64,000 bases of DNA from an uncultured Pelagibacteraceae bacterium (GTDB lineage: Bacteria; Pseudomonadota; Alphaproteobacteria; Pelagibacterales; Pelagibacteraceae), in assembly GCA_902562645.1 (NCBI GenBank), contig CACETY010000001.1, forward strand, positions 62,001 through 126,000, read 5' to 3'. Position 1 is the first letter of the stretch. Every line of letters begins with the position of its first letter. Positions 1-64,000 of this stretch are shown piece after piece. Made by a program: the position numbers and the translations under genes. A model generated the notes under the pieces. That model was not told the DNA's origin and ran no database searches. It saw only the letters and a list, made by a program, of their open reading frames with translations.

Positions 1-1
1 T

Positions 2-1132
2 AAAGAAGATTGGAAGAATGTAATAATAAATGGAAAGAAATATACAAGAGAAACAGATACTTTAGACACATTTGTATGTTCCTCGTGGTATTATCTTAGA
101 TTCTGTTCACCAAAAGAGAGTGAATATGGATTTAAAAAAGAAGATATTGATTATTGGATGCCAGTAGACCAATATATAGGTGGCGTAGAACATGCAATAT
201 TACATTTACTTTACTCCCGTTTTTTCATGAAAGCTATAGGATATAAAAATCAAAGTTTTAAATTTGATGAACCATTTCAAGGTCTATTCACACAGGGAAT
301 GGTATGTCATGAAACATATAAAGATAAAAATAATAATTGGCTAAGTCCTGATCAAATAGTATCAAACGGAGATAAATACTATAAAAAAGATGAGCCAGAT
401 AATATTGTTAAAGTTGGACCATCAGAGTCAATGTCTAAATCGAAAAAAAATGTGATTGATCCAGAAAGTATAATGAATAATTATGGGGCTGACGCTGTAA
501 GATTATTTATCTTATCTGATAGCCCACCAGAAAAAGATGTTCAATGGTCTGAGCAAGGTATGAACGCTTCTTACAAATTTTTACAAAAGTTATGGACCCT
601 TCATAATAAAATAAAAGTCAAAATACAAAACAATTTAAACTTAACTGGATCTGAAAAGAACTTGGAAAATTTTACTAACCAAATGATTAGTAAGATAACA
701 AATAACCTTGAAAATTTTAGTTATAATGTAATTATAGCAAATATTTATGAAACGTATAACTTTTTAAACAAAGAAATCGAAAAAGAAATTGATTCGATGA
801 AGCTTAAAGAGAATTATATAAAAATATTAATTTTATTTTCACCTGCTATCCCACATTTTTCATCAGAGTGTTTTGAAAATTTAGGACATGGTGATAAAGT
901 GGAATGGCCTATAGCCAATTTAAACTTCACGAATAGAGACAAAATAGATTATGTGATACAGATTAATGGAAAAAAAAGGGCTATTTTAAACGATAGTAGA
1001 GACATTGATCAAGAAAGTCTTTTACTGAAGATAAAATCAAATAAGATAGTGTCAAAATATATAAAAGATAAAGCAATAAACAAGATTATATTTGTTAAAA
1101 ACAGATTAATTAACTTATTAATACATGAGTAA
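2..1132 (+). CDS. leuS: Leucyl-tRNA synthetase, C-terminal part (cut by window start)
   Basis: Charges tRNA-Leu with leucine in the cytoplasm. The reading frame is already open at base 2, so the gene starts upstream and only about 376 C-terminal residues are here. Visible are the catalytic-core segment ending in SSWYYLRF, the segment [20 protein letters not shown], and the class I signature SMSKS (bases 428-442, the KMSKS loop). The anticodon-binding helical domain and a short C-terminal domain follow. The stop overlaps the start of the downstream lipoprotein gene by 8 bases. The order leuS-lptE-holA is the same as in many proteobacteria, which supports all three calls. The editing domain must lie outside the window. 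Confidence 0.97.
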
Positions 1133-1601
1133 TTTTTTTTTGAGATTCCTAGCTGTTTTTTTTATAACAGTACTATCAGCTTGTTCATATAAACCTATCT
1201 TTTCTGAAAATAATTATAATTTTGAAATAAATGAAATTATATTTAGTGGCGAAAGATATGTTAATAGAATTATCAAAAATAAATTAGGTTTAATTAAAAA
1301 AGAAAAAGACCAAGATAAAAAAAAATATAATCTTTTAATAAATACAAATAAAAAAAAATTGATTGTTTCCAAAGATTCAAAAGGCGACCCTCTTAAATTT
1401 GATCTGATTATTACAACATATTATGAAATCAATTATGAAGAAAAACTATTATTTAAAAAAGAAGTTATAAAAAATAAAGTTTATAATAATGATATAGATA
1501 AATTTAAACTTGAACAAAACGAAAAAATTATTTTAGAAAATTTATCTGAAAAAATTAGTGAAACTATAATTTCATCAATAATAAATTTGGATGATAATTA
1601 A
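1125..1601 (+). CDS. lptE: LPS-assembly lipoprotein LptE-like
   Basis: A 158-residue lipoprotein with an N-terminal hydrophobic signal and a lipobox LSAC at residues 17-20, so Cys20 would be lipidated and the protein anchored at the outer membrane. LptE plugs the LptD barrel that inserts lipopolysaccharide. The body is Lys/Asn-rich and too diverged to show family motifs by eye. The call rests on the lipobox, the size and the position between leuS and holA, where lptE (rlpB) sits in proteobacteria. It overlaps leuS by 8 bases and holA by 11 bases, so translation is probably coupled. Confidence 0.8.
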
Positions 1602-2568
1602 AAACTTTGAAATAGACAAATTTAACAAATCTAATTCTAATTTACATTTAATTTATGGTATCAATGAAGGTATTAAACAAGATTTAATAAATAATATTTA
1701 TTTAAAAGGTTTTGAAGGTGATATTTTTAACTATGAGGAGCATGAAATTTTAAATAATATTGATCAGTTTATTTCAAATTTATTAACAAAGTCATTGTTT
1801 AGTAATAAAAAAATAATCATTATTTCAAGAGCTACAGATAAACTATACTCTTTAATAAATGATTTGTTGGATAGGGAAATAGTTGAGACAAAAATTATCA
1901 TCAAATCATCAAGTCTAGAAAAGAAATCAAAACTCAGAAATTTATTTGAAAAAGAAGACCAATTAATTTGCACACCTGTTTATGAAGATGACACGAGAGC
2001 ATTAAATTTAGTTATTCAGAATTTTTTGAAAATAAATAACTTAAGTTTATCACAAGAGATCAAAAACATCCTCATAGAAAGATCAAAGGGAGATAGGATT
2101 AACTTAAAAAATGAATTATCTAAATTAAAAAATTTGTCATTAAGTAAAAGCAAAATAAGTGTAGAGGATGTAAATAAACTCTCAAACCTTGCAGAAAATT
2201 ATAGTGTGTTTGAGTTATCGGATAACTATTTAGCCAAAAATTCTAAAAAAGTATCAAACATCCTTAATGAGAATAATTATTCATCTGAAGACTGTATTCT
2301 AATCATAAGAACAATATTAAATAAATCTAAAAGGCTTTTAAAAATACGAAATGAAGTTGATAACAATAATAATATTGATCAAGCAATTTCTAGCTTTAAA
2401 CCTCCTATATTTTGGAAAGAAAAAGATATTGTAAAAAAACAAGTTCAAGCGTGGTCAACTAATGAAGTAAAAGGAATTATATTTAAAATCAATGACTTGG
2501 AGGCTTTAGTTAAGAAAAATAACTCAAATTCAATACTTTTTGTTTCTAATTTTGTAAGTAATTATTAA
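1591..2568 (+). CDS. holA: DNA polymerase III delta subunit
   Basis: A clamp-loader subunit that opens the beta sliding clamp during replication. At 325 residues it has normal HolA length. It starts with a Rossmann-like N-terminal segment (LHLIYGINEGIKQDLIN, matching the 'Y-G-x-E' entry of the family) and continues with helical domains. Position right after leuS-lptE is classical. Its TAA stop shares the palindrome TTAA (2565-2568) with the stop of the convergent parB, so no separate terminator fits between them. Sequence conservation is low, as usual for delta subunits, and the call depends partly on context. Confidence 0.88.
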   Translation: MIIKNFEIDKFNKSNSNLHLIYGINEGIKQDLINNIYLKGFEGDIFNYEEHEILNNIDQFISNLLTKSLFSNKKIIIISRATDKLYSLINDLLDREIVETKIIIKSSSLEKKSKLRNLFEKEDQLICTPVYEDDTRALNLVIQNFLKINNLSLSQEIKNILIERSKGDRINLKNELSKLKNLSLSKSKISVEDVNKLSNLAENYSVFELSDNYLAKNSKKVSNILNENNYSSEDCILIIRTILNKSKRLLKIRNEVDNNNNIDQAISSFKPPIFWKEKDIVKKQVQAWSTNEVKGIIFKINDLEALVKKNNSNSILFVSNFVSNY

Positions 2569-3416
2569 TAATTTTCCTTAATGATCGCTACCAATCTATC
2601 GAGCTGATCTGCACCTTTATACTCTAGGCTAATAATTCCAGAATTATTTCTCTTATTTTTAACAAAAACTCTCATTCCAATTTTATCTGTTAACTCCTCT
2701 TCAAGACTAACAATATTTGGATCTTTTTTCTTTGAGGTACTATTAGAACTAGATTTCAAAATTTTTACTAAATTTTCAGTTTGTCTAACTGATAGTTTTT
2801 TTGAAATAATTTTCTTTGCTAAAAGTATTGCATTGTCTAATCCTACTAAAATTTTTGCATGTCCTTGGGTTATTTTTTCATCAACTATTAATTCTATAAT
2901 TTCTTGTGGAAGAGATAAAAGTCGTAAACAATTTGAAATATGAGCTCTACTCTTTCCTATAAATTTAGAAACTTTATCCTGATCGTAACTAAATTCATCA
3001 ATTAATCTTTTATAACCTTCTGCTTCCTCGATTGGATTTAAATCTTTTCTTTGAACATTTTCGACAATTGCAAATTCTAATGATTTAAGATTATCTGCAT
3101 TAATTACAATTACCGGGACTTCATGAAGCCCTGCATATTGGGCTGCCTGCCACCTTCTTTCTCCAGCTATTATTTCAAATTTACCCTCTTCATTTGAAGA
3201 AGGTCTTACAATAATAGGTTGGATAATCCCTCGCTCTCTTATAGAGTTAGTTAATTCCTCTAAACTAACCTCATCAAATTTTTTTCTAGGTTGATACTTG
3301 TTTCTAATTAAAGAACTTATTGAGATATTTTTTTTGTTATCAATTTGTTCACTATCCCCTATTAAGGAAGATAGCCCTCTTCCGAGTCCTTTTTTTGATT
3401 TAAACGGATTAATCAT
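2565..3416 (-). CDS. parB: Chromosome-partitioning protein ParB
   Basis: A CTPase and DNA-binding protein that loads at parS and spreads to form the origin-proximal partition complex. The N-terminus (GLGRGLSSLIGD) is the usual ParA-interacting tail. CTP-binding motifs follow: GERRW at residues 85-89 and ENVQRKDLNP at 119-128. The helix-turn-helix lies at about 148-168 (SKFIGKSRAHISNCLRLL), then TQGHAK. At 283 residues the length is normal. It overlaps parA by 4 bases in the mnmG-rsmG-parA-parB leftward operon. Two matching parS sites are present a little upstream, inside rsmG and mnmG. Confidence 0.97.
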   Translation of the reverse strand: MINPFKSKKGLGRGLSSLIGDSEQIDNKKNISISSLIRNKYQPRKKFDEVSLEELTNSIRERGIIQPIIVRPSSNEEGKFEIIAGERRWQAAQYAGLHEVPVIVINADNLKSLEFAIVENVQRKDLNPIEEAEGYKRLIDEFSYDQDKVSKFIGKSRAHISNCLRLLSLPQEIIELIVDEKITQGHAKILVGLDNAILLAKKIISKKLSVRQTENLVKILKSSSNSTSKKKDPNIVSLEEELTDKIGMRVFVKNKRNNSGIISLEYKGADQLDRLVAIIKENY

Positions 3417-4213
3417 GCTGCACTCTCCACTTGTTTATCTTGGTTTAAAAATTCTTCTGTAAAACTAAAATAAGCTTTACTGCCTGGACAAGTTTTATCA
3501 TAAATGAGAACTGGAACGCCATGAGAGGGCGCCTCTGATAGTCTAACATTTCTTGGCACAGCAGTACTGTAAACTTTATCTTTAAAATAGTTTCTTGCTT
3601 CTGTTTCTACCTCACCTGATAATTTATTTCTCTTATCATACATAGTCAGAAGTATTCCTCTTATGTCTAAAGATGGATTTAAGTTTGACTTTATCCTCTC
3701 AATTGTTTTCATGAGTTGAGTGAGACCCTCTAAAGCAAAAAATTCGGTCTGAAGTGGTACCACTAGTGCATTGGAGGCTACCAATGCCATGATTGTAAGT
3801 AGGCTTAAAGACGGAGGGCAATCAATTATGATATAGTCATATAATGGCTCAGAATTGTTTAAAATCAAGGTTAATTCTTCTTTTAATTTAAAGGCTCGAC
3901 GACTATCACCTGCTGTCTCAACCTCAAGTCCAGACAAATCAACATTTGAAGATATCAAATCTAAATTTCTAAAGCTTGTAGACTGGATTACCTCTGAAAT
4001 TTTTCTATTTCCATTCAATACATTGTAAATTGTTTGATCAGAACTTGTGGTATTGGATAATCCAAGACCAGTTGTAGCATTACCTTGTGGATCAAGATCA
4101 ATTATAAGAATTTTTTTTCCCTTCATCGACAAACCCGCAGCAAGATTGATTACAGTGGTGGTCTTGCCTACTCCTCCTTTTTGGTTTATGACCGAAACAA
4201 CTTTCTTATTCAT
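3413..4213 (-). CDS. parA: Chromosome-partitioning ATPase ParA
   Basis: A Walker-type ATPase that moves ParB-parS complexes. It has the deviant Walker A box KGGVGKTT (residues 12-19) and LIDLDPQGNATTGLG (about 38-52), followed by the typical DYIIIDCPPSLSLLT segment. Length is 266 residues, as expected for the chromosomal (Soj-type) ParA without an N-terminal helix-turn-helix domain. It is the third gene of the mnmG-rsmG-parA-parB operon, with 4-base overlaps to both neighbours, so stoichiometry is probably set by translational coupling. Confidence 0.97.
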   Translation of the reverse strand: MNKKVVSVINQKGGVGKTTTVINLAAGLSMKGKKILIIDLDPQGNATTGLGLSNTTSSDQTIYNVLNGNRKISEVIQSTSFRNLDLISSNVDLSGLEVETAGDSRRAFKLKEELTLILNNSEPLYDYIIIDCPPSLSLLTIMALVASNALVVPLQTEFFALEGLTQLMKTIERIKSNLNPSLDIRGILLTMYDKRNKLSGEVETEARNYFKDKVYSTAVPRNVRLSEAPSHGVPVLIYDKTCPGSKAYFSFTEEFLNQDKQVESAA

Positions 4214-4851
4214 ATTTTTTTTTTTAAATTTGAAATTTTTACTACTGTTGACTCTTCACTTGTAAGACTTTTCATTTCCTCTAAGTCAAATTTCCATTTT
4301 GTGGAGACATCTTTTAAAATTTTTTTTCTGCTTTTTCCTAAATACATGATTATGTATTTAAAATTTTTAAAATTTTTTGTTGCTATATCAAAAATCACTG
4401 GCATAGGTTTGAATGCTCGACAAATTATTACATCTGTCACTAAATTTTTTTCTTCAAATATATTTTTTTGATAAATTTTTGCTTCCAATTTAAATTTTTT
4501 TACCATCTCTAATAAAAAATTGCTTTTATGATAACTCTTTTCATAAAAAATTAGCTTAAAACCTTGTTTTTTTGATTTCATCAAAATACCTAAAACTATA
4601 CTAGGGAGCCCTGCACCAGAGCCAAGATCAGTGCATACACTTATGTCTTTTTTATCAATAAAATCAATAGTTTGTGCACTATCATAAATATGCCTTGTAT
4701 TTATTGACTTTTCTGTGCTTGAGCTTATCAAATTTATTTTCTTGTTTGTGCTCAAAATTGATTTTGAATAGTCCTCTAACTCCTTAAGTGTTTCACGTGA
4801 AACATTTTTGAGGAGTGTTTTATCTGTTTTTATTATTTTCGAATCAATCAA
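4210..4851 (-). CDS. rsmG: 16S rRNA (guanine-N7) methyltransferase RsmG (GidB)
   Basis: Methylates N7 of a conserved guanine in 16S rRNA (G527 in E. coli numbering) using SAM. At 213 residues it has normal length. [10 protein letters not shown] (51-60) and the SAM-binding loop GSGAGLP (77-83) match the family. The start overlaps the mnmG stop by 4 bases. A perfect parS palindrome (4789-4804) is written into the codons for residues N16-T21, so this gene also serves as a chromosome-partition site. Confidence 0.96.
4789..4804. promoter_or_regulatory. parS centromere site 1 (perfect 16-bp match)
   Basis: The sequence TGTTTCACGTGAAACA is an exact match to the bacterial parS consensus and a perfect palindrome. 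It lies inside rsmG, encoding V-S-R-E-T, and about 8 kb left of the oriC candidate. parB and parA are within 2.3 kb. ParB should bind and load here. Confidence 0.95.
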
Positions 4852-6719
4852 GCTATATGCTTAATAGACCTTCTTTTGACATGAGACAACAAAATATATA
4901 CTGCTGCTGGAGTTATTCCATCTATTCTGAGTGCTTGGCCAAGTGTTTTTGGCTTTATTTCCTTAAATTTTGACTTAACTTCATTTGATAATCCAGAGAA
5001 TTGATCGTAATCTAAGTTTTCAGGTATTTTTAAATTTTCATCTCTTTTAAATGCTAAAATGTCTGCATCTTGTTTCTTCAAATATCCTTTATAGTGAGCT
5101 TTTATCTCAATTTGCTCATCAATTTCACGTGAAACATATTTAATTTCAGGCCAAATTTCCCTAATTTTACTCATATTTACTGACTTTTGGCTGAGTATTT
5201 CCATTGCACTCCTTTTAACCCCGTCCTTAGCAATATTAATACCAAATTTAGATACTTTTGAGGGTGAAATTAATGATTTTTCCATATTTTTAATACTTTT
5301 TTCCAATTTAGAAGCTTTCTCTTTATATATAATTTTCCGCTTATTTAATATTAAACCAATATCAATTCCTTTTTGTGTAAGTCTTATATCTGCATTATCA
5401 GATCTCAAAGATAGCCTGTATTCTGCCCTTGAGGTAAACATTCTATAGGGCTCTGCAACTCCTTTTGTAACTAAATCATCTATCATAACACCTATGTATG
5501 CCTCAGATCTATCAAGTATAAATGGTTCTTTACCTTTAATAGAGAGAGCAGCATTTATTCCAGCTATCAATCCTTGTGCCGCAGCTTCTTCATAACCTGT
5601 TGTTCCATTTATTTGTCCTGCGAGGTAAAGATTTTTAATTTTTTTTGTCTCTAAAGTAAGAAATAGCTCCCTTGGGTCCACAAAATCATATTCAATTGCG
5701 TATCCAGGCCTTAAAATTTTAACTTTTTCTAAACCGTTGATATTATTGCATATTTCTTGCTGTATTTCAGCAGGTAGGGAAGTTGAGATTCCATTAGGAT
5801 AGATTGTTTTATCATTTAGACCTTCTGGCTCTAAAAATATTTGATGTTTTTGCTTATCAGCAAACTTTACAATTTTATCTTCTATGGAAGGACAATATCT
5901 AGGGCCAACACCTTGGATACTTCCTGAGTACATAGCACTACTTTTAATGTTTTTAGATATGATCTCATGAACTGCTCGATTAGTATATGTCATCCTACAT
6001 GAAATTTGTCTGTTTATATTTTTTTTTGTAAGGAAAGAAAAAAAATATGGATCTTCATCTGCGTGCTGCTCTTCGAGTTTTTCGAAATTAATCGTCGTTG
6101 CATCCAATCTTGGTGGTGTTCCTGTTTTTAATCTTCCAATTTTAAAATCGTATTTTTCTAATTGTTCACTTAAACCTGTTGAAGGTTTTTCATTAAATCT
6201 TCCTGCAGGTGTTTTTTCTTTACCAATGTGAATTAAACCATTTAAAAAAGTTCCAGTTGTTAGGATTACTTTAGATGATAGTACTTTTTTACCTTCTTGT
6301 GTGATAAAACCGATTATATTGTTTTTTTCGAAAATGAACTCTATTACAGGATCAGAAAAAATGCTTAAATTACAGTAGTTTATAAGTTTTTCTTGCATGT
6401 ATTTCTTATATAATGATCTATCACTTTGAGTTCGTGGTCCGCGCACAGCAGGGCCTCTGCTTCTATTTAATAATCGAAATTGTATTCCTGATTTATCTGC
6501 AACTTCACCCATCACACCGTCAAGTGCATCTATCTCTCTGACAAGATGACCTTTGCCTAATCCCCCTATTGCTGGATTGCATGACATCTCACCAATAGTA
6601 TTAAATCTATGTGTAAATAAGGCAGTATTTACGCCTAATCTAGCAGATGCTGCAGCAGCTTCACAGCCAGCATGACCTCCTCCGACTACGACTACATCAA
6701 ATGACAACTCATTTTTCAT
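4848..6719 (-). CDS. mnmG: tRNA uridine 5-carboxymethylaminomethyl modification enzyme MnmG (GidA)
   Basis: FAD-dependent partner of MnmE; together they install the cmnm5 group at wobble U34 of certain tRNAs. The protein has 623 residues. The FAD dinucleotide fold is at the N-terminus ([13 protein letters not shown], residues 10-22). [19 protein letters not shown] and [19 protein letters not shown] are signature blocks, and a helical C-terminal domain follows. It is the first gene of the mnmG-rsmG-parA-parB operon, transcribed away from the oriC candidate. A second parS-like site (5121-5136) is embedded in codons for V-S-R-E near the 3' third. Confidence 0.98.
5121..5136. promoter_or_regulatory. 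parS-like site 2 (14 of 16 positions)
   Basis: AATTTCACGTGAAACA keeps the palindromic core TTTCACGTGAAA and differs from the parS consensus only at the first two bases. It lies inside mnmG, about 330 bases from site 1, and again the core encodes V-S-R-E. Two close sites beside parAB make chance occurrence unlikely. Whether ParB tolerates the changed flank is not known from sequence. Confidence 0.8.
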
Positions 6720-6795
6720 AATTGTAATTTATTATTGATCTTAAATTTTACAAGAAAACACTTAAAAATGACTAAAAAGTGAGCAAATTTAGGGC

Positions 6796-8127
6796 TTATT
6801 TACCTATACAAAAATCACTAAAAATGGATCCTAATATTTCTTCAACATCTACTTTTCCAACAATCATACCTAAATGTCTGGTTGCCAATCTTAAATCCTC
6901 TGCAGCTTTATCAAAGTCTTCCTGGGAGTTTTTTTCCTCAAAATTTTTTAAATTCTGAAGACAAGCCTCTAAACTTTGTCTATGTCTTTCTCTGGTAATT
7001 AAAGTTTCGCTTGAGCTTACAAATTTATTTTTTAATTTGTCTTTTATTCTTTTTATTAATTCATCTAAGTTAGTTTCATTTTTAATTGATAAAAAAATTG
7101 GATTAAATTTTTCAATTTGTTGATTGATATTATTGTAACCAAGATCTATTTTATTTATCACAATTATTGATTTTTCACTCACTAAATCGTTCAAAAATCC
7201 AGTAAAATCAACACTCTTTGGCTCTATTACTATAATATTAAGATCAGCATCATCTGCACGTTTGAGGGCTAATCTAATTCCTTTTTTTTCTATCTCATCT
7301 TGAGACTCTCTTATCCCTGCAGTATCTGAAATCACAACAGGATAACCATCTAAGTTCAAATGAGCTTCGATAACATCTCTAGTTGTTCCTGCAATTTCTG
7401 AGACGATAGCTACATCGCGGTTCGATAAATAATTCAATAAAGAGGATTTTCCTGCATTGGTAGGTCCAAGAATTGCAATCTTAAAACCCTCTCTAATTCT
7501 TTCTCCAACCTTTTGATCATCTAAAATTTTTTCAATTTCATTTATTATTTTTTCAGAATCATTTTTTATATTTTTAATCACATCATCTGGAAGATCCTCT
7601 TCTGGAAAATCAATTTTAGCTTCAATGTATGATAAAATTTTTAAAAGTTTTTCTCTTAATAAATTAAATTTTTTAGAACTTCTTCCACTCATTATTTTTA
7701 TGGCTTGTTGTCTTTGGATTTCTGTTTCAGCAGAAATTAAATCTGAAATACTTTCTGCTTTTAAGAGGTTTATTTTTTTATTTTGAAATGCTATTTTTGT
7801 AAATTCTCCAGGTTCAGCTAAACGACAATCTTCAAATTTTGATAATTGATCTAATATTGATCTTACAACAGCAATGCTTCCATGCACATGTATTTCGGCC
7901 ATATCATCGCCTGTGTAGCTCTCTGGGGCTGGAAACCACAATAATAAGCCTTCATCTATCAGCCCAGAATTGTCAATTTTATTGAATTTTTTAAAAGTTG
8001 CTACTCTAGGAGGTGGCATTTCCCCGTTTATAAGATTTAGTATAATTTTTTTTGTATTAGTTCCAGATATACGAACAACTGCTATACCTGAAACTCCGGG
8101 ACCTGATGAAAGCGCATATATATTCAT
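6796..8127 (-). CDS. mnmE: tRNA modification GTPase MnmE (TrmE)
   Basis: A potassium-activated GTPase that works with MnmG on wobble uridines. The N-terminal tetrahydrofolate-binding domain includes DDMAEIHVHG (74-83) and RLAEPGEFTKIAF. A G domain is inserted in the helical region: G1 GPTNAGKSS (221-229), AGTTRD (246-251), G3 DTAG (268-271) and G4 NKID (325-328). The protein ends in FCIGK, the C-terminal C-[ILV]-G-K motif with the essential cysteine. It has 443 residues, full length. The 76 bases to mnmG show nothing striking beyond AT-rich sequence. Confidence 0.98.
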   Translation of the reverse strand: MNIYALSSGPGVSGIAVVRISGTNTKKIILNLINGEMPPPRVATFKKFNKIDNSGLIDEGLLLWFPAPESYTGDDMAEIHVHGSIAVVRSILDQLSKFEDCRLAEPGEFTKIAFQNKKINLLKAESISDLISAETEIQRQQAIKIMSGRSSKKFNLLREKLLKILSYIEAKIDFPEEDLPDDVIKNIKNDSEKIINEIEKILDDQKVGERIREGFKIAILGPTNAGKSSLLNYLSNRDVAIVSEIAGTTRDVIEAHLNLDGYPVVISDTAGIRESQDEIEKKGIRLALKRADDADLNIIVIEPKSVDFTGFLNDLVSEKSIIVINKIDLGYNNINQQIEKFNPIFLSIKNETNLDELIKRIKDKLKNKFVSSSETLITRERHRQSLEACLQNLKNFEEKNSQEDFDKAAEDLRLATRHLGMIVGKVDVEEILGSIFSDFCIGK

Positions 8128-8172
8128 TAAATTATTATAGTTTTATATTAAGCATAATTATATAATTTTTTA

Positions 8173-9033
8173 ATGATTATATGGTTAGCATCTTATCCTA
8201 AAAGTGGAAATACGTGGCTAAGATCTTTTATAGCTTCTTTATTATTTAAAAAAACTGCTACTCTGAGTTTAAAAAGTTTATCAAACATACCTCAGTTTCC
8301 ACTTAGATCTCATTTTGACAACTTAGTTAACAAACATGAAATTGATGATTTAAATAAAGTGTCTTCCTATTGGATTAAATCTCAACAAATAATTAATTTA
8401 GACAAGAAGGTAAAATTTTTTAAAACACATCATGCTTTATGTAAGATTAAAGGGTCAATTTTTACAAACTATGAAAATTCGTTAGGGGTGATTTATATTG
8501 TTAGAGATCCTAGAAATGTTATTTCATCAATTAAATATCATTTTTCAAAAGAAAATTACACTGAAGCAAAAAATTTTTTATTTAATGAAAATAAATGTTT
8601 AGGTAAGAAGTTTGATGAAAATTCTAAAGATAAAAATAGAGATATGCTAACCGTAATAGCATCATGGAAGACACATTATAATTCATGGAAAAATTTTAAA
8701 AAAAATTATCTTTTGATAAAATATGAAGATTTAGTTTCTAATCCTCATGAAGAATTTACAAAAATTGCGGAATATTTATCAGAATTAATAAAAATAAAGA
8801 TAGAAGATGGTAAGATATTGATGGCAATTAAGAATAATAATTTTGAAAATTTAAAAAAAATTGAAAATAAAGATGGCTTTGTAGAAGCAGCAAACGATAA
8901 AAATACAGGTAAAACAAAAAGTTTTTTTAACTTAGGTCCTAACAATAAATGGCAGGAAAAATTAGATATTGAAATTAGGCAAAGTATTGAGGAAAAATTT
9001 GAAATTGAAATGAAAGAATTAGGTTATTTATAA
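8173..9033 (+). CDS. PAPS-dependent sulfotransferase
   Basis: A 286-residue single-domain sulfotransferase. It carries the 5'-phosphosulfate loop YPKSGNTW (residues 8-15) and the 3'-phosphate-binding segment RDPRNVISS (111-119), which bind the sulfate donor PAPS. It begins almost at the N-terminus with the first beta strand (MIIWLASYPKSG), so no signal peptide or TPR domain is present. The acceptor is unknown. The gene is transcribed opposite to mnmE and rho, and ends one base before the rho stop. It interrupts the otherwise leftward origin-linked block, so it may be a later insertion; base composition looks like its neighbours. Confidence 0.88.
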   Translation: MIIWLASYPKSGNTWLRSFIASLLFKKTATLSLKSLSNIPQFPLRSHFDNLVNKHEIDDLNKVSSYWIKSQQIINLDKKVKFFKTHHALCKIKGSIFTNYENSLGVIYIVRDPRNVISSIKYHFSKENYTEAKNFLFNENKCLGKKFDENSKDKNRDMLTVIASWKTHYNSWKNFKKNYLLIKYEDLVSNPHEEFTKIAEYLSELIKIKIEDGKILMAIKNNNFENLKKIENKDGFVEAANDKNTGKTKSFFNLGPNNKWQEKLDIEIRQSIEEKFEIEMKELGYL

Positions 9034-10305
9034 TTATGCAGGCTTATTCATTGAATTAAAAAATTCAGCATTATTTTTAGTTGTTTTTAATTTTGAATTA
9101 ATAAAATCAATCGCATCCATAGATCCCATAGGAGCAATTATTCTTCTTAAAACGTTCATCTTTTGAAGATCATTTTTATCAAAAATTAGCTCCTCTCTTC
9201 TAGTTCCAGACTTCGTAATATCTATTGCAGGGAAAATTCTCTTCTCAGAAATTTTTCTATCTAAAATTGTTTCACTATTTCCAGTTCCTTTAAATTCCTC
9301 AAAAATTACTTCATCCATTCTACTACCAGTATCAATAAGAGCAGTGGCTATAATTGTTAATGATCCACCTTCTTCAATATTTCTGGCTGCACCGAAAAAC
9401 CTTTTAGGTCTTTGTAACGCATTAGCATCTACACCACCTGTTAAAACTTTTCCAGAACTTGGTACAACAGCATTATAGGCTCTTCCTAATCTTGTTATAG
9501 AGTCTAAAAGTATTACAACATCTTTCTTATGTTCTGTTAGTCTTTTTGCTTTTTCAATAACCATTTCAGCAACAGCTACGTGACGTTGAGCTGGTTCATC
9601 AAAAGTTGAACTTATAACTTCACCTTTAACTGTTCTTTGCATATCTGTTACTTCCTCTGGTCTTTCATCGATTAACAAAACCATAAGATAACATTCGGGA
9701 TGATTGGCTGTTATAGAATTTGCAATACTTTGTAAAATCATTGTTTTCCCTGCCTTAGGTGGAGATATAATCAATGATCTTTGACCTTTTCCAATAGGAC
9801 TTACTAAATCAATTAATCTCGGGGTGAGATCAGGTTTTTTTTCAATTTTATTTGACTCAACTTCCATCCCCAATTGTTTATTTGGGTATAGAGGTGTCAA
9901 GTTGTCAAAAGCTATTTTATGCTTAAATTTATCTGGTTCTTCAAAATTTATCTTACTTACTTGAAGAAGTGCAAAATATCTTTCTCCGTCTTTTGGGGAT
10001 CTAATTGGTCCCTCAACTGTATCTCCAGTTCTCAATCCAAATCTTCTAATCTGACTTGGACTTACATATATATCATCTGCTCCTGGTAAATAATTAGATT
10101 CCATCGCTCTTAGAAAACCAAAACCGTCTTGAAGTAGTTGTAACACTCCGCCACCAGTTATCTCTTCTCCTTTTTCTGCAAGTTTTTTTAAAATTGCAAA
10201 ATAAATTTCTTGTCTACGAAGGGTGCTAGCATTTTCTATTCCAAGCTTTTCAGCTTCAGTGATTAATTTTTCAGAGCTTTTTTCTTTTAATTCTTGAATG
10301 TTCAT
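9034..10305 (-). CDS. rho: Transcription termination factor Rho
   Basis: An RNA-dependent ATP helicase that ends transcription. An N-terminal Rho domain is followed by the RNA-binding cold-shock fold (DGFGFLR, about 60-66). Walker A is SPPKAGKT (181-188). [14 protein letters not shown] and [11 protein letters not shown] are the Walker B region and the Q/R-loop region. The length of 423 residues is normal and there is no low-complexity insertion. Few intrinsic terminators are visible in this window and many convergent genes touch, which fits heavy dependence on Rho. Its neighbourhood (hemJ, hemH, hemE) is the alphaproteobacterial origin flank. Confidence 0.98.
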
Positions 10306-10363
10306 TGATGGGGATTTTGTTTAAGATTGTTTGAATATATATATTGAATTTAAAATTTCAACC

Positions 10364-10798
10364 CTAGATAGGTTTAAAAACTACAATAAATACAATAAAA
10401 ATCAGCAATACAGTAGGAATTTCATTAATTATTCTAAAAAATTTAGAAGATTTGGTGTTTTCTTTTGATTTTAGCAGCCGGATACATTTTCCAAGGTATT
10501 CATGGTAAATAGTCAAAACTACTACTAGTAAGATTTTAAGCTGCAGCCATAAATAAGCAAAAGTTTCAATCCCATTTATCCAAATCAGTATGATACCAAA
10601 AAGCCAGGATAATATCATGGCAGGTCGCATTATATAATTATAAAGTTTTCTTTCCATTGTTTCAAAAATCTCAGTAGCTTGTTCTTTTTCATAATTTTCA
10701 ACATGATAAACGAATATTCTTGGCAAATATAAAAGTCCTGCCATCCAAGAAATTACAGCAATTAAATGGAGTGATTTAAATAAAAGATATCCGCTCAT
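10364..10798 (-). CDS. hemJ: Protoporphyrinogen IX oxidase HemJ
   Basis: Membrane enzyme that oxidises protoporphyrinogen IX to protoporphyrin IX, the step before iron insertion. It has 144 residues and four hydrophobic helices. The conserved N-terminal segment FKSLHLIAVISWMAGLLYLP contains the family histidine. It lies 3 bases downstream of hemH and in the same operon as hemE, so the last steps of heme synthesis are clustered. HemJ replaces HemG/HemY in most alphaproteobacteria. Confidence 0.93.
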   Translation of the reverse strand: MSGYLLFKSLHLIAVISWMAGLLYLPRIFVYHVENYEKEQATEIFETMERKLYNYIMRPAMILSWLFGIILIWINGIETFAYLWLQLKILLVVVLTIYHEYLGKCIRLLKSKENTKSSKFFRIINEIPTVLLIFIVFIVVFKPI

Positions 10799-10801
10799 TA
10801 A

Positions 10802-11794
10802 TTATAAATTTTTTAAAATAAGATGTTTAAATAAATTTATATGATCCTCATTATCATTTAGGCATGGAATCATCTCAAAATTTTCTCCACCAGATTTAAT
10901 AAAACTTTCTTTTCCTTGAATTGATATTTCCTCTAAAGTTTCTACACAATCTGATGAAAATCCAGGACAAATAACTAGTATATTTTTTTTACCTTCTTTA
11001 GGTAAAGCCTCGAAAGTTTTGTCGGTATAGGGCTGCAACCATTCCTGAGGGCCAAATCTTGATTGAAATGTCGTCATAATATTAATATCTGTATATTTTT
11101 CAGAAATCAATCTAGTAGTTTTATGACAATAGCAATGATAAGGATCTCCTTTGTCAAAATATTTCTTAGGAATCCCATGGTATGATGCAATAATTAAATC
11201 AGGCTGCCAATTAATTTCACCAATTTTTTTAACAATACTGTTTTTGATTGCCTCAATATAAAGAGGTTCAGACTCGTAATGAGGTATTATTTTAAGATTT
11301 GGTTGCCATCTCATTTTCATTAAAGTTCTGTAAACCTCATCACAAACTGTTGCTGTAGTTGCTGCTGCATATTGCGGATACAAGGGAAGCACTATTAAAT
11401 TTTCACAACCTTTTTTTTGAAGACCATGAATTTTGCTTTTAATACTTGGATTTCCATACCTCATAGCAAAATCAACAATTAAATTTTCGTTGCCTATTTG
11501 TTTAGATAATTTTTCTGATTGGCTTTCAGTAAAATATCTTAAAGGAGACATGTTTTTATCTTCCATCCATATTTCTTTATAAGCTTTTGCTGTTTTTGAA
11601 GGTCTAAAAGTAAGTATGAATAAATTAAGTATTACCTGCCAAATTAAAGGATTTACCTCAATTACTCGTCTGTCTGACAAAAATTCCTTTAAATATTTTC
11701 TAATATCTAACCAATTTGTTGAGTCAGGCGTACCAAGATTAACAATTAAAATGCCTGTCTTGCCATAATTAACTTTTGGGTGGTTTGGTGTCAT
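10802..11794 (-). CDS. hemH: Ferrochelatase
   Basis: Inserts Fe2+ into protoporphyrin IX. It has 330 residues. N-terminal GILIVNLGTPDS matches the family start, IIASYHGIP carries the active-site histidine, and FSSDCVETLEEI contains the C-terminal active-site glutamate. It overlaps the upstream hemE by 4 bases and precedes hemJ, so the genes are in the order hemE-hemH-hemJ on the minus strand. Confidence 0.98.
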   Translation of the reverse strand: MTPNHPKVNYGKTGILIVNLGTPDSTNWLDIRKYLKEFLSDRRVIEVNPLIWQVILNLFILTFRPSKTAKAYKEIWMEDKNMSPLRYFTESQSEKLSKQIGNENLIVDFAMRYGNPSIKSKIHGLQKKGCENLIVLPLYPQYAAATTATVCDEVYRTLMKMRWQPNLKIIPHYESEPLYIEAIKNSIVKKIGEINWQPDLIIASYHGIPKKYFDKGDPYHCYCHKTTRLISEKYTDINIMTTFQSRFGPQEWLQPYTDKTFEALPKEGKKNILVICPGFSSDCVETLEEISIQGKESFIKSGGENFEMIPCLNDNEDHINLFKHLILKNL

Positions 11795-12792
11795 TTAAAA
11801 TTTCTTACAATATCTATTAATTCCTCAACCATTTCAATTTTAGTTTCAGGAAGTATTCCATGGCCTAAATTAAAAACGTATGGATGGTCTTTAAAAATAC
11901 TAAGATATTTTTCAACTTCTGTTCTAAGGGTTTTTTGATCTGTTAGCAAAATTTTTGGATCAAGACCACCCTGTATTGGTATTTTTATCTCATTTACTAT
12001 TTTCTTTGGGTCTACATCGTAATCTATATTTACAGCATCTGGTTTAACAATATCACAGAAATTTTTATAATCTTTAATACCTCTAGGAAAACAGATAACA
12101 GGAACTCCTAGTTCTTTAACATATTCGACAATATTTAAAGTAGGTATATAAATATATTCTGGAATTTTATCTTTTAATAACCCAGCCCAACTGTCAAAAA
12201 TTTGAATAATTTGAGCGCCAGCTTCAACTTGATTTTTGATGTGAAGTCTTAAAAACTTTTCTATTATTCCTAATAATCTGTTTATTAAAAATTCATCTTT
12301 AAAAAAATCAGTAGACAAACCTTTTTTGGGAGAAGATCTATTAATCATGTAAACTAGAATAGTCCAAGGTGCTCCAACAAATCCAATTGTATCCTTATTA
12401 TTCATTAAAGTGTCTTTTGAAGTTTTTGAAATTGCTTTATATACCTTGTAAACTTTTTCAGTAAAATTTACTTCGTCAACATTTTTTATTGTTTCTAAAT
12501 TTATTTCTCCTAATTTAGGTCCAAAGTTTTTTTCAAATTCTACTTTTTGACCAAGTCCATAAGGTAACATCAAAATATCTGAAAAAATTACAGCTCCATC
12601 GAACCCAAATCTTTTAATAGGTTGAAGAGTAATTTGAGATGCTAAATCACTATTCAGACAAAGTTTTATAAAATCTGGGTTTTCTTTCCTAATTTCTCTA
12701 AACTCTGGCAAGTACCTTCCAGCCTGTCTCATTAACCATATAGGATTATTTTTAGTATCCTGATTTTTAATGCAGTTAGTTATGGGGTTCAT
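11791..12792 (-). CDS. hemE: Uroporphyrinogen decarboxylase
   Basis: Converts uroporphyrinogen III to coproporphyrinogen III. It has 333 residues. The signature PIWLMRQAGRYLPEFREIR is near the N-terminus, with FSDILMLPYGLG and a C-terminal FNLGHGILPET. It is the first gene of hemE-hemH-hemJ and begins at the edge of the oriC candidate, reading away from it. hemE next to oriC is the established Caulobacter/Rickettsia arrangement. Confidence 0.98.
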   Translation of the reverse strand: MNPITNCIKNQDTKNNPIWLMRQAGRYLPEFREIRKENPDFIKLCLNSDLASQITLQPIKRFGFDGAVIFSDILMLPYGLGQKVEFEKNFGPKLGEINLETIKNVDEVNFTEKVYKVYKAISKTSKDTLMNNKDTIGFVGAPWTILVYMINRSSPKKGLSTDFFKDEFLINRLLGIIEKFLRLHIKNQVEAGAQIIQIFDSWAGLLKDKIPEYIYIPTLNIVEYVKELGVPVICFPRGIKDYKNFCDIVKPDAVNIDYDVDPKKIVNEIKIPIQGGLDPKILLTDQKTLRTEVEKYLSIFKDHPYVFNLGHGILPETKIEMVEELIDIVRNFK

Positions 12793-12833
12793 ATAAATAG
12801 ATATATATTAATTACTTTATTAGTATTATGAAT

Positions 12834-12842
12834 TGTGAATAA
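12834..12842 (-). promoter_or_regulatory. DnaA box, exact consensus match
   Basis: TGTGAATAA, read on the minus strand as TTATTCACA, fits TTATNCACA at all positions. It lies 42 bases upstream of hemE inside the oriC candidate. Confidence 0.75.
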
Positions 12843-12877
12843 CGTAAATTAGTCAATTTCCACAATTAATTAACTTG

Positions 12878-12886
12878 TTATCAACA
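12878..12886 (+). promoter_or_regulatory. DnaA box, one mismatch
   Basis: TTATCAACA differs from TTATCCACA at one position. It lies 36 bases right of the exact box and in the opposite orientation. Confidence 0.55.
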
Positions 12887-13060
12887 TCTTTGAACTTAAA
12901 TTAGTTACATTTTTCAATGATTTATCTAATTTTATCACATTCTAGTGTTATTATGTATAAGTATAATCACAATTTATAACTCATCTAATCAAATAAAAAA
13001 AAATCTAACAACTATCATTTTAATTAATAAATCTACATTTTTCTTATTTTACTTATAGTT

Positions 13061-13069
13061 TATAAACAT
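13061..13069 (+). promoter_or_regulatory. DnaA box, one mismatch, next to ppsR start
   Basis: TTATAAACA differs from TTATNCACA at one position. It is 8 bases before the ppsR ATG, so bound DnaA could also affect that gene. In DNA this AT-rich the match could be chance. Confidence 0.35.
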
Positions 13070-13076
13070 CTTATAC

Positions 13077-13904
13077 ATGAGAAACTTATACCAAATTTAT
13101 TTGATATCAGATTCAACTGGTGAAACTCTCGATAGAATTTTTTTAGCTTTAAAAGCTCAATTTCCTAATTTTGAATATGAAACAAACCATTTCTCTTTTA
13201 CAAGGACTGAGAGTCAGACTTTAAGCATTTTAAAACAAGCAAAAAAAGATAAGAATTCAATAATTTTATACACCATAGTTAACAGTAAGCTCGCAAAATA
13301 TCTTACTGAGAAAGCTTATGAAAGAGATATACCCTGTTTTGGAGTACTTGGTGAATTAATTCTAAATTTTTCCAAAGTTTTAAACCAAAAAGCTTCTCAT
13401 CAACCTAGTGGACAACATATTCTTAATGAAGAATATTATGATAGAATTGAAGCTATACAATTTACCATGAACCATGATGATGGTAATCAAACGGAAGATA
13501 TTGAGAAATCAGATATTATACTGCTTGGTGTAAGCAGGACAAGCAAAACACCAACTTCTATCTATTTAGCTAATAGAGGTTTTAAGACATCAAATATTCC
13601 ATTAGTTAATATAAATTCTTTACCAGCTAAAGTTACTGACAAAAATTTTTCACCATGTGTAGTTGGTTTAGTTACAGAAGCAGAGAGATTATATGACTTA
13701 AGAAAAAACAGATTAACCTCTCTTAAAGAGGATCAGAATAGCGAGTATGTAAATATTGATAAAATTAGGGATGAATTAAACAGTGCTCGAAAGATTTTTA
13801 AAGAAAATAATTGGCCTACAATAGATGTAACAAGAAAATCAGTAGAAGAAACAGCGGCCTCAGTAATAAAAATCTATGAGATAAAAAATAAAAAAAATGC
13901 TTGA
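13077..13904 (+). CDS. ppsR: PEP synthase / pyruvate phosphate dikinase regulatory protein (DUF299 kinase-phosphorylase)
   Basis: A bifunctional enzyme family that switches PEP synthase or pyruvate phosphate dikinase off by ADP-dependent threonine phosphorylation and on again by phosphate-dependent dephosphorylation. At 275 residues it matches the family. It opens with YLISDSTGETLDRI and has the nucleotide-binding segment GVSRTSKTPTSIYLANRG near residue 150. It is the first gene rightward of the oriC candidate and the counterpart of the Rickettsia/Caulobacter gene beside oriC. It overlaps maf by 8 bases. Which target it regulates here cannot be told from this window. Confidence 0.93.
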   Translation: MRNLYQIYLISDSTGETLDRIFLALKAQFPNFEYETNHFSFTRTESQTLSILKQAKKDKNSIILYTIVNSKLAKYLTEKAYERDIPCFGVLGELILNFSKVLNQKASHQPSGQHILNEEYYDRIEAIQFTMNHDDGNQTEDIEKSDIILLGVSRTSKTPTSIYLANRGFKTSNIPLVNINSLPAKVTDKNFSPCVVGLVTEAERLYDLRKNRLTSLKEDQNSEYVNIDKIRDELNSARKIFKENNWPTIDVTRKSVEETAASVIKIYEIKNKKNA

Positions 13905-14481
13905 TATTATTTTAGCGTCTAAAAGTAAGGTTAGAAAACAAATATTGGATAGTTACGACATAAAAACTAATGTTGAAGTTTCCAATGTAGACGAAGAACC
14001 AATCAAAGAAAGTATGTTGAAAGAGGGTGCTTCGCCTGAAATTATTTCCAAAAATCTTGCTGAGCTAAAGGCTAATAAAGTTAGTCTAAAAATAAATAAT
14101 TGCTTAGTTTTGGGAGCAGATAGTGTAATTGATTTATCAGGTGAGCTCATATCAAAGCCAGAAAGTAGGGATGAAGCACTTGAAATTTTAAAGAAACTCA
14201 ATGGAAAAAAACACTCTTTAATAAGTTCAGTATGCATATCTAAAAATGGTTCTATGATTTGGAATTATACTGATAAAGCTTACTTGACTATGAAGCATTT
14301 TTCAGAAAATGAACTGATTACCTACTTAAATAAAATTAGTGATGAGGCTTTGTATGCTTATAATGTTTATCAAATTGAAGGAGAAGGAAGAGCTTTATTT
14401 TCAAAAATTGATGGCGATGAAGACACGATAATGGGCTTACCTATTAAACAAATTAAGGAATATTTGGAACTACAAAAATGA
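13897..14481 (+). CDS. maf: Maf-like nucleotide pyrophosphatase
   Basis: A house-cleaning nucleotide pyrophosphatase (dTTP/UTP or m7GTP type) that removes non-canonical nucleotides and is linked to septum control. It has 194 residues. The N-terminal LASKSKVRKQIL is the diverged Maf signature (S-x-S-x-R-R), and VLGADSVI is the active-site segment. It overlaps both ppsR (8 bases) and aroE (4 bases), giving the conserved ppsR-maf-aroE-coaE-dnaQ string. Confidence 0.94.
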   Translation: MLDIILASKSKVRKQILDSYDIKTNVEVSNVDEEPIKESMLKEGASPEIISKNLAELKANKVSLKINNCLVLGADSVIDLSGELISKPESRDEALEILKKLNGKKHSLISSVCISKNGSMIWNYTDKAYLTMKHFSENELITYLNKISDEALYAYNVYQIEGEGRALFSKIDGDEDTIMGLPIKQIKEYLELQK

Positions 14482-15272
14482 AAAAATTTTTAGTAATAGG
14501 GAACCCAATTGAACATTCTTTATCTCCAAAGCTACATAACTATTGGATAAAAAGAAATAATTTAAATGCAATTTATGCAAAATTGGAAGCTCATGAAAAT
14601 GATTTATCTGAACTATGTCAATCCATGAAAAAAGGAGATTTGGATGGTTTGAATATTACTGTTCCTTTTAAAAAATTAATAATTCCTCATTTAGATATTT
14701 TAAGTGGCAATGCAATAAAAACACAATCTGTAAATACTATTTCAATACTTAAAGGAAATTTAGTTGGAGATAATACCGATATTGATGGATTTGAATTAAG
14801 CATAAGAAAATTAAAATATGATGTTAGTGAAAAAACAGTTCTGATATTAGGAGCTGGTGGTGTTGTACCATCAATAATCTTTTCGCTCCTAAGAATGAAG
14901 GTATCAAAAATATTTTTAAGTAATAGAACGAAAGAGAAAGCAAATAATTTAAAAGAATTTTTCAAAGAGATTAATGTTGTAGACTGGGGAGATTTACCTG
15001 ATTTTGATATGATTATTAATGCCACAACTATAGGTCTTAATAAAAAGGATAAGTTTGGAATAGACTTTTCTAAAACTGGCCAAAACAAGTTTTTTTATGA
15101 TGTAATATATGATCCATATCAAACAGAATTCTTAGATGCAGGAAGTGCAAAAGGTAACATAATAGAAAATGGTTTGAATATGTTTTTATTTCAGGGACAG
15201 CAAGCCTTTAATATCTGGCATAAAGTTGAACCAGAAATAAATGAAGAATTACTTAAATTTTTAAAAAATTAA
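14478..15272 (+). CDS. aroE: Shikimate dehydrogenase
   Basis: NADPH-dependent reduction of 3-dehydroshikimate in aromatic amino-acid synthesis. It has 264 residues. The substrate-binding motifs are NPIEHSLSPKLHNYW at the N-terminus and LDGLNITVPFK near residue 60. The nucleotide-binding loop is ILGAGGVVPSI. The ATG overlaps the maf stop, and a 24-base gap precedes coaE. Confidence 0.97.
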   Translation: MKKFLVIGNPIEHSLSPKLHNYWIKRNNLNAIYAKLEAHENDLSELCQSMKKGDLDGLNITVPFKKLIIPHLDILSGNAIKTQSVNTISILKGNLVGDNTDIDGFELSIRKLKYDVSEKTVLILGAGGVVPSIIFSLLRMKVSKIFLSNRTKEKANNLKEFFKEINVVDWGDLPDFDMIINATTIGLNKKDKFGIDFSKTGQNKFFYDVIYDPYQTEFLDAGSAKGNIIENGLNMFLFQGQQAFNIWHKVEPEINEELLKFLKN

Positions 15273-15296
15273 AAAATATGAAATCTAAAATTAAAC

Positions 15297-15890
15297 ATGA
15301 TTAGAATCGCAGTAATTGGAGGGATTGGTTCAGGAAAATCTTTTATTTCAAAACTTTTTAGTTACCCAGTTTTCAATGCAGATAATGAAGTTAAATATAT
15401 TTATAAAAAAAATAAAACCTGCTTTAATCAAATGAAAAAAAAATTACCTAAATTTATTAAAACATTTCCTATCCAAAAAAAAGAACTCATATCAGCAATT
15501 AACTCAAATAAAAAAAATCTTAAAATAATTTCTAAAATTGTTCATCCTTTGGTCAGAAAAAAAATGACAAAATTTATAAATAAAAACAAAAAATCTAGAA
15601 TGATTATCTTTGATATTCCCTTATTTATTGAAAATAAGCTCAATAAAAAAGAAGATGTAATAATTTTTGTTAATTCTAAAACTTCAAAAGTATTAGAAAG
15701 GTTAAAAAAAAGGCCTAACTTCAATAAAAAATTGATTAAAAGTCTAAAAGAAAGTCAGTTTATCTTATCTAAAAAAAGAAGATTATCTGATTATGTTATT
15801 AACAATAATTTTTCTGCAGATGTAATGAAAAAAAAAGTTAAACTAATTAAGAAAAAAATTCTAAATGAAAGAAATAGTTCTAGATACTGA
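15297..15890 (+). CDS. coaE: Dephospho-CoA kinase
   Basis: Last step of CoA synthesis: phosphorylates dephospho-CoA. It has 197 residues with the P-loop GGIGSGKS (residues 8-15). FNADNEV stands where the family has the D-A-D substrate motif, so that motif is diverged. VIFDIPLFIENK is the second conserved block. It is very Lys-rich, reflecting strong AT bias. The 3' end overlaps dnaQ by 26 bases. Confidence 0.94.
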   Translation: MIRIAVIGGIGSGKSFISKLFSYPVFNADNEVKYIYKKNKTCFNQMKKKLPKFIKTFPIQKKELISAINSNKKNLKIISKIVHPLVRKKMTKFINKNKKSRMIIFDIPLFIENKLNKKEDVIIFVNSKTSKVLERLKKRPNFNKKLIKSLKESQFILSKKRRLSDYVINNNFSADVMKKKVKLIKKKILNERNSSRY

Positions 15891-16530
15891 GACAACTGGA
15901 TTATCAGTTAGAGACGGTCATCGTATAGTTGAAATTGGATGTATTGAACTAGATAATTTAATACCAACTAAAAATATTTTTCATATTTATTTAAATCCTG
16001 AGAGAAAAGTATCACAGAAAGCCTTTGAGGTTCATGGATATTCTGATGAGTTTTTATCAACAAAAAAAAAATTTGCTGAAATTGCAGATGAATTCTTAGA
16101 CTTTATAAGAGACAAAAAAATTATCATTCATAACGCTGAGTTTGACATAGGACATTTAAATAATGAACTATCATTAATTGGAAAAAAAAAAATAAGTAAT
16201 TCTAATGTTATTGATACACTGGAATTAGCAAGAAATAAATTTCCAGGTTCTGGTATAAGTCTAGATGCATTATGTAAAAGGTTCAGAATTGATAATTCAA
16301 AAAGAGAAAAACATACTGCTTTGATAGACTGTGATTTACTCGCAAAAGTTTATATAAATTTAATCGATCAAAAAGAACCAACTTTAAATTTAGTGGAGAG
16401 TAATGAAAACAGTATTTCAGAGAGCAAAAATGATTTAGAATATTATAAGAAAGTTATTGTTCCAAGCAAGGATGAATTGTCAAAACATAACGAATTTTTA
16501 AAAAAGTATTTAAAAAAAAATTATTTTTAA
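15865..16530 (+). CDS. dnaQ: DNA polymerase III epsilon subunit (proofreading 3'-5' exonuclease)
   Basis: DEDD-type exonuclease that proofreads replication. Exo I is LDTETTG (residues 6-12), Exo II is IIHNAEFDIGHLN, and Exo III is KREKHTALIDCDLLA with the H-x4-D pair (DEDDh class). It has 221 residues including a C-terminal tail for binding the alpha subunit. It closes the origin-proximal ppsR-maf-aroE-coaE-dnaQ operon. Its stop shares TTAA with that of the convergent secB. Confidence 0.96.
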   Translation: MKEIVLDTETTGLSVRDGHRIVEIGCIELDNLIPTKNIFHIYLNPERKVSQKAFEVHGYSDEFLSTKKKFAEIADEFLDFIRDKKIIIHNAEFDIGHLNNELSLIGKKKISNSNVIDTLELARNKFPGSGISLDALCKRFRIDNSKREKHTALIDCDLLAKVYINLIDQKEPTLNLVESNENSISESKNDLEYYKKVIVPSKDELSKHNEFLKKYLKKNYF

Positions 16531-16949
16531 TTTAATTTTTCATTATATAATTTTTCAAAATCAATTTTAGATCCAAATTTTAAATCAGGTAAACCAGAAT
16601 TTCTTAGAATAGTTAAAAATTTATTCTCTAACTCAGGATAAATTTTTGTTTGTAAGTCGCATAGAATAATTTTTTCTAACTCGTTTTTTTTTATTTGAAC
16701 ATCTATAATTTCAATTGCAGTTGCATATTTTATTTGAAAAAATCCTTTATCTTTTTTAATTTCTGGGTTTTCATATGTTAGTGTGGTCAAAACTTCTATC
16801 ATTTTTCTTTTTAAAGGTTTTGATTTTATATCAACTTTCATAACATATTGAGGTATGGTATTTCTTATTGTAATTAAAGTTTCTGGGCTAGGTATTTCGA
16901 CTGATAAATCTTGAATGTAACTTAATACTATTTTATATTTATTTTCCAT
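16527..16949 (-). CDS. secB: Protein-export chaperone SecB
   Basis: Cytosolic tetrameric chaperone that holds precursors unfolded for SecA. It has 140 residues and is diverged. The segment YIQDLSVEIPSPE is the characteristic SecB N-terminus (Y-x-K-D-x-S-x-E-x-P). Context is the alphaproteobacterial cluster dnaQ / secB / fxsA / Tim44-domain gene. It overlaps fxsA by 11 bases. Confidence 0.9.
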   Translation of the reverse strand: MENKYKIVLSYIQDLSVEIPSPETLITIRNTIPQYVMKVDIKSKPLKRKMIEVLTTLTYENPEIKKDKGFFQIKYATAIEIIDVQIKKNELEKIILCDLQTKIYPELENKFLTILRNSGLPDLKFGSKIDFEKLYNEKLN

Positions 16950-17361
16950 CTTTGTCTTCTATATCTTCGTATTCACCATCAATAAAATTTTTTTTATTAT
17001 CTTCTTTTTTTGAAGAATATTTTTTTGAATATCTACTCAAAATAATTTTCCTAGTAATAGGAAAAACTAATAAAATTCCGATTATATCCGTTGCAAATCC
17101 TGGTAAAATTAATAGTAAAGCGGCAAAAGCTATAGCTGCCCCAGAAACTATTTCATAAAGGGGGAGTTCATTTTTTACTATCTGTGACATCCCTGATCGT
17201 AATGTGTTAAAACCCTCGTATCTCGCGTACCAAATGCCAACAATTGCTGTTACTAAAATTAGCAAAATAGTGTTTAACGCTCCGATTTGTGAGCCAACTT
17301 TAATGAATAAGTAGATTTCTACAAGAGGTATACCTATAATAAGAATTAATGCTGTGTTCAT
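16939..17361 (-). CDS. fxsA: FxsA-family membrane protein
   Basis: A 140-residue cytoplasmic-membrane protein with hydrophobic helices at about residues 3-20, 27-46 and 70-95, then a charged C-terminal tail. LVEIYLFIKVGSQIGALNT and WYARYEGFNTL are FxsA-family segments. In E. coli FxsA relieves phage T7 exclusion by F plasmids when overproduced; its normal role is unknown. Here it is upstream of secB in a two-gene leftward unit, and divergent from the Tim44-domain gene. Confidence 0.9.
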   Translation of the reverse strand: MNTALILIIGIPLVEIYLFIKVGSQIGALNTILLILVTAIVGIWYARYEGFNTLRSGMSQIVKNELPLYEIVSGAAIAFAALLLILPGFATDIIGILLVFPITRKIILSRYSKKYSSKKEDNKKNFIDGEYEDIEDKDGK

Positions 17362-17419
17362 TTGTCTATAATGTAAATTGCAGGTTGAAATTAATCAACA
17401 TAGTAAATATTATTAGTAT

Positions 17420-18010
17420 ATGAGTTATAGCTTCGAGTACATCGATATAATATTATTAGCCATGATTGCTGGTTTCATTTTCCTTAGATTAAGAGGAATT
17501 TTAGGGAAAAAAACTGGATTTGAGGAAAATATTAATCAGAGTTTTCCTCACGAAGAGGCTCCAGAAAGAAAAAATTCTCCTATTTTGAGTGCTGAAACTT
17601 TTGATGATGCAGCAAAAAAAGATTTCTTAAATGGCGCTAAAATTGCTTATGAAAGTATTATTACTAGTTTTTCTAAAGGAGATTTAAAGTCAATAAAAAA
17701 TCTTTTATCAAAAAATGTATATGATCAATTTGATGAGGCTATTAAAGATAAAAAAGCAAGAAATGTTACATCAGAAACTACATTTATAGGTATTAATTCC
17801 GCAGAAATAAAAGAGCATAATCAAAATAAAAATATGATTGAAGTAAGTGTTGAATTTGTGAGTGAAATTATATCTTGCATTAAAGATAAAGATAATAAAA
17901 TTATTTCAGGTGATGCTGAAAAAGTTAAAAAAGTATTAGATACTTGGAAATTTACAAAAGACAGTACTTCAAAAAATCCTAACTGGTTAATAGTAGACAC
18001 TCAAGCTTAG
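17420..18010 (+). CDS. Tim44/TimA-domain membrane-anchored protein
   Basis: A 196-residue protein with one N-terminal membrane helix (about residues 8-26), an acidic linker, and a Tim44-like domain from about residue 60 (FLNGAKIAYESIITSFSKGD; LKSIKNLLSKNVYDQF). In mitochondria the Tim44 domain tethers mtHsp70 to the import channel. Bacterial versions are membrane proteins of unclear function, possibly in protein export, and lie near secB in alphaproteobacteria as here. The stop is immediately followed by the smr start. Confidence 0.9.
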   Translation: MSYSFEYIDIILLAMIAGFIFLRLRGILGKKTGFEENINQSFPHEEAPERKNSPILSAETFDDAAKKDFLNGAKIAYESIITSFSKGDLKSIKNLLSKNVYDQFDEAIKDKKARNVTSETTFIGINSAEIKEHNQNKNMIEVSVEFVSEIISCIKDKDNKIISGDAEKVKKVLDTWKFTKDSTSKNPNWLIVDTQA

Positions 18011-18427
18011 TTGATTAAAAAAATATCAGATAAAGATAAACAGGATTGGCAAAATTTCTTAAATAGTTCTGACAAACTAGAAAACAAAGATCAAAATATT
18101 TCTTCAAGACCTAAAAGATATGTTGAAAGATCTATTGATTTGCACGGTTATACTTTAGAGGAAGCAAATCAAAAGATGACTTCTTACATTGAAGAGTGTT
18201 ATGCAAATGGAGTTAACAAAATTAGTGTCATAACAGGAAAGGGTCTTAGATCTAAAAATTTAAATGACCCATATCAATCTAGCAATTTAAGTATATTAAA
18301 ACACTCAGTACCTAATTTTATTAAAAGTAGTGATCATTTAATGAAAAGAATTATAAGTATTGATTTCGAGGCTATTGAAAACCCATCTGTTGGAAATTTT
18401 GATATTTTTTTAAGAAAAAAAAAGTAA
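18011..18427 (+). CDS. Smr-domain protein
   Basis: A 138-residue protein with a C-terminal Smr domain. SIDLHGYTLEEAN (about 41-53) is the D-L-H-G motif and VITGKGLRSK (74-83) the T-G-x-G motif. Smr domains nick DNA or cleave RNA in some families. The start is a TTG directly abutting the upstream TAG, with no other good start in frame, so translation probably continues by coupling from the Tim44-domain gene. In many alphaproteobacteria an mltA gene lies between these two; it is absent here. Confidence 0.88.
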   Translation: MIKKISDKDKQDWQNFLNSSDKLENKDQNISSRPKRYVERSIDLHGYTLEEANQKMTSYIEECYANGVNKISVITGKGLRSKNLNDPYQSSNLSILKHSVPNFIKSSDHLMKRIISIDFEAIENPSVGNFDIFLRKKK

Positions 18428-18430
18428 TTT

Positions 18431-19801
18431 CTACAAAATAAACTTCGATAGGTCTGCGTCCTTAACAAGTTCACCAATATTTTTCTTAATATAATCCGAG
18501 TCTATACTGATTTTTTCACCAGCTCTATCTGTGGCTGTAAAACTAATTTCATCTAAAACTCTTTCAATTATGGTATGCAGTCTTCTAGCGCCAATATTTT
18601 CAACTGTTGTATTTACTTCGCTTGCAATTGTCGCAATTGTGTCAATCCCATCTTCAGTAAATTCTAAATCAACGTTTTCGGTTTTAAGTAAAGCTTTGTA
18701 TTGTTTAATTAAACTATTGTCTGGCTCTTTTAAAATTCGTTTAAAATCCTCACTATTCAATGCATCTAGCTCAACTCTGATTGGAAGTCTTCCCTGAAGC
18801 TCTGGCAAAAGATCTGATGGTTTTGCTAACTGGAATGCTCCAGAAGCTATAAATAATATGTGATCTGTTTTTATTGGACCATATTTAGTACTGACTGTTG
18901 TCCCTTCTATTAATGGAAGTAGATCCCTTTGGACACCTTCTCTTGAAACATCTCCACCAACTCTATCAGTTCTTGCTGAAATCTTATCTATTTCATCTAA
19001 AAATACGATACCGTTATTTTCAGTTGTATTTTTTGCAGATTTAATAATTTTATCTTGTTCGATTAATTTATCAGCTTCCTCGTTAAGTAATATTTCATGA
19101 GACTCTTTAACTGACATTTTCTTCTTCTTAGCTTTTTGACCCATAGATTTACCAAGCATATCTGAAATATTAATCATTCCAACATTTGCACCAGGCATAC
19201 CAGGAATTTCGAATGACGGCATTCCACCACCACTTTCAGTTACAGCTATTTCAATCTCATTGTCGTCTAAGTCACCATCTCTTAATCTTTTCCTAAAGCT
19301 TTCCCTTGTTGCAACACTTGCTTTATTACCTACAATTGCATCAAGAACTCTATCCTCTGCTAATTTTTGTGCTTTAGCATGAACTTCTTTTCTTTTTTTC
19401 ACTTTTTCCATTGCAATTGCAATTTCAAGAAGATCTCTAATTATTTGTTCTACATCTCTTCCAACATATCCAACTTCAGTAAATCTTGTTGCTTCAACTT
19501 TTACAAATGGTGCTTCAGCTAATTTTGATAATCTTCTAGATATTTCTGTTTTACCAACACCAGTCGGTCCCATCATTAAAATATTTTTTGGAAGAACTTC
19601 ATCTTTCATATCACCTTCTAAAGCTTGTCTTCTCCATCTATTTCTTAAAGCAATTGCAACAGCTCTTTTTGCATTATTTTGACCAACAACAAATCTATCC
19701 AATTCTGAAACAATTTCTCTTGGAGATAGTGAATTTTGAATATTACTAGTTTCTTTTTTTACTTTAGTGTTTGGTAAAGTTGTAACGTTTGATTTTTCCA
19801 T
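18431..19801 (-). CDS. hslU: ATP-dependent protease ATPase subunit HslU (ClpY)
   Basis: AAA+ unfoldase of the HslUV protease. It has 456 residues. N-terminal [16 protein letters not shown], Walker [16 protein letters not shown], pore loop GYVGRDVE, an inserted I-domain, Walker B FLDEIDKI and the C-terminal tail ADLSKFIL that docks into HslV are all present. It follows hslV by a single base on the minus strand and should share the RpoH-type promoter seen upstream of hslV. Confidence 0.98.
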
Positions 19802-20317
19802 TTAAATTTTCTCTATATTTAAATTATCATTTGTAAAAACACATATTTCAGATGCAACTTTAATTGCTTTTTTAGCAACTTCCTCAGCTGATAAATCTGT
19901 ATCCATGAGTACTTTAGCTGATGCTAATGCATAATTTCCACCTGATCCAATTCCAATCACATCACCTTCAGGCTCTAAAACATCGCCAGTTCCTGAAATA
20001 ATGAAACTATTTTCTTTGTCACCAACAGCCATTAAGGCTTCTAGTCTTCTCAAATACTTATCAGTACGCCAATCCTTAGCTAATTCAACAGCTGCTCTTG
20101 CTAAATTTCCAGCATGTTTTTCTAGCTTAGATTCTAATCTTTCAAATAATGTTAAGGCATCTGCAGTAGAACCAGCAAATCCTGCGATCACATTTCTTTT
20201 CTCAATCTTACGAACTTTGTTTGCAGTTTTCTTAATTACTGTATTTCCCATACTAACTTGGCCGTCTCCTGCAACTACTACTTCATTGTTTTTTCTTACT
20301 AATACTATCGTTGTCAT
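19802..20317 (-). CDS. hslV: ATP-dependent protease peptidase subunit HslV (ClpQ)
   Basis: Threonine peptidase of HslUV. It has 171 residues. Thr2, exposed after Met removal (MTTIVLVRK), is the nucleophile, and [15 protein letters not shown] and [16 protein letters not shown] are family blocks. No Shine-Dalgarno-like sequence precedes the ATG. The RpoH-type promoter at 20325-20352 would start transcription at or next to the ATG, so the message is probably leaderless or nearly so. Confidence 0.98.
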
Positions 20318-20324
20318 GAGGTAT

Positions 20325-20352
20325 AGATGGATATTAAATTTTATAGTTCAAG
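20325..20352 (-). promoter_or_regulatory. RpoH (sigma-32)-type promoter of hslVU
   Basis: On the minus strand the -35 element is CTTGAAC (20346-20352) and the -10 element ATCCATCT (20325-20332), 13 bases apart (CTTG-N17-TCCATCT). This fits the sigma-32 pattern CTTGAAA-N11-16-CCCCATNT in 6 of 7 and 6 of 8 positions. hslVU is a classical heat-shock operon. The -10 element ends only 7 bases before the hslV ATG. Confidence 0.6.
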
Positions 20353-20408
20353 ACCAAGGCTAGAATTATTGCCATAATTGAATAATAGATATATACCTTT
20401 TTCAGATT

Positions 20409-20999
20409 ATGAAACGTAAAGCCAAAATTAGTAGAAAAACAAAAGAGACCAACATCAGTGTTGATTTAAATATTGATGGTAAGGGTAAGTACAAAGTTGA
20501 CACAGGTATAGGATTTTTAGATCACATGCTTGAGCAATTATCAAAACACTCTTCCATGGATATGAATATTAAAGCTAAAGGTGACACACACATTGATCTT
20601 CACCACACAACTGAAGATACTGGAATTGCAATTGGTGAATGTTTGAAAAAAGCATCTAAAAAATTTGTTGGTATAAAAAGATACGCCCATGCAATGATAC
20701 CAATGGATGAAACATTAACTAGAGTTGCAATTGATGTATCAAATAGACCTTATTTAATTTGGAAGGTAAAATTGAAAGTAGAAAAATTAGGTGAGATGGA
20801 TACGGAACTATTTAAAGAATGGTTCCAAGCATTTTCACAAGCTGCAGGAATTACTTTGCACATTGAAAATATCTATGGTGATAACAGTCACCATATAATC
20901 GAGTCTTGCTTTAAAGGATTAGCAAGATCATTACGTGCTGCTTTAGAAATGGATCCAAGAAATAAAACTACAATACCTTCTACAAAAGGTTCTTTATAA
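20409..20999 (+). CDS. hisB: Imidazoleglycerol-phosphate dehydratase
   Basis: Step six of histidine synthesis. It has 196 residues, the single-function form without the phosphatase domain. Metal-binding motifs are LHHTTEDTG (about 60-68) and [19 protein letters not shown] (about 158-176), and [10 protein letters not shown] is the conserved N-terminal block. It is the first gene of hisB-hisH-unknown-hisA-hisF-hisE and divergent from hslVU, a common alphaproteobacterial order. Confidence 0.98.
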
Positions 21000-21004
21000 A
21001 TTTA

Positions 21005-21631
21005 ATGAATGTCACAATTGTTGACTACAGTTCAGGCAATATAAGTTCTGTAATTAATTCTTTTAAAGAAGTTGCAAAAGATAAAGTAAATATTGAAGTA
21101 ACATCTGATCTTGAAACAATAAAAACTAGTGATAAAGTTGTATTGCCAGGACAAGGATCTTTTAAGAGCTGTATTGATGGTCTCAATAGTATTAACGGCT
21201 TGATAGATACTCTTAATGAATTTGCATTAGAAAGTAAAAAACCACTTCTTGGAATTTGTGTAGGCCTTCAAATGTTTGCTGATATTGGCTATGAGGAAGT
21301 TGAGACTAAAGGATTAGGTTGGATTTCTGGTAAAGTTTCTAAAATTGATAACCAAGGCGGTAAATTTAAGCTTCCACACATTGGTTGGAATGAAATTAAC
21401 ATTATGAAAGATAGTAAAATTTTTAAAGGCATAGAAAATAACTCTCACATGTACTTCGTTCACAGTTATGAATTTGTACCTGAGGATAAATCTGTAATTT
21501 CAGCAACAACTGATTATTCATCTAATGTTGTTTGTGCTGCTGAAAAAGAAAATATATTTGGTACTCAATTTCACCCTGAAAAGAGTGATAAACTAGGGCT
21601 TACAATGATAAGTAACTTTATAAATTTATAA
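21005..21631 (+). CDS. hisH: Imidazole glycerol phosphate synthase, glutaminase subunit HisH
   Basis: Supplies ammonia from glutamine to HisF. It is a class I glutamine amidotransferase with 208 residues. PGQGSF is the oxyanion strand, GICVGLQMF carries the catalytic Cys and FHPEKSDKLG the His and Glu of the triad. It is five bases after hisB. One unknown gene and hisA separate it from its partner hisF. Confidence 0.98.
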   Translation: MNVTIVDYSSGNISSVINSFKEVAKDKVNIEVTSDLETIKTSDKVVLPGQGSFKSCIDGLNSINGLIDTLNEFALESKKPLLGICVGLQMFADIGYEEVETKGLGWISGKVSKIDNQGGKFKLPHIGWNEINIMKDSKIFKGIENNSHMYFVHSYEFVPEDKSVISATTDYSSNVVCAAEKENIFGTQFHPEKSDKLGLTMISNFINL

Positions 21632-21632
21632 A

Positions 21633-22199
21633 ATGAAAAAAAATATTTTATTATGTATTTCAATAATTTTTTTTTCATCAAAAGTATTTGCAGGAACAAT
21701 TTATTGTTTTTCTGCAAATGAGGGAAATGAAATTTTAAAGTCAACTATTTCAACAAACTTTATTGAAAGTGATGCGGTAGATTATTTTATTATTGATGAC
21801 GAAAAAAAAAAATTTAAAATAATTAAATCTTATGGTGAGTATAAAAGAAAATTAAAATACAGATTTGAAGATAATAATGACTATGAGTTTTATTATTATT
21901 ACGATGATAATGAGGAAAAAAATTTTTGGGAATCCGCTGAGTATAAAAGATTTAATATGAATGAAATTGAGGTCATAATTGATTTTGAAGCAATTTCAGG
22001 AAAAATAAGAAGATATAAATATGAACTTGATAGAATTGCTGGAATTCTATTAACATCAAATATTGAACTTGATGCAAATGGTGAAGAGATAGCAAGAGAT
22101 AGAGATGATAAAAATATTATTTATTATAAAGAAGATGATGAATTTTTAGAGCATATTAAAAAAGAAAAATATTTTTGTGAAAAACACAAAAATTTATAA
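21633..22199 (+). CDS. Hypothetical secreted protein in the his operon
   Basis: A 188-residue protein with an N-terminal signal sequence (ILLCISIIFFSSKVFAG, likely cleaved after A-G around residue 20), so it is probably periplasmic. The mature part is rich in Asp, Glu, Lys and Tyr, with a run of Tyr/Asp residues near the middle. It has only two cysteines in the mature part (near residues 25 and 184), perhaps a disulfide. I do not recognise a family. It is tightly packed between hisH (1-base gap) and hisA (3-base gap), so it is co-transcribed with histidine genes though nothing suggests a role in that pathway. Confidence 0.8.
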   Translation: MKKNILLCISIIFFSSKVFAGTIYCFSANEGNEILKSTISTNFIESDAVDYFIIDDEKKKFKIIKSYGEYKRKLKYRFEDNNDYEFYYYYDDNEEKNFWESAEYKRFNMNEIEVIIDFEAISGKIRRYKYELDRIAGILLTSNIELDANGEEIARDRDDKNIIYYKEDDEFLEHIKKEKYFCEKHKNL

Positions 22200-22202
22200 A
22201 AA

Positions 22203-22928
22203 ATGAAAATATTTCCTGCAATAGATATTAAAGACAAAAAGTGCGTGAGGTTAGTAAAAGGAAACTTTGATAATAAAACTGAATATGACATGTCACCAGT
22301 TGAGCAAGCTGGTAAATATAAAGATCACGGATTTAAAAACTTACACGTAGTTGATTTGGATGGAGCATTAACAGGAGAGACTGTAAATATTGATATTATT
22401 GAGAAAATTGTTGGAAAATTTGATCTTAAAATTGAAATAGGTGGTGGTGTAAGAAACTTTGAGAGTATTCAAAAATATACTGATGCTGGGGTTGAGAAAG
22501 TAATTTTAGGAAGTGCTGCAATAAAAGATAAAAATTTTTTAAAAGAAGCTTGTCAAAAATTTCCTGGAAAAATTGCCTTGGGTTTGGATGCTAAAGATGG
22601 TTATTTATCTGTTTCTGGATGGAAAGAAAACTCTAATTTAAAAACTTTGGAATTTTTAAAGGATGTAAATTATTATGGAGCTACTAGATTAATTTATACA
22701 GATATTAATAGAGATGGTATGAAGCGAAGCCCAAATTTTGAGGAAACAGAAAATGTAGCTAATAATTCAAATTGTCCAGTGATTATTTCTGGGGGAGTTT
22801 CTTCAATTAATGATATTAGAAAAGCAAAAGAAATAGGTAATAAAAATATTGAAGGAATTATTGTTGGTAAAGCTATATATGATGGTGATATTAAATTAGA
22901 TGAACTTGCAAAAGAAATAAATGCTTAA
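22203..22928 (+). CDS. hisA: ProFAR isomerase HisA
   Basis: Isomerises 1-(5-phosphoribosyl)-5-[(5-phosphoribosylamino)methylideneamino]imidazole-4-carboxamide in histidine synthesis. TIM barrel of 241 residues: [17 protein letters not shown] with the catalytic Asp, [10 protein letters not shown], then IEIGGGVR and the phosphate loops VILGSAAI and VISGGVSS. It overlaps hisF by 8 bases. Confidence 0.97.
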
Positions 22929-23676
22929 AAATAGAATTATACCTTGCTTAGATGTTAAAAATGGAAGAGTTGTAAAAGGTATAAACTTTGTTGATTTACA
23001 AGATGCAGGTGACCCAGTGGAACAAGCTAAAATTTATAGTGATGGTGGAGCTGATGAAATTTGTTTTTTAGATATCACTGCATCAAATGAAAATAGAGAT
23101 ACTATTTATGAAGTTGTAAAAGATACGTCTAAAAAATGTTTTGTACCTTTAACTGTTGGAGGTGGAGTTAGAAGTGTAGAAGATATCAGTAAACTTTTAA
23201 ACTGTGGAGCTGATAAAGTTTCAATTAATACGGCTGCAGTACAAAACGCTGATGTTGTAGTTCAAAGTTCAAAAAAATTTGGCTCTCAATGTATTGTTGT
23301 TGCAATAGATGCTAAGAAAAATGGAGAGAAATGGGAAGTTTTTACTCATGGTGGACGAAACAATACTGGAATTGATGCATTAGAATTTGCAAAAAAGATG
23401 GAAGAGAGCGGAGCAGGTGAGTTACTTGTTACATCAATGGATAGAGATGGTACTCAGGTAGGCTATGACATAGATTTGATGTCTAAAATTTCATCTATGG
23501 TAAACATACCCACAATAGCATCAGGCGGAGTTGGGGATCTTGATCATTTAGTCGATGGCATCAAATTAGGTAACGCTAGTGCGGTTTTAGCAGCATCCAT
23601 ATTTCACTACGGAAAATATTCTGTGAAAGAAGCTAAAGAATATCTGGACTCAAAAGGTATACCTGTTAGGATTTGA
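22921..23676 (+). CDS. hisF: Imidazole glycerol phosphate synthase, cyclase subunit HisF
   Basis: Forms imidazole glycerol phosphate and AICAR from PRFAR and ammonia. It has 251 residues. [16 protein letters not shown] has the catalytic Asp, VVAIDAKK the second Asp, and VGGGVRS and ASGGVGD are phosphate-binding loops. AICAR released here can be used by PurH, encoded at 37.0-38.5 kb. The last base pair of the TGA is followed by a single spacer base before hisE. Confidence 0.98.
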
Positions 23677-23677
23677 G

Positions 23678-23950
23678 ATGCTAAATACCCTAGAAAGTCT
23701 ATTTAAACTTGCAAGAGAAAGAAAATCATCACCAGTTGATGGTTCGTATACTAACAAACTCCTAAGTGATAAATCTTTAAGCAAAGCTAAAGTGCTTGAA
23801 GAAATAAATGAACTTATTGAGGCAGTTGAGGAAGATTCAAATAAAATCCATGAAGCAGCTGATGTATTTTATCATTTAATAATGTACCTTGAGGCAAATA
23901 ATATAAAAATTGAAGATGTAATGAGCGAATTAGATAAAAGAAAAAAATGA
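23678..23950 (+). CDS. hisE: Phosphoribosyl-ATP pyrophosphatase
   Basis: Hydrolyses phosphoribosyl-ATP in histidine synthesis. It has 90 residues and the all-alpha MazG-like fold. KVLEEINELIEAVEED and EAADVFYHLIMYLE carry the Glu/Asp metal ligands. It ends in an ATGA overlap with mcl, joining the malyl-CoA module to the his transcript. Confidence 0.95.
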   Translation: MLNTLESLFKLARERKSSPVDGSYTNKLLSDKSLSKAKVLEEINELIEAVEEDSNKIHEAADVFYHLIMYLEANNIKIEDVMSELDKRKK

Positions 23951-24885
23951 GTCATAAATTTTATAAACCAGCAAGATCAAGATTACAAAGAAGTGAATTG
24001 GCTGTTCCAGGTTCATCTCCTAAAATGTTTGAGAAAGCTTTAAGTTCGCCAGCTGATTACGTTTTTTTAGATTTAGAGGATGCTGTTTCTCCAAATGATA
24101 AAATTTCTGCAAGAGCAAATGTTATTAAATCATTAAATGAAATGGATTGGAGAGGCAGTGGCAAAACTATTTCTGTGAGAATAAATAGTTTAGATACACA
24201 TTACATGTACTCTGATTTAATTGAAATAGTTGAACAAGCTGGAGAAAATGTAGATACAATTTTAGTTCCAAAAGCTGGTACTGCGAGCGATGTTTACATG
24301 GTTGATTGTTTATTAACTCAGATTGAAACAAACAAAAAATTAAAAAATAAAATTGGAATTGAATGTTTAATTGAGACAGCTTTAGGAATGTCGAATATTA
24401 AAGAAATTGCAACTTCGAGTGAAAGATTAGAGGCATTGCATTTTGGTGTTGCAGATTATGCTGCAAGTTTAAGAGCGAGAACTACAGTTATAGGTGGTCT
24501 TAATGAAAATTATCCTGGTGATCAATGGCATCATGGTTTATCAGAATTGGTAATGACTTGTAGAGCTTATGGCTTAAGAGCAATTGATGGACCATTTGGA
24601 GATTTTAATGATCCAGATGCCTATACTGCTGCTGCTAAAAGAGGAGCCGCAATTGGTATTGAAGGCAAATGGGCAATTCATCCATCTCAAATAGAGCTTG
24701 CAAATAAAGTTTTCTCACCACCTGAAGCAGAGGTTACTAAGGCTAAAAGGATCCTAGAAGAACTAGAAAAGGCTGCAAATGAAGGAAAAGGAGCTGCTCA
24801 GCTTGATGGACGGATGATTGATGCTGCATCAGCTAGAATGGCTGAAAATATTGTAAACATCGATAAGTTAATCCATAATAAATAA
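23947..24885 (+). CDS. mcl: Malyl-CoA lyase (CitE-like)
   Basis: Cleaves L-malyl-CoA to acetyl-CoA and glyoxylate, reversibly. It has 312 residues in the HpcH/CitE TIM-barrel family. RSELAVPGSSPKMFEKA, FLDLEDAV (40-47), RINSLDTHYMY, LIETALGM, YAASLRART, RAIDGPFGDF and EGKWAIHPSQIELAN closely resemble methylotroph malyl-CoA lyase as I know it. The residues are those of malyl-CoA lyase rather than citrate lyase beta chain, and no citC/D/F genes are near. It sits 4 bases into hisE and directly before mtkA and mtkB, which makes the pathway assignment stronger. Confidence 0.88.
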   Translation: MSHKFYKPARSRLQRSELAVPGSSPKMFEKALSSPADYVFLDLEDAVSPNDKISARANVIKSLNEMDWRGSGKTISVRINSLDTHYMYSDLIEIVEQAGENVDTILVPKAGTASDVYMVDCLLTQIETNKKLKNKIGIECLIETALGMSNIKEIATSSERLEALHFGVADYAASLRARTTVIGGLNENYPGDQWHHGLSELVMTCRAYGLRAIDGPFGDFNDPDAYTAAAKRGAAIGIEGKWAIHPSQIELANKVFSPPEAEVTKAKRILEELEKAANEGKGAAQLDGRMIDAASARMAENIVNIDKLIHNK

Positions 24886-24893
24886 ATAAAATT

Positions 24894-26057
24894 ATGGATA
24901 TTCACGAATACCAAGCAAAAAAAATACTTTCAGATTTTGGAGTAACGATTCCAAGAGGAGGAATTGTCTATAGCCCAGAGAATGCTGAGAATAAAGCTAG
25001 AGAGATTGGTGGATCAAGATGGGTAGTTAAAGCTCAAATTCACTCTGGTGCGAGAGGAAAAGCTGGTGGAATAATAGTATGTGATAGTCCATTGGAAGTT
25101 GCTCAAGCGACAGACAAATTATTAGGAAAAAAATTAGTTACAAATCAAACAGGCCCCGAAGGTAAAATAGTAAATAGAATTTATATTGAAGAAGCAACAG
25201 ATATTGAGAGAGAACTTTATCTTGGTCTTGTTTTTGATAGAAGTTCAGAGAGCATTATGGTTGTTGCATCAACAGAAGGTGGTATGAGTGTTGAAGAAAT
25301 TTCAAAAGAAAAACCAGAAACTATAATTAGATCAAAAATTGAAGTCGCTGTTGGAATGCAAAGTTTTCAAGCTAGAGAATTAGCATTTGGTTTAGGAATT
25401 GAACCTGATTTAATTAGAAGAGCATCTGAAACAATTGTTGGATGTTACAAGGCATTTAGTGAATTAGATGCTACAATGGTTGAGGTTAATCCATTAGTTA
25501 TTTCAAAACAAAAACAAATCTTAGCTTTAGATTGTAAAATGAGTTTTGATAACAATGCAATGTTTAGAAGAAACCAAGTTTCAGAACTTAGAGATAAGAC
25601 ACAGGAGGATTCAAAAGAAGTTTTTGCATCTGATAGGGGATTAAACTACGTAAGTTTAGATGGAAATATTGGCAATATTATAAATGGTGCTGGATTAGCA
25701 ATGGCATCAATGGACATGATAAAATTGGCTGGAGGAAGTCCTGCAAATTTTTTAGATGTAGGAGGCGGAGCAACACCTGAAAAAATAGTTAAAGCATTTA
25801 AGTTAGTAACAATGGATGAAAAAGTGAAAGTTATTCTTGTGAATATTTTTGCTGGTATAAACAGATGTGATTGGGTGGCAGAAGGAATAGTAGAAGCTCT
25901 TAAAAAAATAGAAGTTAATGTTCCGTTGGTAATTCGGTTGGCAGGTACAAATGTTGAGAAAGGTAATCAAATTTTAAAAGAAAGTAAGATAAATTATATT
26001 GAAGCAAACACTCTAGAGGATGCAGCTAATAAAGCGGTTGCAGCCCTGAATAAATAG
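24894..26057 (+). CDS. mtkA: Malate-CoA ligase (malate thiokinase) beta subunit
   Basis: ATP-grasp subunit that with MtkB makes malyl-CoA from malate, CoA and ATP. It has 387 residues. MDIHEYQAKKIL is the shared SucC start, KAQIHSGARGKAGG the nucleotide-binding region, and NIFAGINRCDWVAEG the subunit-interface block. Features I associate with MtkA rather than TCA-cycle SucC are QARELAFGLG, DCKMSFDNNAMFRR, CDWVAEGIVEA and RLAGTNVEKG. Adjacency to mcl supports malate as substrate. Succinyl-CoA synthetase is the alternative and cannot be excluded without a tree. Confidence 0.82.
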   Translation: MDIHEYQAKKILSDFGVTIPRGGIVYSPENAENKAREIGGSRWVVKAQIHSGARGKAGGIIVCDSPLEVAQATDKLLGKKLVTNQTGPEGKIVNRIYIEEATDIERELYLGLVFDRSSESIMVVASTEGGMSVEEISKEKPETIIRSKIEVAVGMQSFQARELAFGLGIEPDLIRRASETIVGCYKAFSELDATMVEVNPLVISKQKQILALDCKMSFDNNAMFRRNQVSELRDKTQEDSKEVFASDRGLNYVSLDGNIGNIINGAGLAMASMDMIKLAGGSPANFLDVGGGATPEKIVKAFKLVTMDEKVKVILVNIFAGINRCDWVAEGIVEALKKIEVNVPLVIRLAGTNVEKGNQILKESKINYIEANTLEDAANKAVAALNK

Positions 26058-26060
26058 AAA

Positions 26061-26948
26061 ATGACAGTATTAATAGACAAAAAAAGTAAGATAATTATTC
26101 AAGGTTTCACAGGCAAAATGGGCACATTTCATGCTGATGAGATGATTAAATATGGTTCTAATGTAGTAGGAGGAGTTACACCAGGAAAAGGTGGTTCTAA
26201 ACATCTAAATTTACCAGTGTTTAATACAGTTAAGGATGCAGTTAGCGAAACAGGAGCAGATGCATCAATTTTATTTGTACCACCAGCTTTTGCAGCAGAC
26301 TCAGCAATGGAAGCAGCTGATGCTGGAATTAAAACATGTGTAGCAATTGTAGATGGAATACCTTCTCACGACATGATCAGAATAAAAAGATATATGAGAA
26401 GATATACCAAAAGTTCTAAAATGACTTTAGTTGGCCCTAACTGTGCAGGAATTATTAGTCCTGGTAAGTCAATGTTGGGAATAATGCCAGGACATATTTA
26501 TAAAGAAGGAAGAATTGGAATTATAAGTAGATCAGGAACATTAGGATATGAAGCAGCTCAACAACTTAAAAATTTGAATATTGGAGTCTCAACTAGTGTA
26601 GGTATTGGAGGAGATCCAATAAATGGTAGTTCATTTAGAGATATAATAGAGAAGTTTGAAACAGATAATGAAACAGATGCAATATTAATGATTGGTGAAA
26701 TCGGTGGGCCCCAAGAAGTTGCAGCTGGAGAATTTGCAAAAGAAAATATGAAGAAACCAGTTATAGCCTATATTGCAGGTTTGACCGCTCCAAAAGGTAG
26801 AGTCATGGGTCATGCGGGAGCAATAGTTTCAGCTTATGGAGAAAGTGCAATTGAAAAAGTTGAAATTTTGAAAGAATGTGGAATTACAATCTCTAAAAAC
26901 CCTTCGGTTATGGGCGATACAGTAAAAGCAGTTTTAGAAAAAATGTAA
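26061..26948 (+). CDS. mtkB: Malate-CoA ligase (malate thiokinase) alpha subunit
   Basis: CoA-binding and phosphohistidine subunit, 295 residues. The CoA-binding loop GFTGKMGTFHADEM and GGVTPGKGG are near the N-terminus. VGPNCAGIISPGKSMLGIMPGH and SVGIGGDPINGSSF follow, and GHAGA carries the phosphorylated His251. KRYMRRY and the GHIY segment resemble methylotroph MtkB. It is 3 bases after mtkA and last of the mcl-mtkA-mtkB set. The pair can run either way: malate to glyoxylate and acetyl-CoA, or back with ATP gain. Confidence 0.82.
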   Translation: MTVLIDKKSKIIIQGFTGKMGTFHADEMIKYGSNVVGGVTPGKGGSKHLNLPVFNTVKDAVSETGADASILFVPPAFAADSAMEAADAGIKTCVAIVDGIPSHDMIRIKRYMRRYTKSSKMTLVGPNCAGIISPGKSMLGIMPGHIYKEGRIGIISRSGTLGYEAAQQLKNLNIGVSTSVGIGGDPINGSSFRDIIEKFETDNETDAILMIGEIGGPQEVAAGEFAKENMKKPVIAYIAGLTAPKGRVMGHAGAIVSAYGESAIEKVEILKECGITISKNPSVMGDTVKAVLEKM

Positions 26949-26950
26949 AT

Positions 26951-27316
26951 ATGAGTTACGACGATAATAATATATTTGCAAAAATATTGAGGAATGAGAT
27001 ACCTTGCAATAAAATTTATGAAGATGAATTTGTTTTATCCTTTCATGATATAAATCCTCAAAAAAAAATTCATGCATTAGTAATTCCAAAAGGTAAGTAT
27101 GTTGACTTAGATGATTTCAGTCAAAACGCATCACCTAATGAAATGGTTGGATTATTAAAAGGTATAAATACTGTTGCAAAGAAATTAAATATATCTGTCG
27201 ATACAGGTAAGGGATATAGAGCTCTAGCAAATATAAGTGAGGATGGAGGACAAGAAGTTCCACATTTGCATTTTCATTTATTTGGTGGAGAGAAAATTGG
27301 TAAAATGGTCTCGTGA
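26951..27316 (+). CDS. HIT-family nucleotide hydrolase (HinT-like)
   Basis: A 121-residue histidine-triad protein: NIFAKILRNEIPCNKIYEDE at the N-terminus and the triad HLHFHLF near residue 110. HinT-type enzymes hydrolyse adenosine phosphoramidates and acyl-adenylates. It begins two bases after mtkB. The TGA overlaps the GTG start of the acetyltransferase gene. Confidence 0.93.
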   Translation: MSYDDNNIFAKILRNEIPCNKIYEDEFVLSFHDINPQKKIHALVIPKGKYVDLDDFSQNASPNEMVGLLKGINTVAKKLNISVDTGKGYRALANISEDGGQEVPHLHFHLFGGEKIGKMVS

Positions 27317-27825
27317 AAATTGATGTAGACAGGAGTTTCTTAGAAATAAATACAATAGAAAATCTAAAACAATCAAAGAGTCCTGGCCCAAACTTTAAAA
27401 TTATTCAAGTGGATCCACCAGATTTTCAATTAAACAAATTTTTTTATAAACAAATTGGAAGAAAACATAGATGGATTGACAGATTAGCTTGGGAAGATAA
27501 GAAATGGATTCAGTATGTTGAAAACCCGAGAATAAAAACCTTTATTTTAAAGGATAATAACAACTTGGCAGGATATTATGAAACTATACGAGATCTCGAT
27601 AACGATCATTGCGAAATTGCATATTTTGGGATTTTAGAGGAATATATTGGAAAAAAATGTGGTGGCTATTTACTCTCAGAAGCTATTAAAAGGTTATTCG
27701 AGGAAGGCATGTCAAGAGTATGGCTACACACTTGTTCACTCGATCATGAAAATGCAATCAAAAATTATTTAGCTAGGGGAATGAAGGTATTTAAATCTGA
27801 AAAGATAAATGTTGATTTTAATTAG
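27313..27825 (+). CDS. GNAT-family acetyltransferase
   Basis: A 170-residue acetyl-CoA-dependent N-acyltransferase. The strand GYYETIRD, then EIAYFGILEEYIGKKCGGYLLSEAI (split here as the acceptor strand and the acetyl-CoA-binding turn) and the closing helix ENAIKNYLARGMKVF are typical of GNAT. The acceptor is unknown. The start is GTG, chosen because it overlaps the HIT stop (GTGA). It ends 8 bases inside the 3' end of the convergent lolA. Confidence 0.85.
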   Translation: MKIDVDRSFLEINTIENLKQSKSPGPNFKIIQVDPPDFQLNKFFYKQIGRKHRWIDRLAWEDKKWIQYVENPRIKTFILKDNNNLAGYYETIRDLDNDHCEIAYFGILEEYIGKKCGGYLLSEAIKRLFEEGMSRVWLHTCSLDHENAIKNYLARGMKVFKSEKINVDFN

Positions 27826-28378
27826 TATACTTTTGTATTGAAAATATTTTTTCATCAACGTCAATATTAATATTAATATCACTTAAAAAAGTTTGTATTA
27901 GGTTTTGATAGATATCTTTGGTTTCCCATCCCATTAAATCCAAACTTTCTTTATCAAAAAAAATCTTAATTGAATTATTTTCGTATTCAAAATTTAATAC
28001 ATAATAAAAAGGATAATCCTTATCATCTTCTGCATTAGTCATTTTTGAAATTAAAAATTTTTTATCAAGAATAAAATTTAAAGGTGTTTGATCTAGTGGA
28101 TATCTATAGTAATTTGTGATTTTATCTGAATTGATAACTAAGGATTTACCATTTGAAACGAGTATTTTGTTGTAAATGTCATAATATTCACAAAAAATTT
28201 TCTTAGGGTATAAAATAATACATTCTCCTTTCTCTATATTATTATTATCTATCCTCTGAATAAACTTGAATTGTAAAGTATTTATATTTTCTAAATAATT
28301 TATGATTTTTTGATTTGAAGAACTTTGTGCATTTATATTAAAAAAAAAAATTGAAAAAAAAACTAAGTATTTTTTCAT
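27818..28378 (-). CDS. lolA: Outer-membrane lipoprotein carrier LolA
   Basis: Periplasmic chaperone that ferries lipoproteins to the outer membrane. It has 186 residues with a signal peptide (about 1-18) and no lipobox. INTLQFKFIQ, GECIILYPKKIFCEY and SNGKSLVINSD follow the LolA beta-sheet pattern (F-x-Q, P-x-x-x-R/K-x-x-Y). It is directly downstream of ftsK with an ATGA overlap, the normal alphaproteobacterial order. Confidence 0.9.
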   Translation of the reverse strand: MKKYLVFFSIFFFNINAQSSSNQKIINYLENINTLQFKFIQRIDNNNIEKGECIILYPKKIFCEYYDIYNKILVSNGKSLVINSDKITNYYRYPLDQTPLNFILDKKFLISKMTNAEDDKDYPFYYVLNFEYENNSIKIFFDKESLDLMGWETKDIYQNLIQTFLSDININIDVDEKIFSIQKYTN

Positions 28379-30462
28379 TTAAGCACTTCTCTTTTACCAA
28401 CATGATTTGCTTGGCTTACTTCTCCGTTTGCCTCCATTTGATCAACTATCCTTGCTGCTCTATTGTAACCAATTTGTAATTTTCTCTGTAAAAAAGATGT
28501 TGAAGCTTTTCTCTCAGATTTTACAATTTCAAGAGCTGTATTATATAATTCATCTAGATTTTCATTATCTTTTGAGTCACCACTACTCTCTTTTTCATCT
28601 GCAAAATTTAGAATTTCATCTACATAATCTGGTTCAGCTTGATTGCGTAAAAAATTATTTATTTTTTCAATTTCACTTTCGGATACAAATGGTGCATGAA
28701 TTCTTGTCATTCTATTTGCTGAAGTCATATAAAGCATATCCCCTTTACCAAGTAGTTGCTCAGCACCTTGTTCACCAAGTATAGTTCTACTATCTATTTT
28801 AGAAGTAACTTGAAATGATATTCTAGTTGGAAAGTTTGCTTTAATTGTTCCAGTAATGACGTCAACACTAGGTCTTTGGGTAGCCATTATTATATGTATT
28901 CCAGCAGCCCTTGCCATTTGTGAAAGTTTTTGAATATAATTTTCAATATCTTTTCCAGCAACGAGCATTAAATCTGACATTTCGTCAACAATTACAACTA
29001 TATAAGGCATTGAAATCTTATGTTTTTCGTTATAACCGTCAATATTTCTTACTCCAACTTTGGTCATTAATTTATATCTGTTTTCCATTTCTTTAACTAC
29101 CCATCCTAAAACTGAGGCAGCTTTTTTTGCTTCTGTAATCACAGGACATAACAAATGAGGTATACCTTCATAAGTTGACAGTTCTAACATTTTTGGATCA
29201 ATTAAAATAAACTTACATTTCTCAGAAGAGTGTTTGTATAAAAGAGATAAAATAATTGTATTTATACAAACTGACTTCCCTGATCCTGTTGTACCAGCTA
29301 TAAGTAAATGAGGCATAGTACTTAAGTCTCCAGTTATAGGTGATCCAGATATACTCTTGCCTAGTGCAATTGGAAGTTTTATATCCTTTTTTTTAAAGTT
29401 AGGATCAGAAATTATCTCACTTAAAAAAACATTTTCTCTTTGTGGTTTTGGCAATTCAATTCCAATTGTATTACTACCAGGTATAGTCGCAATTCTAGCA
29501 GATTCTGAGCTAGTATTTCTCGCAATATCTTCAGAAAGATTAATAATTTTTGATACTTTTACACCAGGTGCTGGCTCAAACTCATATAAAGTAACCACAG
29601 GACCTTGACTTACTTTTTTAACCTCACCTTCAACTCCAAAATCAAGTAAGATTTTCTCTAAAGTTTTCTCATCTGTTTTGTTTTCTGATAAGTTTTTATC
29701 TTTTTTTGATGGAGTCTTTAAAAAATCGATAGAAGGTAATTTATATTTTATTATATTTTTTTTTGAAGATGTCTCATTTTTGTCGAAAGAAAAATTTTCC
29801 TGAACTCTAGTTTCATTATTTGTATAGTCATTTTCTTTTATTATATTTGCTTCATAATTCTCTACGATGTTATTATTTGGTGTTTTTTTTGATTTACTAA
29901 AAATTTTAGCAACATAGCTAAGTTGTTTTAACTTAAAATTAATACTCAAAAGAAAAAAGAAGAATATTAATAAAATTAAAATTAAATAACTTATCTGATG
30001 ATTTAAATTTATTAAATTAATAAAAAAAGACTCTTCAAATAAATTACCAATAAATCCATTATTTCCATTAATTGTTAACCAGAATGTTTCTGTGTGGAAA
30101 ACTGTAAAAAATAATGTTCCTGTAATCGAGTATAAAATTATGAAAAATATACTTTCAATAATATGTAAAATTTTTTTTTCAATTATCACCTTAAGAGATA
30201 TAAAAAAAAGTGAAATCGGCACTAGTAAAGAAATAAGCCCAAGTGATTGATAAAAAATATCAGAAATATAACTGCCTCTTGAGCCCATTAAATTCTTTAT
30301 TTCGGCATTCTCTGGAAAAATAAAATTAGGATCCTCTGGTGAGTAACTGAATAATGATACTAAGAACAATATTGAAAAAATCAGTAAAGAAACCCCTACT
30401 AATTCAGATAATCTTTTTATTATAAAGCTACCAGTTTTATCAATGATATTTTTAATTTTCAT
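28375..30462 (-). CDS. ftsK: DNA translocase FtsK
   Basis: Septum-anchored motor that clears chromosome termini at division. It has 695 residues, on the short side. Four membrane helices lie in the first 170 residues, then a short linker. The motor follows: LYEFEPAPGVKVSKI, Walker A GTTGSGKSVC near residue 390, VIVDEMSDLM, and ATQRPSVDVITG. The gamma winged helix (SFLQRKLQIGYNRAARIVDQME, shown as the C-terminal 50 residues) would read KOPS-type sites. The linker is only about 100 residues, fitting genome streamlining. Confidence 0.97.
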   Translation of the reverse strand: MKIKNIIDKTGSFIIKRLSELVGVSLLIFSILFLVSLFSYSPEDPNFIFPENAEIKNLMGSRGSYISDIFYQSLGLISLLVPISLFFISLKVIIEKKILHIIESIFFIILYSITGTLFFTVFHTETFWLTINGNNGFIGNLFEESFFINLINLNHQISYLILILLIFFFFLLSINFKLKQLSYVAKIFSKSKKTPNNNIVENYEANIIKENDYTNNETRVQENFSFDKNETSSKKNIIKYKLPSIDFLKTPSKKDKNLSENKTDEKTLEKILLDFGVEGEVKKVSQGPVVTLYEFEPAPGVKVSKIINLSEDIARNTSSESARIATIPGSNTIGIELPKPQRENVFLSEIISDPNFKKKDIKLPIALGKSISGSPITGDLSTMPHLLIAGTTGSGKSVCINTIILSLLYKHSSEKCKFILIDPKMLELSTYEGIPHLLCPVITEAKKAASVLGWVVKEMENRYKLMTKVGVRNIDGYNEKHKISMPYIVVIVDEMSDLMLVAGKDIENYIQKLSQMARAAGIHIIMATQRPSVDVITGTIKANFPTRISFQVTSKIDSRTILGEQGAEQLLGKGDMLYMTSANRMTRIHAPFVSESEIEKINNFLRNQAEPDYVDEILNFADEKESSGDSKDNENLDELYNTALEIVKSERKASTSFLQRKLQIGYNRAARIVDQMEANGEVSQANHVGKREVLK

Positions 30463-30525
30463 TTTGTCATTAATGATTTGTCACTTTGTATCATTTAATT
30501 TTTATTGATAAAATTAAATAATATT

Positions 30526-31587
30526 ATGAAAATTTGTCTTTTAGGAAATAACCTCACTAATCTAGTTTTAGCTAACATACTGATAAAAAAAAAAATCAAT
30601 GTTGATATCATCTCTCAATCTAAAAAACCTTTATTAACAAATACTATAAGAACAATTGCAATCTCAAATGAAAATTATGAATTTTTAAGACAAAATATAA
30701 AAGGTTTTCCAAACTTAGGTTGGCCAACGGAAAAAATTAAAATTTATTCAGCCAAAAACAAATCATCTGAGTTATTCGAGTTCAAAAACAAAAATCAAAG
30801 TAATTTTTTCTTACTAAAATATAGCACACTTTATAATTTGATGAAAAAAAACAAATCTTTAAAATTTATTTATATTAAAAATTATAATCTCAATGATATT
30901 AAAAAACGTGACTACAATTTAATTATTAACTCTGAGCTAAATAATCCAATAACTAAAAAATATTTCCAAAAAAAAATAGAAAAAAATTACAAATCTTTAG
31001 CACACACGGCAATGATAGATCACAAGAAAATTGAAAATAAAATTGCCTCACAAATTTTTACAAAAAATGGTCCTTTAGCATTTCTACCTTTATCTAAAAA
31101 TCAGACTTCAATTGTGTTTTCAAATAATTCTTCAAAATTAATGGATAAATTAAGTCTTCTTAAAATAATCAATAAGTATAATCATCAATATGTAATAACG
31201 AAAATTAGTGATGTTGAGTCTGTAGGCATTAAGTTTTTAGTTCTACGTGACTATTTTTTCAAAAATATTTTATCTTTTGGAGATTTAATACATAAAGTTC
31301 ATCCGTTAGCAGGACAAGGATTTAATATGACTATCAGAGATATCAAATCGTTGTCTAATATTTTAGAGGAAAATATTAAGTTAGGAATTGATGATGGAGA
31401 AATAATTGCTGAAAATTTCCAAAAAATTAATAAGCACATAAATTTCATGTATGGATTAGGTATCGATACCATCAATTCTTTTTTCAAATTTGATAACAAA
31501 TTAAAAAATAATTTATCAGGACCGCTATTTAAAATTTTAAAGGGAAATAAATTTTTAAACAAATATGCAACATTCTTGTCTAATTAG
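30526..31587 (+). CDS. UbiH/UbiF-type FAD-dependent hydroxylase (ubiquinone synthesis)
   Basis: About 353 residues. The N-terminal dinucleotide fold is degenerate (CLLGNNLTNLVLANIL), but the FAD-ribityl motif GDLIHKVHPLAGQGFNMTIRD (a G-D-x-x-H-x-x-H-P form) near residue 260 is clear and specific for ubiquinone hydroxylases. It is probably a ring hydroxylase of ubiquinone synthesis; which carbon is not decidable. The ATG at 30526 was preferred to an in-frame TTG at 30505 because it starts directly at the beta strand. ubiH next to ftsK-lolA is common in alphaproteobacteria. Confidence 0.85.
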   Translation: MKICLLGNNLTNLVLANILIKKKINVDIISQSKKPLLTNTIRTIAISNENYEFLRQNIKGFPNLGWPTEKIKIYSAKNKSSELFEFKNKNQSNFFLLKYSTLYNLMKKNKSLKFIYIKNYNLNDIKKRDYNLIINSELNNPITKKYFQKKIEKNYKSLAHTAMIDHKKIENKIASQIFTKNGPLAFLPLSKNQTSIVFSNNSSKLMDKLSLLKIINKYNHQYVITKISDVESVGIKFLVLRDYFFKNILSFGDLIHKVHPLAGQGFNMTIRDIKSLSNILEENIKLGIDDGEIIAENFQKINKHINFMYGLGIDTINSFFKFDNKLKNNLSGPLFKILKGNKFLNKYATFLSN

Positions 31588-31600
31588 CTTTTGTTATTAA

Positions 31601-32242
31601 TTACTGTAAGGTTTTATTATTAAAGTTATCTAAAATATAAGTATTTAGAATTTCTTCTAACTTTTCTTTTCTATTATTTAGATCTTTACTTTCAAGTAAG
31701 ACTTGTTTTTCCTCAAGTGAAAAAGGAGAGGCCATTGATAACGTATTTATTGTTTGATCAAGACTTTGTTTTTCAATCTCTTTCCAATTTATTTCGTATC
31801 CTTGCTTTTTAAATAATCCTTTTAAATTTTGAAATATTAGTTTTAAGTCTGAAAACTTAATTTCATTAGTTTTTTCAATCAAATCTGTTGAAAAATCATC
31901 ATATTTAACATTACATTCCCTGTACAAATTGCCATTGTCGATTTCCTCTACTATCTTGAATCTGCATATTCCATTCAGAATTATTAAATATCGTCCATCA
32001 TCAGTTTCATTAAAACTAGTTATTTTTCCTGCACACCCAATATTATGTAGATCAGGTTTTTTTAAATCACCAGTTTTTTTTGGTTGAATCATGCCAATAA
32101 TTCGGTTGCTTTTCATACTTTGATCCACCATTTCAATATATCTCGGTTCAAAAATGTTCAATGGCACTGTTGTGCGAGGAAATATTATAAAATTAGATAA
32201 AGGAAAAACTGGTAATATGTTTGGAAGATCTTCTTTTTTCAT
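31601..32242 (-). CDS. Lon N-terminal-domain protein (YcaR/LonN-like)
   Basis: A 213-residue protein consisting of a Lon protease substrate-binding (LON) domain only. LPVFPLSNFIIFPRTTVPLNIFEPRY near the start (P-L-x-x-x-x-F-P and I-F-E-P-R-Y motifs) and GCAGKITSFNETDDGRYLIILNG are diagnostic, while the AAA+ and peptidase domains are absent. Stand-alone LON proteins are common in alphaproteobacteria and have no assigned role. It is convergent with the UbiH-like gene. Confidence 0.92.
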   Translation of the reverse strand: MKKEDLPNILPVFPLSNFIIFPRTTVPLNIFEPRYIEMVDQSMKSNRIIGMIQPKKTGDLKKPDLHNIGCAGKITSFNETDDGRYLIILNGICRFKIVEEIDNGNLYRECNVKYDDFSTDLIEKTNEIKFSDLKLIFQNLKGLFKKQGYEINWKEIEKQSLDQTINTLSMASPFSLEEKQVLLESKDLNNRKEKLEEILNTYILDNFNNKTLQ

Positions 32243-32268
32243 AATAATTAAAATATAACATAAAAATA

Positions 32269-33906
32269 ATGAATTTAAACAATTTAGATAAAAATAATTT
32301 ATTAAATTTATACAAAGAAAAAAATTACAATAGTTTTATAAAGTCAGGATTAAAATTATTAAAAAAAAACCCTAAAAATTATCAATTAATATATTTGATA
32401 GGTTTATCTTATGTAAATCTTCAAAAGTATGCCGAGGCAGAAAAGTATTTTGATAAATTATTATATGTTCAAAAAAAGCCAGAGATTTTTTTTATACAAG
32501 CAAATATTCATAAGCAATTAAAAAAATATGACAGTGCAATAAGTTATTTTGAAGAAGCAATTCAACTTAACCCCAACTTTTCTGAAGCATATAATAATTT
32601 AGGAAACACAAAAAAGCGAGTAGGTAAAATCGATGAAGCAATATTTTGTTTTGAGAAAGCTATTCAATTAAAAGAGAATAATATCGAAGCATATCTAAAT
32701 CTAGCAAATATATATAAAGAAAATAAAAAATTTAATAAACTAATTAAAATTTATGAAAAAATATTAAGTTTTAATCAAAACGATTTAAAAACTTTGTATA
32801 ATTTAGGTAGCGCCTATCTATTTTTAGGCAATATATCCAAGGGAAAATATTATTTTGAAAAGATTATTAAAATTAATAGTAATCATATCCCAAGTTATAG
32901 AAATTACATATCAGTTACTAAAATAACAAAAAAAAATGAAATATTTAAAAAATTAGAGCTTTTAAGTGAAGATATTTTTTCAGATGATGATAAAATTTTG
33001 TTTTATGATGCACTAAGTAAAGGATATTTTGATCAAGATAATGATGAATTAGCATTTAAATATTTAGAAAAATCAAATTCTCTAAAAAAGAAAAATTCAA
33101 AATTTTCTTTTGAAAAAGCAGAGATAGAATTTAAGAATACAAAAACTTTTTTTGAGAAAATTGATAATATTGATATTAATTATAAAGATACATTAAAAAG
33201 TAGACCAATTTTTATAATTGGAATGCCGCGATCTGGCACAACACTTATAGAACAGATATTATCTAGTCACTCACAAATTTATGGAGCTGGAGAGCTAGAT
33301 TTTTTGCCTAAAATTATAGATAGGCTAGGTATAAAAAAACCTAGTAGTCTAGAAAGTTTTTTTACAGAGATGAGAAACTCATACTATGATCAAATTAAAA
33401 AAATTTCTGATGACAATTATATTATTGATAAATTACCAGCAAATTATAAATGGGTTGGATTTATAATTAATGCTTTTCCAGAGTCAAAAATTATACATAT
33501 TGATAGAAATCCTATGGCTGTATGTTGGTCTAATTACAAAACTTCATTTGTCGATAGTGGTATGGATTTTAATTTAAGCCAGCAAGATATAGCTAAATAT
33601 TACTCATTATATTTAGATACGATAAATTTTTGGAAATCAAAATATGCAAAAAATATATTTGATGTTAATTATGAGAATTTTGTCAATGATTTTGTAACCA
33701 ATTCTAGGGAAATTTTAAATTTTTTAGATTTAAAATGGGAAGATGAGATAAAAAATTATGATAAAAATATGAGACCTGTAACAACAGCATCTTTTCAACA
33801 AGTTAGGGAGGGTATAAAAAAAAATACATCCTTGTCTTGGAAAAAGTATAGCAATTATTTAATGCCAATGCAGGAAACCCTCAACAATATGAATATAAAG
33901 TTTTAA
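32269..33906 (+). CDS. TPR-repeat sulfotransferase 1
   Basis: 545 residues. About 250 residues of tetratricopeptide repeats (for example PNFSEAYNNLGNTKKRVGKI and NNIEAYLNLANIYKENKK) are followed by a sulfotransferase domain. The PAPS 5'-loop is GMPRSGTT at about 318-325, and the 3'-phosphate site is IDRNPMAVCWSNYK. The architecture resembles protein-tyrosine-sulfotransferase-like enzymes widespread in marine bacteria. The acceptor (protein, glycan or lipid) is unknown. Nine bases separate it from a second gene of the same design. Confidence 0.9.
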   Translation: MNLNNLDKNNLLNLYKEKNYNSFIKSGLKLLKKNPKNYQLIYLIGLSYVNLQKYAEAEKYFDKLLYVQKKPEIFFIQANIHKQLKKYDSAISYFEEAIQLNPNFSEAYNNLGNTKKRVGKIDEAIFCFEKAIQLKENNIEAYLNLANIYKENKKFNKLIKIYEKILSFNQNDLKTLYNLGSAYLFLGNISKGKYYFEKIIKINSNHIPSYRNYISVTKITKKNEIFKKLELLSEDIFSDDDKILFYDALSKGYFDQDNDELAFKYLEKSNSLKKKNSKFSFEKAEIEFKNTKTFFEKIDNIDINYKDTLKSRPIFIIGMPRSGTTLIEQILSSHSQIYGAGELDFLPKIIDRLGIKKPSSLESFFTEMRNSYYDQIKKISDDNYIIDKLPANYKWVGFIINAFPESKIIHIDRNPMAVCWSNYKTSFVDSGMDFNLSQQDIAKYYSLYLDTINFWKSKYAKNIFDVNYENFVNDFVTNSREILNFLDLKWEDEIKNYDKNMRPVTTASFQQVREGIKKNTSLSWKKYSNYLMPMQETLNNMNIKF

Positions 33907-33915
33907 TAAATATTT

Positions 33916-35277
33916 ATGAATTTAGATCCAGTTAAAAAATTAATGTACGAACAAGATTTTATTGGGGCTGAAAAACTTTTACAAAAAGGATTAAAAACAG
34001 AGAAAGATAAATTTATGATTTTTTATTTCTTAGGTCTTGTCCATTTTGAATTGAGAAATTTAGACAAGAGTATTCAATTTTTTGAAAAGTCTCTAAAATT
34101 AAGACCTAACAATATCTCAGTATACATAAAATTAGCAGTTTTATATCAAACAATGGGTGACACTGAGTTATCGAAAAAAAATTATTTAAAATCTATCGAG
34201 TTGGATAGTAATCAGATAAGAAGTTATTATGGATTATATCAGCTTAAACCAAAATTTCTTAAAGATGACTATTACGATAAGATAAGAAGTATTTCACTAA
34301 ATGCAAAAGAGAATTCAACAGAACTTGCAATAAGTAAATTTTTACTTTCAAAGTTTGAAGTAAGTAATGAAAATTTAAAAGAGGAACTAACATTATTAGA
34401 AGATGCTCATAAAATAATATTTAATGCAAATTTACAGTATAATAGAGAGTCTGATTTTTATTACAAAAAAATTATGCAAAAGTTCCATAATAAAATAGAT
34501 TATTTAAATTTAGATAATTTGACTGAACAAAAATATATAAAACCAATTTTTATTATTGGCCTTCCAAGAACTGGATCTACTTTAATTGAAAGCATTATAT
34601 CTACAGATAATAACAATTATTTATCATTTGGAGAAAGTTCTTTCTTTCATATGGGTATTTTAGAACAAATAAAAAAAAAAAATCTTTTCAATAATGAAAA
34701 CTACTTTAATGTAAATAAAATTCAATTAGATATTAGAGAATTAAAAGACTATTTATACAAAAGATATTCTCAATTTAGCTCCTCAGAAAATGAAAAAGAA
34801 ATTATTGATAAATCTTTAGACAATTTTTTCAATATTGAAACAATATTAAAAGTTTTTCCAGATGCAAAAATCATAAATTCTACAAGAAATATTTACGATA
34901 ACATAATTGCAATTTACGAAAAGCTTTTGGCTAAATTATCATGGGCTCACACAATTAAAGATATTCTAGATTATATAGATATATATTTGAGAATAATGGA
35001 TTATTATAAAAAAAAATATCCAAAAAATATTATTACAATATCCTTAGAAAGCTTAAATAATGACAAATATATTGAAACAAAAAAGATTTTTGAATTTTGT
35101 GATTTAAGTTGGAATGAGGAAATATTCGAATTTCACAAAAGAGATAACTTATATATTAAAACTAGTAGTAATGTTCAATTAAGAACTGGTATTCAATCAT
35201 ATGACTACAACAAATATAAAAGATATTATTCTTTATTTGAGGATTATAAAAAAAACTACGATTGGTTAAATAATTAA
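33916..35277 (+). CDS. TPR-repeat sulfotransferase 2
   Basis: 453 residues. The shorter TPR region (about residues 1-130, for example NISVYIKLAVLYQTMGDTEL) is followed by a sulfotransferase domain with the PAPS loop GLPRTGST (about 215-222). The 3'-phosphate segment is diverged (NSTRNIYDNIIAIYEKL), so activity is less certain than in its neighbour. It is probably an old tandem duplicate of the upstream gene and is followed by a tRNA-Gly. Confidence 0.85.
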   Translation: MNLDPVKKLMYEQDFIGAEKLLQKGLKTEKDKFMIFYFLGLVHFELRNLDKSIQFFEKSLKLRPNNISVYIKLAVLYQTMGDTELSKKNYLKSIELDSNQIRSYYGLYQLKPKFLKDDYYDKIRSISLNAKENSTELAISKFLLSKFEVSNENLKEELTLLEDAHKIIFNANLQYNRESDFYYKKIMQKFHNKIDYLNLDNLTEQKYIKPIFIIGLPRTGSTLIESIISTDNNNYLSFGESSFFHMGILEQIKKKNLFNNENYFNVNKIQLDIRELKDYLYKRYSQFSSSENEKEIIDKSLDNFFNIETILKVFPDAKIINSTRNIYDNIIAIYEKLLAKLSWAHTIKDILDYIDIYLRIMDYYKKKYPKNIITISLESLNNDKYIETKKIFEFCDLSWNEEIFEFHKRDNLYIKTSSNVQLRTGIQSYDYNKYKRYYSLFEDYKKNYDWLNN

Positions 35278-35380
35278 AAAATTTGAACCACACCGGCAGC
35301 CATAGTTGATCTTTAATTCTAATCATTTTGCCTATTGCTTAATCTAGCAAAAGCTACTACTTTTAATACTATTAGAACAA

Positions 35381-35455
35381 GCGGGCATAGCTCAGTGGTA
35401 GAGCGTCTCGTTGCCAACGAGAAGGTCGTGGGTTCGAGTCCCATTGCCCGCTCCA
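35381..35455 (+). tRNA. tRNA-Gly (anticodon GCC)
   Basis: A complete cloverleaf: acceptor GCGGGCA with TGCCCGC, D-arm GCTC/GAGC, anticodon stem TCTCG/CGAGA with loop TTGCCAA (anticodon GCC at 35413-35415), T-arm GTGGG/CCCAT with TTCGAGT loop, discriminator T and an encoded CCA (35453-35455). It is GC-rich against the AT-rich surroundings. The 103 bases upstream hold no gene. Confidence 0.98.
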
Positions 35456-35477
35456 AAATTGCTGAAAATATTTGTAA

Positions 35478-36599
35478 ATGAATACTTCAAATTACAAGGA
35501 TGAATTTAATCAATTAAATAAAATTGCAAAAAGTTACAGCCTTTATTCTCTGAAAGATACTTTATTGTTTGCTAATAATAGTAAATTTAAACTTCCAAAT
35601 TTAAATAATATTCCACAATACCACAATATTGTTGGGCTTATAAATTTTAGACTTAATGATTTAGAAAATTCTATATTAGATTTTGAAAAAGCAATTAATC
35701 TTGATCCAAATTTTTATTCTGCTTACTATAATTTAGGTTTATTATTTTTTAAAACTAAGAATTTAAAAAAATCTTATAGTTTTTTAAATAAAGCAATAAT
35801 TATTAAAAACGATTATAAATTAGCAAGAGATAAAATAATTGAAATACTCTCATTTTATGAACCTAATGATGAAAATTCAAATTTTATAAGTGATATTGAC
35901 CAAAAAGTTAAACAGGTTCCTTACGAAATTGATTTTTCAAAAGAAATAACCGATCAACAAATTATTAATTATTTTAATAATTGTAAAAAAGTTGTACTAA
36001 AAGATTTAAAAGACCTTTCTTATAATAAAGTTCAAATTTATCGAACTAAATCAATAAATCTTAATTGTGAGAGACATAAAGCAATCTTTTTTAAATACAA
36101 TTCCATACCAACATATTGCTTTGAGTGTTACAAAGTAGTGATCGAGTCAAAAAATTTATATGATTTATTGAAGATGTCCTTAATTTTTGACCAAATAACT
36201 TACTTCCATAAATTTAACAGAAAAAATATGATAGATAAGAAATCAGGAACTGATATTTTTAAAAGTATTATCTATTGTCAAAGTTTAGAGGAAGTTTTTC
36301 AAGTAGAAAATGAAACAAAAAAGATTCTTAGTATTTATTTTGATGGACAAATTTTAATTGAAAGTAAGAGAGGCTGCCATGAGTATGCATCAAAATATCC
36401 TGAATATAAAAAAATATTTAAAAAAAAATCAGAAATGATGCCTATGCCTAAAGAGTGGATAGATAATGAAAAGAAATATGACTTAGAAAATACGAAAGAT
36501 GGTGTTGAGAATTCTGGAGTTTGTCATGATACAATAAATGGATTTTCTTTAAATAATTTTCTTGTTATGAATAATTGGTTTGATGATCAAAAAATTTAA
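35478..36599 (+). CDS. TPR protein with C-terminal Cys/His domain, function unknown
   Basis: 373 residues. Two or three TPR units lie in the first 110 residues (PQYHNIVGLINFRLNDLENS; PNFYSAYYNLGLLFFKTKNL). There is no PAPS loop. The rest is unfamiliar and holds the pairs C197-E-R-H200 and C214-F-E-C217, 13 residues apart, and two Cys-His dipeptides near residues 300 and 349. These could form a metal site. It follows two TPR-sulfotransferases and the tRNA, so it may belong to the same system. No function can be assigned. Confidence 0.78.
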   Translation: MNTSNYKDEFNQLNKIAKSYSLYSLKDTLLFANNSKFKLPNLNNIPQYHNIVGLINFRLNDLENSILDFEKAINLDPNFYSAYYNLGLLFFKTKNLKKSYSFLNKAIIIKNDYKLARDKIIEILSFYEPNDENSNFISDIDQKVKQVPYEIDFSKEITDQQIINYFNNCKKVVLKDLKDLSYNKVQIYRTKSINLNCERHKAIFFKYNSIPTYCFECYKVVIESKNLYDLLKMSLIFDQITYFHKFNRKNMIDKKSGTDIFKSIIYCQSLEEVFQVENETKKILSIYFDGQILIESKRGCHEYASKYPEYKKIFKKKSEMMPMPKEWIDNEKKYDLENTKDGVENSGVCHDTINGFSLNNFLVMNNWFDDQKI

Positions 36600-36622
36600 A
36601 AAAAAAATTAATTATGTATTTC

Positions 36623-36649
36623 TTGCAATTAAAAAATAAATATTATAAT
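36623..36649 (+). promoter_or_regulatory. Candidate housekeeping promoter of phhB
   Basis: TTGCAA (36623-36628) and TATAAT (36644-36649) are 15 bases apart, slightly short of the ideal 17. The -10 box is exact and lies 8 bases before the phhB ATG. In AT-rich DNA such boxes are common, so this is tentative. Confidence 0.3.
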
Positions 36650-36657
36650 AAATTTTA

Positions 36658-36993
36658 ATGACTGATTTAGCTGATAAAAAATGCATTCCATGTGAAGGAG
36701 GAATTCCAAGTTTTAATATTGAGGAAATACATAAATACCTTAAAAAGGTTGATGGTTGGGATGTCAATTCAGTAGATAAAAAGGATTATTATATTGTTAA
36801 AGACTTTAAATTTAATAATTTTTTAGAAAGTCAATCTTTTGTTAACAAAGTCGGAGAAATAGCTGAGCAAGAAGGTCACCATCCTGATATATGGTTTGGT
36901 TGGGGCTATGCAAAAATCAAAATACAAACACACGCAATTAATGGATTACATGAAAGTGACTTTGTACTTGCTGCAAAAATTGATAAAATTTAG
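36658..36993 (+). CDS. phhB: 4a-hydroxytetrahydrobiopterin dehydratase (pterin carbinolamine dehydratase)
   Basis: Dehydrates the pterin 4a-carbinolamine. It has 111 residues. EGGIPSFNIEEIHKYLKKVDGW at the start and the signature HHPDIWFGWGYAKI...H (about 78-95) with the conserved histidines are clear. No phenylalanine hydroxylase is seen nearby, so it may serve pterin or molybdopterin chemistry instead. It is convergent with purH with a 6-base gap. Confidence 0.94.
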   Translation: MTDLADKKCIPCEGGIPSFNIEEIHKYLKKVDGWDVNSVDKKDYYIVKDFKFNNFLESQSFVNKVGEIAEQEGHHPDIWFGWGYAKIKIQTHAINGLHESDFVLAAKIDKI

Positions 36994-36999
36994 TTAATT

Positions 37000-38544
37000 C
37001 TAGTGTTTAAAATGTCTGGTTTTAGAAAATACCAGAATGATCCCTAATTTATCTGCAAATTTGATAATTTCTTTATCCCGAATAGATCCTGATGGTTGAA
37101 TGATTGCACTTACTCCATTTTGAACTAAGGTTTCAATTCCATCTACGAATGGAAAAAATGCATCTGATGCGCCTATAATTATATCATTTTCACTTATTTT
37201 TTGAAATCTTTTCATTTTCTCTATTGCTATTTTACAACTATCTAATCTACTTGGTTGACCTGATCCAATTCCAACAGTCGAACTATTTCTTGTTAAAACA
37301 ATTGCATTAGATTTTACATTTCGACATACATTGAAAGCAAAAAATAGTTCATCTAAAATTTTTTTTGAGGGTTTGATTTTAGAGACAACTTCAAAATTAT
37401 CTCTAGTAAAAAATTTGTTATCTGTACTTTGAAGTAGTAAAGAGTTAAAGTGACTAGTAGTGTTGTAAAAATTTTGTTCGCTTAATTTTGATGCATCAAT
37501 TAATCTTAAATTTTTCCTCTTTTTTAAAATTTTCAGAGAGTTCTTATCAAAACCTAGTCCAATAATTACCTCTAAAAATATTTTATTAAATTCTAATGCT
37601 ATTTTTTTATTTATTTTAAAATTACATGAAACAATTCCCCCGAATGCACTTATGGGATCACAAGCTAGAGCTTCTTTGTAACTCTTTATTTTATTATTAT
37701 TTATTGAAATACCACAAGGGTTTGCATGTTTTACAATCACAGTCCCATTATTTTTTGGAAGTGTTCGTGAAATATTTAATGCTGCATAAATATCATTATA
37801 ATTATTATAACTTAATTTTTTTCCACTTAATTGTAATATGTCTAAATCTTTATTTTTGCTATAAATTGCTGATTTTTGATGAGGGTTTTCTCCATACCGT
37901 AATACTTCTACTAAATTTCCATGAATAGTCTTCTTTTGAGGAAAATAATCATTATTCATACTATTTAAATATTCTGAAATTACTGAATCATAATAAGCCG
38001 TTAAATTAAATGCTTCTCTAGATAGTTTTTTTCTAAGTTCCAAACTTGTGGAACCTTTATTTTTTTCTAAATCTAAAATAAATTCTTTGTATTGATTTGG
38101 AGAGGTTAAAACAGTTGTATATTTATAGTTTTTTGCTGCAGCTCTTACAAGGGTTGGGCCACCTACATCTATATTTTCAATTAGTTTATTGTGATTTTTT
38201 GTTTTTTTTAATATTTCTTCAAATGGGTAAAAATTAACTATAACTAAATCTATTTCTTCATAATTATTTTTTTTGAGTTCTTTCTTATGATTTTTATCAT
38301 CTCTCTTACTCAAAATACCAGCATATAACTTTGGATGAAGCGTTTTAACCCTTCCACCCAAGATTTCATTAGTTTTAGTATATTCTGATATATCAGTACA
38401 TTTGAACCCTAATTTATTTATCTCTTTAGATGTACCGCCTGAACTTAAAATGTTAACCTTATATTTTTTAAGTGTATTTAATACTAATTTAATTTCTGAT
38501 TTATCTGAGATAGATATAATTGCTTTTTTAACTTTGTTACTCAT
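37000..38544 (-). CDS. purH: Bifunctional AICAR transformylase / IMP cyclohydrolase
   Basis: The last two steps of IMP synthesis. It has 514 residues. The N-terminal cyclohydrolase domain is KKAIISISDKSEIKLVLNTL with GRVKTLHPKLYAGIL. The C-terminal transformylase has LRYGENPHQKSAIY and VKHANPCGIS. It ends in KTRHFKH (R-H-F-x-H). It overlaps the upstream heparinase-like gene by 4 bases, as in the alphaproteobacterial rpe-heparinase-purH string. Confidence 0.98.
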   Translation of the reverse strand: MSNKVKKAIISISDKSEIKLVLNTLKKYKVNILSSGGTSKEINKLGFKCTDISEYTKTNEILGGRVKTLHPKLYAGILSKRDDKNHKKELKKNNYEEIDLVIVNFYPFEEILKKTKNHNKLIENIDVGGPTLVRAAAKNYKYTTVLTSPNQYKEFILDLEKNKGSTSLELRKKLSREAFNLTAYYDSVISEYLNSMNNDYFPQKKTIHGNLVEVLRYGENPHQKSAIYSKNKDLDILQLSGKKLSYNNYNDIYAALNISRTLPKNNGTVIVKHANPCGISINNNKIKSYKEALACDPISAFGGIVSCNFKINKKIALEFNKIFLEVIIGLGFDKNSLKILKKRKNLRLIDASKLSEQNFYNTTSHFNSLLLQSTDNKFFTRDNFEVVSKIKPSKKILDELFFAFNVCRNVKSNAIVLTRNSSTVGIGSGQPSRLDSCKIAIEKMKRFQKISENDIIIGASDAFFPFVDGIETLVQNGVSAIIQPSGSIRDKEIIKFADKLGIILVFSKTRHFKH

Positions 38545-40169
38545 ATTTTACTAATTTGCCATTCAATTAACTGTTCATTATTTTGAGTAATACCTGATAT
38601 GAAAATATTCTGGTTCTCAATATATTTATTTTTATCACCAAAGTATAGCCCAGTTTCGACTCCTATCAGTCCATCATTTGAAAAAAATCTCCAGCCAGAA
38701 TTTTCTAACTCAATTAAAACAGATTTATTATCTTGAAGCTTCGTAACTTTAATATTTGGTAGGAGATGAAACCTTATTTCAAAATTTGTTACCTTAAAAT
38801 TATTTTTCTTAATAAGTTTTTCTTTTCCAAAAAGAGTAAATTTATTTATATCAAATTCTATGTTTCTTTGATGAATTACACCATACTTTGATAAATATCC
38901 ATCATGTGAACATTTAATGCCCCAATAATTTTTTTCATAAGTCACTTCATTATCGAATGTTTTAAATCCTTTGGTAACTATACTAGGACCTTTAATATTT
39001 TTTTTAAAATTACAGATTGAAGAGTTATCTAAAATTAGTGTCGAATGAGTTGCAGTTGATTTTGAAATTAAATTCAGTTGGTGGTTATGATCTTGAAAAT
39101 AACCAGAGTTAGTAATTAGTTTTTTACCTTTAAAAAAAAATTCAAATGATAATGGTCCACTTTGATAATTTTCAGAATAATTTCTTGCTGGGTTGCTACC
39201 AGTATCCATAGCAAGGACTGCATTTCTATTTTTTAAGATTGTATAACCAGATATGTTGAACTTATCATTTTTAAACTTATATCTAAAAAGAGACAAATAT
39301 TCATCAAAGTCTTTATTATTTGAATTATTATTTCCATTAAATAATAAACTTTGCCCTAATGACCCCCAAAGAAAATCATAGGATTTACCAAGGAAATGAA
39401 TTATTTCATTCAGGTATTCTGGAATATCATTTAAAGAATCTTTTAAAAGTTCTCTTATCAAAATAAAATATTTTAAATAAAAAACCATCTGTCTTATATT
39501 TCTTGATTTTGGAAAGTAGTTGTTATCAAAAGAGGTATTAATAATTTTTTTAAGTAATTCTAATCCATACTCCATAAACCTATTGTTTTTATAAGCTATT
39601 CCTGAGAGAGTTATCGCTGTACACCCTATCATTTTGTCGTTGAAATCTGAGGATCTATCAATTTCATTCATTAAATGATTTACTTGTTTACTGATTATTT
39701 CGTTAAAACTATTTTTATATTTATTTCCAGACTCATCATATGTTATTTTTGAATTTGATATCCAAGCTATTACTCTTTTAGAAAGAATATCTATTTCCCA
39801 ACTTTTTGTTTCATAGTTTTGGTTCTTTTTAATCCAATTTTCAATAATTGACTGCGTAACTTCATTAGATGATTTAAGATCTATTGAAAACAACCAATAA
39901 AAACTATGAAGTTTTTTAAAATCATTGTGTTTTAAATTTTTATTTTCCCATATAGATTGAATATTAAAATCCTCAATCTTCTTTTTTTGTTTTTCATATT
40001 TTATTAATAAACTAAGTATATTAAGACTTGGTTGATAAACTAAATCATTTTCATCAACTCTTGAAATTCTTTTATTATAAATAGACGAGTTTAAATAAAT
40101 TTTTCGTATTTGGTTTTTAAAAATAAAATAAAATTCATTGATATAATTAAAAGAGCTTTTTAAAAACAT
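38541..40169 (-). CDS. Heparinase II/III-family protein
   Basis: 542 residues. There is a helical N-terminal half and a beta-sandwich C-terminal half with the block SGPLSFEFFFKGKKLITNSG and ATHSTLILDNSSICNF, typical of heparinase II/III-like proteins next to purH in alphaproteobacteria. No signal peptide is evident. The real substrate of this branch is unknown; a polysaccharide lyase role is only inferred. It sits one base after rpe and overlaps purH. Confidence 0.88.
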   Translation of the reverse strand: MFLKSSFNYINEFYFIFKNQIRKIYLNSSIYNKRISRVDENDLVYQPSLNILSLLIKYEKQKKKIEDFNIQSIWENKNLKHNDFKKLHSFYWLFSIDLKSSNEVTQSIIENWIKKNQNYETKSWEIDILSKRVIAWISNSKITYDESGNKYKNSFNEIISKQVNHLMNEIDRSSDFNDKMIGCTAITLSGIAYKNNRFMEYGLELLKKIINTSFDNNYFPKSRNIRQMVFYLKYFILIRELLKDSLNDIPEYLNEIIHFLGKSYDFLWGSLGQSLLFNGNNNSNNKDFDEYLSLFRYKFKNDKFNISGYTILKNRNAVLAMDTGSNPARNYSENYQSGPLSFEFFFKGKKLITNSGYFQDHNHQLNLISKSTATHSTLILDNSSICNFKKNIKGPSIVTKGFKTFDNEVTYEKNYWGIKCSHDGYLSKYGVIHQRNIEFDINKFTLFGKEKLIKKNNFKVTNFEIRFHLLPNIKVTKLQDNKSVLIELENSGWRFFSNDGLIGVETGLYFGDKNKYIENQNIFISGITQNNEQLIEWQISKI

Positions 40170-40170
40170 T

Positions 40171-40830
40171 TTACATAGATTTTAATTTTTCAATATTGGT
40201 TTTAATATCCCCATTGTTCTCTTTAAAAACTGTGGTTCCAGATACCAAAATATCAGCTCCAGCTTCCAAAACCATTTTTGAATTACTAAAATTTATTCCT
40301 CCATCAACTTCAATATCAAAGTGATATTGGTTCTTATCTTTTATTTTTTTCAATTCTTTTATTTTATCTAATACTTCAGGCATAAATTTTTGCCCACCAA
40401 AACCAGGGTTAACACTCATAACAAGAACTAAATCAATATTGTTTATTTCATCAATTAAAGTTTTTATTTCAGTTTTTGGATTTAATGATACACCAACTTT
40501 TTTACCAAATTTTTTTATCAAACTTACAGACTCTTTTAAGTTCTTAGTTGCTTCAGGATGAATAGTTATTATGTCAGCACCTGCATTTGCATAATTTTCA
40601 ATGTACTCATGTACTGGAGAAATCATTAGGTGTACATCAAATGGAATCTTGGTATATTTTCTTAAGTTTTTTATTACTGGTGGTCCTATTGTTAAATTTG
40701 GAACAAAGTGGCCGTCCATTACATCAACATGAATTAAGTCAGCTCCACCTTCTTCTAACTTCTTAATTTCATTGCCAAGCTGGCTGAAGTCAGCAGATAA
40801 TATAGATGGAGAAATTTGAATTTTTTTCAT
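40171..40830 (-). CDS. rpe: Ribulose-phosphate 3-epimerase
   Basis: Interconverts ribulose-5-P and xylulose-5-P. TIM barrel of 219 residues: ISPSILSADFSQLGNEI at the start, HVDVMDGHFVPNLTIGP with metal ligands, VHLMI, VMSVNPGFGGQKF and EVDGGINF. A perfect 10-bp inverted repeat directly abuts the start codon (40831-40855). It is the first gene of rpe-heparinase-purH. Confidence 0.98.
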   Translation of the reverse strand: MKKIQISPSILSADFSQLGNEIKKLEEGGADLIHVDVMDGHFVPNLTIGPPVIKNLRKYTKIPFDVHLMISPVHEYIENYANAGADIITIHPEATKNLKESVSLIKKFGKKVGVSLNPKTEIKTLIDEINNIDLVLVMSVNPGFGGQKFMPEVLDKIKELKKIKDKNQYHFDIEVDGGINFSNSKMVLEAGADILVSGTTVFKENNGDIKTNIEKLKSM

Positions 40831-40855
40831 TTGATACTAAAAATATTAGTATCAA
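40831..40855 (-). promoter_or_regulatory. Perfect 10-bp hairpin abutting the rpe start codon
   Basis: TTGATACTAA (40831-40840), 5-base loop, TTAGTATCAA (40846-40855). On the minus strand the hairpin ends at the base immediately before the rpe ATG and would occlude ribosome access. It could equally be an operator. Read on the plus strand it is followed by TTTTTT like an intrinsic terminator, but no plus-strand gene runs into it. Confidence 0.5.
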
Positions 40856-40873
40856 TTTTTTGTTTTATTTGAA

Positions 40874-41224
40874 TTAATTTTTACTAAATATTCTGTATAA
40901 TTCTTGAGCAATTTCACTTTCTAAAGGAAAAGAAAGCATACCCATTACTGAATAACCAAGTAAATAAGGCATTAAATAGAAACGTGCCATGTAAAAGAAC
41001 CAAGCTACATATAGTGGTACTAAAGGCCCTACCAAAAAGCTAGGGGTAATTGGTCTAAACACATTAATAAGTGGATTTGTAAGTTTTACAAAAACTTTCA
41101 TAAAGAAGAATTGAGAGTCCTCTCTTTGAAAAATATTCATTGCTACTCTACCAATCAATGTCCACATGATTACACCTAAAATATAATCAATTATATAAAC
41201 TAGAGGGTGAAAGTTAGCAGACAT
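40874..41224 (-). CDS. Small membrane protein, YggT-like
   Basis: 116 residues with two main hydrophobic segments (about 10-28 and 66-95). The segment VFVKLTNPLINVFRPITPSF resembles the YggT pattern of 'L-T-x-P-x-L-x-x-x-R-x-x-x-P', though the protein is longer than classical YggT. It is separated from the upstream symporter operon by an intrinsic terminator, so it has its own promoter or depends on read-through. Function unknown. Confidence 0.72.
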   Translation of the reverse strand: MSANFHPLVYIIDYILGVIMWTLIGRVAMNIFQREDSQFFFMKVFVKLTNPLINVFRPITPSFLVGPLVPLYVAWFFYMARFYLMPYLLGYSVMGMLSFPLESEIAQELYRIFSKN

Positions 41225-41232
41225 AATTCTTA

Positions 41233-41261
41233 GAAAAAAAGGGGCGAATTTAATCGCCCCT
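41233..41261 (-). terminator. Intrinsic terminator after the ActP-like symporter
   Basis: On the minus strand an 8-bp GC-rich stem AGGGGCGA / TCGCCCCT is followed by a run of seven T (41234-41240 complement). It begins 15 bases after the symporter stop. On the plus strand the hairpin is also followed by six T, so it could act both ways. It is one of very few clear intrinsic terminators in the window. Confidence 0.85.
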
Positions 41262-41275
41262 AAGTTTTTTATTGA

Positions 41276-43087
41276 TTATTTCTGTGCTAGTACCGTTTTA
41301 CCACTTGGTACACGTACATCATCAACCATTTTCTGAGTAGCTGCATCTGGTGCTGCAGTTATTAAACTGACAACAATCATAGAAACTAAACTTACAGCCG
41401 CTCCAACTATTCCAAACGTAAGTTGAGTTATGCCTAAGAAACCAGATCCTCCACTTCTTACCCATATTAGGTAAGCAGTTCCAGATATAAGTCCCAGTAG
41501 CATTCCTGCAACAGCGCCTGGTGCATTAGCTCTCTTCCACCATACACCAAGTACAAGTGGGAAGAATAGTCCTGACATAGCAAAGTCAAATGCCCAAATA
41601 ACCGAACCTAAGATACCTTGTATCTCTAACGCGGCTATTGTTGCTCCTGCAAAACCAATTAATACAAGTAGTACCCTTGCAACAATTAGTCTTTTCGCTG
41701 TCTCAGCTTTTGGATTAATTATTTTGTAGTAAATATCATGAGATAACGCATTTGATATTGCTAACACTAATCCATCTGCAGTTGACATTGCAGCCGCCAT
41801 ACCTCCAGCAGCAACTAGACCTGAAATTACATAAGGTAATCCTGCAATCTCTGGTGTTGCTAATACAACAGCTTTACCACCCATAAAGAACTCGTTAAGC
41901 TCAAGAGTTCCATTACCATTAAAGTCACTGATAAACATTAAGTTTGCTTGGTTCCAGTTTTGATACCAATCAATAGCTTGAACTTCCGCAATTGTTTTAC
42001 CAATAATTCCAGTCGGTAGCGTTGGGTCTATTAAAGATAGTTTAGATAATGTAGCTAACATCGGTGCAGAAGAATAAAGTAGGAAAATAAAGAATAATGA
42101 CCAACCTACTGATCTTCTTGCAGTTCTCACACTTGGAGTAGTGAAGTATCTCATCATAACGTGAGGTAGCGATGCAGTTCCTGCCATCATACACACTGCC
42201 AATGAAATAAATGCCCAAGGAGTTGCATTAACCGAAGAATGCGCTTTAGTTATTCCAGCTAAACCTTTTGGAACTGTTGCTAAATCAGCAGCAGAGTTTT
42301 TAACAAAACCAAATTGACCTTCTAGTTCTGCGATTCTTGCAACTTCATCAGCTAACATAAAGTGTGGGAAGAAACCTGCTCCCAACTTACTGCTAATCCA
42401 AAATACTGGAAGTAAGTAAGCTATAATTAATACAATGTATTGAGCTACTTGCGTCCAAGTTACAGCTCTCATTCCACCAAGCATTGAGCACATCAAAATA
42501 CTTGCTAACCCTACGTAAACAGCTATCCCAAATGGAATATCTAATGCTACAGATGCAATTGTACCTGTTGCATTAATTTGTGCTGTTACATAAGTGAATG
42601 AGGCTACCGTTAAAACTATGACTGCACTAAATCTTGCTAAGTTACCACCATAACGTGTTCCTATAAAATCTGGAACAGTATAACATCCAAATTTTCTAAG
42701 ATACGGTGCTAATAACGAAGCAACTAGTACATATCCACCTGTCCACCCAACAAGTAGAGCCATATATCCATAGCCTTTGAAATAAATTCCACCTGCCATT
42801 GCAACGAAAGATGCACCTGACATCCAGTCAGCAGCAGTTGCCATACCATTAAAGACAGTTGGAACTTGTCTTCCAGCTACATAATAAGCATCAACTTGTA
42901 GTGTCCTAGATAACCAACCAATTAAAGCATAAATCAAAACTGTAAAAGCTACAAAAAAGATACCAATCAATTTTGCAGACATTCCAGCTTGTTCAGCTAT
43001 TGCCATCAGAATAATAAATACAAGAAATCCTCCGGTATATATTCCGTAGACCTTTGGTAAATTATCTATAAATTTACCTTTTATCAT
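41276..43087 (-). CDS. Sodium:solute symporter, ActP/VC_2705 type (acetate or other monocarboxylate)
   Basis: 603 residues with about 13 membrane helices. ADWMSGASFVAMAGGIYFKGYGY, RFGTRYGGN-type FIGTRYGGNLAR, and GLVAAGGMAAAMSTADGLVLAISNALSHD are typical of the SSS family acetate permease branch. A hydrophilic loop near residue 380 carries DFNGNGTLELNEF, an EF-hand-like Ca-binding motif. It follows the DUF4212 partner with a 4-base overlap, and acs is close by, so acetate or a similar acid is the likely substrate. The substrate is inferred from family and context. Confidence 0.88.
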   Translation of the reverse strand: MIKGKFIDNLPKVYGIYTGGFLVFIILMAIAEQAGMSAKLIGIFFVAFTVLIYALIGWLSRTLQVDAYYVAGRQVPTVFNGMATAADWMSGASFVAMAGGIYFKGYGYMALLVGWTGGYVLVASLLAPYLRKFGCYTVPDFIGTRYGGNLARFSAVIVLTVASFTYVTAQINATGTIASVALDIPFGIAVYVGLASILMCSMLGGMRAVTWTQVAQYIVLIIAYLLPVFWISSKLGAGFFPHFMLADEVARIAELEGQFGFVKNSAADLATVPKGLAGITKAHSSVNATPWAFISLAVCMMAGTASLPHVMMRYFTTPSVRTARRSVGWSLFFIFLLYSSAPMLATLSKLSLIDPTLPTGIIGKTIAEVQAIDWYQNWNQANLMFISDFNGNGTLELNEFFMGGKAVVLATPEIAGLPYVISGLVAAGGMAAAMSTADGLVLAISNALSHDIYYKIINPKAETAKRLIVARVLLVLIGFAGATIAALEIQGILGSVIWAFDFAMSGLFFPLVLGVWWKRANAPGAVAGMLLGLISGTAYLIWVRSGGSGFLGITQLTFGIVGAAVSLVSMIVVSLITAAPDAATQKMVDDVRVPSGKTVLAQK

Positions 43088-43350
43088 TTGTCACCCTCTC
43101 TTTCAGAAAACCCGAACTCATCATCTATTTTCTCTTGTCGACCTGCAAACCAGAAAATTAAAATGACGAAGATGGCAAGTGATCCTTGACATGTAAACCA
43201 ATACGTTAAAGGATATCCAAATGGTCTAATGTTAGATTCTTGCATTTCGGCTCCAAAGAGAAAGATGCCAATTGAGAAAACAAACCAAATTGCTAATGTA
43301 ATAAAGAGCAAATTTCTGGTTTTTTCCCAGTGTTGTTCTTGTTTTGACAT
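43084..43350 (-). CDS. DUF4212 small membrane partner of the symporter
   Basis: 88 residues and two membrane helices (about 14-33 and 47-67). It starts with EQHWEKTRNLLFITLAIWF. PLTYWFTCQGSLAIFVILIFWFAG is the conserved second helix region. DUF4212 proteins are encoded just before VC_2705-type symporters, as here, and are thought to be a small subunit. The 120-base upstream gap shared with the divergent gene at 43471 holds their promoters; no clear operator was seen. Confidence 0.9.
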   Translation of the reverse strand: MSKQEQHWEKTRNLLFITLAIWFVFSIGIFLFGAEMQESNIRPFGYPLTYWFTCQGSLAIFVILIFWFAGRQEKIDDEFGFSEREGDK

Positions 43351-43470
43351 TTTTTTCTCTCCCTATAGGTTAAAGAAATAACCTTACTGATAATCAAATT
43401 TATTTAAACCCTTAAAAACACTCGATATTGTGGCATTTTTACATTATAGATTTACATATTAGGTAGATAA

Positions 43471-44097
43471 ATGGCCCTCAAATACAGATTCAATCTAAAA
43501 GATATAAAACTTGAAGATTTCAAAGTTTATTTAGTTGCTATGTTTAAGGGCATTTTGCCTAAGAAAAAAATTAAGAATATTGATGATCTTAGAGAATTTA
43601 TTCAGCAAAAATCTGCTTGGGTATCTCAAGTTACTTTATATAACTATTTAAAAACGAGAATGGGAACTAAGTGGGTTCTACATTTTGATGACGAAAAGTT
43701 TTTAACTTCAATAAATACTGCAAAGTGGAATATTTATGCAATATCTCTTCAAGATTTGTCATTTTATACAGTTTCATATTTAAATGTTTTTTATAATTAT
43801 AAAGAAACAGACAAAGCATCTGAAATTTACAATAATATTCTCGATAAAGAGTTAGAAAATGGTATGCCCACAGAGATTGTCGATGAGGCAAGAATAAGTT
43901 TTAAAAAAAGATTAGATCAAATTAAGTGGGAGGAATATTATAAATCTTGGCCATTTAATGAAAGTGCCTTGGCTTTATATAATTGGGCTCCTGTAGCAAA
44001 TGAATTAAAAACTTTAGATAGAAAAATTGTTCTCAATTCGATGATTTTGAAATGGGATAATATTAAAGAGGAGTTTTCTAAATTAATAAAGATCTAA
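43471..44097 (+). CDS. Hypothetical protein between symporter and acs
   Basis: 208 residues, soluble, mostly helical by composition, with no signal peptide. It has many Trp and Tyr residues (for example [41 protein letters not shown]). I do not recognise the family. It is divergent from DUF4212-symporter and convergent with acs, its stop overlapping the acs stop in CTAA. The placement suggests a link to acetate use, but that is guesswork. Confidence 0.75.
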
Positions 44098-46079
44098 ATA
44101 TTTTTTCTATTGTCTACCAAGCTATCAACAACAGAGGGATCTGCTAAGGTCGTTGTATCTCCTAATTGACCATGTTCATTTGCAGCTATTTTTCTCAAAA
44201 TTCTTCGCATTATTTTTCCAGATCTAGTTTTTGGAAGTCCTGGCGCAAACTGTATTAAGTCAGGTGTAGCAATTGGACCAATTTGCTTTCTAACCCAAAG
44301 TTTTAAATCTCTTTCCAAATCAAGAGTACTTTTTTCCCCCGCATTTAAAGTTACATAACAATAAAGTCCATTCCCTTTAATATCGTGTGGGTAGCCAACC
44401 ACTGCTGCTTCTGCAACTTTAGGATGAGCTACAAATGCACTTTCTATTTCTGCAGTACCTAGGTTATGTCCAGATACTATTATGACATCATCCACCCTAC
44501 CAGTGATCCAATAATAACCATCTTTATCTCTTCTACATCCATCTCCTGTAAAATATTTTCCATCAAATTGTGAAAAGTATGTATCAATAAATCTCTGGTG
44601 GTCTCCATACACCGTTCTCATTTGTCCTGGCCAAGATTGTGCTATACATAATCTACCTTGTGCTTCTCCTTTTATGACCTTACCATCCTTATCAAGTATC
44701 TCTGGTTTAATTCCATAAAATGGTTTGGTTGCAGAACCAGGTTTCAAATCTATGGCCCCAGTTTGAGGACTTATTAATATTCCTCCAGTTTCGGTTTGCC
44801 ACCAGGTATCAACAATTGGACATCTACTATCTCCAACAGTTTTATAATACCATTCCCAAGCTTCAGGGTTAATTGGTTCACCAACAGTACCTAAAAGTTT
44901 TAAAGTTTTTCTTGATGTTTTCTTTACAGGTTTATCACCTTCTCTCATTAAAGCTCTGATTGCTGTTGGAGCTGTATAAAAAATATTAACTTTATATTTA
45001 TCAACTATTTGCCACCATCTAGATGTATCAGGATAAGTAGGTATTCCTTCAAACATGATTGTTGTTGCACCGTTAGCAAGTGGACCATAAATAATATAAC
45101 TATGTCCTGTAACCCAGCCAATATCAGCCGTGCACCAGTAAATATCTTTAGGTTTATAATTAAAAATATATTGGTGAGTCATTGATGCATAAACCATATA
45201 TCCACCAGTTGTATGTAGTACACCTTTTGGTTTCCCAGTTGAACCAGATGTGTAAAGAATGAATAGTGGATCCTCAGCATTCATTTCCTCAGGTTCACAT
45301 TTTGCTGAGACTTTACTTGTCATCTTGTGATACCAAACATCACGATCATCAAACCAATCAATTTTTTTGGTACCTGTTCTCTTTACTACGATACATTTCT
45401 TTACATTGGGACAGCTTTGCAAAGCTTCATCTGTAATAGACTTTAATGGTATTGTTTTTCCTCCTCTTACTCCTTCATCTGCAGTGATTACATAATCAGA
45501 TTCGCAATCATTTATTCTACCCGAAATACTATCTGGTGAAAAACCTCCAAATATTATGGAGTGAACGGCACCTATTCGAGCACATGCAAGCATTGTGTAG
45601 GCAAGCTCAGGTATCATGGTAAGATAAATTGTTACTCTATCACCCTTTTGAACTCCCAAATTTTTTAATCCATTTGCCGCTTTTGAAACCTCTTTATGAA
45701 GTTCCTTATATGTAATTTTTTTTTGTACTTTAGGATCGTCTCCTACCCATATTATTGCAGTTTTGTGAGCATTTTTTTTAAGATGCCTATCAATACAATT
45801 CGCTGAGGCATTTAAAGTACCATCATAGAACCATTTAATATGAACATCATTTTTGCTATATTTAACGTCTTTAATTTTTTTATAAGGTTTAATCCAATTA
45901 ATTCTTTTGCCTTCTTTTTTCCAAAATCCATCGTTGTCTTTAATCGACTCGTTATATTTCTTTATATATTGAGATTTATTAACGGTGGCTTTACTTATCC
46001 ATTCTTTCTTAGTTTTATAAATTGTCTCTTTAGGTTTTTTAGAGATTACTTTTTTTTTAACTTTTTTTTTCTTAGGCAT
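44094..46079 (-). CDS. acs: Acetyl-CoA synthetase (AMP-forming)
   Basis: Activates acetate to acetyl-CoA through acetyl-AMP. 661 residues. The adenylation motifs are [19 protein letters not shown] and [25 protein letters not shown] is the hinge, and [13 protein letters not shown] near the C-terminus has the lysine regulated by acetylation. The first about 25 residues are extremely Lys-rich ([16 protein letters not shown]), an unusual extension; a later Met is not well placed, so the upstream ATG was kept. It is the last gene of tsaD-small ORF-EVE-acs on the minus strand. Confidence 0.96.
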
Positions 46080-46088
46080 GATTTTTTT

Positions 46089-46505
46089 TTAATTAATTCT
46101 ACCCATCTTCAAAATTATTTTCCAGCTTTTAGTATCAATAGGCATAACAGACAGTCTACTTTGTCTAATAAGAGATAAGTTCGCCAAAGCCTTAGTTTTT
46201 TTGATGTTTTCAAGTGTTACAGGATTTTGAAGTTTACTTTTAAATCTAACTTTAACTGCAACAAACCTTTTTTTCTTATCCGTTGGATCAATGAATGCCG
46301 TTTTAATAACCTCGACTATACCAACTATCTCTTTTCCTATGTTAGAATGATAAAAAAAACAAAGATCTCCTTTTTCCATTTTTTTTAAGTTACTTGCTGC
46401 TTGATAATTTCTTACACCATCCCAGTCAGCTCCTTTTTCTCCAGCCTCTATTTGTTGATCAATTGACCACACATCTGGTTCAGATTTCATTAACCAATAT
46501 TGCAT
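46089..46505 (-). CDS. EVE-domain protein
   Basis: 138 residues, a complete EVE (PUA-like) domain. It starts YWLMKSEPDVWSIDQQ, then WDGVRNYQAASNLKKMEKGDLCFFYHSN and GIVEVIKTAFIDP. EVE domains bind modified bases in nucleic acids. A position after tsaD, a tRNA-modification gene, is compatible with reading a modified nucleotide. Its ATG directly follows the stop of the 38-residue ORF. Confidence 0.95.
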   Translation of the reverse strand: MQYWLMKSEPDVWSIDQQIEAGEKGADWDGVRNYQAASNLKKMEKGDLCFFYHSNIGKEIVGIVEVIKTAFIDPTDKKKRFVAVKVRFKSKLQNPVTLENIKKTKALANLSLIRQSRLSVMPIDTKSWKIILKMGRIN

Positions 46506-46622
46506 TTAATTTTTTTTCTTTTTCTTTTCTTTTTTAAGTTTTCTTTTTTCTTTTAAAGAAAGTTTAGCTTGCTTCATTACGCTAGCATCCTTAAATGATT
46601 TACCACTATATCTTTTCGACAT
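46506..46622 (-). CDS. 38-residue basic protein between tsaD and the EVE gene
   Basis: An open frame with ATG immediately after the tsaD stop and TAA immediately before the EVE ATG, so all three genes abut with no spare base. The peptide begins MSKRYSGKSFKDASVMKQ and ends in a Lys/Glu-rich tail with a final KKKKKN. About half the residues are Lys or Arg, so it could bind RNA or ribosomes. The exact fit in a tightly packed operon is the main argument that it is real. No family recognised. Confidence 0.6.
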   Translation of the reverse strand: MSKRYSGKSFKDASVMKQAKLSLKEKRKLKKEKKKKKN

Positions 46623-47696
46623 TTATAATCTAACTCCTGCTCCTTTTAAAAACTTTGCTTTTTCGTCAAGTGGTAGTCTCGGACTTGCTGTGAGATCTAA
46701 ATTATCAAATTTTTTGATTTTATACTTTTCAAGACCAACAAGTGCAATCATGGCTGCATTATCTCCACATAATTTTGGTTCAGGAAAAATTGGTTTAAAA
46801 TTATTTTTTTTACATATTTTAATTAATTTTTTTCTAATACCTTTATTAGCAGCAACACCTCCAGCGATTACAAAAGCTCTTTCTTTCTTTCCGATGGTTT
46901 TTTTGAATTCATCAAATGCTACTTGTGTTTTAACTTCTAAAATTTCTTCAATTGTTTTTTGAAAAGATGCTGCAAGATCATATTTATCTTGCTTAGATTT
47001 TATAGTGCTCGATATTCTTAAAATTGCAGTTTTAAGACCTGCAAATGATAAATTACATCCTCCTTTATTTATAATTGGTTTAGGAAGTTTAAATTTATTT
47101 GCATCTCCCTGCTGAGCAAAACCTTCTAACTTTGGCCCCCCTGGAAAATCAATTCCTAAAAGTTTTGCGGTCTTGTCAAATGCCTCTCCTAATGCATCAT
47201 CAATTGTTGTTCCTAATCTTTTATATTTTCCAAGCCCATTCACACTTAGATATTGAGTGTGACCACCCGAAATTAATAATAATAAATATGGAAAATCTAA
47301 CTTTGTGCTAAGTCTTGGACTTAAGGCATGTCCCTCAAGATGGTTTACGCCAATAAAAGGTACATTTAAGCTTGCAGATAAAGCTTTACCAAAATTTAAC
47401 CCAATAGTAAGGCAAACAATTAAGCCAGGACCAGATGTTGAGGCAATTGCAGAAACATCATTTAAATTAACACCGCTTTCATTAATTGCTTTTTTTGCAA
47501 TTAAATCAATTTTTTCAACATGAGACCGTGCTGCAAGCTCAGGAACTACACCTCCAAATTCTTTATGAATATCAAATTGACTTGAAACTACGTTAGATAA
47601 TATTTTGATTTTGCCATTTTTATCTTCTTCTATGATTGATACTGCTGTTTCATCGCAACTTGTCTCAATTCCAAAGATTATTTTTTTTTCATTCAT
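46623..47696 (-). CDS. tsaD: tRNA N6-threonylcarbamoyltransferase TsaD
   Basis: Transfers threonylcarbamoyl to A37 of ANN-decoding tRNAs. 357 residues. FGIETSCDETAVSI at the start, the metal-binding HLEGHA near residue 118, LISGGHTQYL, and KLCGDNAAMIALVG at the end are diagnostic of the Kae1/TsaD family. It is divergent from hemC, as in alphaproteobacteria, and first of a four-gene leftward run. Confidence 0.98.
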   Translation of the reverse strand: MNEKKIIFGIETSCDETAVSIIEEDKNGKIKILSNVVSSQFDIHKEFGGVVPELAARSHVEKIDLIAKKAINESGVNLNDVSAIASTSGPGLIVCLTIGLNFGKALSASLNVPFIGVNHLEGHALSPRLSTKLDFPYLLLLISGGHTQYLSVNGLGKYKRLGTTIDDALGEAFDKTAKLLGIDFPGGPKLEGFAQQGDANKFKLPKPIINKGGCNLSFAGLKTAILRISSTIKSKQDKYDLAASFQKTIEEILEVKTQVAFDEFKKTIGKKERAFVIAGGVAANKGIRKKLIKICKKNNFKPIFPEPKLCGDNAAMIALVGLEKYKIKKFDNLDLTASPRLPLDEKAKFLKGAGVRL

Positions 47697-47750
47697 AAAT
47701 ATTTATAATTAATACAATTAAACTATAAAAATGTAATAAAAATAAGAATT

Positions 47751-48662
47751 ATGAAAAGAGATAAATTTATTGTCGGTTCTCGAGGAAGTAAGTTAGCTCT
47801 AATTTATACAGAAAAAGTGATGAAGTTTCTTAAAAATGTTTCATCAACTGATATAGAAATAAAAAAAATAGTCACCAGTGGAGATGAAAACCAAAAGGAT
47901 AGGTTGTCAAATATTGGAGGGAAAGGCTTATTTTCAAAAAAAATTGAAACAGAATTAATTAATCATAAAATTGATATTGCAGTTCATGCTTTAAAAGATA
48001 TGCCATCAATCGAAACTGAGGGTTTGATAACAAATTTTTATTTAAAAAGAAATTCTCCTAATGAAATATTTATTAGCAATAACAATATCAAGTTCAAGGA
48101 TCTTAAACCAAATTCAACTATTGGAACCTCTTCGTATAGAAGAGAATACCAACTCCAGAGTATTAGATCAGATTTAAATTATAAATTAATAAGAGGCAAT
48201 GTGGATACTAGGATCAATAAGTTAGAGAATGGAGATTACGATGCCATTTTACTTTCCAAGGCTGGCATAGAAGCTTTGGGACTGGCAAATAAAATAACAC
48301 AGGAATTTGATACGGAGGAACTAATACCATGTGCTGGACAAGGAATTATTGCAATACAATGTAGAGAAGATGATAAAGAAGTAATAAATATATTGGAAAA
48401 AATTAATGACAATCAGTCGAGAGTAATTGCAAATGCTGAGAGAAATGTTTTAAAAATTCTTGAGGGTGATTGCGATACAGCAGTAGGTGTCTATGCAAAA
48501 ATTACCAAAGATATTGTAAATATTAAGGCAGAACTTTTCTCAGTTGATGGTAAGCAGAGATTTTATGTTGATGAAAGTGAAAATGAAAAAATGATTAATG
48601 ATCTAAGTATTAAGATTGGAGAAAAATTAAAATTAGAGTCAAAAGGATCATACAAAAGGTAG
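47751..48662 (+). CDS. hemC: Porphobilinogen deaminase (hydroxymethylbilane synthase)
   Basis: Polymerises four porphobilinogens into hydroxymethylbilane. 303 residues. VGSRGSKLALIYTEKV at the start, HALKDMPS with the catalytic Asp/His region, IRGNVDTRINKLENGDYDAI, and EGDCDTAVG containing the cysteine that holds the dipyrromethane cofactor are present. It is followed after one base by hemD. Confidence 0.98.
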   Translation: MKRDKFIVGSRGSKLALIYTEKVMKFLKNVSSTDIEIKKIVTSGDENQKDRLSNIGGKGLFSKKIETELINHKIDIAVHALKDMPSIETEGLITNFYLKRNSPNEIFISNNNIKFKDLKPNSTIGTSSYRREYQLQSIRSDLNYKLIRGNVDTRINKLENGDYDAILLSKAGIEALGLANKITQEFDTEELIPCAGQGIIAIQCREDDKEVINILEKINDNQSRVIANAERNVLKILEGDCDTAVGVYAKITKDIVNIKAELFSVDGKQRFYVDESENEKMINDLSIKIGEKLKLESKGSYKR

Positions 48663-48663
48663 G

Positions 48664-49362
48664 ATGCATATTTTATTAACAAGGCCGCTAGAAGATAGTA
48701 AAGAATTAATTTTAAGATTTACTTCTCTGGGGCATAAAGTTTCTCATTTACCTGTAATAAAAGTTGAACCAATTAAATATGATGAACTTGACTACAGCCA
48801 ATTTAAGGGAGTAATATTTACAAGTTCTAATGCAATAAAGAATTTAGACTTAACTAAAGTTGATAAGAGAATTGAATGTTATTGTGTCGGTTCCGCAACA
48901 GAAAAAGTTGCAAAGTTAAACGGTTTTCAAAATATTATTTCTGCAGAAGGAAATGTAAATAATTTAAAAGAATTAATATTACAAAACTTTGACTCAAAAA
49001 ATGGATCACTTCTTTACGTAAGTGGAGAAGTAGTTTCCAGTAGGTTAGATAAAGATCTTATTTCAGAGGGTTATTCTTTAAAAAGATTGATTAATTATAC
49101 AGTTTCTTCAACTTTAGAAATAAAAGAGGAATTCAGAACAGAACTAAAAAAGTCAATTCCTGACATAATTTATGTTTACTCAGAAAATAGTGCTAAGAGC
49201 TTATTAAATTTACTTAAAAAATATGACCTTTTAGATAGTTGGATGGATACTAATTTGATGTGTATGGGTGAAAAAGCATCATCAATTTTAAATGAGATCA
49301 AGTGGAAAAAAATTTTTCTATTTAACCCTGGTGAAGAAGAGTTTTTGCTATATAAAATTTAG
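48664..49362 (+). CDS. hemD: Uroporphyrinogen-III synthase
   Basis: Cyclises hydroxymethylbilane to uroporphyrinogen III, the HemE substrate. 232 residues and diverged, as usual. ILLTRPLEDSKELILRF at the start and GVIFTSSNAIKNL in the first lobe fit the two-lobed fold. Position immediately after hemC is decisive. Confidence 0.92.
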   Translation: MHILLTRPLEDSKELILRFTSLGHKVSHLPVIKVEPIKYDELDYSQFKGVIFTSSNAIKNLDLTKVDKRIECYCVGSATEKVAKLNGFQNIISAEGNVNNLKELILQNFDSKNGSLLYVSGEVVSSRLDKDLISEGYSLKRLINYTVSSTLEIKEEFRTELKKSIPDIIYVYSENSAKSLLNLLKKYDLLDSWMDTNLMCMGEKASSILNEIKWKKIFLFNPGEEEFLLYKI

Positions 49363-49364
49363 CC

Positions 49365-50450
49365 ATGGATGTTTTTGATAATTTTACAGGACTTTTTCTA
49401 TCAGTTTGGGAAAAAGGGATATTGGGTGTTAACTTTGTTGAGATCTTAATAGGTCTTGGGATATTCTTTATATTCCTAGTTTTTAGAGGCTTGATCAGTA
49501 AATTAGTAATAAGAAAATTAGAATTAATTTCAAAAAGAACCACTAATAAACTTGATGATACTTTTGTTAAGGCAATGGAGGGACCAGCAAGATTTCTTCC
49601 AATTGTTTTAGGGGTATTTTTTGCGAGCTATTATATGTCTTTTTCAGAAGACACCAGATTATTTTTAGACAATGTAAATAGAACTTTAATTACAATTCTA
49701 CTTTTTTGGATTATTCATCAAATAATTGAGCCAATTTCTTACATTCTCAGTGGGTTTGATAAAATTTTAACTAGAGAATTAATCGGTTGGATCATTAAAT
49801 CACTTAAAATTTTAATTTTAATTTTAGGTGCTGCAGCAGTTTTAGAATTATGGGGAATTAAAATTGGTCCGATAATAGCTGGACTAGGTTTATTTGGTGT
49901 TGCTGTTGCATTAGGAGCTCAAGATTTATTTAAAAATTTGATTTCAGGAATTTTAGTTCTTGTAGAGAAAAGATTTAAGATGGGTGATTGGATCGAAGTT
50001 GAGGGAATAATTGAGGGTGTAGTAGAAAAAATAGGTTTTAGATCCACCGTAATAAGAAAATTTGACAAATCTTTAGCTATTATACCCAATTTTCAGTTTG
50101 CAGAAAATGCTGTTATAAATAAAAGTCAAATAACTAACTGGAGAATTAGTTGGACGATAACTCTTCAATACGATTCAACGGTAGAACAATTAAAAACTAT
50201 TAGAAATGACATAGAGAATTTTATTAATCATTCAGAAGATTATGATACAGCTGTTGGAGTATCGGTAAGAGTCGATAAATTTTCTGATAGCTCAATAGAT
50301 ATGTATGTGAGATGTTACACAAAAACAAATAGTTGGAGCGAAATGTTATTAGTAAAGGAAAGACTTGCAATTAAGATTAAAGAAATTGTAGAGAGTAACA
50401 AAGCCTCTTTTGCTTTCCCAAGCACGTCTATTTATGTAGAAAAGAAATGA
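49365..50450 (+). CDS. MscS-family mechanosensitive channel
   Basis: 361 residues: several N-terminal helices, then the pore-lining helix region (GLGLFGVAVALGAQDLFKNLISG) and the cytoplasmic beta domain (FKMGDWIEVEGIIEGVVEKIGFRST, RKFDKSLAIIPN). It releases solutes on hypo-osmotic shock. It starts two bases after hemD and overlaps the YggT-family gene by 4 bases. Confidence 0.94.
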   Translation: MDVFDNFTGLFLSVWEKGILGVNFVEILIGLGIFFIFLVFRGLISKLVIRKLELISKRTTNKLDDTFVKAMEGPARFLPIVLGVFFASYYMSFSEDTRLFLDNVNRTLITILLFWIIHQIIEPISYILSGFDKILTRELIGWIIKSLKILILILGAAAVLELWGIKIGPIIAGLGLFGVAVALGAQDLFKNLISGILVLVEKRFKMGDWIEVEGIIEGVVEKIGFRSTVIRKFDKSLAIIPNFQFAENAVINKSQITNWRISWTITLQYDSTVEQLKTIRNDIENFINHSEDYDTAVGVSVRVDKFSDSSIDMYVRCYTKTNSWSEMLLVKERLAIKIKEIVESNKASFAFPSTSIYVEKK

Positions 50451-50737
50451 TAGCTATATTTTATTTAGTTCTCCAACTTTTGAAATTATATTCATATGTC
50501 GTGATAGCAAACGTTGTTATTAGCTGGTTAATAGCTTTTAATGTCTTAAATACATCGAACAGATTTGTTTATTCAATTTTAGAATTTACCTATAAACTCA
50601 CCGATCCAATTCTCAATAAAATCAGGGGTTTTTTACCTAGCCTTGGTGCTTTTGATATATCGCCAATAATTCTTCTTTTGTTGATATGGTTTATAGAAAT
50701 GTGTATGAAGCTCTACATAGCACCACTAATTTTTTAA
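50447..50737 (+). CDS. YggT-family membrane protein
   Basis: 96 residues, two hydrophobic segments with the YggT core: IANVVISWLIAFNV, then LEFTYKLTDPILNKIRGFLPSLGAFDISPI (P-I-L-x-x-x-R-x-x-x-P-x-x-G-x-x-D-x-S-P-I). The function of YggT is unclear; links to osmotic stress and division exist in some bacteria. Co-transcribed with an MscS channel, it could contribute to osmotic adaptation here. Confidence 0.92.
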   Translation: MIAIFYLVLQLLKLYSYVVIANVVISWLIAFNVLNTSNRFVYSILEFTYKLTDPILNKIRGFLPSLGAFDISPIILLLLIWFIEMCMKLYIAPLIF

Positions 50738-50741
50738 TATC

Positions 50742-51590
50742 ATGATTTTAATTGACGGAAAAAAACAATCAGCTGAACTAAGAGAACAACTAAAACAAGA
50801 AGTTGAGAGTTTAAAACAGAAACACAATAAAGTTCCAGGTCTTACAGTAATTTTAATTGGGGACTTAGCTCCAAGCCAAATTTATGTAAGAAATAAAGAA
50901 AAATCAGCAAAACAAGTTGGCCTGAAATCAGAAGTTATAAAATATCCAGATACAGTGGATGAAAAAACTGTTTTAAATAAAATAGAGGAACTTAATAAGG
51001 ATGAAACAGTTTCAGGAATTTTAGTTCAATTACCATTACCCAAACATATCAACAAGCAACATGTTATTGAAACTATCTCACCACACAAGGATGTAGATGG
51101 TTTACATCCAATGAATGTGGGTAATCTATCGTCTGGATATCAAGGATCAATTCCTTGTACACCACTTGGATGTTATTACTTATTAAAAAAAATTGAACCT
51201 AACCTAACGGGAAAAAAAGCCGTCATGATTGGTAGATCAAATTTAAACGGAAAAGCTATGGCGCAGCTTTTACTTCAAGAAGATTGTACAGTAACGATTA
51301 CTCATTCAAAAACTAAAGACCTTCAGCATGAGTGCTTTGAGGCAGATGTGATTGTTGCAGCAGTTGGAATTCCTGAACTTATAAAGGGAGATTGGGTAAA
51401 AAAAGATGCAATAGTTATAGATGTCGGAATAAATAAAACAGAAAATGGTATAGTGGGTGATGTAAATTTTGAAGAAGTTTCAAAAGTTGCAAAAGCTTTA
51501 ACACCAGTTCCAGGTGGCGTTGGACCTATGACAATTGCATGTCTTTTAAAAAATACAATTGAGTGTTTCAAAAGATCGTTAATTAATTAA
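50742..51590 (+). CDS. folD: Bifunctional methylene-THF dehydrogenase / methenyl-THF cyclohydrolase
   Basis: Interconverts 5,10-methylene- and 10-formyl-tetrahydrofolate. 282 residues. YVRNKEKSAKQVGL contains the catalytic Tyr and Lys, VQLPLPKHI follows, DVDGLHPMNVG is the folate region, IGRSNLNGKAMAQLL the NADP site and PVPGGVGPMTIACLL the C-terminus. It supplies one-carbon units to PurH and others. Confidence 0.98.
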   Translation: MILIDGKKQSAELREQLKQEVESLKQKHNKVPGLTVILIGDLAPSQIYVRNKEKSAKQVGLKSEVIKYPDTVDEKTVLNKIEELNKDETVSGILVQLPLPKHINKQHVIETISPHKDVDGLHPMNVGNLSSGYQGSIPCTPLGCYYLLKKIEPNLTGKKAVMIGRSNLNGKAMAQLLLQEDCTVTITHSKTKDLQHECFEADVIVAAVGIPELIKGDWVKKDAIVIDVGINKTENGIVGDVNFEEVSKVAKALTPVPGGVGPMTIACLLKNTIECFKRSLIN

Positions 51591-51655
51591 AGATAATTAC
51601 CAAAGTTATCAATTTAAATTCTTATTTTTTTATTTATAATTCTTTATCATTAGCT

Positions 51656-52654
51656 ATGGAAAAAATACCTTATCATCACTTACCAGACGGTAGCTTCAGA
51701 AACCCAGAGGGTTCACCTGAGAGAAACTCTAATTTCAAATGGTCCTTTAAAGTATTCAACAAAGAAAAGAAAAAACTTAATATGTCTGTTCCCGATGATC
51801 ATGTTATTGATAAACAAAGAGTTCTTTCAAATTTAGAAAATTTAAAAAATGATGATTATGTCGGTTGGATTGGACATGCAACTTTCTTAATAAAGCTTGG
51901 AAATACAATAATTATAACTGATCCTGTTTTTTCAAAAAATGCAGGCCCACTAATTTTTGGTCCAAAAAGATATGTTAAAACAGCCCTAGATTTAAATGAA
52001 ATTCCTAAGACAGACTTATTTCTTCTAACTCATAATCATTACGATCATCAAGATATGACTACAATTAGAAGATTTCCTTTTAAGGATGCAAAAGTTTTAC
52101 TTCCTCTAAAGCTTGGAAAATATTTCACACGAAATAGCTACAAAGATGTGACTGAAATGGATTGGTATGATGAAATTAAAGTTAATGAAAACCTTAAAGT
52201 AACATTAGTACCCGCAGTCCACTGGTCAAAAAGAAGCTTAACAGATACTAATAAAACTTTATGGGGAAACTTTTTAATTGAATATAAGAATAAAAAAATA
52301 CTCTTTGCTTGTGATACTGGAGTTGGGAATATATATAAAGAATTAGGTGAAAAATACGGACCTATTGATTTAACACTTATTAATATTGGAGCTTATAATT
52401 TTTATCCATTATCACCTAATAAAGATAAATCCTCTTACCATACTAATCCTGAAGAGGCTTTAAGTATTGCAAGAGACCTTAAAAGTACAAAAGTTTTAGG
52501 TATGCACTGGGGTACTTTTGTTTTATCATTAGAGCCAATAATGGAGCCACCCGTTAGATTTAAAGATAATGCAGAAAAATATGGTTTTAAAAAAGAAGAT
52601 GCAATTATTTTTAAAATTGGTGAATTTCAGTCTTTAAAAAATTTAGGAATTTAA
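51656..52654 (+). CDS. Metallo-beta-lactamase-fold hydrolase (NAPE-PLD-like)
   Basis: 332 residues. GWIGHATFLIKLGNTIIITDP is the first block, LTHNHYDHQDMTTI the H-x-H-x-D-H metal motif, VPAVHWSKRSL and FACDTGVG the later ligands, and MHWGTFVLS the last histidine. This matches the NAPE-PLD/UlaG-like branch. The bacterial substrate is unknown; a phospholipid-derived substrate is only a guess. It shares its stop palindrome TTAA with the convergent gene at 52651. Confidence 0.9.
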   Translation: MEKIPYHHLPDGSFRNPEGSPERNSNFKWSFKVFNKEKKKLNMSVPDDHVIDKQRVLSNLENLKNDDYVGWIGHATFLIKLGNTIIITDPVFSKNAGPLIFGPKRYVKTALDLNEIPKTDLFLLTHNHYDHQDMTTIRRFPFKDAKVLLPLKLGKYFTRNSYKDVTEMDWYDEIKVNENLKVTLVPAVHWSKRSLTDTNKTLWGNFLIEYKNKKILFACDTGVGNIYKELGEKYGPIDLTLINIGAYNFYPLSPNKDKSSYHTNPEEALSIARDLKSTKVLGMHWGTFVLSLEPIMEPPVRFKDNAEKYGFKKEDAIIFKIGEFQSLKNLGI

Positions 52655-52887
52655 CAACAGCCGCAAGTTTTCTTTGGCTTATTTTTTTCTTCTTTTAATA
52701 ATTTTTCTTCAGTTTTTTCTATTTCTTGCTCTCTTGCACTTTCTTCTAAAGCAGTTTTTTCTTGCAATAGTTTGTTTTCAAAATATGCATAAAGAGAGTT
52801 AAAGCCTAACTTAGAAGCCTTTTTTTCTTCGTAGTTTCTTCTTCCCTTTAAATTTTCAATTAATTCTAATATCTGTGGGTTTTGCAT
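52651..52887 (-). CDS. Small coiled-coil protein ending in CGCC
   Basis: 78 residues, charged and helical, with a likely coiled coil in the Glu/Lys-rich part (about 40-70) and the C-terminal end KKTCGCC, which has three cysteines in four residues. Such ends can bind metals or thiols, or be lipidated. No family recognised. A 41-base gap separates it from the upstream photolyase-related gene. Confidence 0.7.
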   Translation of the reverse strand: MQNPQILELIENLKGRRNYEEKKASKLGFNSLYAYFENKLLQEKTALEESAREQEIEKTEEKLLKEEKNKPKKTCGCC

Positions 52888-52928
52888 ATTATTTTTATCT
52901 CATAAATTAAAAAAATTTCAATTACAAT

Positions 52929-54071
52929 TTATTCAAGGTTTTCAACTATTTTAGGAATATATTTTTTAAAGTTAAAAAAACCTTTGTTACAAAACTTCCA
53001 TGAATTTTGATCTAACTTTCTATAAAGAAACTCAATATTTTTTAGCGAGTTTTGATTTATGTAATCTAAATTTTCTCCAACAGTTGGATAAAGGCAGTAA
53101 CAACTTTCTAAGTTTTTAATTTCGTTTATATCAATAATCTTACAATTAATTGATTTTTCCTCTAACCTTTTCTTTTGTTCTTCAATTAAACTATTCTTAA
53201 AATTCAGTACATTTTCACTAAGTTTAATATTTCTTTTTTCATTTTTAATATCAATAAGAAGAATTTTTTTGAATTTTTGTAATGTGAAGTCAGTGATTTC
53301 AAATGCTAAGTTGTTTTCAAAAACTAGTAAGTTTTTCTCTTCAATATTTATCGGATTTTCAAAAGTTTTATGAAGAATAGTATAATTTTTATCATTTATT
53401 ATTGGGGGTGCATTTTCTTTAAGTTTAATATTTTCAAATCTATTATTTGTAAATTTTTTAATATTCCATTCACTTGCAAGATAATGTTTCCCTTGAGTTT
53501 GAATACCTGCAACCCAACGCCAACCTAAAGTGTTAGATGCAGTATCACCATCGTATAAGTGTTGCATAAAAAATTCAGCACCAAGTTGCCAAGGTAATTC
53601 TAGTGTAAATATCCAAATGCTTGCAAACCACATTCTGGTATGATTATGCAAATAATTATAAGTCTTAAGTTCATTTACCCATTCATTGAAGCATTCAATT
53701 TCAGTGTTACCTTCAATGGCATTTAAGTAACTTTTATTATCTTTAAATTCTTCTTTTATTCTTTTTAAATCTAATAAATAATCATCCCAAACTCCTGATC
53801 TTAGTTCCAACCAACCTTTCCAATATGTCCGCCACAAAACTTCTTGAATAAATTTTTCATTTTTTGAAAAGGAAAATCTTTCCAGTGATTTACTAATCAC
53901 TTCTTTTTCATTAATCACCCCATGTGTAATATATGGTGATAAGCAAGATGTATTAGATCGTTTATCAGGACCAAAATCAAAATTTCTTAATTTTGAATAT
54001 TCTCCTAGATTATTTTTTATAAAATTATCTAACTTCTCTATAGCCGAAGCTCTTGTAGTTTTAAATTCCAT
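52929..54071 (-). CDS. Photolyase/cryptochrome-related protein with the FAD domain first
   Basis: 380 residues. Residues 1 to about 240 are the photolyase FAD-binding helical domain: SCLSPYITHGVI, FIQEVLWRTYWKGW, NHTRMWFASIWIFTLELPW and LYDGDTASNTLGWRWVAGIQ. The usual N-terminal alpha/beta antenna domain is missing before it. From about 245 on, the protein instead has an alpha/beta-looking tail (NLLVFENN, ILLIDIKN, EEQKKRLEEKSINCKIIDINEI). It is either a rearranged photolyase or a cryptochrome-like sensor. DNA-repair activity is not proved by sequence. It lies 6 bases downstream of argG. Confidence 0.82.
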   Translation of the reverse strand: MEFKTTRASAIEKLDNFIKNNLGEYSKLRNFDFGPDKRSNTSCLSPYITHGVINEKEVISKSLERFSFSKNEKFIQEVLWRTYWKGWLELRSGVWDDYLLDLKRIKEEFKDNKSYLNAIEGNTEIECFNEWVNELKTYNYLHNHTRMWFASIWIFTLELPWQLGAEFFMQHLYDGDTASNTLGWRWVAGIQTQGKHYLASEWNIKKFTNNRFENIKLKENAPPIINDKNYTILHKTFENPINIEEKNLLVFENNLAFEITDFTLQKFKKILLIDIKNEKRNIKLSENVLNFKNSLIEEQKKRLEEKSINCKIIDINEIKNLESCYCLYPTVGENLDYINQNSLKNIEFLYRKLDQNSWKFCNKGFFNFKKYIPKIVENLE

Positions 54072-54077
54072 TTATTT

Positions 54078-55262
54078 TTATCTTAATTTTTTTTTATGAA
54101 AATTAATAAATCTTTCTACATTTGATTTATTAAAAGTTTTATTTTCCTCGAAAGAAACTTTTTTCATTGAATAAGCATTACTTGAAGTTTGTCTTGATTG
54201 AATTGTAATATTTCCTTTATAAAGTTTGAGTTTTACTGATCCATTTACTTTATTTTTTTTCAAATCAACAATCTTTTGTATTTTAAATCTTTCTTTTGAA
54301 TACCAATAACCATTATAAACAAGCTCTGCATATCTTGGCATAACCTCATCTTTTTTATGCATTGTCTCTTTATCTAAAGTTACAGACTCGATTGCCCTGT
54401 GAGCGACAAGCAATAATGTTCCTCCAGGAGTTTCATAAACTCCTCTAGACTTTATTCCAATAAATCTATTCTCGACTAAATCCACTCTTCCTATTCCATT
54501 TCTTCCAGCTAATTGATTTAATTTATCCAAAACTTTTGCTGGAGATAATTTTTTTCCATTTAAACCAATAGGGTCACCATTTTTGTAATTAATAGTAACA
54601 AAGCTTGGTTTATTTGGAGCCTTTTCAGGAGAAGTTGTTCTTTGAAAAATAAATTCTGGTGCTGAATTTTTAGGATTTTCTAAAACTTTACCCTCAGTTG
54701 AAGTATGAAATAAATTATCATCAACTGAGAAAGGTGGTGCACCTTTTTTGTCTTTTGGAATGGGTATTCCATGTTTTTTTGCATAATTAATTAGATCGGT
54801 TCTTGATTTTAACTTCCAAATTCTCCATGGCGCAATTATTTTAATTTTAGGACCAAAATAATGATATCCTAATTCAAATCTTACTTGATCATTTCCTTTT
54901 CCTGTCGAACCATGTGAGACAGCATAAGCATTATATTTTTTAGCTACTCTAATTTGATCTTTTGCAATCAGTGGTCTTGCTATGGATGTACCTAATAAAT
55001 AAACACCTTCATAAAGAGCGTGGCCTCTTATCATTGGGTAAACATAATCCTTAACAAAAATATTTTTTAGATCTTGTATTATGATTTTTTTAACTCCCAA
55101 TTTTTTTGCATTCTTAATTATTTTTTTTTTATCCATTTCCTGCCCAACATCAGCAGTGTATGCTATAACTTCAGCATCGTAATTTTCTTGAAGCCATTTA
55201 AGAATGATAGACGTATCCAAACCACCTGAATAGGCGAGTACAATCTTCTTTTGTTTTTTCAT
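54078..55262 (-). CDS. argG: Argininosuccinate synthase
   Basis: Joins citrulline and aspartate using ATP. 394 residues. The PP-loop is LAYSGGLDTSIILKWL, then GHALYEGVYLLGTSIARPLIA, SHGSTGKGNDQVRFELGY and the C-terminal SNAYSMKKVSFEE. It lies between the IalB-like gene and the photolyase-related gene; all are on the minus strand and tightly spaced. Confidence 0.98.
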   Translation of the reverse strand: MKKQKKIVLAYSGGLDTSIILKWLQENYDAEVIAYTADVGQEMDKKKIIKNAKKLGVKKIIIQDLKNIFVKDYVYPMIRGHALYEGVYLLGTSIARPLIAKDQIRVAKKYNAYAVSHGSTGKGNDQVRFELGYHYFGPKIKIIAPWRIWKLKSRTDLINYAKKHGIPIPKDKKGAPPFSVDDNLFHTSTEGKVLENPKNSAPEFIFQRTTSPEKAPNKPSFVTINYKNGDPIGLNGKKLSPAKVLDKLNQLAGRNGIGRVDLVENRFIGIKSRGVYETPGGTLLLVAHRAIESVTLDKETMHKKDEVMPRYAELVYNGYWYSKERFKIQKIVDLKKNKVNGSVKLKLYKGNITIQSRQTSSNAYSMKKVSFEENKTFNKSNVERFINFHKKKLR

Positions 55263-55775
55263 TTAAGTGCAGCTTTTTTTTGCAGCGTTATAAGCTTTTG
55301 TAAATCCCATTAAAGAATAGTCATCAGTAGTTTGAGTACCACTTTGTTTATAAGCAGTTATCATTAGCCTAGATGCCTTTTTCATTCTTTTAATTATTTT
55401 TTGTTCTGTTTTTCCACTAGAAATCCAAGCAAATTTATTTTGTGGTAAATCAAATTCAAATTTAGATTTACCTGATGTAGCTAAAATTGCGTTTTGTGGA
55501 TTAAAATCGTAACCAGATGTTATGCTTACTTCATCTGAAATTTTATCTTCTGGTCTAAATGATACAAACAATCTAGCTTTTCTAATGCTTGCTTTAGGAG
55601 ATTGTCTAACTGGAACTGAATAAGCAAAACAGATTTTCCCAGTTTCATTAAAAACTGCAACTGCATTCCAATCTTTAAATGTACCTAATTTTGTTAAATC
55701 TTCAGACTGAGCAAAGGTTATTGAATATACCGATAATATTAATGTTTTTACAAATATTCTTTTAATTAAGGACAT
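55263..55775 (-). CDS. Invasion-associated locus B (IalB)-like periplasmic protein
   Basis: 170 residues with a signal peptide (cleavage near AQS, about residue 22). The core FKDWNAVAVFNETGKICFAYSVP is typical of IalB-family proteins (W-x-x-x-C-Y pattern). Two cysteines, one in KICFAY and one at the C-terminus, may pair. The family is common in free-living alphaproteobacteria; its function there is not established and 'invasion' should not be read literally. It overlaps the aldo/keto reductase gene by 10 bases. Confidence 0.85.
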   Translation of the reverse strand: MSLIKRIFVKTLILSVYSITFAQSEDLTKLGTFKDWNAVAVFNETGKICFAYSVPVRQSPKASIRKARLFVSFRPEDKISDEVSITSGYDFNPQNAILATSGKSKFEFDLPQNKFAWISSGKTEQKIIKRMKKASRLMITAYKQSGTQTTDDYSLMGFTKAYNAAKKSCT

Positions 55776-56800
55776 GGATTTGGATATTTTTTTTGTACAT
55801 AATTTATTTCTTTTATTACTTCACTATCAAGATTCACTTTTACACTTTCTACGTTAGTTTTCAACTGCTCCATAGTTGTTGCTCCAATAATTACACTAGT
55901 CATAAAGTCTTGTACTTCACAGAATTTTATAGACATTTGACTCATATCCAGTTCAAATTTCTGACTAATTTTGTAATAATCTTCAACTGCATTTTCCGTA
56001 TTTGGCTTTCTGTATCTAGTCCAAAAATCAAAATCTCTCTCCATTCTTGATCCTTTAGGAAAACGTTTATTTCTATATTTACCGCTTAGGTAACCACTTG
56101 CAAGTGGTGAATAAGCCAAACACCCAATGTTCTCTCTTATTGATACTTCAGCCAACCCCACTTCGTAAGATCTATTCAATAGGCTATATGGATTTTGAAT
56201 TGCCATCATTCTTGGTAGGTCTTTATCTTTTGCAAGTTGAAGATAATTCATCACTCCCCATGGAGTTTCATTTGATAAACCAACATATCTAATTTTGCCT
56301 TGTTTAATAAATTTATTTAAGTTTTCCAAAACATCTTCAAATTTATTCCAGTCGTTTTCTTTGTGTTCGTAACCCAATTTTCCAAAGTTGTTTACGTTTC
56401 TTTCGGGCCAATGTAATTGATAAAGATCAATATAATCGGTCTTTAATCTTTTTAGACTTCCGTGAAGAGCATCCTCTAAGTTTTTTCCAGTAAAACTATT
56501 TTCCCCATTTCTAATATATTTTCTGCTAGGGCCACCCACTTTGGATGCTAGTATTATATCTTTTCTTTTTTTTGTTTCCTCAAACCAATTTCCAATAATA
56601 GTTTCTGTATGACCATATGTTTCAGCTTTTGGTGGAACTGCATAAAGTTCAGCCGTATCCCAAAAATTAACCCCATTTTCTAAAGAGTAATTCATTTGTT
56701 CAAATGCCTCACTTTGGTTATTTTGTTCACCCCAAGTCATTGTCCCAAGACAGATTGTGCTCACATTTAAGTCAGTATTTCCTAGTTTTTTATAATTCAT
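55766..56800 (-). CDS. Aldo/keto reductase (Tas-like)
   Basis: 344 residues. LNVSTICLGTMTWGEQN opens the barrel. The catalytic set is seen as NFWDTAELY (Asp, Tyr), ILASKVGG (Lys) and LYQLHWPERN (His). SVIIGATTMEQL is the NADPH-binding end. It resembles E. coli Tas. The physiological carbonyl substrate is unknown. Confidence 0.92.
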   Translation of the reverse strand: MNYKKLGNTDLNVSTICLGTMTWGEQNNQSEAFEQMNYSLENGVNFWDTAELYAVPPKAETYGHTETIIGNWFEETKKRKDIILASKVGGPSRKYIRNGENSFTGKNLEDALHGSLKRLKTDYIDLYQLHWPERNVNNFGKLGYEHKENDWNKFEDVLENLNKFIKQGKIRYVGLSNETPWGVMNYLQLAKDKDLPRMMAIQNPYSLLNRSYEVGLAEVSIRENIGCLAYSPLASGYLSGKYRNKRFPKGSRMERDFDFWTRYRKPNTENAVEDYYKISQKFELDMSQMSIKFCEVQDFMTSVIIGATTMEQLKTNVESVKVNLDSEVIKEINYVQKKYPNPCP

Positions 56801-56840
56801 GGTCAGTTACACTTAATGTTTGTTATATTTATTTTGACGA

Positions 56841-56869
56841 CTTGAAAATCTCAAAAAAAAAACTTATAT
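56841..56869 (+). promoter_or_regulatory. RpoH-type promoter of the BI-1 gene
   Basis: The -35 element CTTGAAA (56841-56847) is a perfect match, and CTTATAT (56863-56869) fits the alphaproteobacterial -10 form CYTATNT. Spacing is CTTG-N18-CTTATAT. The -10 element ends 7 bases before the ATG, again giving an almost leaderless mRNA. Confidence 0.6.
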
Positions 56870-56876
56870 AAATATT

Positions 56877-57635
56877 ATGGAATTCAATAAAGAAAATATT
56901 CTAAATAAAGCAACTGCAGCTAAACAAACAGTTGTTATGGATGAAGGCTTAAGAGCCTACATGTTAAAAGTCTATAATTATATGGCAACCGGTGTATTGC
57001 TTACTGGTATAATTGCACTTTTATCTTTTAAAATGTCTGTTGTAACAGACCCAAATGGTGCCATTGTTGGACTAACTGAATTCGGAAATGCAATTTATTT
57101 ATCTGGATTGAAATGGATTGTAATGCTGGCTCCTCTAGGGATTGTATTCTACATGAGCTTTGGCATAAATAAAATGAGTGCATCTAGAGCTCAAACTACT
57201 TTTTGGGTATTTGCAGCTTTAATGGGATTATCACTTTCATCAATTTTACTAGTTTACACAGGTTTGAGTGTAACAAGAGTATTCTTTATTTCTTCAGCAA
57301 CTTTTGGTGCTATGAGTATTTATGGTTATACAACAAAGAGAGACTTAACTAAGATGGGATCTTTTTTAATGATGGGTTTAATCGGGATAATAATTGCATC
57401 AATAGTCAATATATTCTTAAAATCATCAATGATGTATTTTGCAATATCAATAATTGGTGTTTTAATATTTGTTGGCTTAACGGCATACGATACACAAAAA
57501 ATTAAAAACATGTATGCTGCCTCTGACAGTGGTGAGCTAATGGGTAAAAAAGCTGTTATGGGAGCACTAACTTTATATTTAGATTTTATAAATTTATTTA
57601 TAATGCTTTTAAGATTATTCGGTCAAAGAAGATAA
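56877..57635 (+). CDS. Bax inhibitor-1 (YccA/YbhL) family membrane protein
   Basis: 252 residues, seven hydrophobic segments. LRAYMLKVYNYMATGVLLTGI is the conserved N-terminal helix, and LTAYDTQKIKNMY and ALTLYLDFINLFIMLLRLFG are the C-terminal BI-1 signatures. YccA relatives modulate the FtsH protease in E. coli; others act as pH-gated Ca2+ leaks. The RpoH-type promoter directly upstream supports a role in membrane protein quality control. Confidence 0.94.
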   Translation: MEFNKENILNKATAAKQTVVMDEGLRAYMLKVYNYMATGVLLTGIIALLSFKMSVVTDPNGAIVGLTEFGNAIYLSGLKWIVMLAPLGIVFYMSFGINKMSASRAQTTFWVFAALMGLSLSSILLVYTGLSVTRVFFISSATFGAMSIYGYTTKRDLTKMGSFLMMGLIGIIIASIVNIFLKSSMMYFAISIIGVLIFVGLTAYDTQKIKNMYAASDSGELMGKKAVMGALTLYLDFINLFIMLLRLFGQRR

Positions 57636-57638
57636 AAA

Positions 57639-57977
57639 CTAAATTTTTTTCCAATCAACTTTATTCAAGAGTATCTTAAGATCAAATGAATTTTTTAGTA
57701 TTTTACCATTAGTATCTGTAATTAAATATTTAAGATTTTTGTTTGAAGGCTTAAAATTTTTACAAATTTTATATTTAGCTTTTTCAGCAGCATTTTTAAA
57801 AACACTAAAACTTACCTGCTTTCCCGAAATAGAAAGACCATAGTCTTTCCAATTACCTGAGGAAACCATTTTTGCATAAAGATCTAAAATAATTTTTAAT
57901 TCAGTTCTCTCAAAAAAAAGTTTTTTATCTTCATCTCTATTCTTATTATTTACTACTAATTTTAAATTTCTATTCAT
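57639..57977 (-). CDS. DUF2794 protein
   Basis: 112 residues. The segment FFERTELKIILDLYAKMVSSGNWKDY followed by FKNAAEKAKYKICK matches the alphaproteobacterial DUF2794 family. Function unknown. It overlaps the yciB gene by 8 bases, so the two are co-expressed. Confidence 0.86.
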   Translation of the reverse strand: MNRNLKLVVNNKNRDEDKKLFFERTELKIILDLYAKMVSSGNWKDYGLSISGKQVSFSVFKNAAEKAKYKICKNFKPSNKNLKYLITDTNGKILKNSFDLKILLNKVDWKKI

Positions 57978-58554
57978 TAAGTTTGTATTTGTTTATTAAA
58001 CCTATTTGAAAAGCGGTAAAAATAAAGGTTATTGGCAACATTCCCCAAACTTTAAAATTAACCCAAAATTCTTCTGTTTGTGTTCTCCAAATTATTTCAT
58101 TTAAAATTGCTAATCCAAAAAAGAAGTACGTCCATCTTTTATTTAAAATCTCCCAACCCTCATCACTTAATGGCATAGATTTTCCAAGTAATTTTTTTAA
58201 AACTGGTTCATTTGTAAAGTATTTGCCAAACATTAATGCAAGACCGAACAATATATTTATAATTGTTGGTTTCATGTAAATAAATATAGGATCATCAAAA
58301 TAAATTGTTAAACCACCAAATAATGTAATTAATATTCCGCTTATTAAAGGTACTTTTGGAATTGTCTTTTCAACAATCCACATTATTAAAACTGCTATAA
58401 TAGTTGCAACTATAAGTGGAGGTATTGCAATAATTAAGTTTTTATCATTATTATAATAAAAATAAAAAAATATTACTAAAGGTCCTAAATCAGTAACAAA
58501 TTTTAAAACAGATTTATTCACTGCTACATAATAGCAGAATAATAAAACATTCAT
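57970..58554 (-). CDS. yciB: Inner-membrane septation protein YciB (IspA family)
   Basis: 194 residues, about five to six membrane helices. FVTDLGPLVIFFYFYY at the start, KPTIINILFGLALMFGKYF, and WEILNKRWTYFFFGLAILNEIIWR are strong family blocks. It takes part in cell-envelope/septation processes. It is divergent from hspQ across a 41-base gap. Confidence 0.95.
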   Translation of the reverse strand: MNVLLFCYYVAVNKSVLKFVTDLGPLVIFFYFYYNNDKNLIIAIPPLIVATIIAVLIMWIVEKTIPKVPLISGILITLFGGLTIYFDDPIFIYMKPTIINILFGLALMFGKYFTNEPVLKKLLGKSMPLSDEGWEILNKRWTYFFFGLAILNEIIWRTQTEEFWVNFKVWGMLPITFIFTAFQIGLINKYKLNE

Positions 58555-58563
58555 ATTTTTTTT

Positions 58564-58591
58564 ATTGATTTTTATTTTTAAATATCCATAT
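58564..58591 (+). promoter_or_regulatory. RpoH-like promoter of hspQ
   Basis: ATTGATT (58564-58570) and ATCCATAT (58584-58591), 13 bases apart, repeat the geometry of the hslVU promoter (TTG core, N17, TCCAT-N-T). The -35 is weaker (4 of 7). The -10 ends 4 bases before the GTG start. Confidence 0.42.
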
Positions 58592-58595
58592 TTAT

Positions 58596-58919
58596 GTGGT
58601 GACTATTCAAAAAGGAAAATTTTCAATAGGAGATGTTGTAAAACATAAACACTTCGACTTTAGAGGTGTAATTTATGATGTTGATTTTGAGTTTAATAAC
58701 TCGGAAGAATGGTACCAATCTATACCAAAAAACGTAAGACCTAGAAAAGACCAACCATTTTATCATTTGTTAGCAGAAAATGATGAAATCACGTATGAAG
58801 CATACGTCTCTGAGCAAAATTTATTAGTGGACGACTCTGATGAGCCAATTAAACACCCTCTAATTAATGAGATATTCTCAGGAAAAAAAGGCTCTGGTTA
58901 CTTTAAACCTTCAAACTAA
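58596..58919 (+). CDS. hspQ: Heat-shock protein HspQ (YccV-like)
   Basis: 107 residues. KGKFSIGDVVKHKHFDFRGVIYDVDFEF at the N-terminus, WYQSIPKNVRPRKDQPFYHLLAEN and YEAYVSEQNL are the hemimethylated-DNA-binding/YccV fold. In enterobacteria HspQ is a heat-shock protein and an adaptor of Lon protease. Start is GTG, in a GTG-GTG pair; either could be used. A sigma-32-like promoter lies directly before it, consistent with the name. Confidence 0.93.
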   Translation: MVTIQKGKFSIGDVVKHKHFDFRGVIYDVDFEFNNSEEWYQSIPKNVRPRKDQPFYHLLAENDEITYEAYVSEQNLLVDDSDEPIKHPLINEIFSGKKGSGYFKPSN

Positions 58920-58986
58920 GATAATTTACATTATTTAAACACATTTCGTGCAAACCTTCGTCATAGATTATGTCTAAAATAAATTA

Positions 58987-59051
58987 TATTTTGACCAAGG
59001 ACGCTATAATCCCCATTTATTTTATCTCCCTCTGTGTTCTTGGTCAGAATA
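58987..59051 (+). ncRNA. Candidate structured RNA / leader upstream of ccmC
   Basis: An 18-bp stem (58987-59004 with 59034-59051) encloses a 29-base loop containing ATCCCC and TCTCCCTC. Three pairs are G-U type when read on the plus strand and would be A-C mismatches on the other, pointing to a plus-strand RNA. There is no T-run after it, so it is not a standard terminator. It lies in a 183-base gap between hspQ and ccmC, 51 bases before ccmC. It may be a cis-regulatory leader of the ccm operon or a small RNA. Family not recognised. Confidence 0.5.
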
Positions 59052-59102
59052 ACTCACCAGAACAATTTTCATAAATTAAATTTGTGCTATAGATAATAGA
59101 AA

Positions 59103-59810
59103 ATGCTCAACTATTTAAAACCAAACAATTTATTAAAAATTATAAATAAAACACAAAAATATGTATTTATTGTTTTTTTAGTAATAATAACTGTCGGTCT
59201 TGTTGAGGCACTAATTCTCTCTCCTGAGGACTATAAACAAAGTGACTCTGTTAGAATTATGTATGTGCATGTTCCAGCCGCTTGGATATCACTTGGAATT
59301 TTTTCCTTAATTGCAATTTTATCATTTGGAATTTTGGTATTTAAAAATAAAAATCTTTCTTTAATAACAAAAAGTTTAGCACCATCTGGTTTTGTTTTTA
59401 ACATCATTGCTTTAGTTACAGGTTCTATCTGGGGTAAACCTACTTGGGGTACTTGGTGGGCATGGGATGCAAGAATAACCTCAATGTTATTACTTGCTTT
59501 TTTCTATTTGATGTTTCTTCTAAGTTGGAGGGTAACTGACAATGAGGAAAAAGCTGTAAAGATTAGTTCGTACATAGCAATAATAGGTTTAATAAATGTC
59601 CCAATAATCAAATTTTCTGTTGAATGGTGGTCAACATTGCACCAACCTTCTTCAGTAAATATTTTTACAGAAACTTCTATTCATGCTTCCATGTTGTTAC
59701 CTTTAGGCATAATGACTGCGGCATTTGCACTTTTTTCGCTTTTGATATTTTTGATGAAATATAATACAGAACTGATAAAAATAAAAAATAAAGGATTAGA
59801 TAGATTATGA
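59103..59810 (+). CDS. ccmC: Cytochrome c maturation heme exporter/handling protein CcmC
   Basis: 235 residues, six membrane helices. The heme-handling WWD motif is WGTWWAWDARITSMLLLAFFYL (written here as its core WGTWWAWDARI). MYVHVPAAWISLG and TSIHASMLLPLG carry the flanking histidines. It hands heme to CcmE. It starts the run ccmCDEFGH; ccmA and ccmB are not in the window upstream, so they must be elsewhere. Confidence 0.97.
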   Translation: MLNYLKPNNLLKIINKTQKYVFIVFLVIITVGLVEALILSPEDYKQSDSVRIMYVHVPAAWISLGIFSLIAILSFGILVFKNKNLSLITKSLAPSGFVFNIIALVTGSIWGKPTWGTWWAWDARITSMLLLAFFYLMFLLSWRVTDNEEKAVKISSYIAIIGLINVPIIKFSVEWWSTLHQPSSVNIFTETSIHASMLLPLGIMTAAFALFSLLIFLMKYNTELIKIKNKGLDRL

Positions 59811-60040
59811 TTAACGAAGTTTTATACATGAATGGATACGGTCTCTATGTATGGTCTTCTTTTGCATTTACTCTTTCTTGTTTCTGTATTTTATATTCAG
59901 TAATCAAACTTCAACTAGTTAAAGAGCAAAAGAAATTTAGGGTTCGTTTTGAAAATTTAGATACTGATAAAATTGAAATAGCAAAAAAACAAGAGACATA
60001 TAAAGAAATACTAGCTACTTCATCTGCATCTAAAATTTAA
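59807..60040 (+). CDS. ccmD: Heme exporter small subunit CcmD
   Basis: 77 residues with one membrane helix (about 14-32) after the conserved [14 protein letters not shown] segment, then a charged tail. It helps release holo-CcmE. It overlaps ccmC by 4 bases. Length is a little above the usual 50-70. Confidence 0.9.
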
Positions 60041-60051
60041 CTTTTATTTTC

Positions 60052-60474
60052 ATGTATGGTAAAAAAGTTAAACTAAGAGCCATCTTTATATTATCTATAT
60101 TCTTTTCATTAGTCTTAATTATTTTTTTAGTTTTTAAATCTCTTGAGGAAAATGTTGTTTATTTTAAATCACCAACTGAAATAAAAAATTTAACAGAGCT
60201 AACATCAAAAAAAATAAGGGTTGGTGGTATGGTTAAAGAAAAATCAATTAATGTTAATCAGTCAGAAGTTAACTTTGTTATCACTGACTTCAAAAATGAA
60301 TTAATCGTTAATTATAGCGGCTCCGTTCCGAATTTATTTGAGGAGGGAAAAGGAGTTGTAGCCGAAGGTTTTTTAAAAGATCGCAATTTTTTAACTGCTG
60401 TTAAGATTTTAGCAAAACATGATGAAAATTACATGCCACCTGAAGTGGAAGAGGCAATAAAAGAGAGTAATTAA
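60052..60474 (+). CDS. ccmE: Periplasmic heme chaperone CcmE
   Basis: 140 residues, membrane-anchored. [12 protein letters not shown] and [28 protein letters not shown] show the OB-fold strand and the H-x-x-x-Y motif (H123, Y127), where His123 binds heme covalently. The stop overlaps the ccmF start by one base. Confidence 0.97.
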
Positions 60475-62345
60475 TGCTAAACCAAATTGGAAACTATTCA
60501 CTTTATATTGCTTTGCTGTCGTCAATTTTAATAATCATTCAATCTCCAATATTATTAAATAGGAATAATATAAATGCTAGTGGAAGAATTTTTTCACTAC
60601 TTTCTATTCAATCATTAATGATTATAATAAGTTTCTTTGCTCTTATAATAGCTTTTATAACCTCAGATTTTAGTAATGAGACAGTCTATAATAATTCTCA
60701 TACTTCTAAACCTTTGTTCTATAAAATTTCAGGAACATGGGGAAACCATGAGGGAAGTTTACTTCTTTGGTTGTTAGTACTATCAATTTTTTTATTTATT
60801 TTTACAATAACCTCAAAAAATCTTTCAAATAAATATAGAATTTTAACTTTATTTTTTCAGCAAATAATAATTTTAGGATTTTTATTATTTATTCTTTTTA
60901 CATCCAATCCATTTATGAATTTATATCCAATTCCAAACGAGGGAACTGGATTAAATCCAATACTTCAAGATCCTGCATTAGCAATTCATCCACCAATTTT
61001 GTATTTAGGATATGTTGGAACATCTATAATTTTTTCTTCTTCACTCGCAGCCTTAGTATCTGGTTCAGTAAATAAAATTTGGGCTAAGCATATAAAGAAA
61101 TGGGTACTAATTTCGTGGATTTTTTTATCTATTGGAATTTTATTAGGATCTATATGGGCTTATTATGAATTAGGATGGGGAGGTTTTTGGTTTTGGGATC
61201 CAGTTGAAAATGTGTCTCTTATGCCATGGTTTTGTTTAACAGCTTTATTTCATACTATTTTAATTCTAGAAAAAAGAGAAATATTTCATTCTTGGGCAGT
61301 AATTTTATCAATTACAACTTTTTCATTAAGTATGAGCGGAACATTTCTAGTCAGATCTGGAATTTTAAATTCAATTCATACTTTTGCAAACGATCCATCA
61401 AGAGGAGTGTTTATTCTTTGCTTTTTATTTATATTAATTACTTTGTCTATTTTTATTTATTTTTTTTATCAAAACAAAATCAAAAACAATTTCACAAAAA
61501 CTTATATTATTAGTAAAGAAACAGCTGTTCTGGTCAATAACCTGTTCATGATGTTTTTTTTATCAGTTGTCTTAATTGGTACAGTTTATCCAATATTTCT
61601 AGAAGTAGTAAATAATGATAAAATTTCAATTGGTCCTCCCTTTTATCATAAATTAATTGTACCTTTTATGATTCCTTTTTTAATTTTTATGGCAATTGGA
61701 CCAAACTTTAATTGGATAAAAGATAAAATAAATAAAATTAATCTACAGCAACTTTTATTTTTCATTTTATCAATAATTGTTTCTTTTATTTTTTTAAAAA
61801 GAGTTGGAATTTCTTATTTATTTTCACTCCCACTTTTTATAGCAAGCTTTTTTCTTTTTTTTATTACTATTAAAGATTTTTCAGTAAAAAAAACAAATTT
61901 ATCTCAAAAAATATCTCATTTTGGTTTTAGTTTATTTATTTTAAGTGTTTTAGTTAATGGTGTCCTAGCTAAAGAATATTCATCTAATATGAAAGTTGGT
62001 GATGAAAGAAAATTTTTAAATAAAACGATTAAATTTGAAAGTCTTAAAATTAATGAAAATAAAAATTATCAATCTTTAGAAGCAAACTTTAAAATTACAG
62101 ATAAAAATAATTCGATTAATTTAAAACCAGAAGTTAGAGTTTATGATCAACCCCAGACAATAACTAGTGAAGCTGATATTGAGTCAACATTATATTCAGA
62201 TAATTTTTTAGTATTTAATATATTAAAAAATGATGGATTCTATAATGTCAGGTACCAAATAAAACCGTTTATGATATGGATTTGGATATCAATAATATTA
62301 ATTTCCTTTGGAGGGATATTAAGCATTGTAAAAAAAAATGGTTAA
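60474..62345 (+). CDS. ccmF: Cytochrome c-type biogenesis protein CcmF
   Basis: Heme lyase core subunit that attaches heme to apocytochrome c. 623 residues, many membrane helices. GTWGNHEGSLLLWLLVLS, the WWD region GWGGFWFWDPVENVSLMPWF and SGTFLVRSGILNSIHTFANDP are diagnostic. It overlaps ccmG by 8 bases. Confidence 0.98.
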   Translation: MLNQIGNYSLYIALLSSILIIIQSPILLNRNNINASGRIFSLLSIQSLMIIISFFALIIAFITSDFSNETVYNNSHTSKPLFYKISGTWGNHEGSLLLWLLVLSIFLFIFTITSKNLSNKYRILTLFFQQIIILGFLLFILFTSNPFMNLYPIPNEGTGLNPILQDPALAIHPPILYLGYVGTSIIFSSSLAALVSGSVNKIWAKHIKKWVLISWIFLSIGILLGSIWAYYELGWGGFWFWDPVENVSLMPWFCLTALFHTILILEKREIFHSWAVILSITTFSLSMSGTFLVRSGILNSIHTFANDPSRGVFILCFLFILITLSIFIYFFYQNKIKNNFTKTYIISKETAVLVNNLFMMFFLSVVLIGTVYPIFLEVVNNDKISIGPPFYHKLIVPFMIPFLIFMAIGPNFNWIKDKINKINLQQLLFFILSIIVSFIFLKRVGISYLFSLPLFIASFFLFFITIKDFSVKKTNLSQKISHFGFSLFILSVLVNGVLAKEYSSNMKVGDERKFLNKTIKFESLKINENKNYQSLEANFKITDKNNSINLKPEVRVYDQPQTITSEADIESTLYSDNFLVFNILKNDGFYNVRYQIKPFMIWIWISIILISFGGILSIVKKNG

Positions 62346-62871
62346 AAATATTAGGCTAATAGCATTAGTTTTTCTGGTTATTGTAAGTTTTTTTATTCTT
62401 CTTAAAGGCCTGGATAAAACAAATAATTATTCTCCTAATTTAAACTCAAGTAAAATTGATTTTAACTTTAAGGCAAAGTTTCTTTACTCTGATGAAGAGT
62501 CAACATTACATGAATTGATAAATGATAAAGATTTTTCAATAATTAATATTTGGGCCTCTTGGTGTCTACCCTGTCGAGATGAGCATTCTTTTCTGCTTAA
62601 CTTAAAATCATTGGATAAATTAAACATAATAGGAATTAATTATAAAGATAACGAGATTAATGCAAAAAAATTTATAAAAGAATTAGGCAATCCTTATTCT
62701 AAAATTGTAGTTGATCCTTCTGGAGTTAATTCAATTGAACTAGGCGCATATGGTGTGCCCGAAACAATTCTAATTCACAATAAGTCTAAAACTATTTTAA
62801 AAAAATATATAGGTCCAATAGATGATGAAAAACTTGCTGAACTTAAAATGATAATAAAAAATGAAAATTAA
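62338..62871 (+). CDS. ccmG: Thiol:disulfide interchange protein CcmG (DsbE)
   Basis: 177 residues with an N-terminal membrane anchor and a thioredoxin fold facing the periplasm. The active site is WASWCLPCRDE (WCxPC around residues 75-79), and YGVPETILI holds the cis-proline. It keeps apocytochrome heme-binding cysteines reduced. It overlaps ccmH by 11 bases. Confidence 0.96.
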   Translation: MVKNIRLIALVFLVIVSFFILLKGLDKTNNYSPNLNSSKIDFNFKAKFLYSDEESTLHELINDKDFSIINIWASWCLPCRDEHSFLLNLKSLDKLNIIGINYKDNEINAKKFIKELGNPYSKIVVDPSGVNSIELGAYGVPETILIHNKSKTILKKYIGPIDDEKLAELKMIIKNEN

Positions 62872-63223
62872 AATTTTAGTACTTATAATATTTTACTTAA
62901 TTAGTTTTTTTAATCTTTCACATGGAGCTAATTCTGAAAAAGTTGATCAAATTTCAAAAAATTTGAGATGCTTAATTTGTCAAGGACAATCAGTTTATGA
63001 CTCTCAATCTGATTTTGCCTTAAGTATGAAAATATTAATTCAAAATAAAATCGATGAAGGTAAAAATGATGAACAGATTTATGATTTTCTTAAGAGTAAA
63101 TATGGAGAGTGGATAGTTTATGATCCAGAAATTAGCAAAAACACAGTTTTGCTTTGGGTATTACCTTTGATTTTATTTGTTTTTGGCGGTATTTTAATTC
63201 TTAGAAAAGTATCTATAAAGTAA
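62861..63223 (+). CDS. ccmH: Cytochrome c-type biogenesis protein CcmH
   Basis: 120 residues: signal/anchor at the N-terminus, the motif LRCLICQGQSVYDSQS (LRCxxCQ) for dithiol exchange with apocytochrome c, and a C-terminal membrane helix (about 97-115). It is the short form without the CcmI TPR part. No ccmI-like gene follows immediately. Confidence 0.96.
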   Translation: MKIKILVLIIFYLISFFNLSHGANSEKVDQISKNLRCLICQGQSVYDSQSDFALSMKILIQNKIDEGKNDEQIYDFLKSKYGEWIVYDPEISKNTVLLWVLPLILFVFGGILILRKVSIK

Positions 63224-63237
63224 CATAAAATTTTATT

Positions 63238-63738
63238 ATGAAATTTTATTTAAAAATATTAGTTTTTTTTATTCTTTTATTTAGTTCTGTAAGTGCTGAC
63301 GATAAAAATTTTGAGAACAAATGGAGCTTATATACTGGGACTTTTGATTTTAGCGATGAAGGTGCTAAATCCACTCTTTATGGAGTTCAATATATAAATT
63401 TAAATAATCATTATGATAGTTTTTTAGGCAAACTGTATCCAGTAACAGGTTTTTTTTTAACAGTAGATAATGCTAAATATATTTATAAAGGTTTTCAAAC
63501 TACTTATGATAAGGGTTCATTTAATATAACACCAAGTTTTACTCCTGGTTTATATGATAAAGGAAATGGAAAAGATCTTCGCCATGTGATCGAATTCAAA
63601 ACTGAAATTCAAATTTCTTATAATATAAGTAAAAAAAGTGAAATAGCTTTGTCTTACAATCATATTTCTAATGCAAATCTTGGAGATAATAATCCTGGGG
63701 CAAATAGTTATATGTTAAATTTTTTAAAAAAATTTTAA
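63238..63738 (+). CDS. Outer-membrane PagL-like (lipid A 3-O-deacylase family) protein
   Basis: 166 residues with a signal peptide cut around SVSAD (residue 20). Alternating strands end in an aromatic/basic LKKF, as expected of a small beta-barrel. YNHISNANLGDNNPGANSY (from about residue 140) matches the PagL active-site block, with His142 and Ser144. The position 14 after the His, where I recall a catalytic Glu in Pseudomonas PagL, is Asn here, so deacylase activity is uncertain. It lies 14 bases after ccmH. Confidence 0.78.
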   Translation: MKFYLKILVFFILLFSSVSADDKNFENKWSLYTGTFDFSDEGAKSTLYGVQYINLNNHYDSFLGKLYPVTGFFLTVDNAKYIYKGFQTTYDKGSFNITPSFTPGLYDKGNGKDLRHVIEFKTEIQISYNISKKSEIALSYNHISNANLGDNNPGANSYMLNFLKKF

Positions 63739-63747
63739 TTTAAAGAT

Positions 63748-64000
63748 ATGAATTTAAAAGATTGTCACAATTTTAGTGATTTTAGAAAATTAGCAAAAAA
63801 AAAATTACCTTCTCCAATTTTTCACTACATTGACGGTGCAGCTGACGATGAAATAACTTATGCTAGAAATACTAGTGCTTTTGATGATGTCGATTTAGTT
63901 CCAAATGTTTTAAGGGGTGTTGAAAATGTTGACCTTTCAACAACAATATTTGGAAAAAAATTAGACTTACCATTTTATTTAGCACCTACAGCGTTACAAA
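63748..64000 (+). CDS. lldD: FMN-dependent alpha-hydroxy acid dehydrogenase, N-terminal part (LldD-like; cut by window end)
   Basis: 84 codons from an ATG at 63748 to the window edge, frame open. FSDFRKLAKKKLPSPIFHYIDGAADDE is the characteristic N-terminus of L-lactate dehydrogenase/glycolate oxidase-type flavoenzymes (shown as its core PSPIFHYIDGAADDE), and LPFYLAPTALQ is the FMN-binding strand. It oxidises an L-2-hydroxy acid, most likely L-lactate; glycolate or another acid is possible and the specificity residues are outside the window. Confidence 0.9.
   Translation, partial: MNLKDCHNFSDFRKLAKKKLPSPIFHYIDGAADDEITYARNTSAFDDVDLVPNVLRGVENVDLSTTIFGKKLDLPFYLAPTALQ

Follow-up and report, generated by a model that had tools for sequence, protein, structure and literature searches.

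In the 64,000-nucleotide stretch of DNA analysed here (hereafter, the window), which comes from a SAR11 bacterium of the family Pelagibacteraceae, hemE and a ppsR-type gene are transcribed away from each other on either side of a gap of 284 bp with a GC content of 17.6%. The gap is delimited by the start codons of these two genes, that of hemE at 12790-12792 on the minus strand and that of ppsR at 13077 on the plus strand (Table 1). An earlier note on this DNA had described it as the largest non-coding gap, very AT-rich and with genes leading away from it for several kilobases, and all three points hold. When ORFs of at least 60 aa are counted as genes, it ranks first among the 44 gaps of the window (median 25 bp), followed by one of 262 bp (cut at the window end) and one of 200 bp (which contains the tRNA). 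To the right, everything from 13077 to 16530 lies on the plus strand, and a minus-strand ORF comes next; to the left, everything from 12792 to 9034 lies on the minus strand, as do the ORFs beyond a single plus-strand one (8173-9033), down to 2565. This lone ORF, sulfotransferase-like by eye, is inserted among the minus-strand genes between mnmE and rho.

Family models identify hemE, hemH, hemJ, rho, mnmE and mnmG leftward of the gap, and ppsR, maf, aroE and coaE rightward of it; by eye, we could add a dnaQ-like ORF on the right and, beyond mnmG on the left, rsmG-, parA- and parB-like ORFs. The rsmG-like ORF (again named by eye) contains an exact match to what we take to be the parS consensus, and a second site of this type, with two mismatches, is found at 5121-5136 (at least two sites with up to three mismatches were present in 6 of 100 shuffles). 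The further gene order around the Caulobacter origin (Cori) and the presence of parABS in its vicinity are also shared. The dnaA gene is located on the same contig, about 65 kb from the gap on the hemE side, and is adjoined by a dnaN-like ORF; the DnaA protein is encoded in this genome (TIGR00362, 482.8 bits), which consists of 38 contigs totalling 1.216 Mb and is 86.9% complete.

According to PMC1914354, the origin of Caulobacter is located between hemE and the COG1806 gene, as is that of Rickettsia prowazekii, which agrees with what the earlier note had stated. The window's gap, between hemE and ppsR/COG1806, has the same location, with a conserved flanking order, and resembles the Cori of Caulobacter crescentus in its flanking genes, its AT-richness and the presence of several DnaA sites (PMC1914354). 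Together with the parS site, the skew and strand switch of its relatives and the conserved boxes described below, this neighbourhood supports the proposal of the earlier note that the gap is a replication origin, and we consider it very probable that positions 12793-13076 are the chromosomal origin of this bacterium, which would work through DnaA.

Table 1. Features of the hemE-ppsR gap and its surroundings (window positions)
Feature	Positions	Strand	Basis or remark
Putative oriC, whole gap	12793-13076		largest gap, GC 0.176
hemE, left neighbour	11791-12792	-	TIGR01464, 312.4 bits
ppsR-type gene (PPDK/PEP synthase regulator), right neighbour	13077-13904	+	NF003742, 299.4 bits
parB-like and parA-like ORFs	2565-4213	-	named by eye
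Exact parS-type palindrome TGTTTCACGTGAAACA	4789-4804	+	inside rsmG-like ORF, 8 kb from gap
Predicted DNA unwinding element, least stable 50 bp of gap	12791-12840		nearest-neighbour energy -47.4
DnaA-trio-like triplets TAT TAG TAT TAT	12818-12829	+	read off the sequence; phase in relatives
DnaA box R1, TTATTCACA, exact	12834-12842	-	4 bases from triplets
Conserved block CGTAAATTA	12843-12851		alignment columns
DnaA box-like ATTTCCACA, 2 mismatches	12856-12864	+	consensus match and relatives
DnaA box-like TAATTAACT, weak, 11-bp register	12867-12875	+	alignment; relatives
DnaA box-like TTATCAACA, 1 mismatch	12878-12886	+	consensus match and relatives
DnaA box-like TTATACATA, 1 mismatch, mid-gap	12952-12960	-	consensus match
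Right-end DnaA box-like TTATAAACA, 1 mismatch	13060-13068	+	conserved position
Second right-end site TTATACATG, 2 mismatches	13071-13079	+	overlaps ppsR start codon

GC skew and gene strand in relatives

The cumulative GC skew, which the earlier note had proposed as a check, was computed in four single-contig relatives sampled in 20-kb pieces (one of 15 kb), with 40 pieces each for G043 and G003 and 20 each for G009 and G005. Its minimum is found, in record coordinates, at +33, +9, +7 and -17 kb from ppsR in G043, G003, G009 and G005, respectively, hence not far off; since the pieces are up to 72 kb apart, the resolution is in the order of tens of kilobases and offsets of 7-33 kb are indistinguishable from zero. 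The effect of sampling is visible in G003, whose minimum was 148 kb off with 20 pieces and 9 kb off with 40. In G043, the running sum hardly varies between about 600 and 640 kb, with -2360 at ppsR versus -2467 at the minimum near 636.5 kb. The skew maximum is located at 0.49-0.51 of the genome from ppsR in the four relatives. The gene strand switches in the same region, with minima at -6, -34, +14 and -21 kb from ppsR (same order), so that skew minimum and strand switch both fall within 34 kb of this gene in all four, and the leading strand carries 64-67% of the coding sequence (P <= 0.0054, shuffled pieces).

ppsR being on the minus strand in G043, G003 and G009, all four skew minima fall, once turned to the window's orientation, on the hemE side, which is also the dnaA side. 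One could thus imagine that the true origin is nearby but elsewhere, for example towards dnaA, and that the gap serves as a site of DnaA titration or segregation. The offsets in question are those that the sampling is too coarse to resolve, the gene-strand minima fall on both sides of ppsR whichever orientation is used, the running G-C sum of the window alone is lowest at 13405, and known alphaproteobacterial origins sit in the hemE-COG1806 gap, at least those treated in PMC1914354; we therefore regard this displacement as highly unlikely.

Replication-strand mutation bias was also considered as independent proof of the origin and dropped, as the fits at fourfold sites gave it no support. When gene strand was included in the fit, the term for the leading strand came to -0.043 (t -4.1) and -0.032 (t -2.7) in the two relatives from the window's genus and was non-significant in the two other genera (G005 and G009); nor did the best single step fall consistently close to ppsR, lying 420 kb from it in G005. 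The raw skew is thus mostly a gene-strand signal, yet it places the switch near the gap. As a side observation, the leading strand of G043 and G003 is slightly C-rich at fourfold sites, the opposite of the usual bias.

DnaA boxes in the gap and in its relatives

Compared with TTATNCACA, the gap contains one exact DnaA box on the minus strand (R1), as the earlier note had reported, and three sites with a single mismatch, one more than it had counted. The gap thereby holds four sites with no more than one mismatch, where the window averages 0.33 per 284 bp and 2000 dinucleotide-shuffled versions of the gap average 0.89 (P = 0.013 for four); this enrichment is by itself modest, so that the weight is carried by the relatives. 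In 36 gaps less than 70% identical (L123, whose genome is shared with L016, being left out of the count), box-like sites average 8.86 per gap versus 3.23 in shuffles; all 36 gaps have at least one, and many sites are found at fixed distances from ppsR. Of the 36, 30 have a plus-strand site that precedes ppsR by 17 or 14 bp (versus 1.4% of mononucleotide shuffles), and 28 have a minus-strand site at the R1 position, 219-247 bp before ppsR (versus 15% of shuffles). Box-like sites are thus conserved in related genomes, whereas a lack of conservation had been named beforehand as what would speak against an origin. The suggestion that origin recognition may be minimal fared less well: consensus boxes are indeed few, but the many box-like sites at fixed positions make the origin look compact rather than minimal.

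Between R1 and the plus-strand sites, the conserved block at 12843-12851 could, as a guess, be a weak DnaA site, and the site at 12867-12875 scores in the window below the box-like cut-off applied across relatives. The sites in the middle of the gap are irregular from one relative to another; a profile built on them was set aside, the window fitting it poorly (score -20). At the right end, a box abuts the start of ppsR, and the conservation of the last site (13071-13079) is partly that of the ATG itself.

A trio-like left end

The left end of the gap presents, in this order, DnaA-trio-like triplets, the inverted box R1 and plus-strand box-like 9-mers at an 11-bp pitch; in the window it reads TAT TAG TAT TAT (12818-12829), GAAT, TGTGAATAA. 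The DnaA-trio has been defined by a DnaA box, a spacer and triplets (PMC8287927), and the window has four triplets 4 bases from R1, where at least three in-phase NAN triplets at most 16 bp from a DnaA box are called for. We aligned on R1 62 sequences, 50 of them non-redundant gaps of the window's genus and 12 from other genera; the counts that follow lean towards the pattern, since the alignment omits L115, L117, L119 and L128, which fitted poorly, as well as L016, L025 and L029. T occupies residues 3, 6, 9 and 12 in at least 90% of these sequences. In-phase runs of at least three TAN triplets are present in 40 of the 62 (3.2% of mononucleotide shuffles) and runs of four in 30 (0.3% of shuffles), while runs of at least three of the less specific NAN are present in 44 (21% of shuffles).

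By nearest-neighbour energy, the weakest 50 bp of the gap (12791-12840) belong to the least stable 0.1% of 50-bp segments in the window, whose overall minimum of stability is at 8116. Unwinding of the DNA would thus be predicted to start at the hemE end.

Conservation of the gap as a unit

The 187 distinct gap sequences (the window included, from 194 of 200 loci) measure 260-294 bp, with a median of 283; these lengths leave out L088, L104 and L244 (contig ends) and L112, L113 and L125 (no hemE). In 125 of 130 loci, hemE and ppsR face each other across 261-294 bp (5th-95th percentile 267-286), the other five being two loci cut by contig ends and three of the genus g9 without hemE. A left-end matrix scores 72.4 at the window's gap and -11.7 at the runner-up in the window, this matrix and the left-end profile having both been built with the window's own sequence included. 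The profile, which uses sequence only, was run on 23 genomes (150 first-look candidates scored per genome), and 12 of them have a single match at E<=1e-5, each located in the hemE-ppsR gap (best matches 2.7e-15 to 8.2e-6); 10 of these 12 had contributed to the profile, and G003 and G063 had not, though near relatives of theirs had. The next match (7.6e-4, in G018) is inside that genome's own gap, on the opposite strand. The other 11 genomes, including those of another family of the order and of genera g2, g4 and g9, have no match at 1e-5 (the gap of G009 itself gives E 0.26).

The gap also persists where its neighbours change. In genus g9, hemE is absent from the 3.3-kb loci (3 of 3), and in one member (G009) a rho-like ORF, named by eye, stands opposite ppsR across 353 bp; a minus-strand box is still found 226 bp from ppsR in two of the three loci, L125 being the exception, and all three have sites at 14 and 2 bp from ppsR. 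Conversely, ppsR was not found in any of 18 genomes of another family of the order (G392-G409), where the six genomes examined have a maf-like ORF opposite hemE, 271-281 bp away. In three of these six (L320, L322 and L323), TAG repeats are clearly seen by eye ahead of a TGT- box; the remaining three have looser triplets, and in L323 TTATAAACA is present 17 bp before maf. Since the gap is kept without hemE in one case and without ppsR in the other, it seems to belong to the origin rather than to either gene.

These data bear on a simpler explanation, namely that the gap is the shared promoter region of hemE and ppsR, its box-like 9-mers being parts of AT-rich promoters, and that no origin is present. 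A divergent gene pair indeed requires promoters, the stretch is AT-rich, and TATAAA at 13061-13066 could serve as the -10 element of an almost leaderless ppsR. Promoters leave unexplained, however, the narrow length range of the 187 distinct gaps, the strand switch, the in-phase triplets and the persistence of the gap beside other neighbours; furthermore, the variants of the right-end site (TTATTAACA, TTATCAACA, TTATACACA) are those expected of a DnaA box and not of TATAAT. We consider it extremely unlikely that the gap contains promoters and no origin; promoters may be present in it too, which is compatible with an origin.

Putative regulators of initiation

The origin of Caulobacter being gated by CtrA, the plus-strand sites at an 11-bp pitch could be read as CtrA sites (TTAA-N7-TTAA) of an origin controlled in the same way. 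In some relatives (L018, L083 and L091 for example, by eye), adjacent TTAACA boxes at this pitch do spell TTAA-N7-TTAA, and three OmpR-type DNA-binding domains are matched in the window's genome. The window itself, on the other hand, reads TTAA-N7-TCAA, and none of the 58 genomes of the family passes the cut-off of the CtrA model (350 bits; best score 148 bits), a model that is positive in one of 14 control genomes (presumably Caulobacter) and gives 410 bits for a Caulobacter CtrA sequence. In the window's genome (86.9% complete, as mentioned), the protein that matches this model best looks like PhoB by its score (333.7 bits). As the model carries a Rhodobacterales label, a diverged CtrA could score below the cut-off. 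With no protein above it, gating of the Caulobacter type becomes less likely, and we rejected it as the leading reading, finding it very unlikely; the identification of the gap as an origin is unaffected. Among the OmpR-type proteins of this genome, we noticed one regulator (L133:1492-2091, minus strand) that the models match mainly in its DNA-binding half.

GcrA was found in 56 of the 58 family genomes, with a model whose controls were positive in Caulobacter and, oddly, in Sulfolobus, and a CcrM homologue is present in SAR11 (PMC3973325). GANTC is absent from the window's gap and occurs four times in 50 gaps, versus 8.4 +- 2.6 in shuffles; this deficit is weak, and control through GANTC within the gap was set aside. 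A single IHF consensus has no match in the window's gap, a search that degenerate sites would escape.

A putative mechanism and its known counterparts

We infer that DnaA would bind the inverted box R1 and the plus-strand sites at an 11-bp pitch (12856, 12867 and 12878), and that a DnaA oligomer would extend from R1 onto the trio-like triplets. Next, the AT-rich DNA adjoining the start of hemE (about 12791-12840) would melt, and the helicase would be loaded there, while the boxes of the middle and of the right end, up to the ppsR start, would probably recruit or position further DnaA. The element is of an ordinary kind, found where it would be expected and supported by good evidence: an alphaproteobacterial oriC that is compact, rigid in length and apparently CtrA-free.

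The left half of E. coli oriC has an inverted R1 beside AT-rich DNA, followed by close-packed weaker sites, and the window's gap resembles it in these three respects; it differs from E. coli oriC in the lack of an IHF match, a separate right-end box and a total size of about 280 bp in SAR11. Compared with Caulobacter, there is no CtrA candidate in the 58 relatives and neither IHF consensus nor GANTC in the window's gap, whose boxes are closer to TTATTAACA than to the G-box TGATCCACA (PMC4285127). The predicted origins of Rickettsia and Wolbachia are alike in their hemE neighbour, their AT-rich gap and their few consensus boxes; they are given with predicted CtrA and IHF sites, however, and the R. 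prowazekii and C. crescentus origins, at more than 400 bp, and those of Wolbachia, at 402-404 bp, exceed the 284 bp of the window's gap (PMC1914354). With the basal unwinding system, as outlined in PMC8287927, the gap shares the box, the spacer and at least three triplets with a middle A, and genomes from the other family carry TAGTAGTAG at the triplet position. It departs from this system by a spacer of 4 bases instead of a peak at 10-13, by the absence of a GC-rich spacer, and by TAT/TAG triplets instead of mainly TAG (PMC8287927).

SAR11 bacteria occur in very large numbers in the sea and are difficult to manipulate. Among the freely accessible papers listed in our searches, none maps a SAR11 origin in its title or in the beginning of its abstract. 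A Pelagibacter ori has been placed by a GC-skew script (PMC9516812), and a script of this kind was also run in PMC6018831. The details reported here, i.e. the rigid length, the trio-like left end and the lack of a CtrA candidate, were not found described in the literature searched. A mapped SAR11 origin gives an anchor for growth-rate estimates from read depth and a guide for oriC plasmids. Moreover, the 187 distinct origins of the same layout, from a lineage where no protein reaches the CtrA cut-off in 58 genomes and GcrA is nearly universal, form a natural series with which the spacings and sites required by DnaA could be tested, and their near-constant length and layout map how an origin may be opened.

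Spacing between the two ends

The distance from R1 to ppsR was measured in 168 gaps attributed to the window's genus (by similarity rather than by genus label in the case of the 80 loci kept out of 545). It falls into three classes, 220-221 (11 gaps), 228-232 (25 gaps) and 237-246 (132 gaps), and none of the 168 gaps has a distance of 222-227 or 233-236. On a tree of 165 gaps (three of the 168 having been dropped), the class changed seven times. Tentatively, and with rather more doubt than conviction, we propose that SAR11 origins follow a two-ended DnaA design of fixed size that dispenses with CtrA and whose spacing from the unwinding end to ppsR shifts mainly by whole helical turns; given a main class 10 bp wide and the small number of events, helical phasing is no more than a lead that the distances suggest. 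Whole-turn changes of spacing are tolerated in E. coli, a result cited in PMC4285127, and the steps of about one and two turns seen in SAR11 recall this tolerance.
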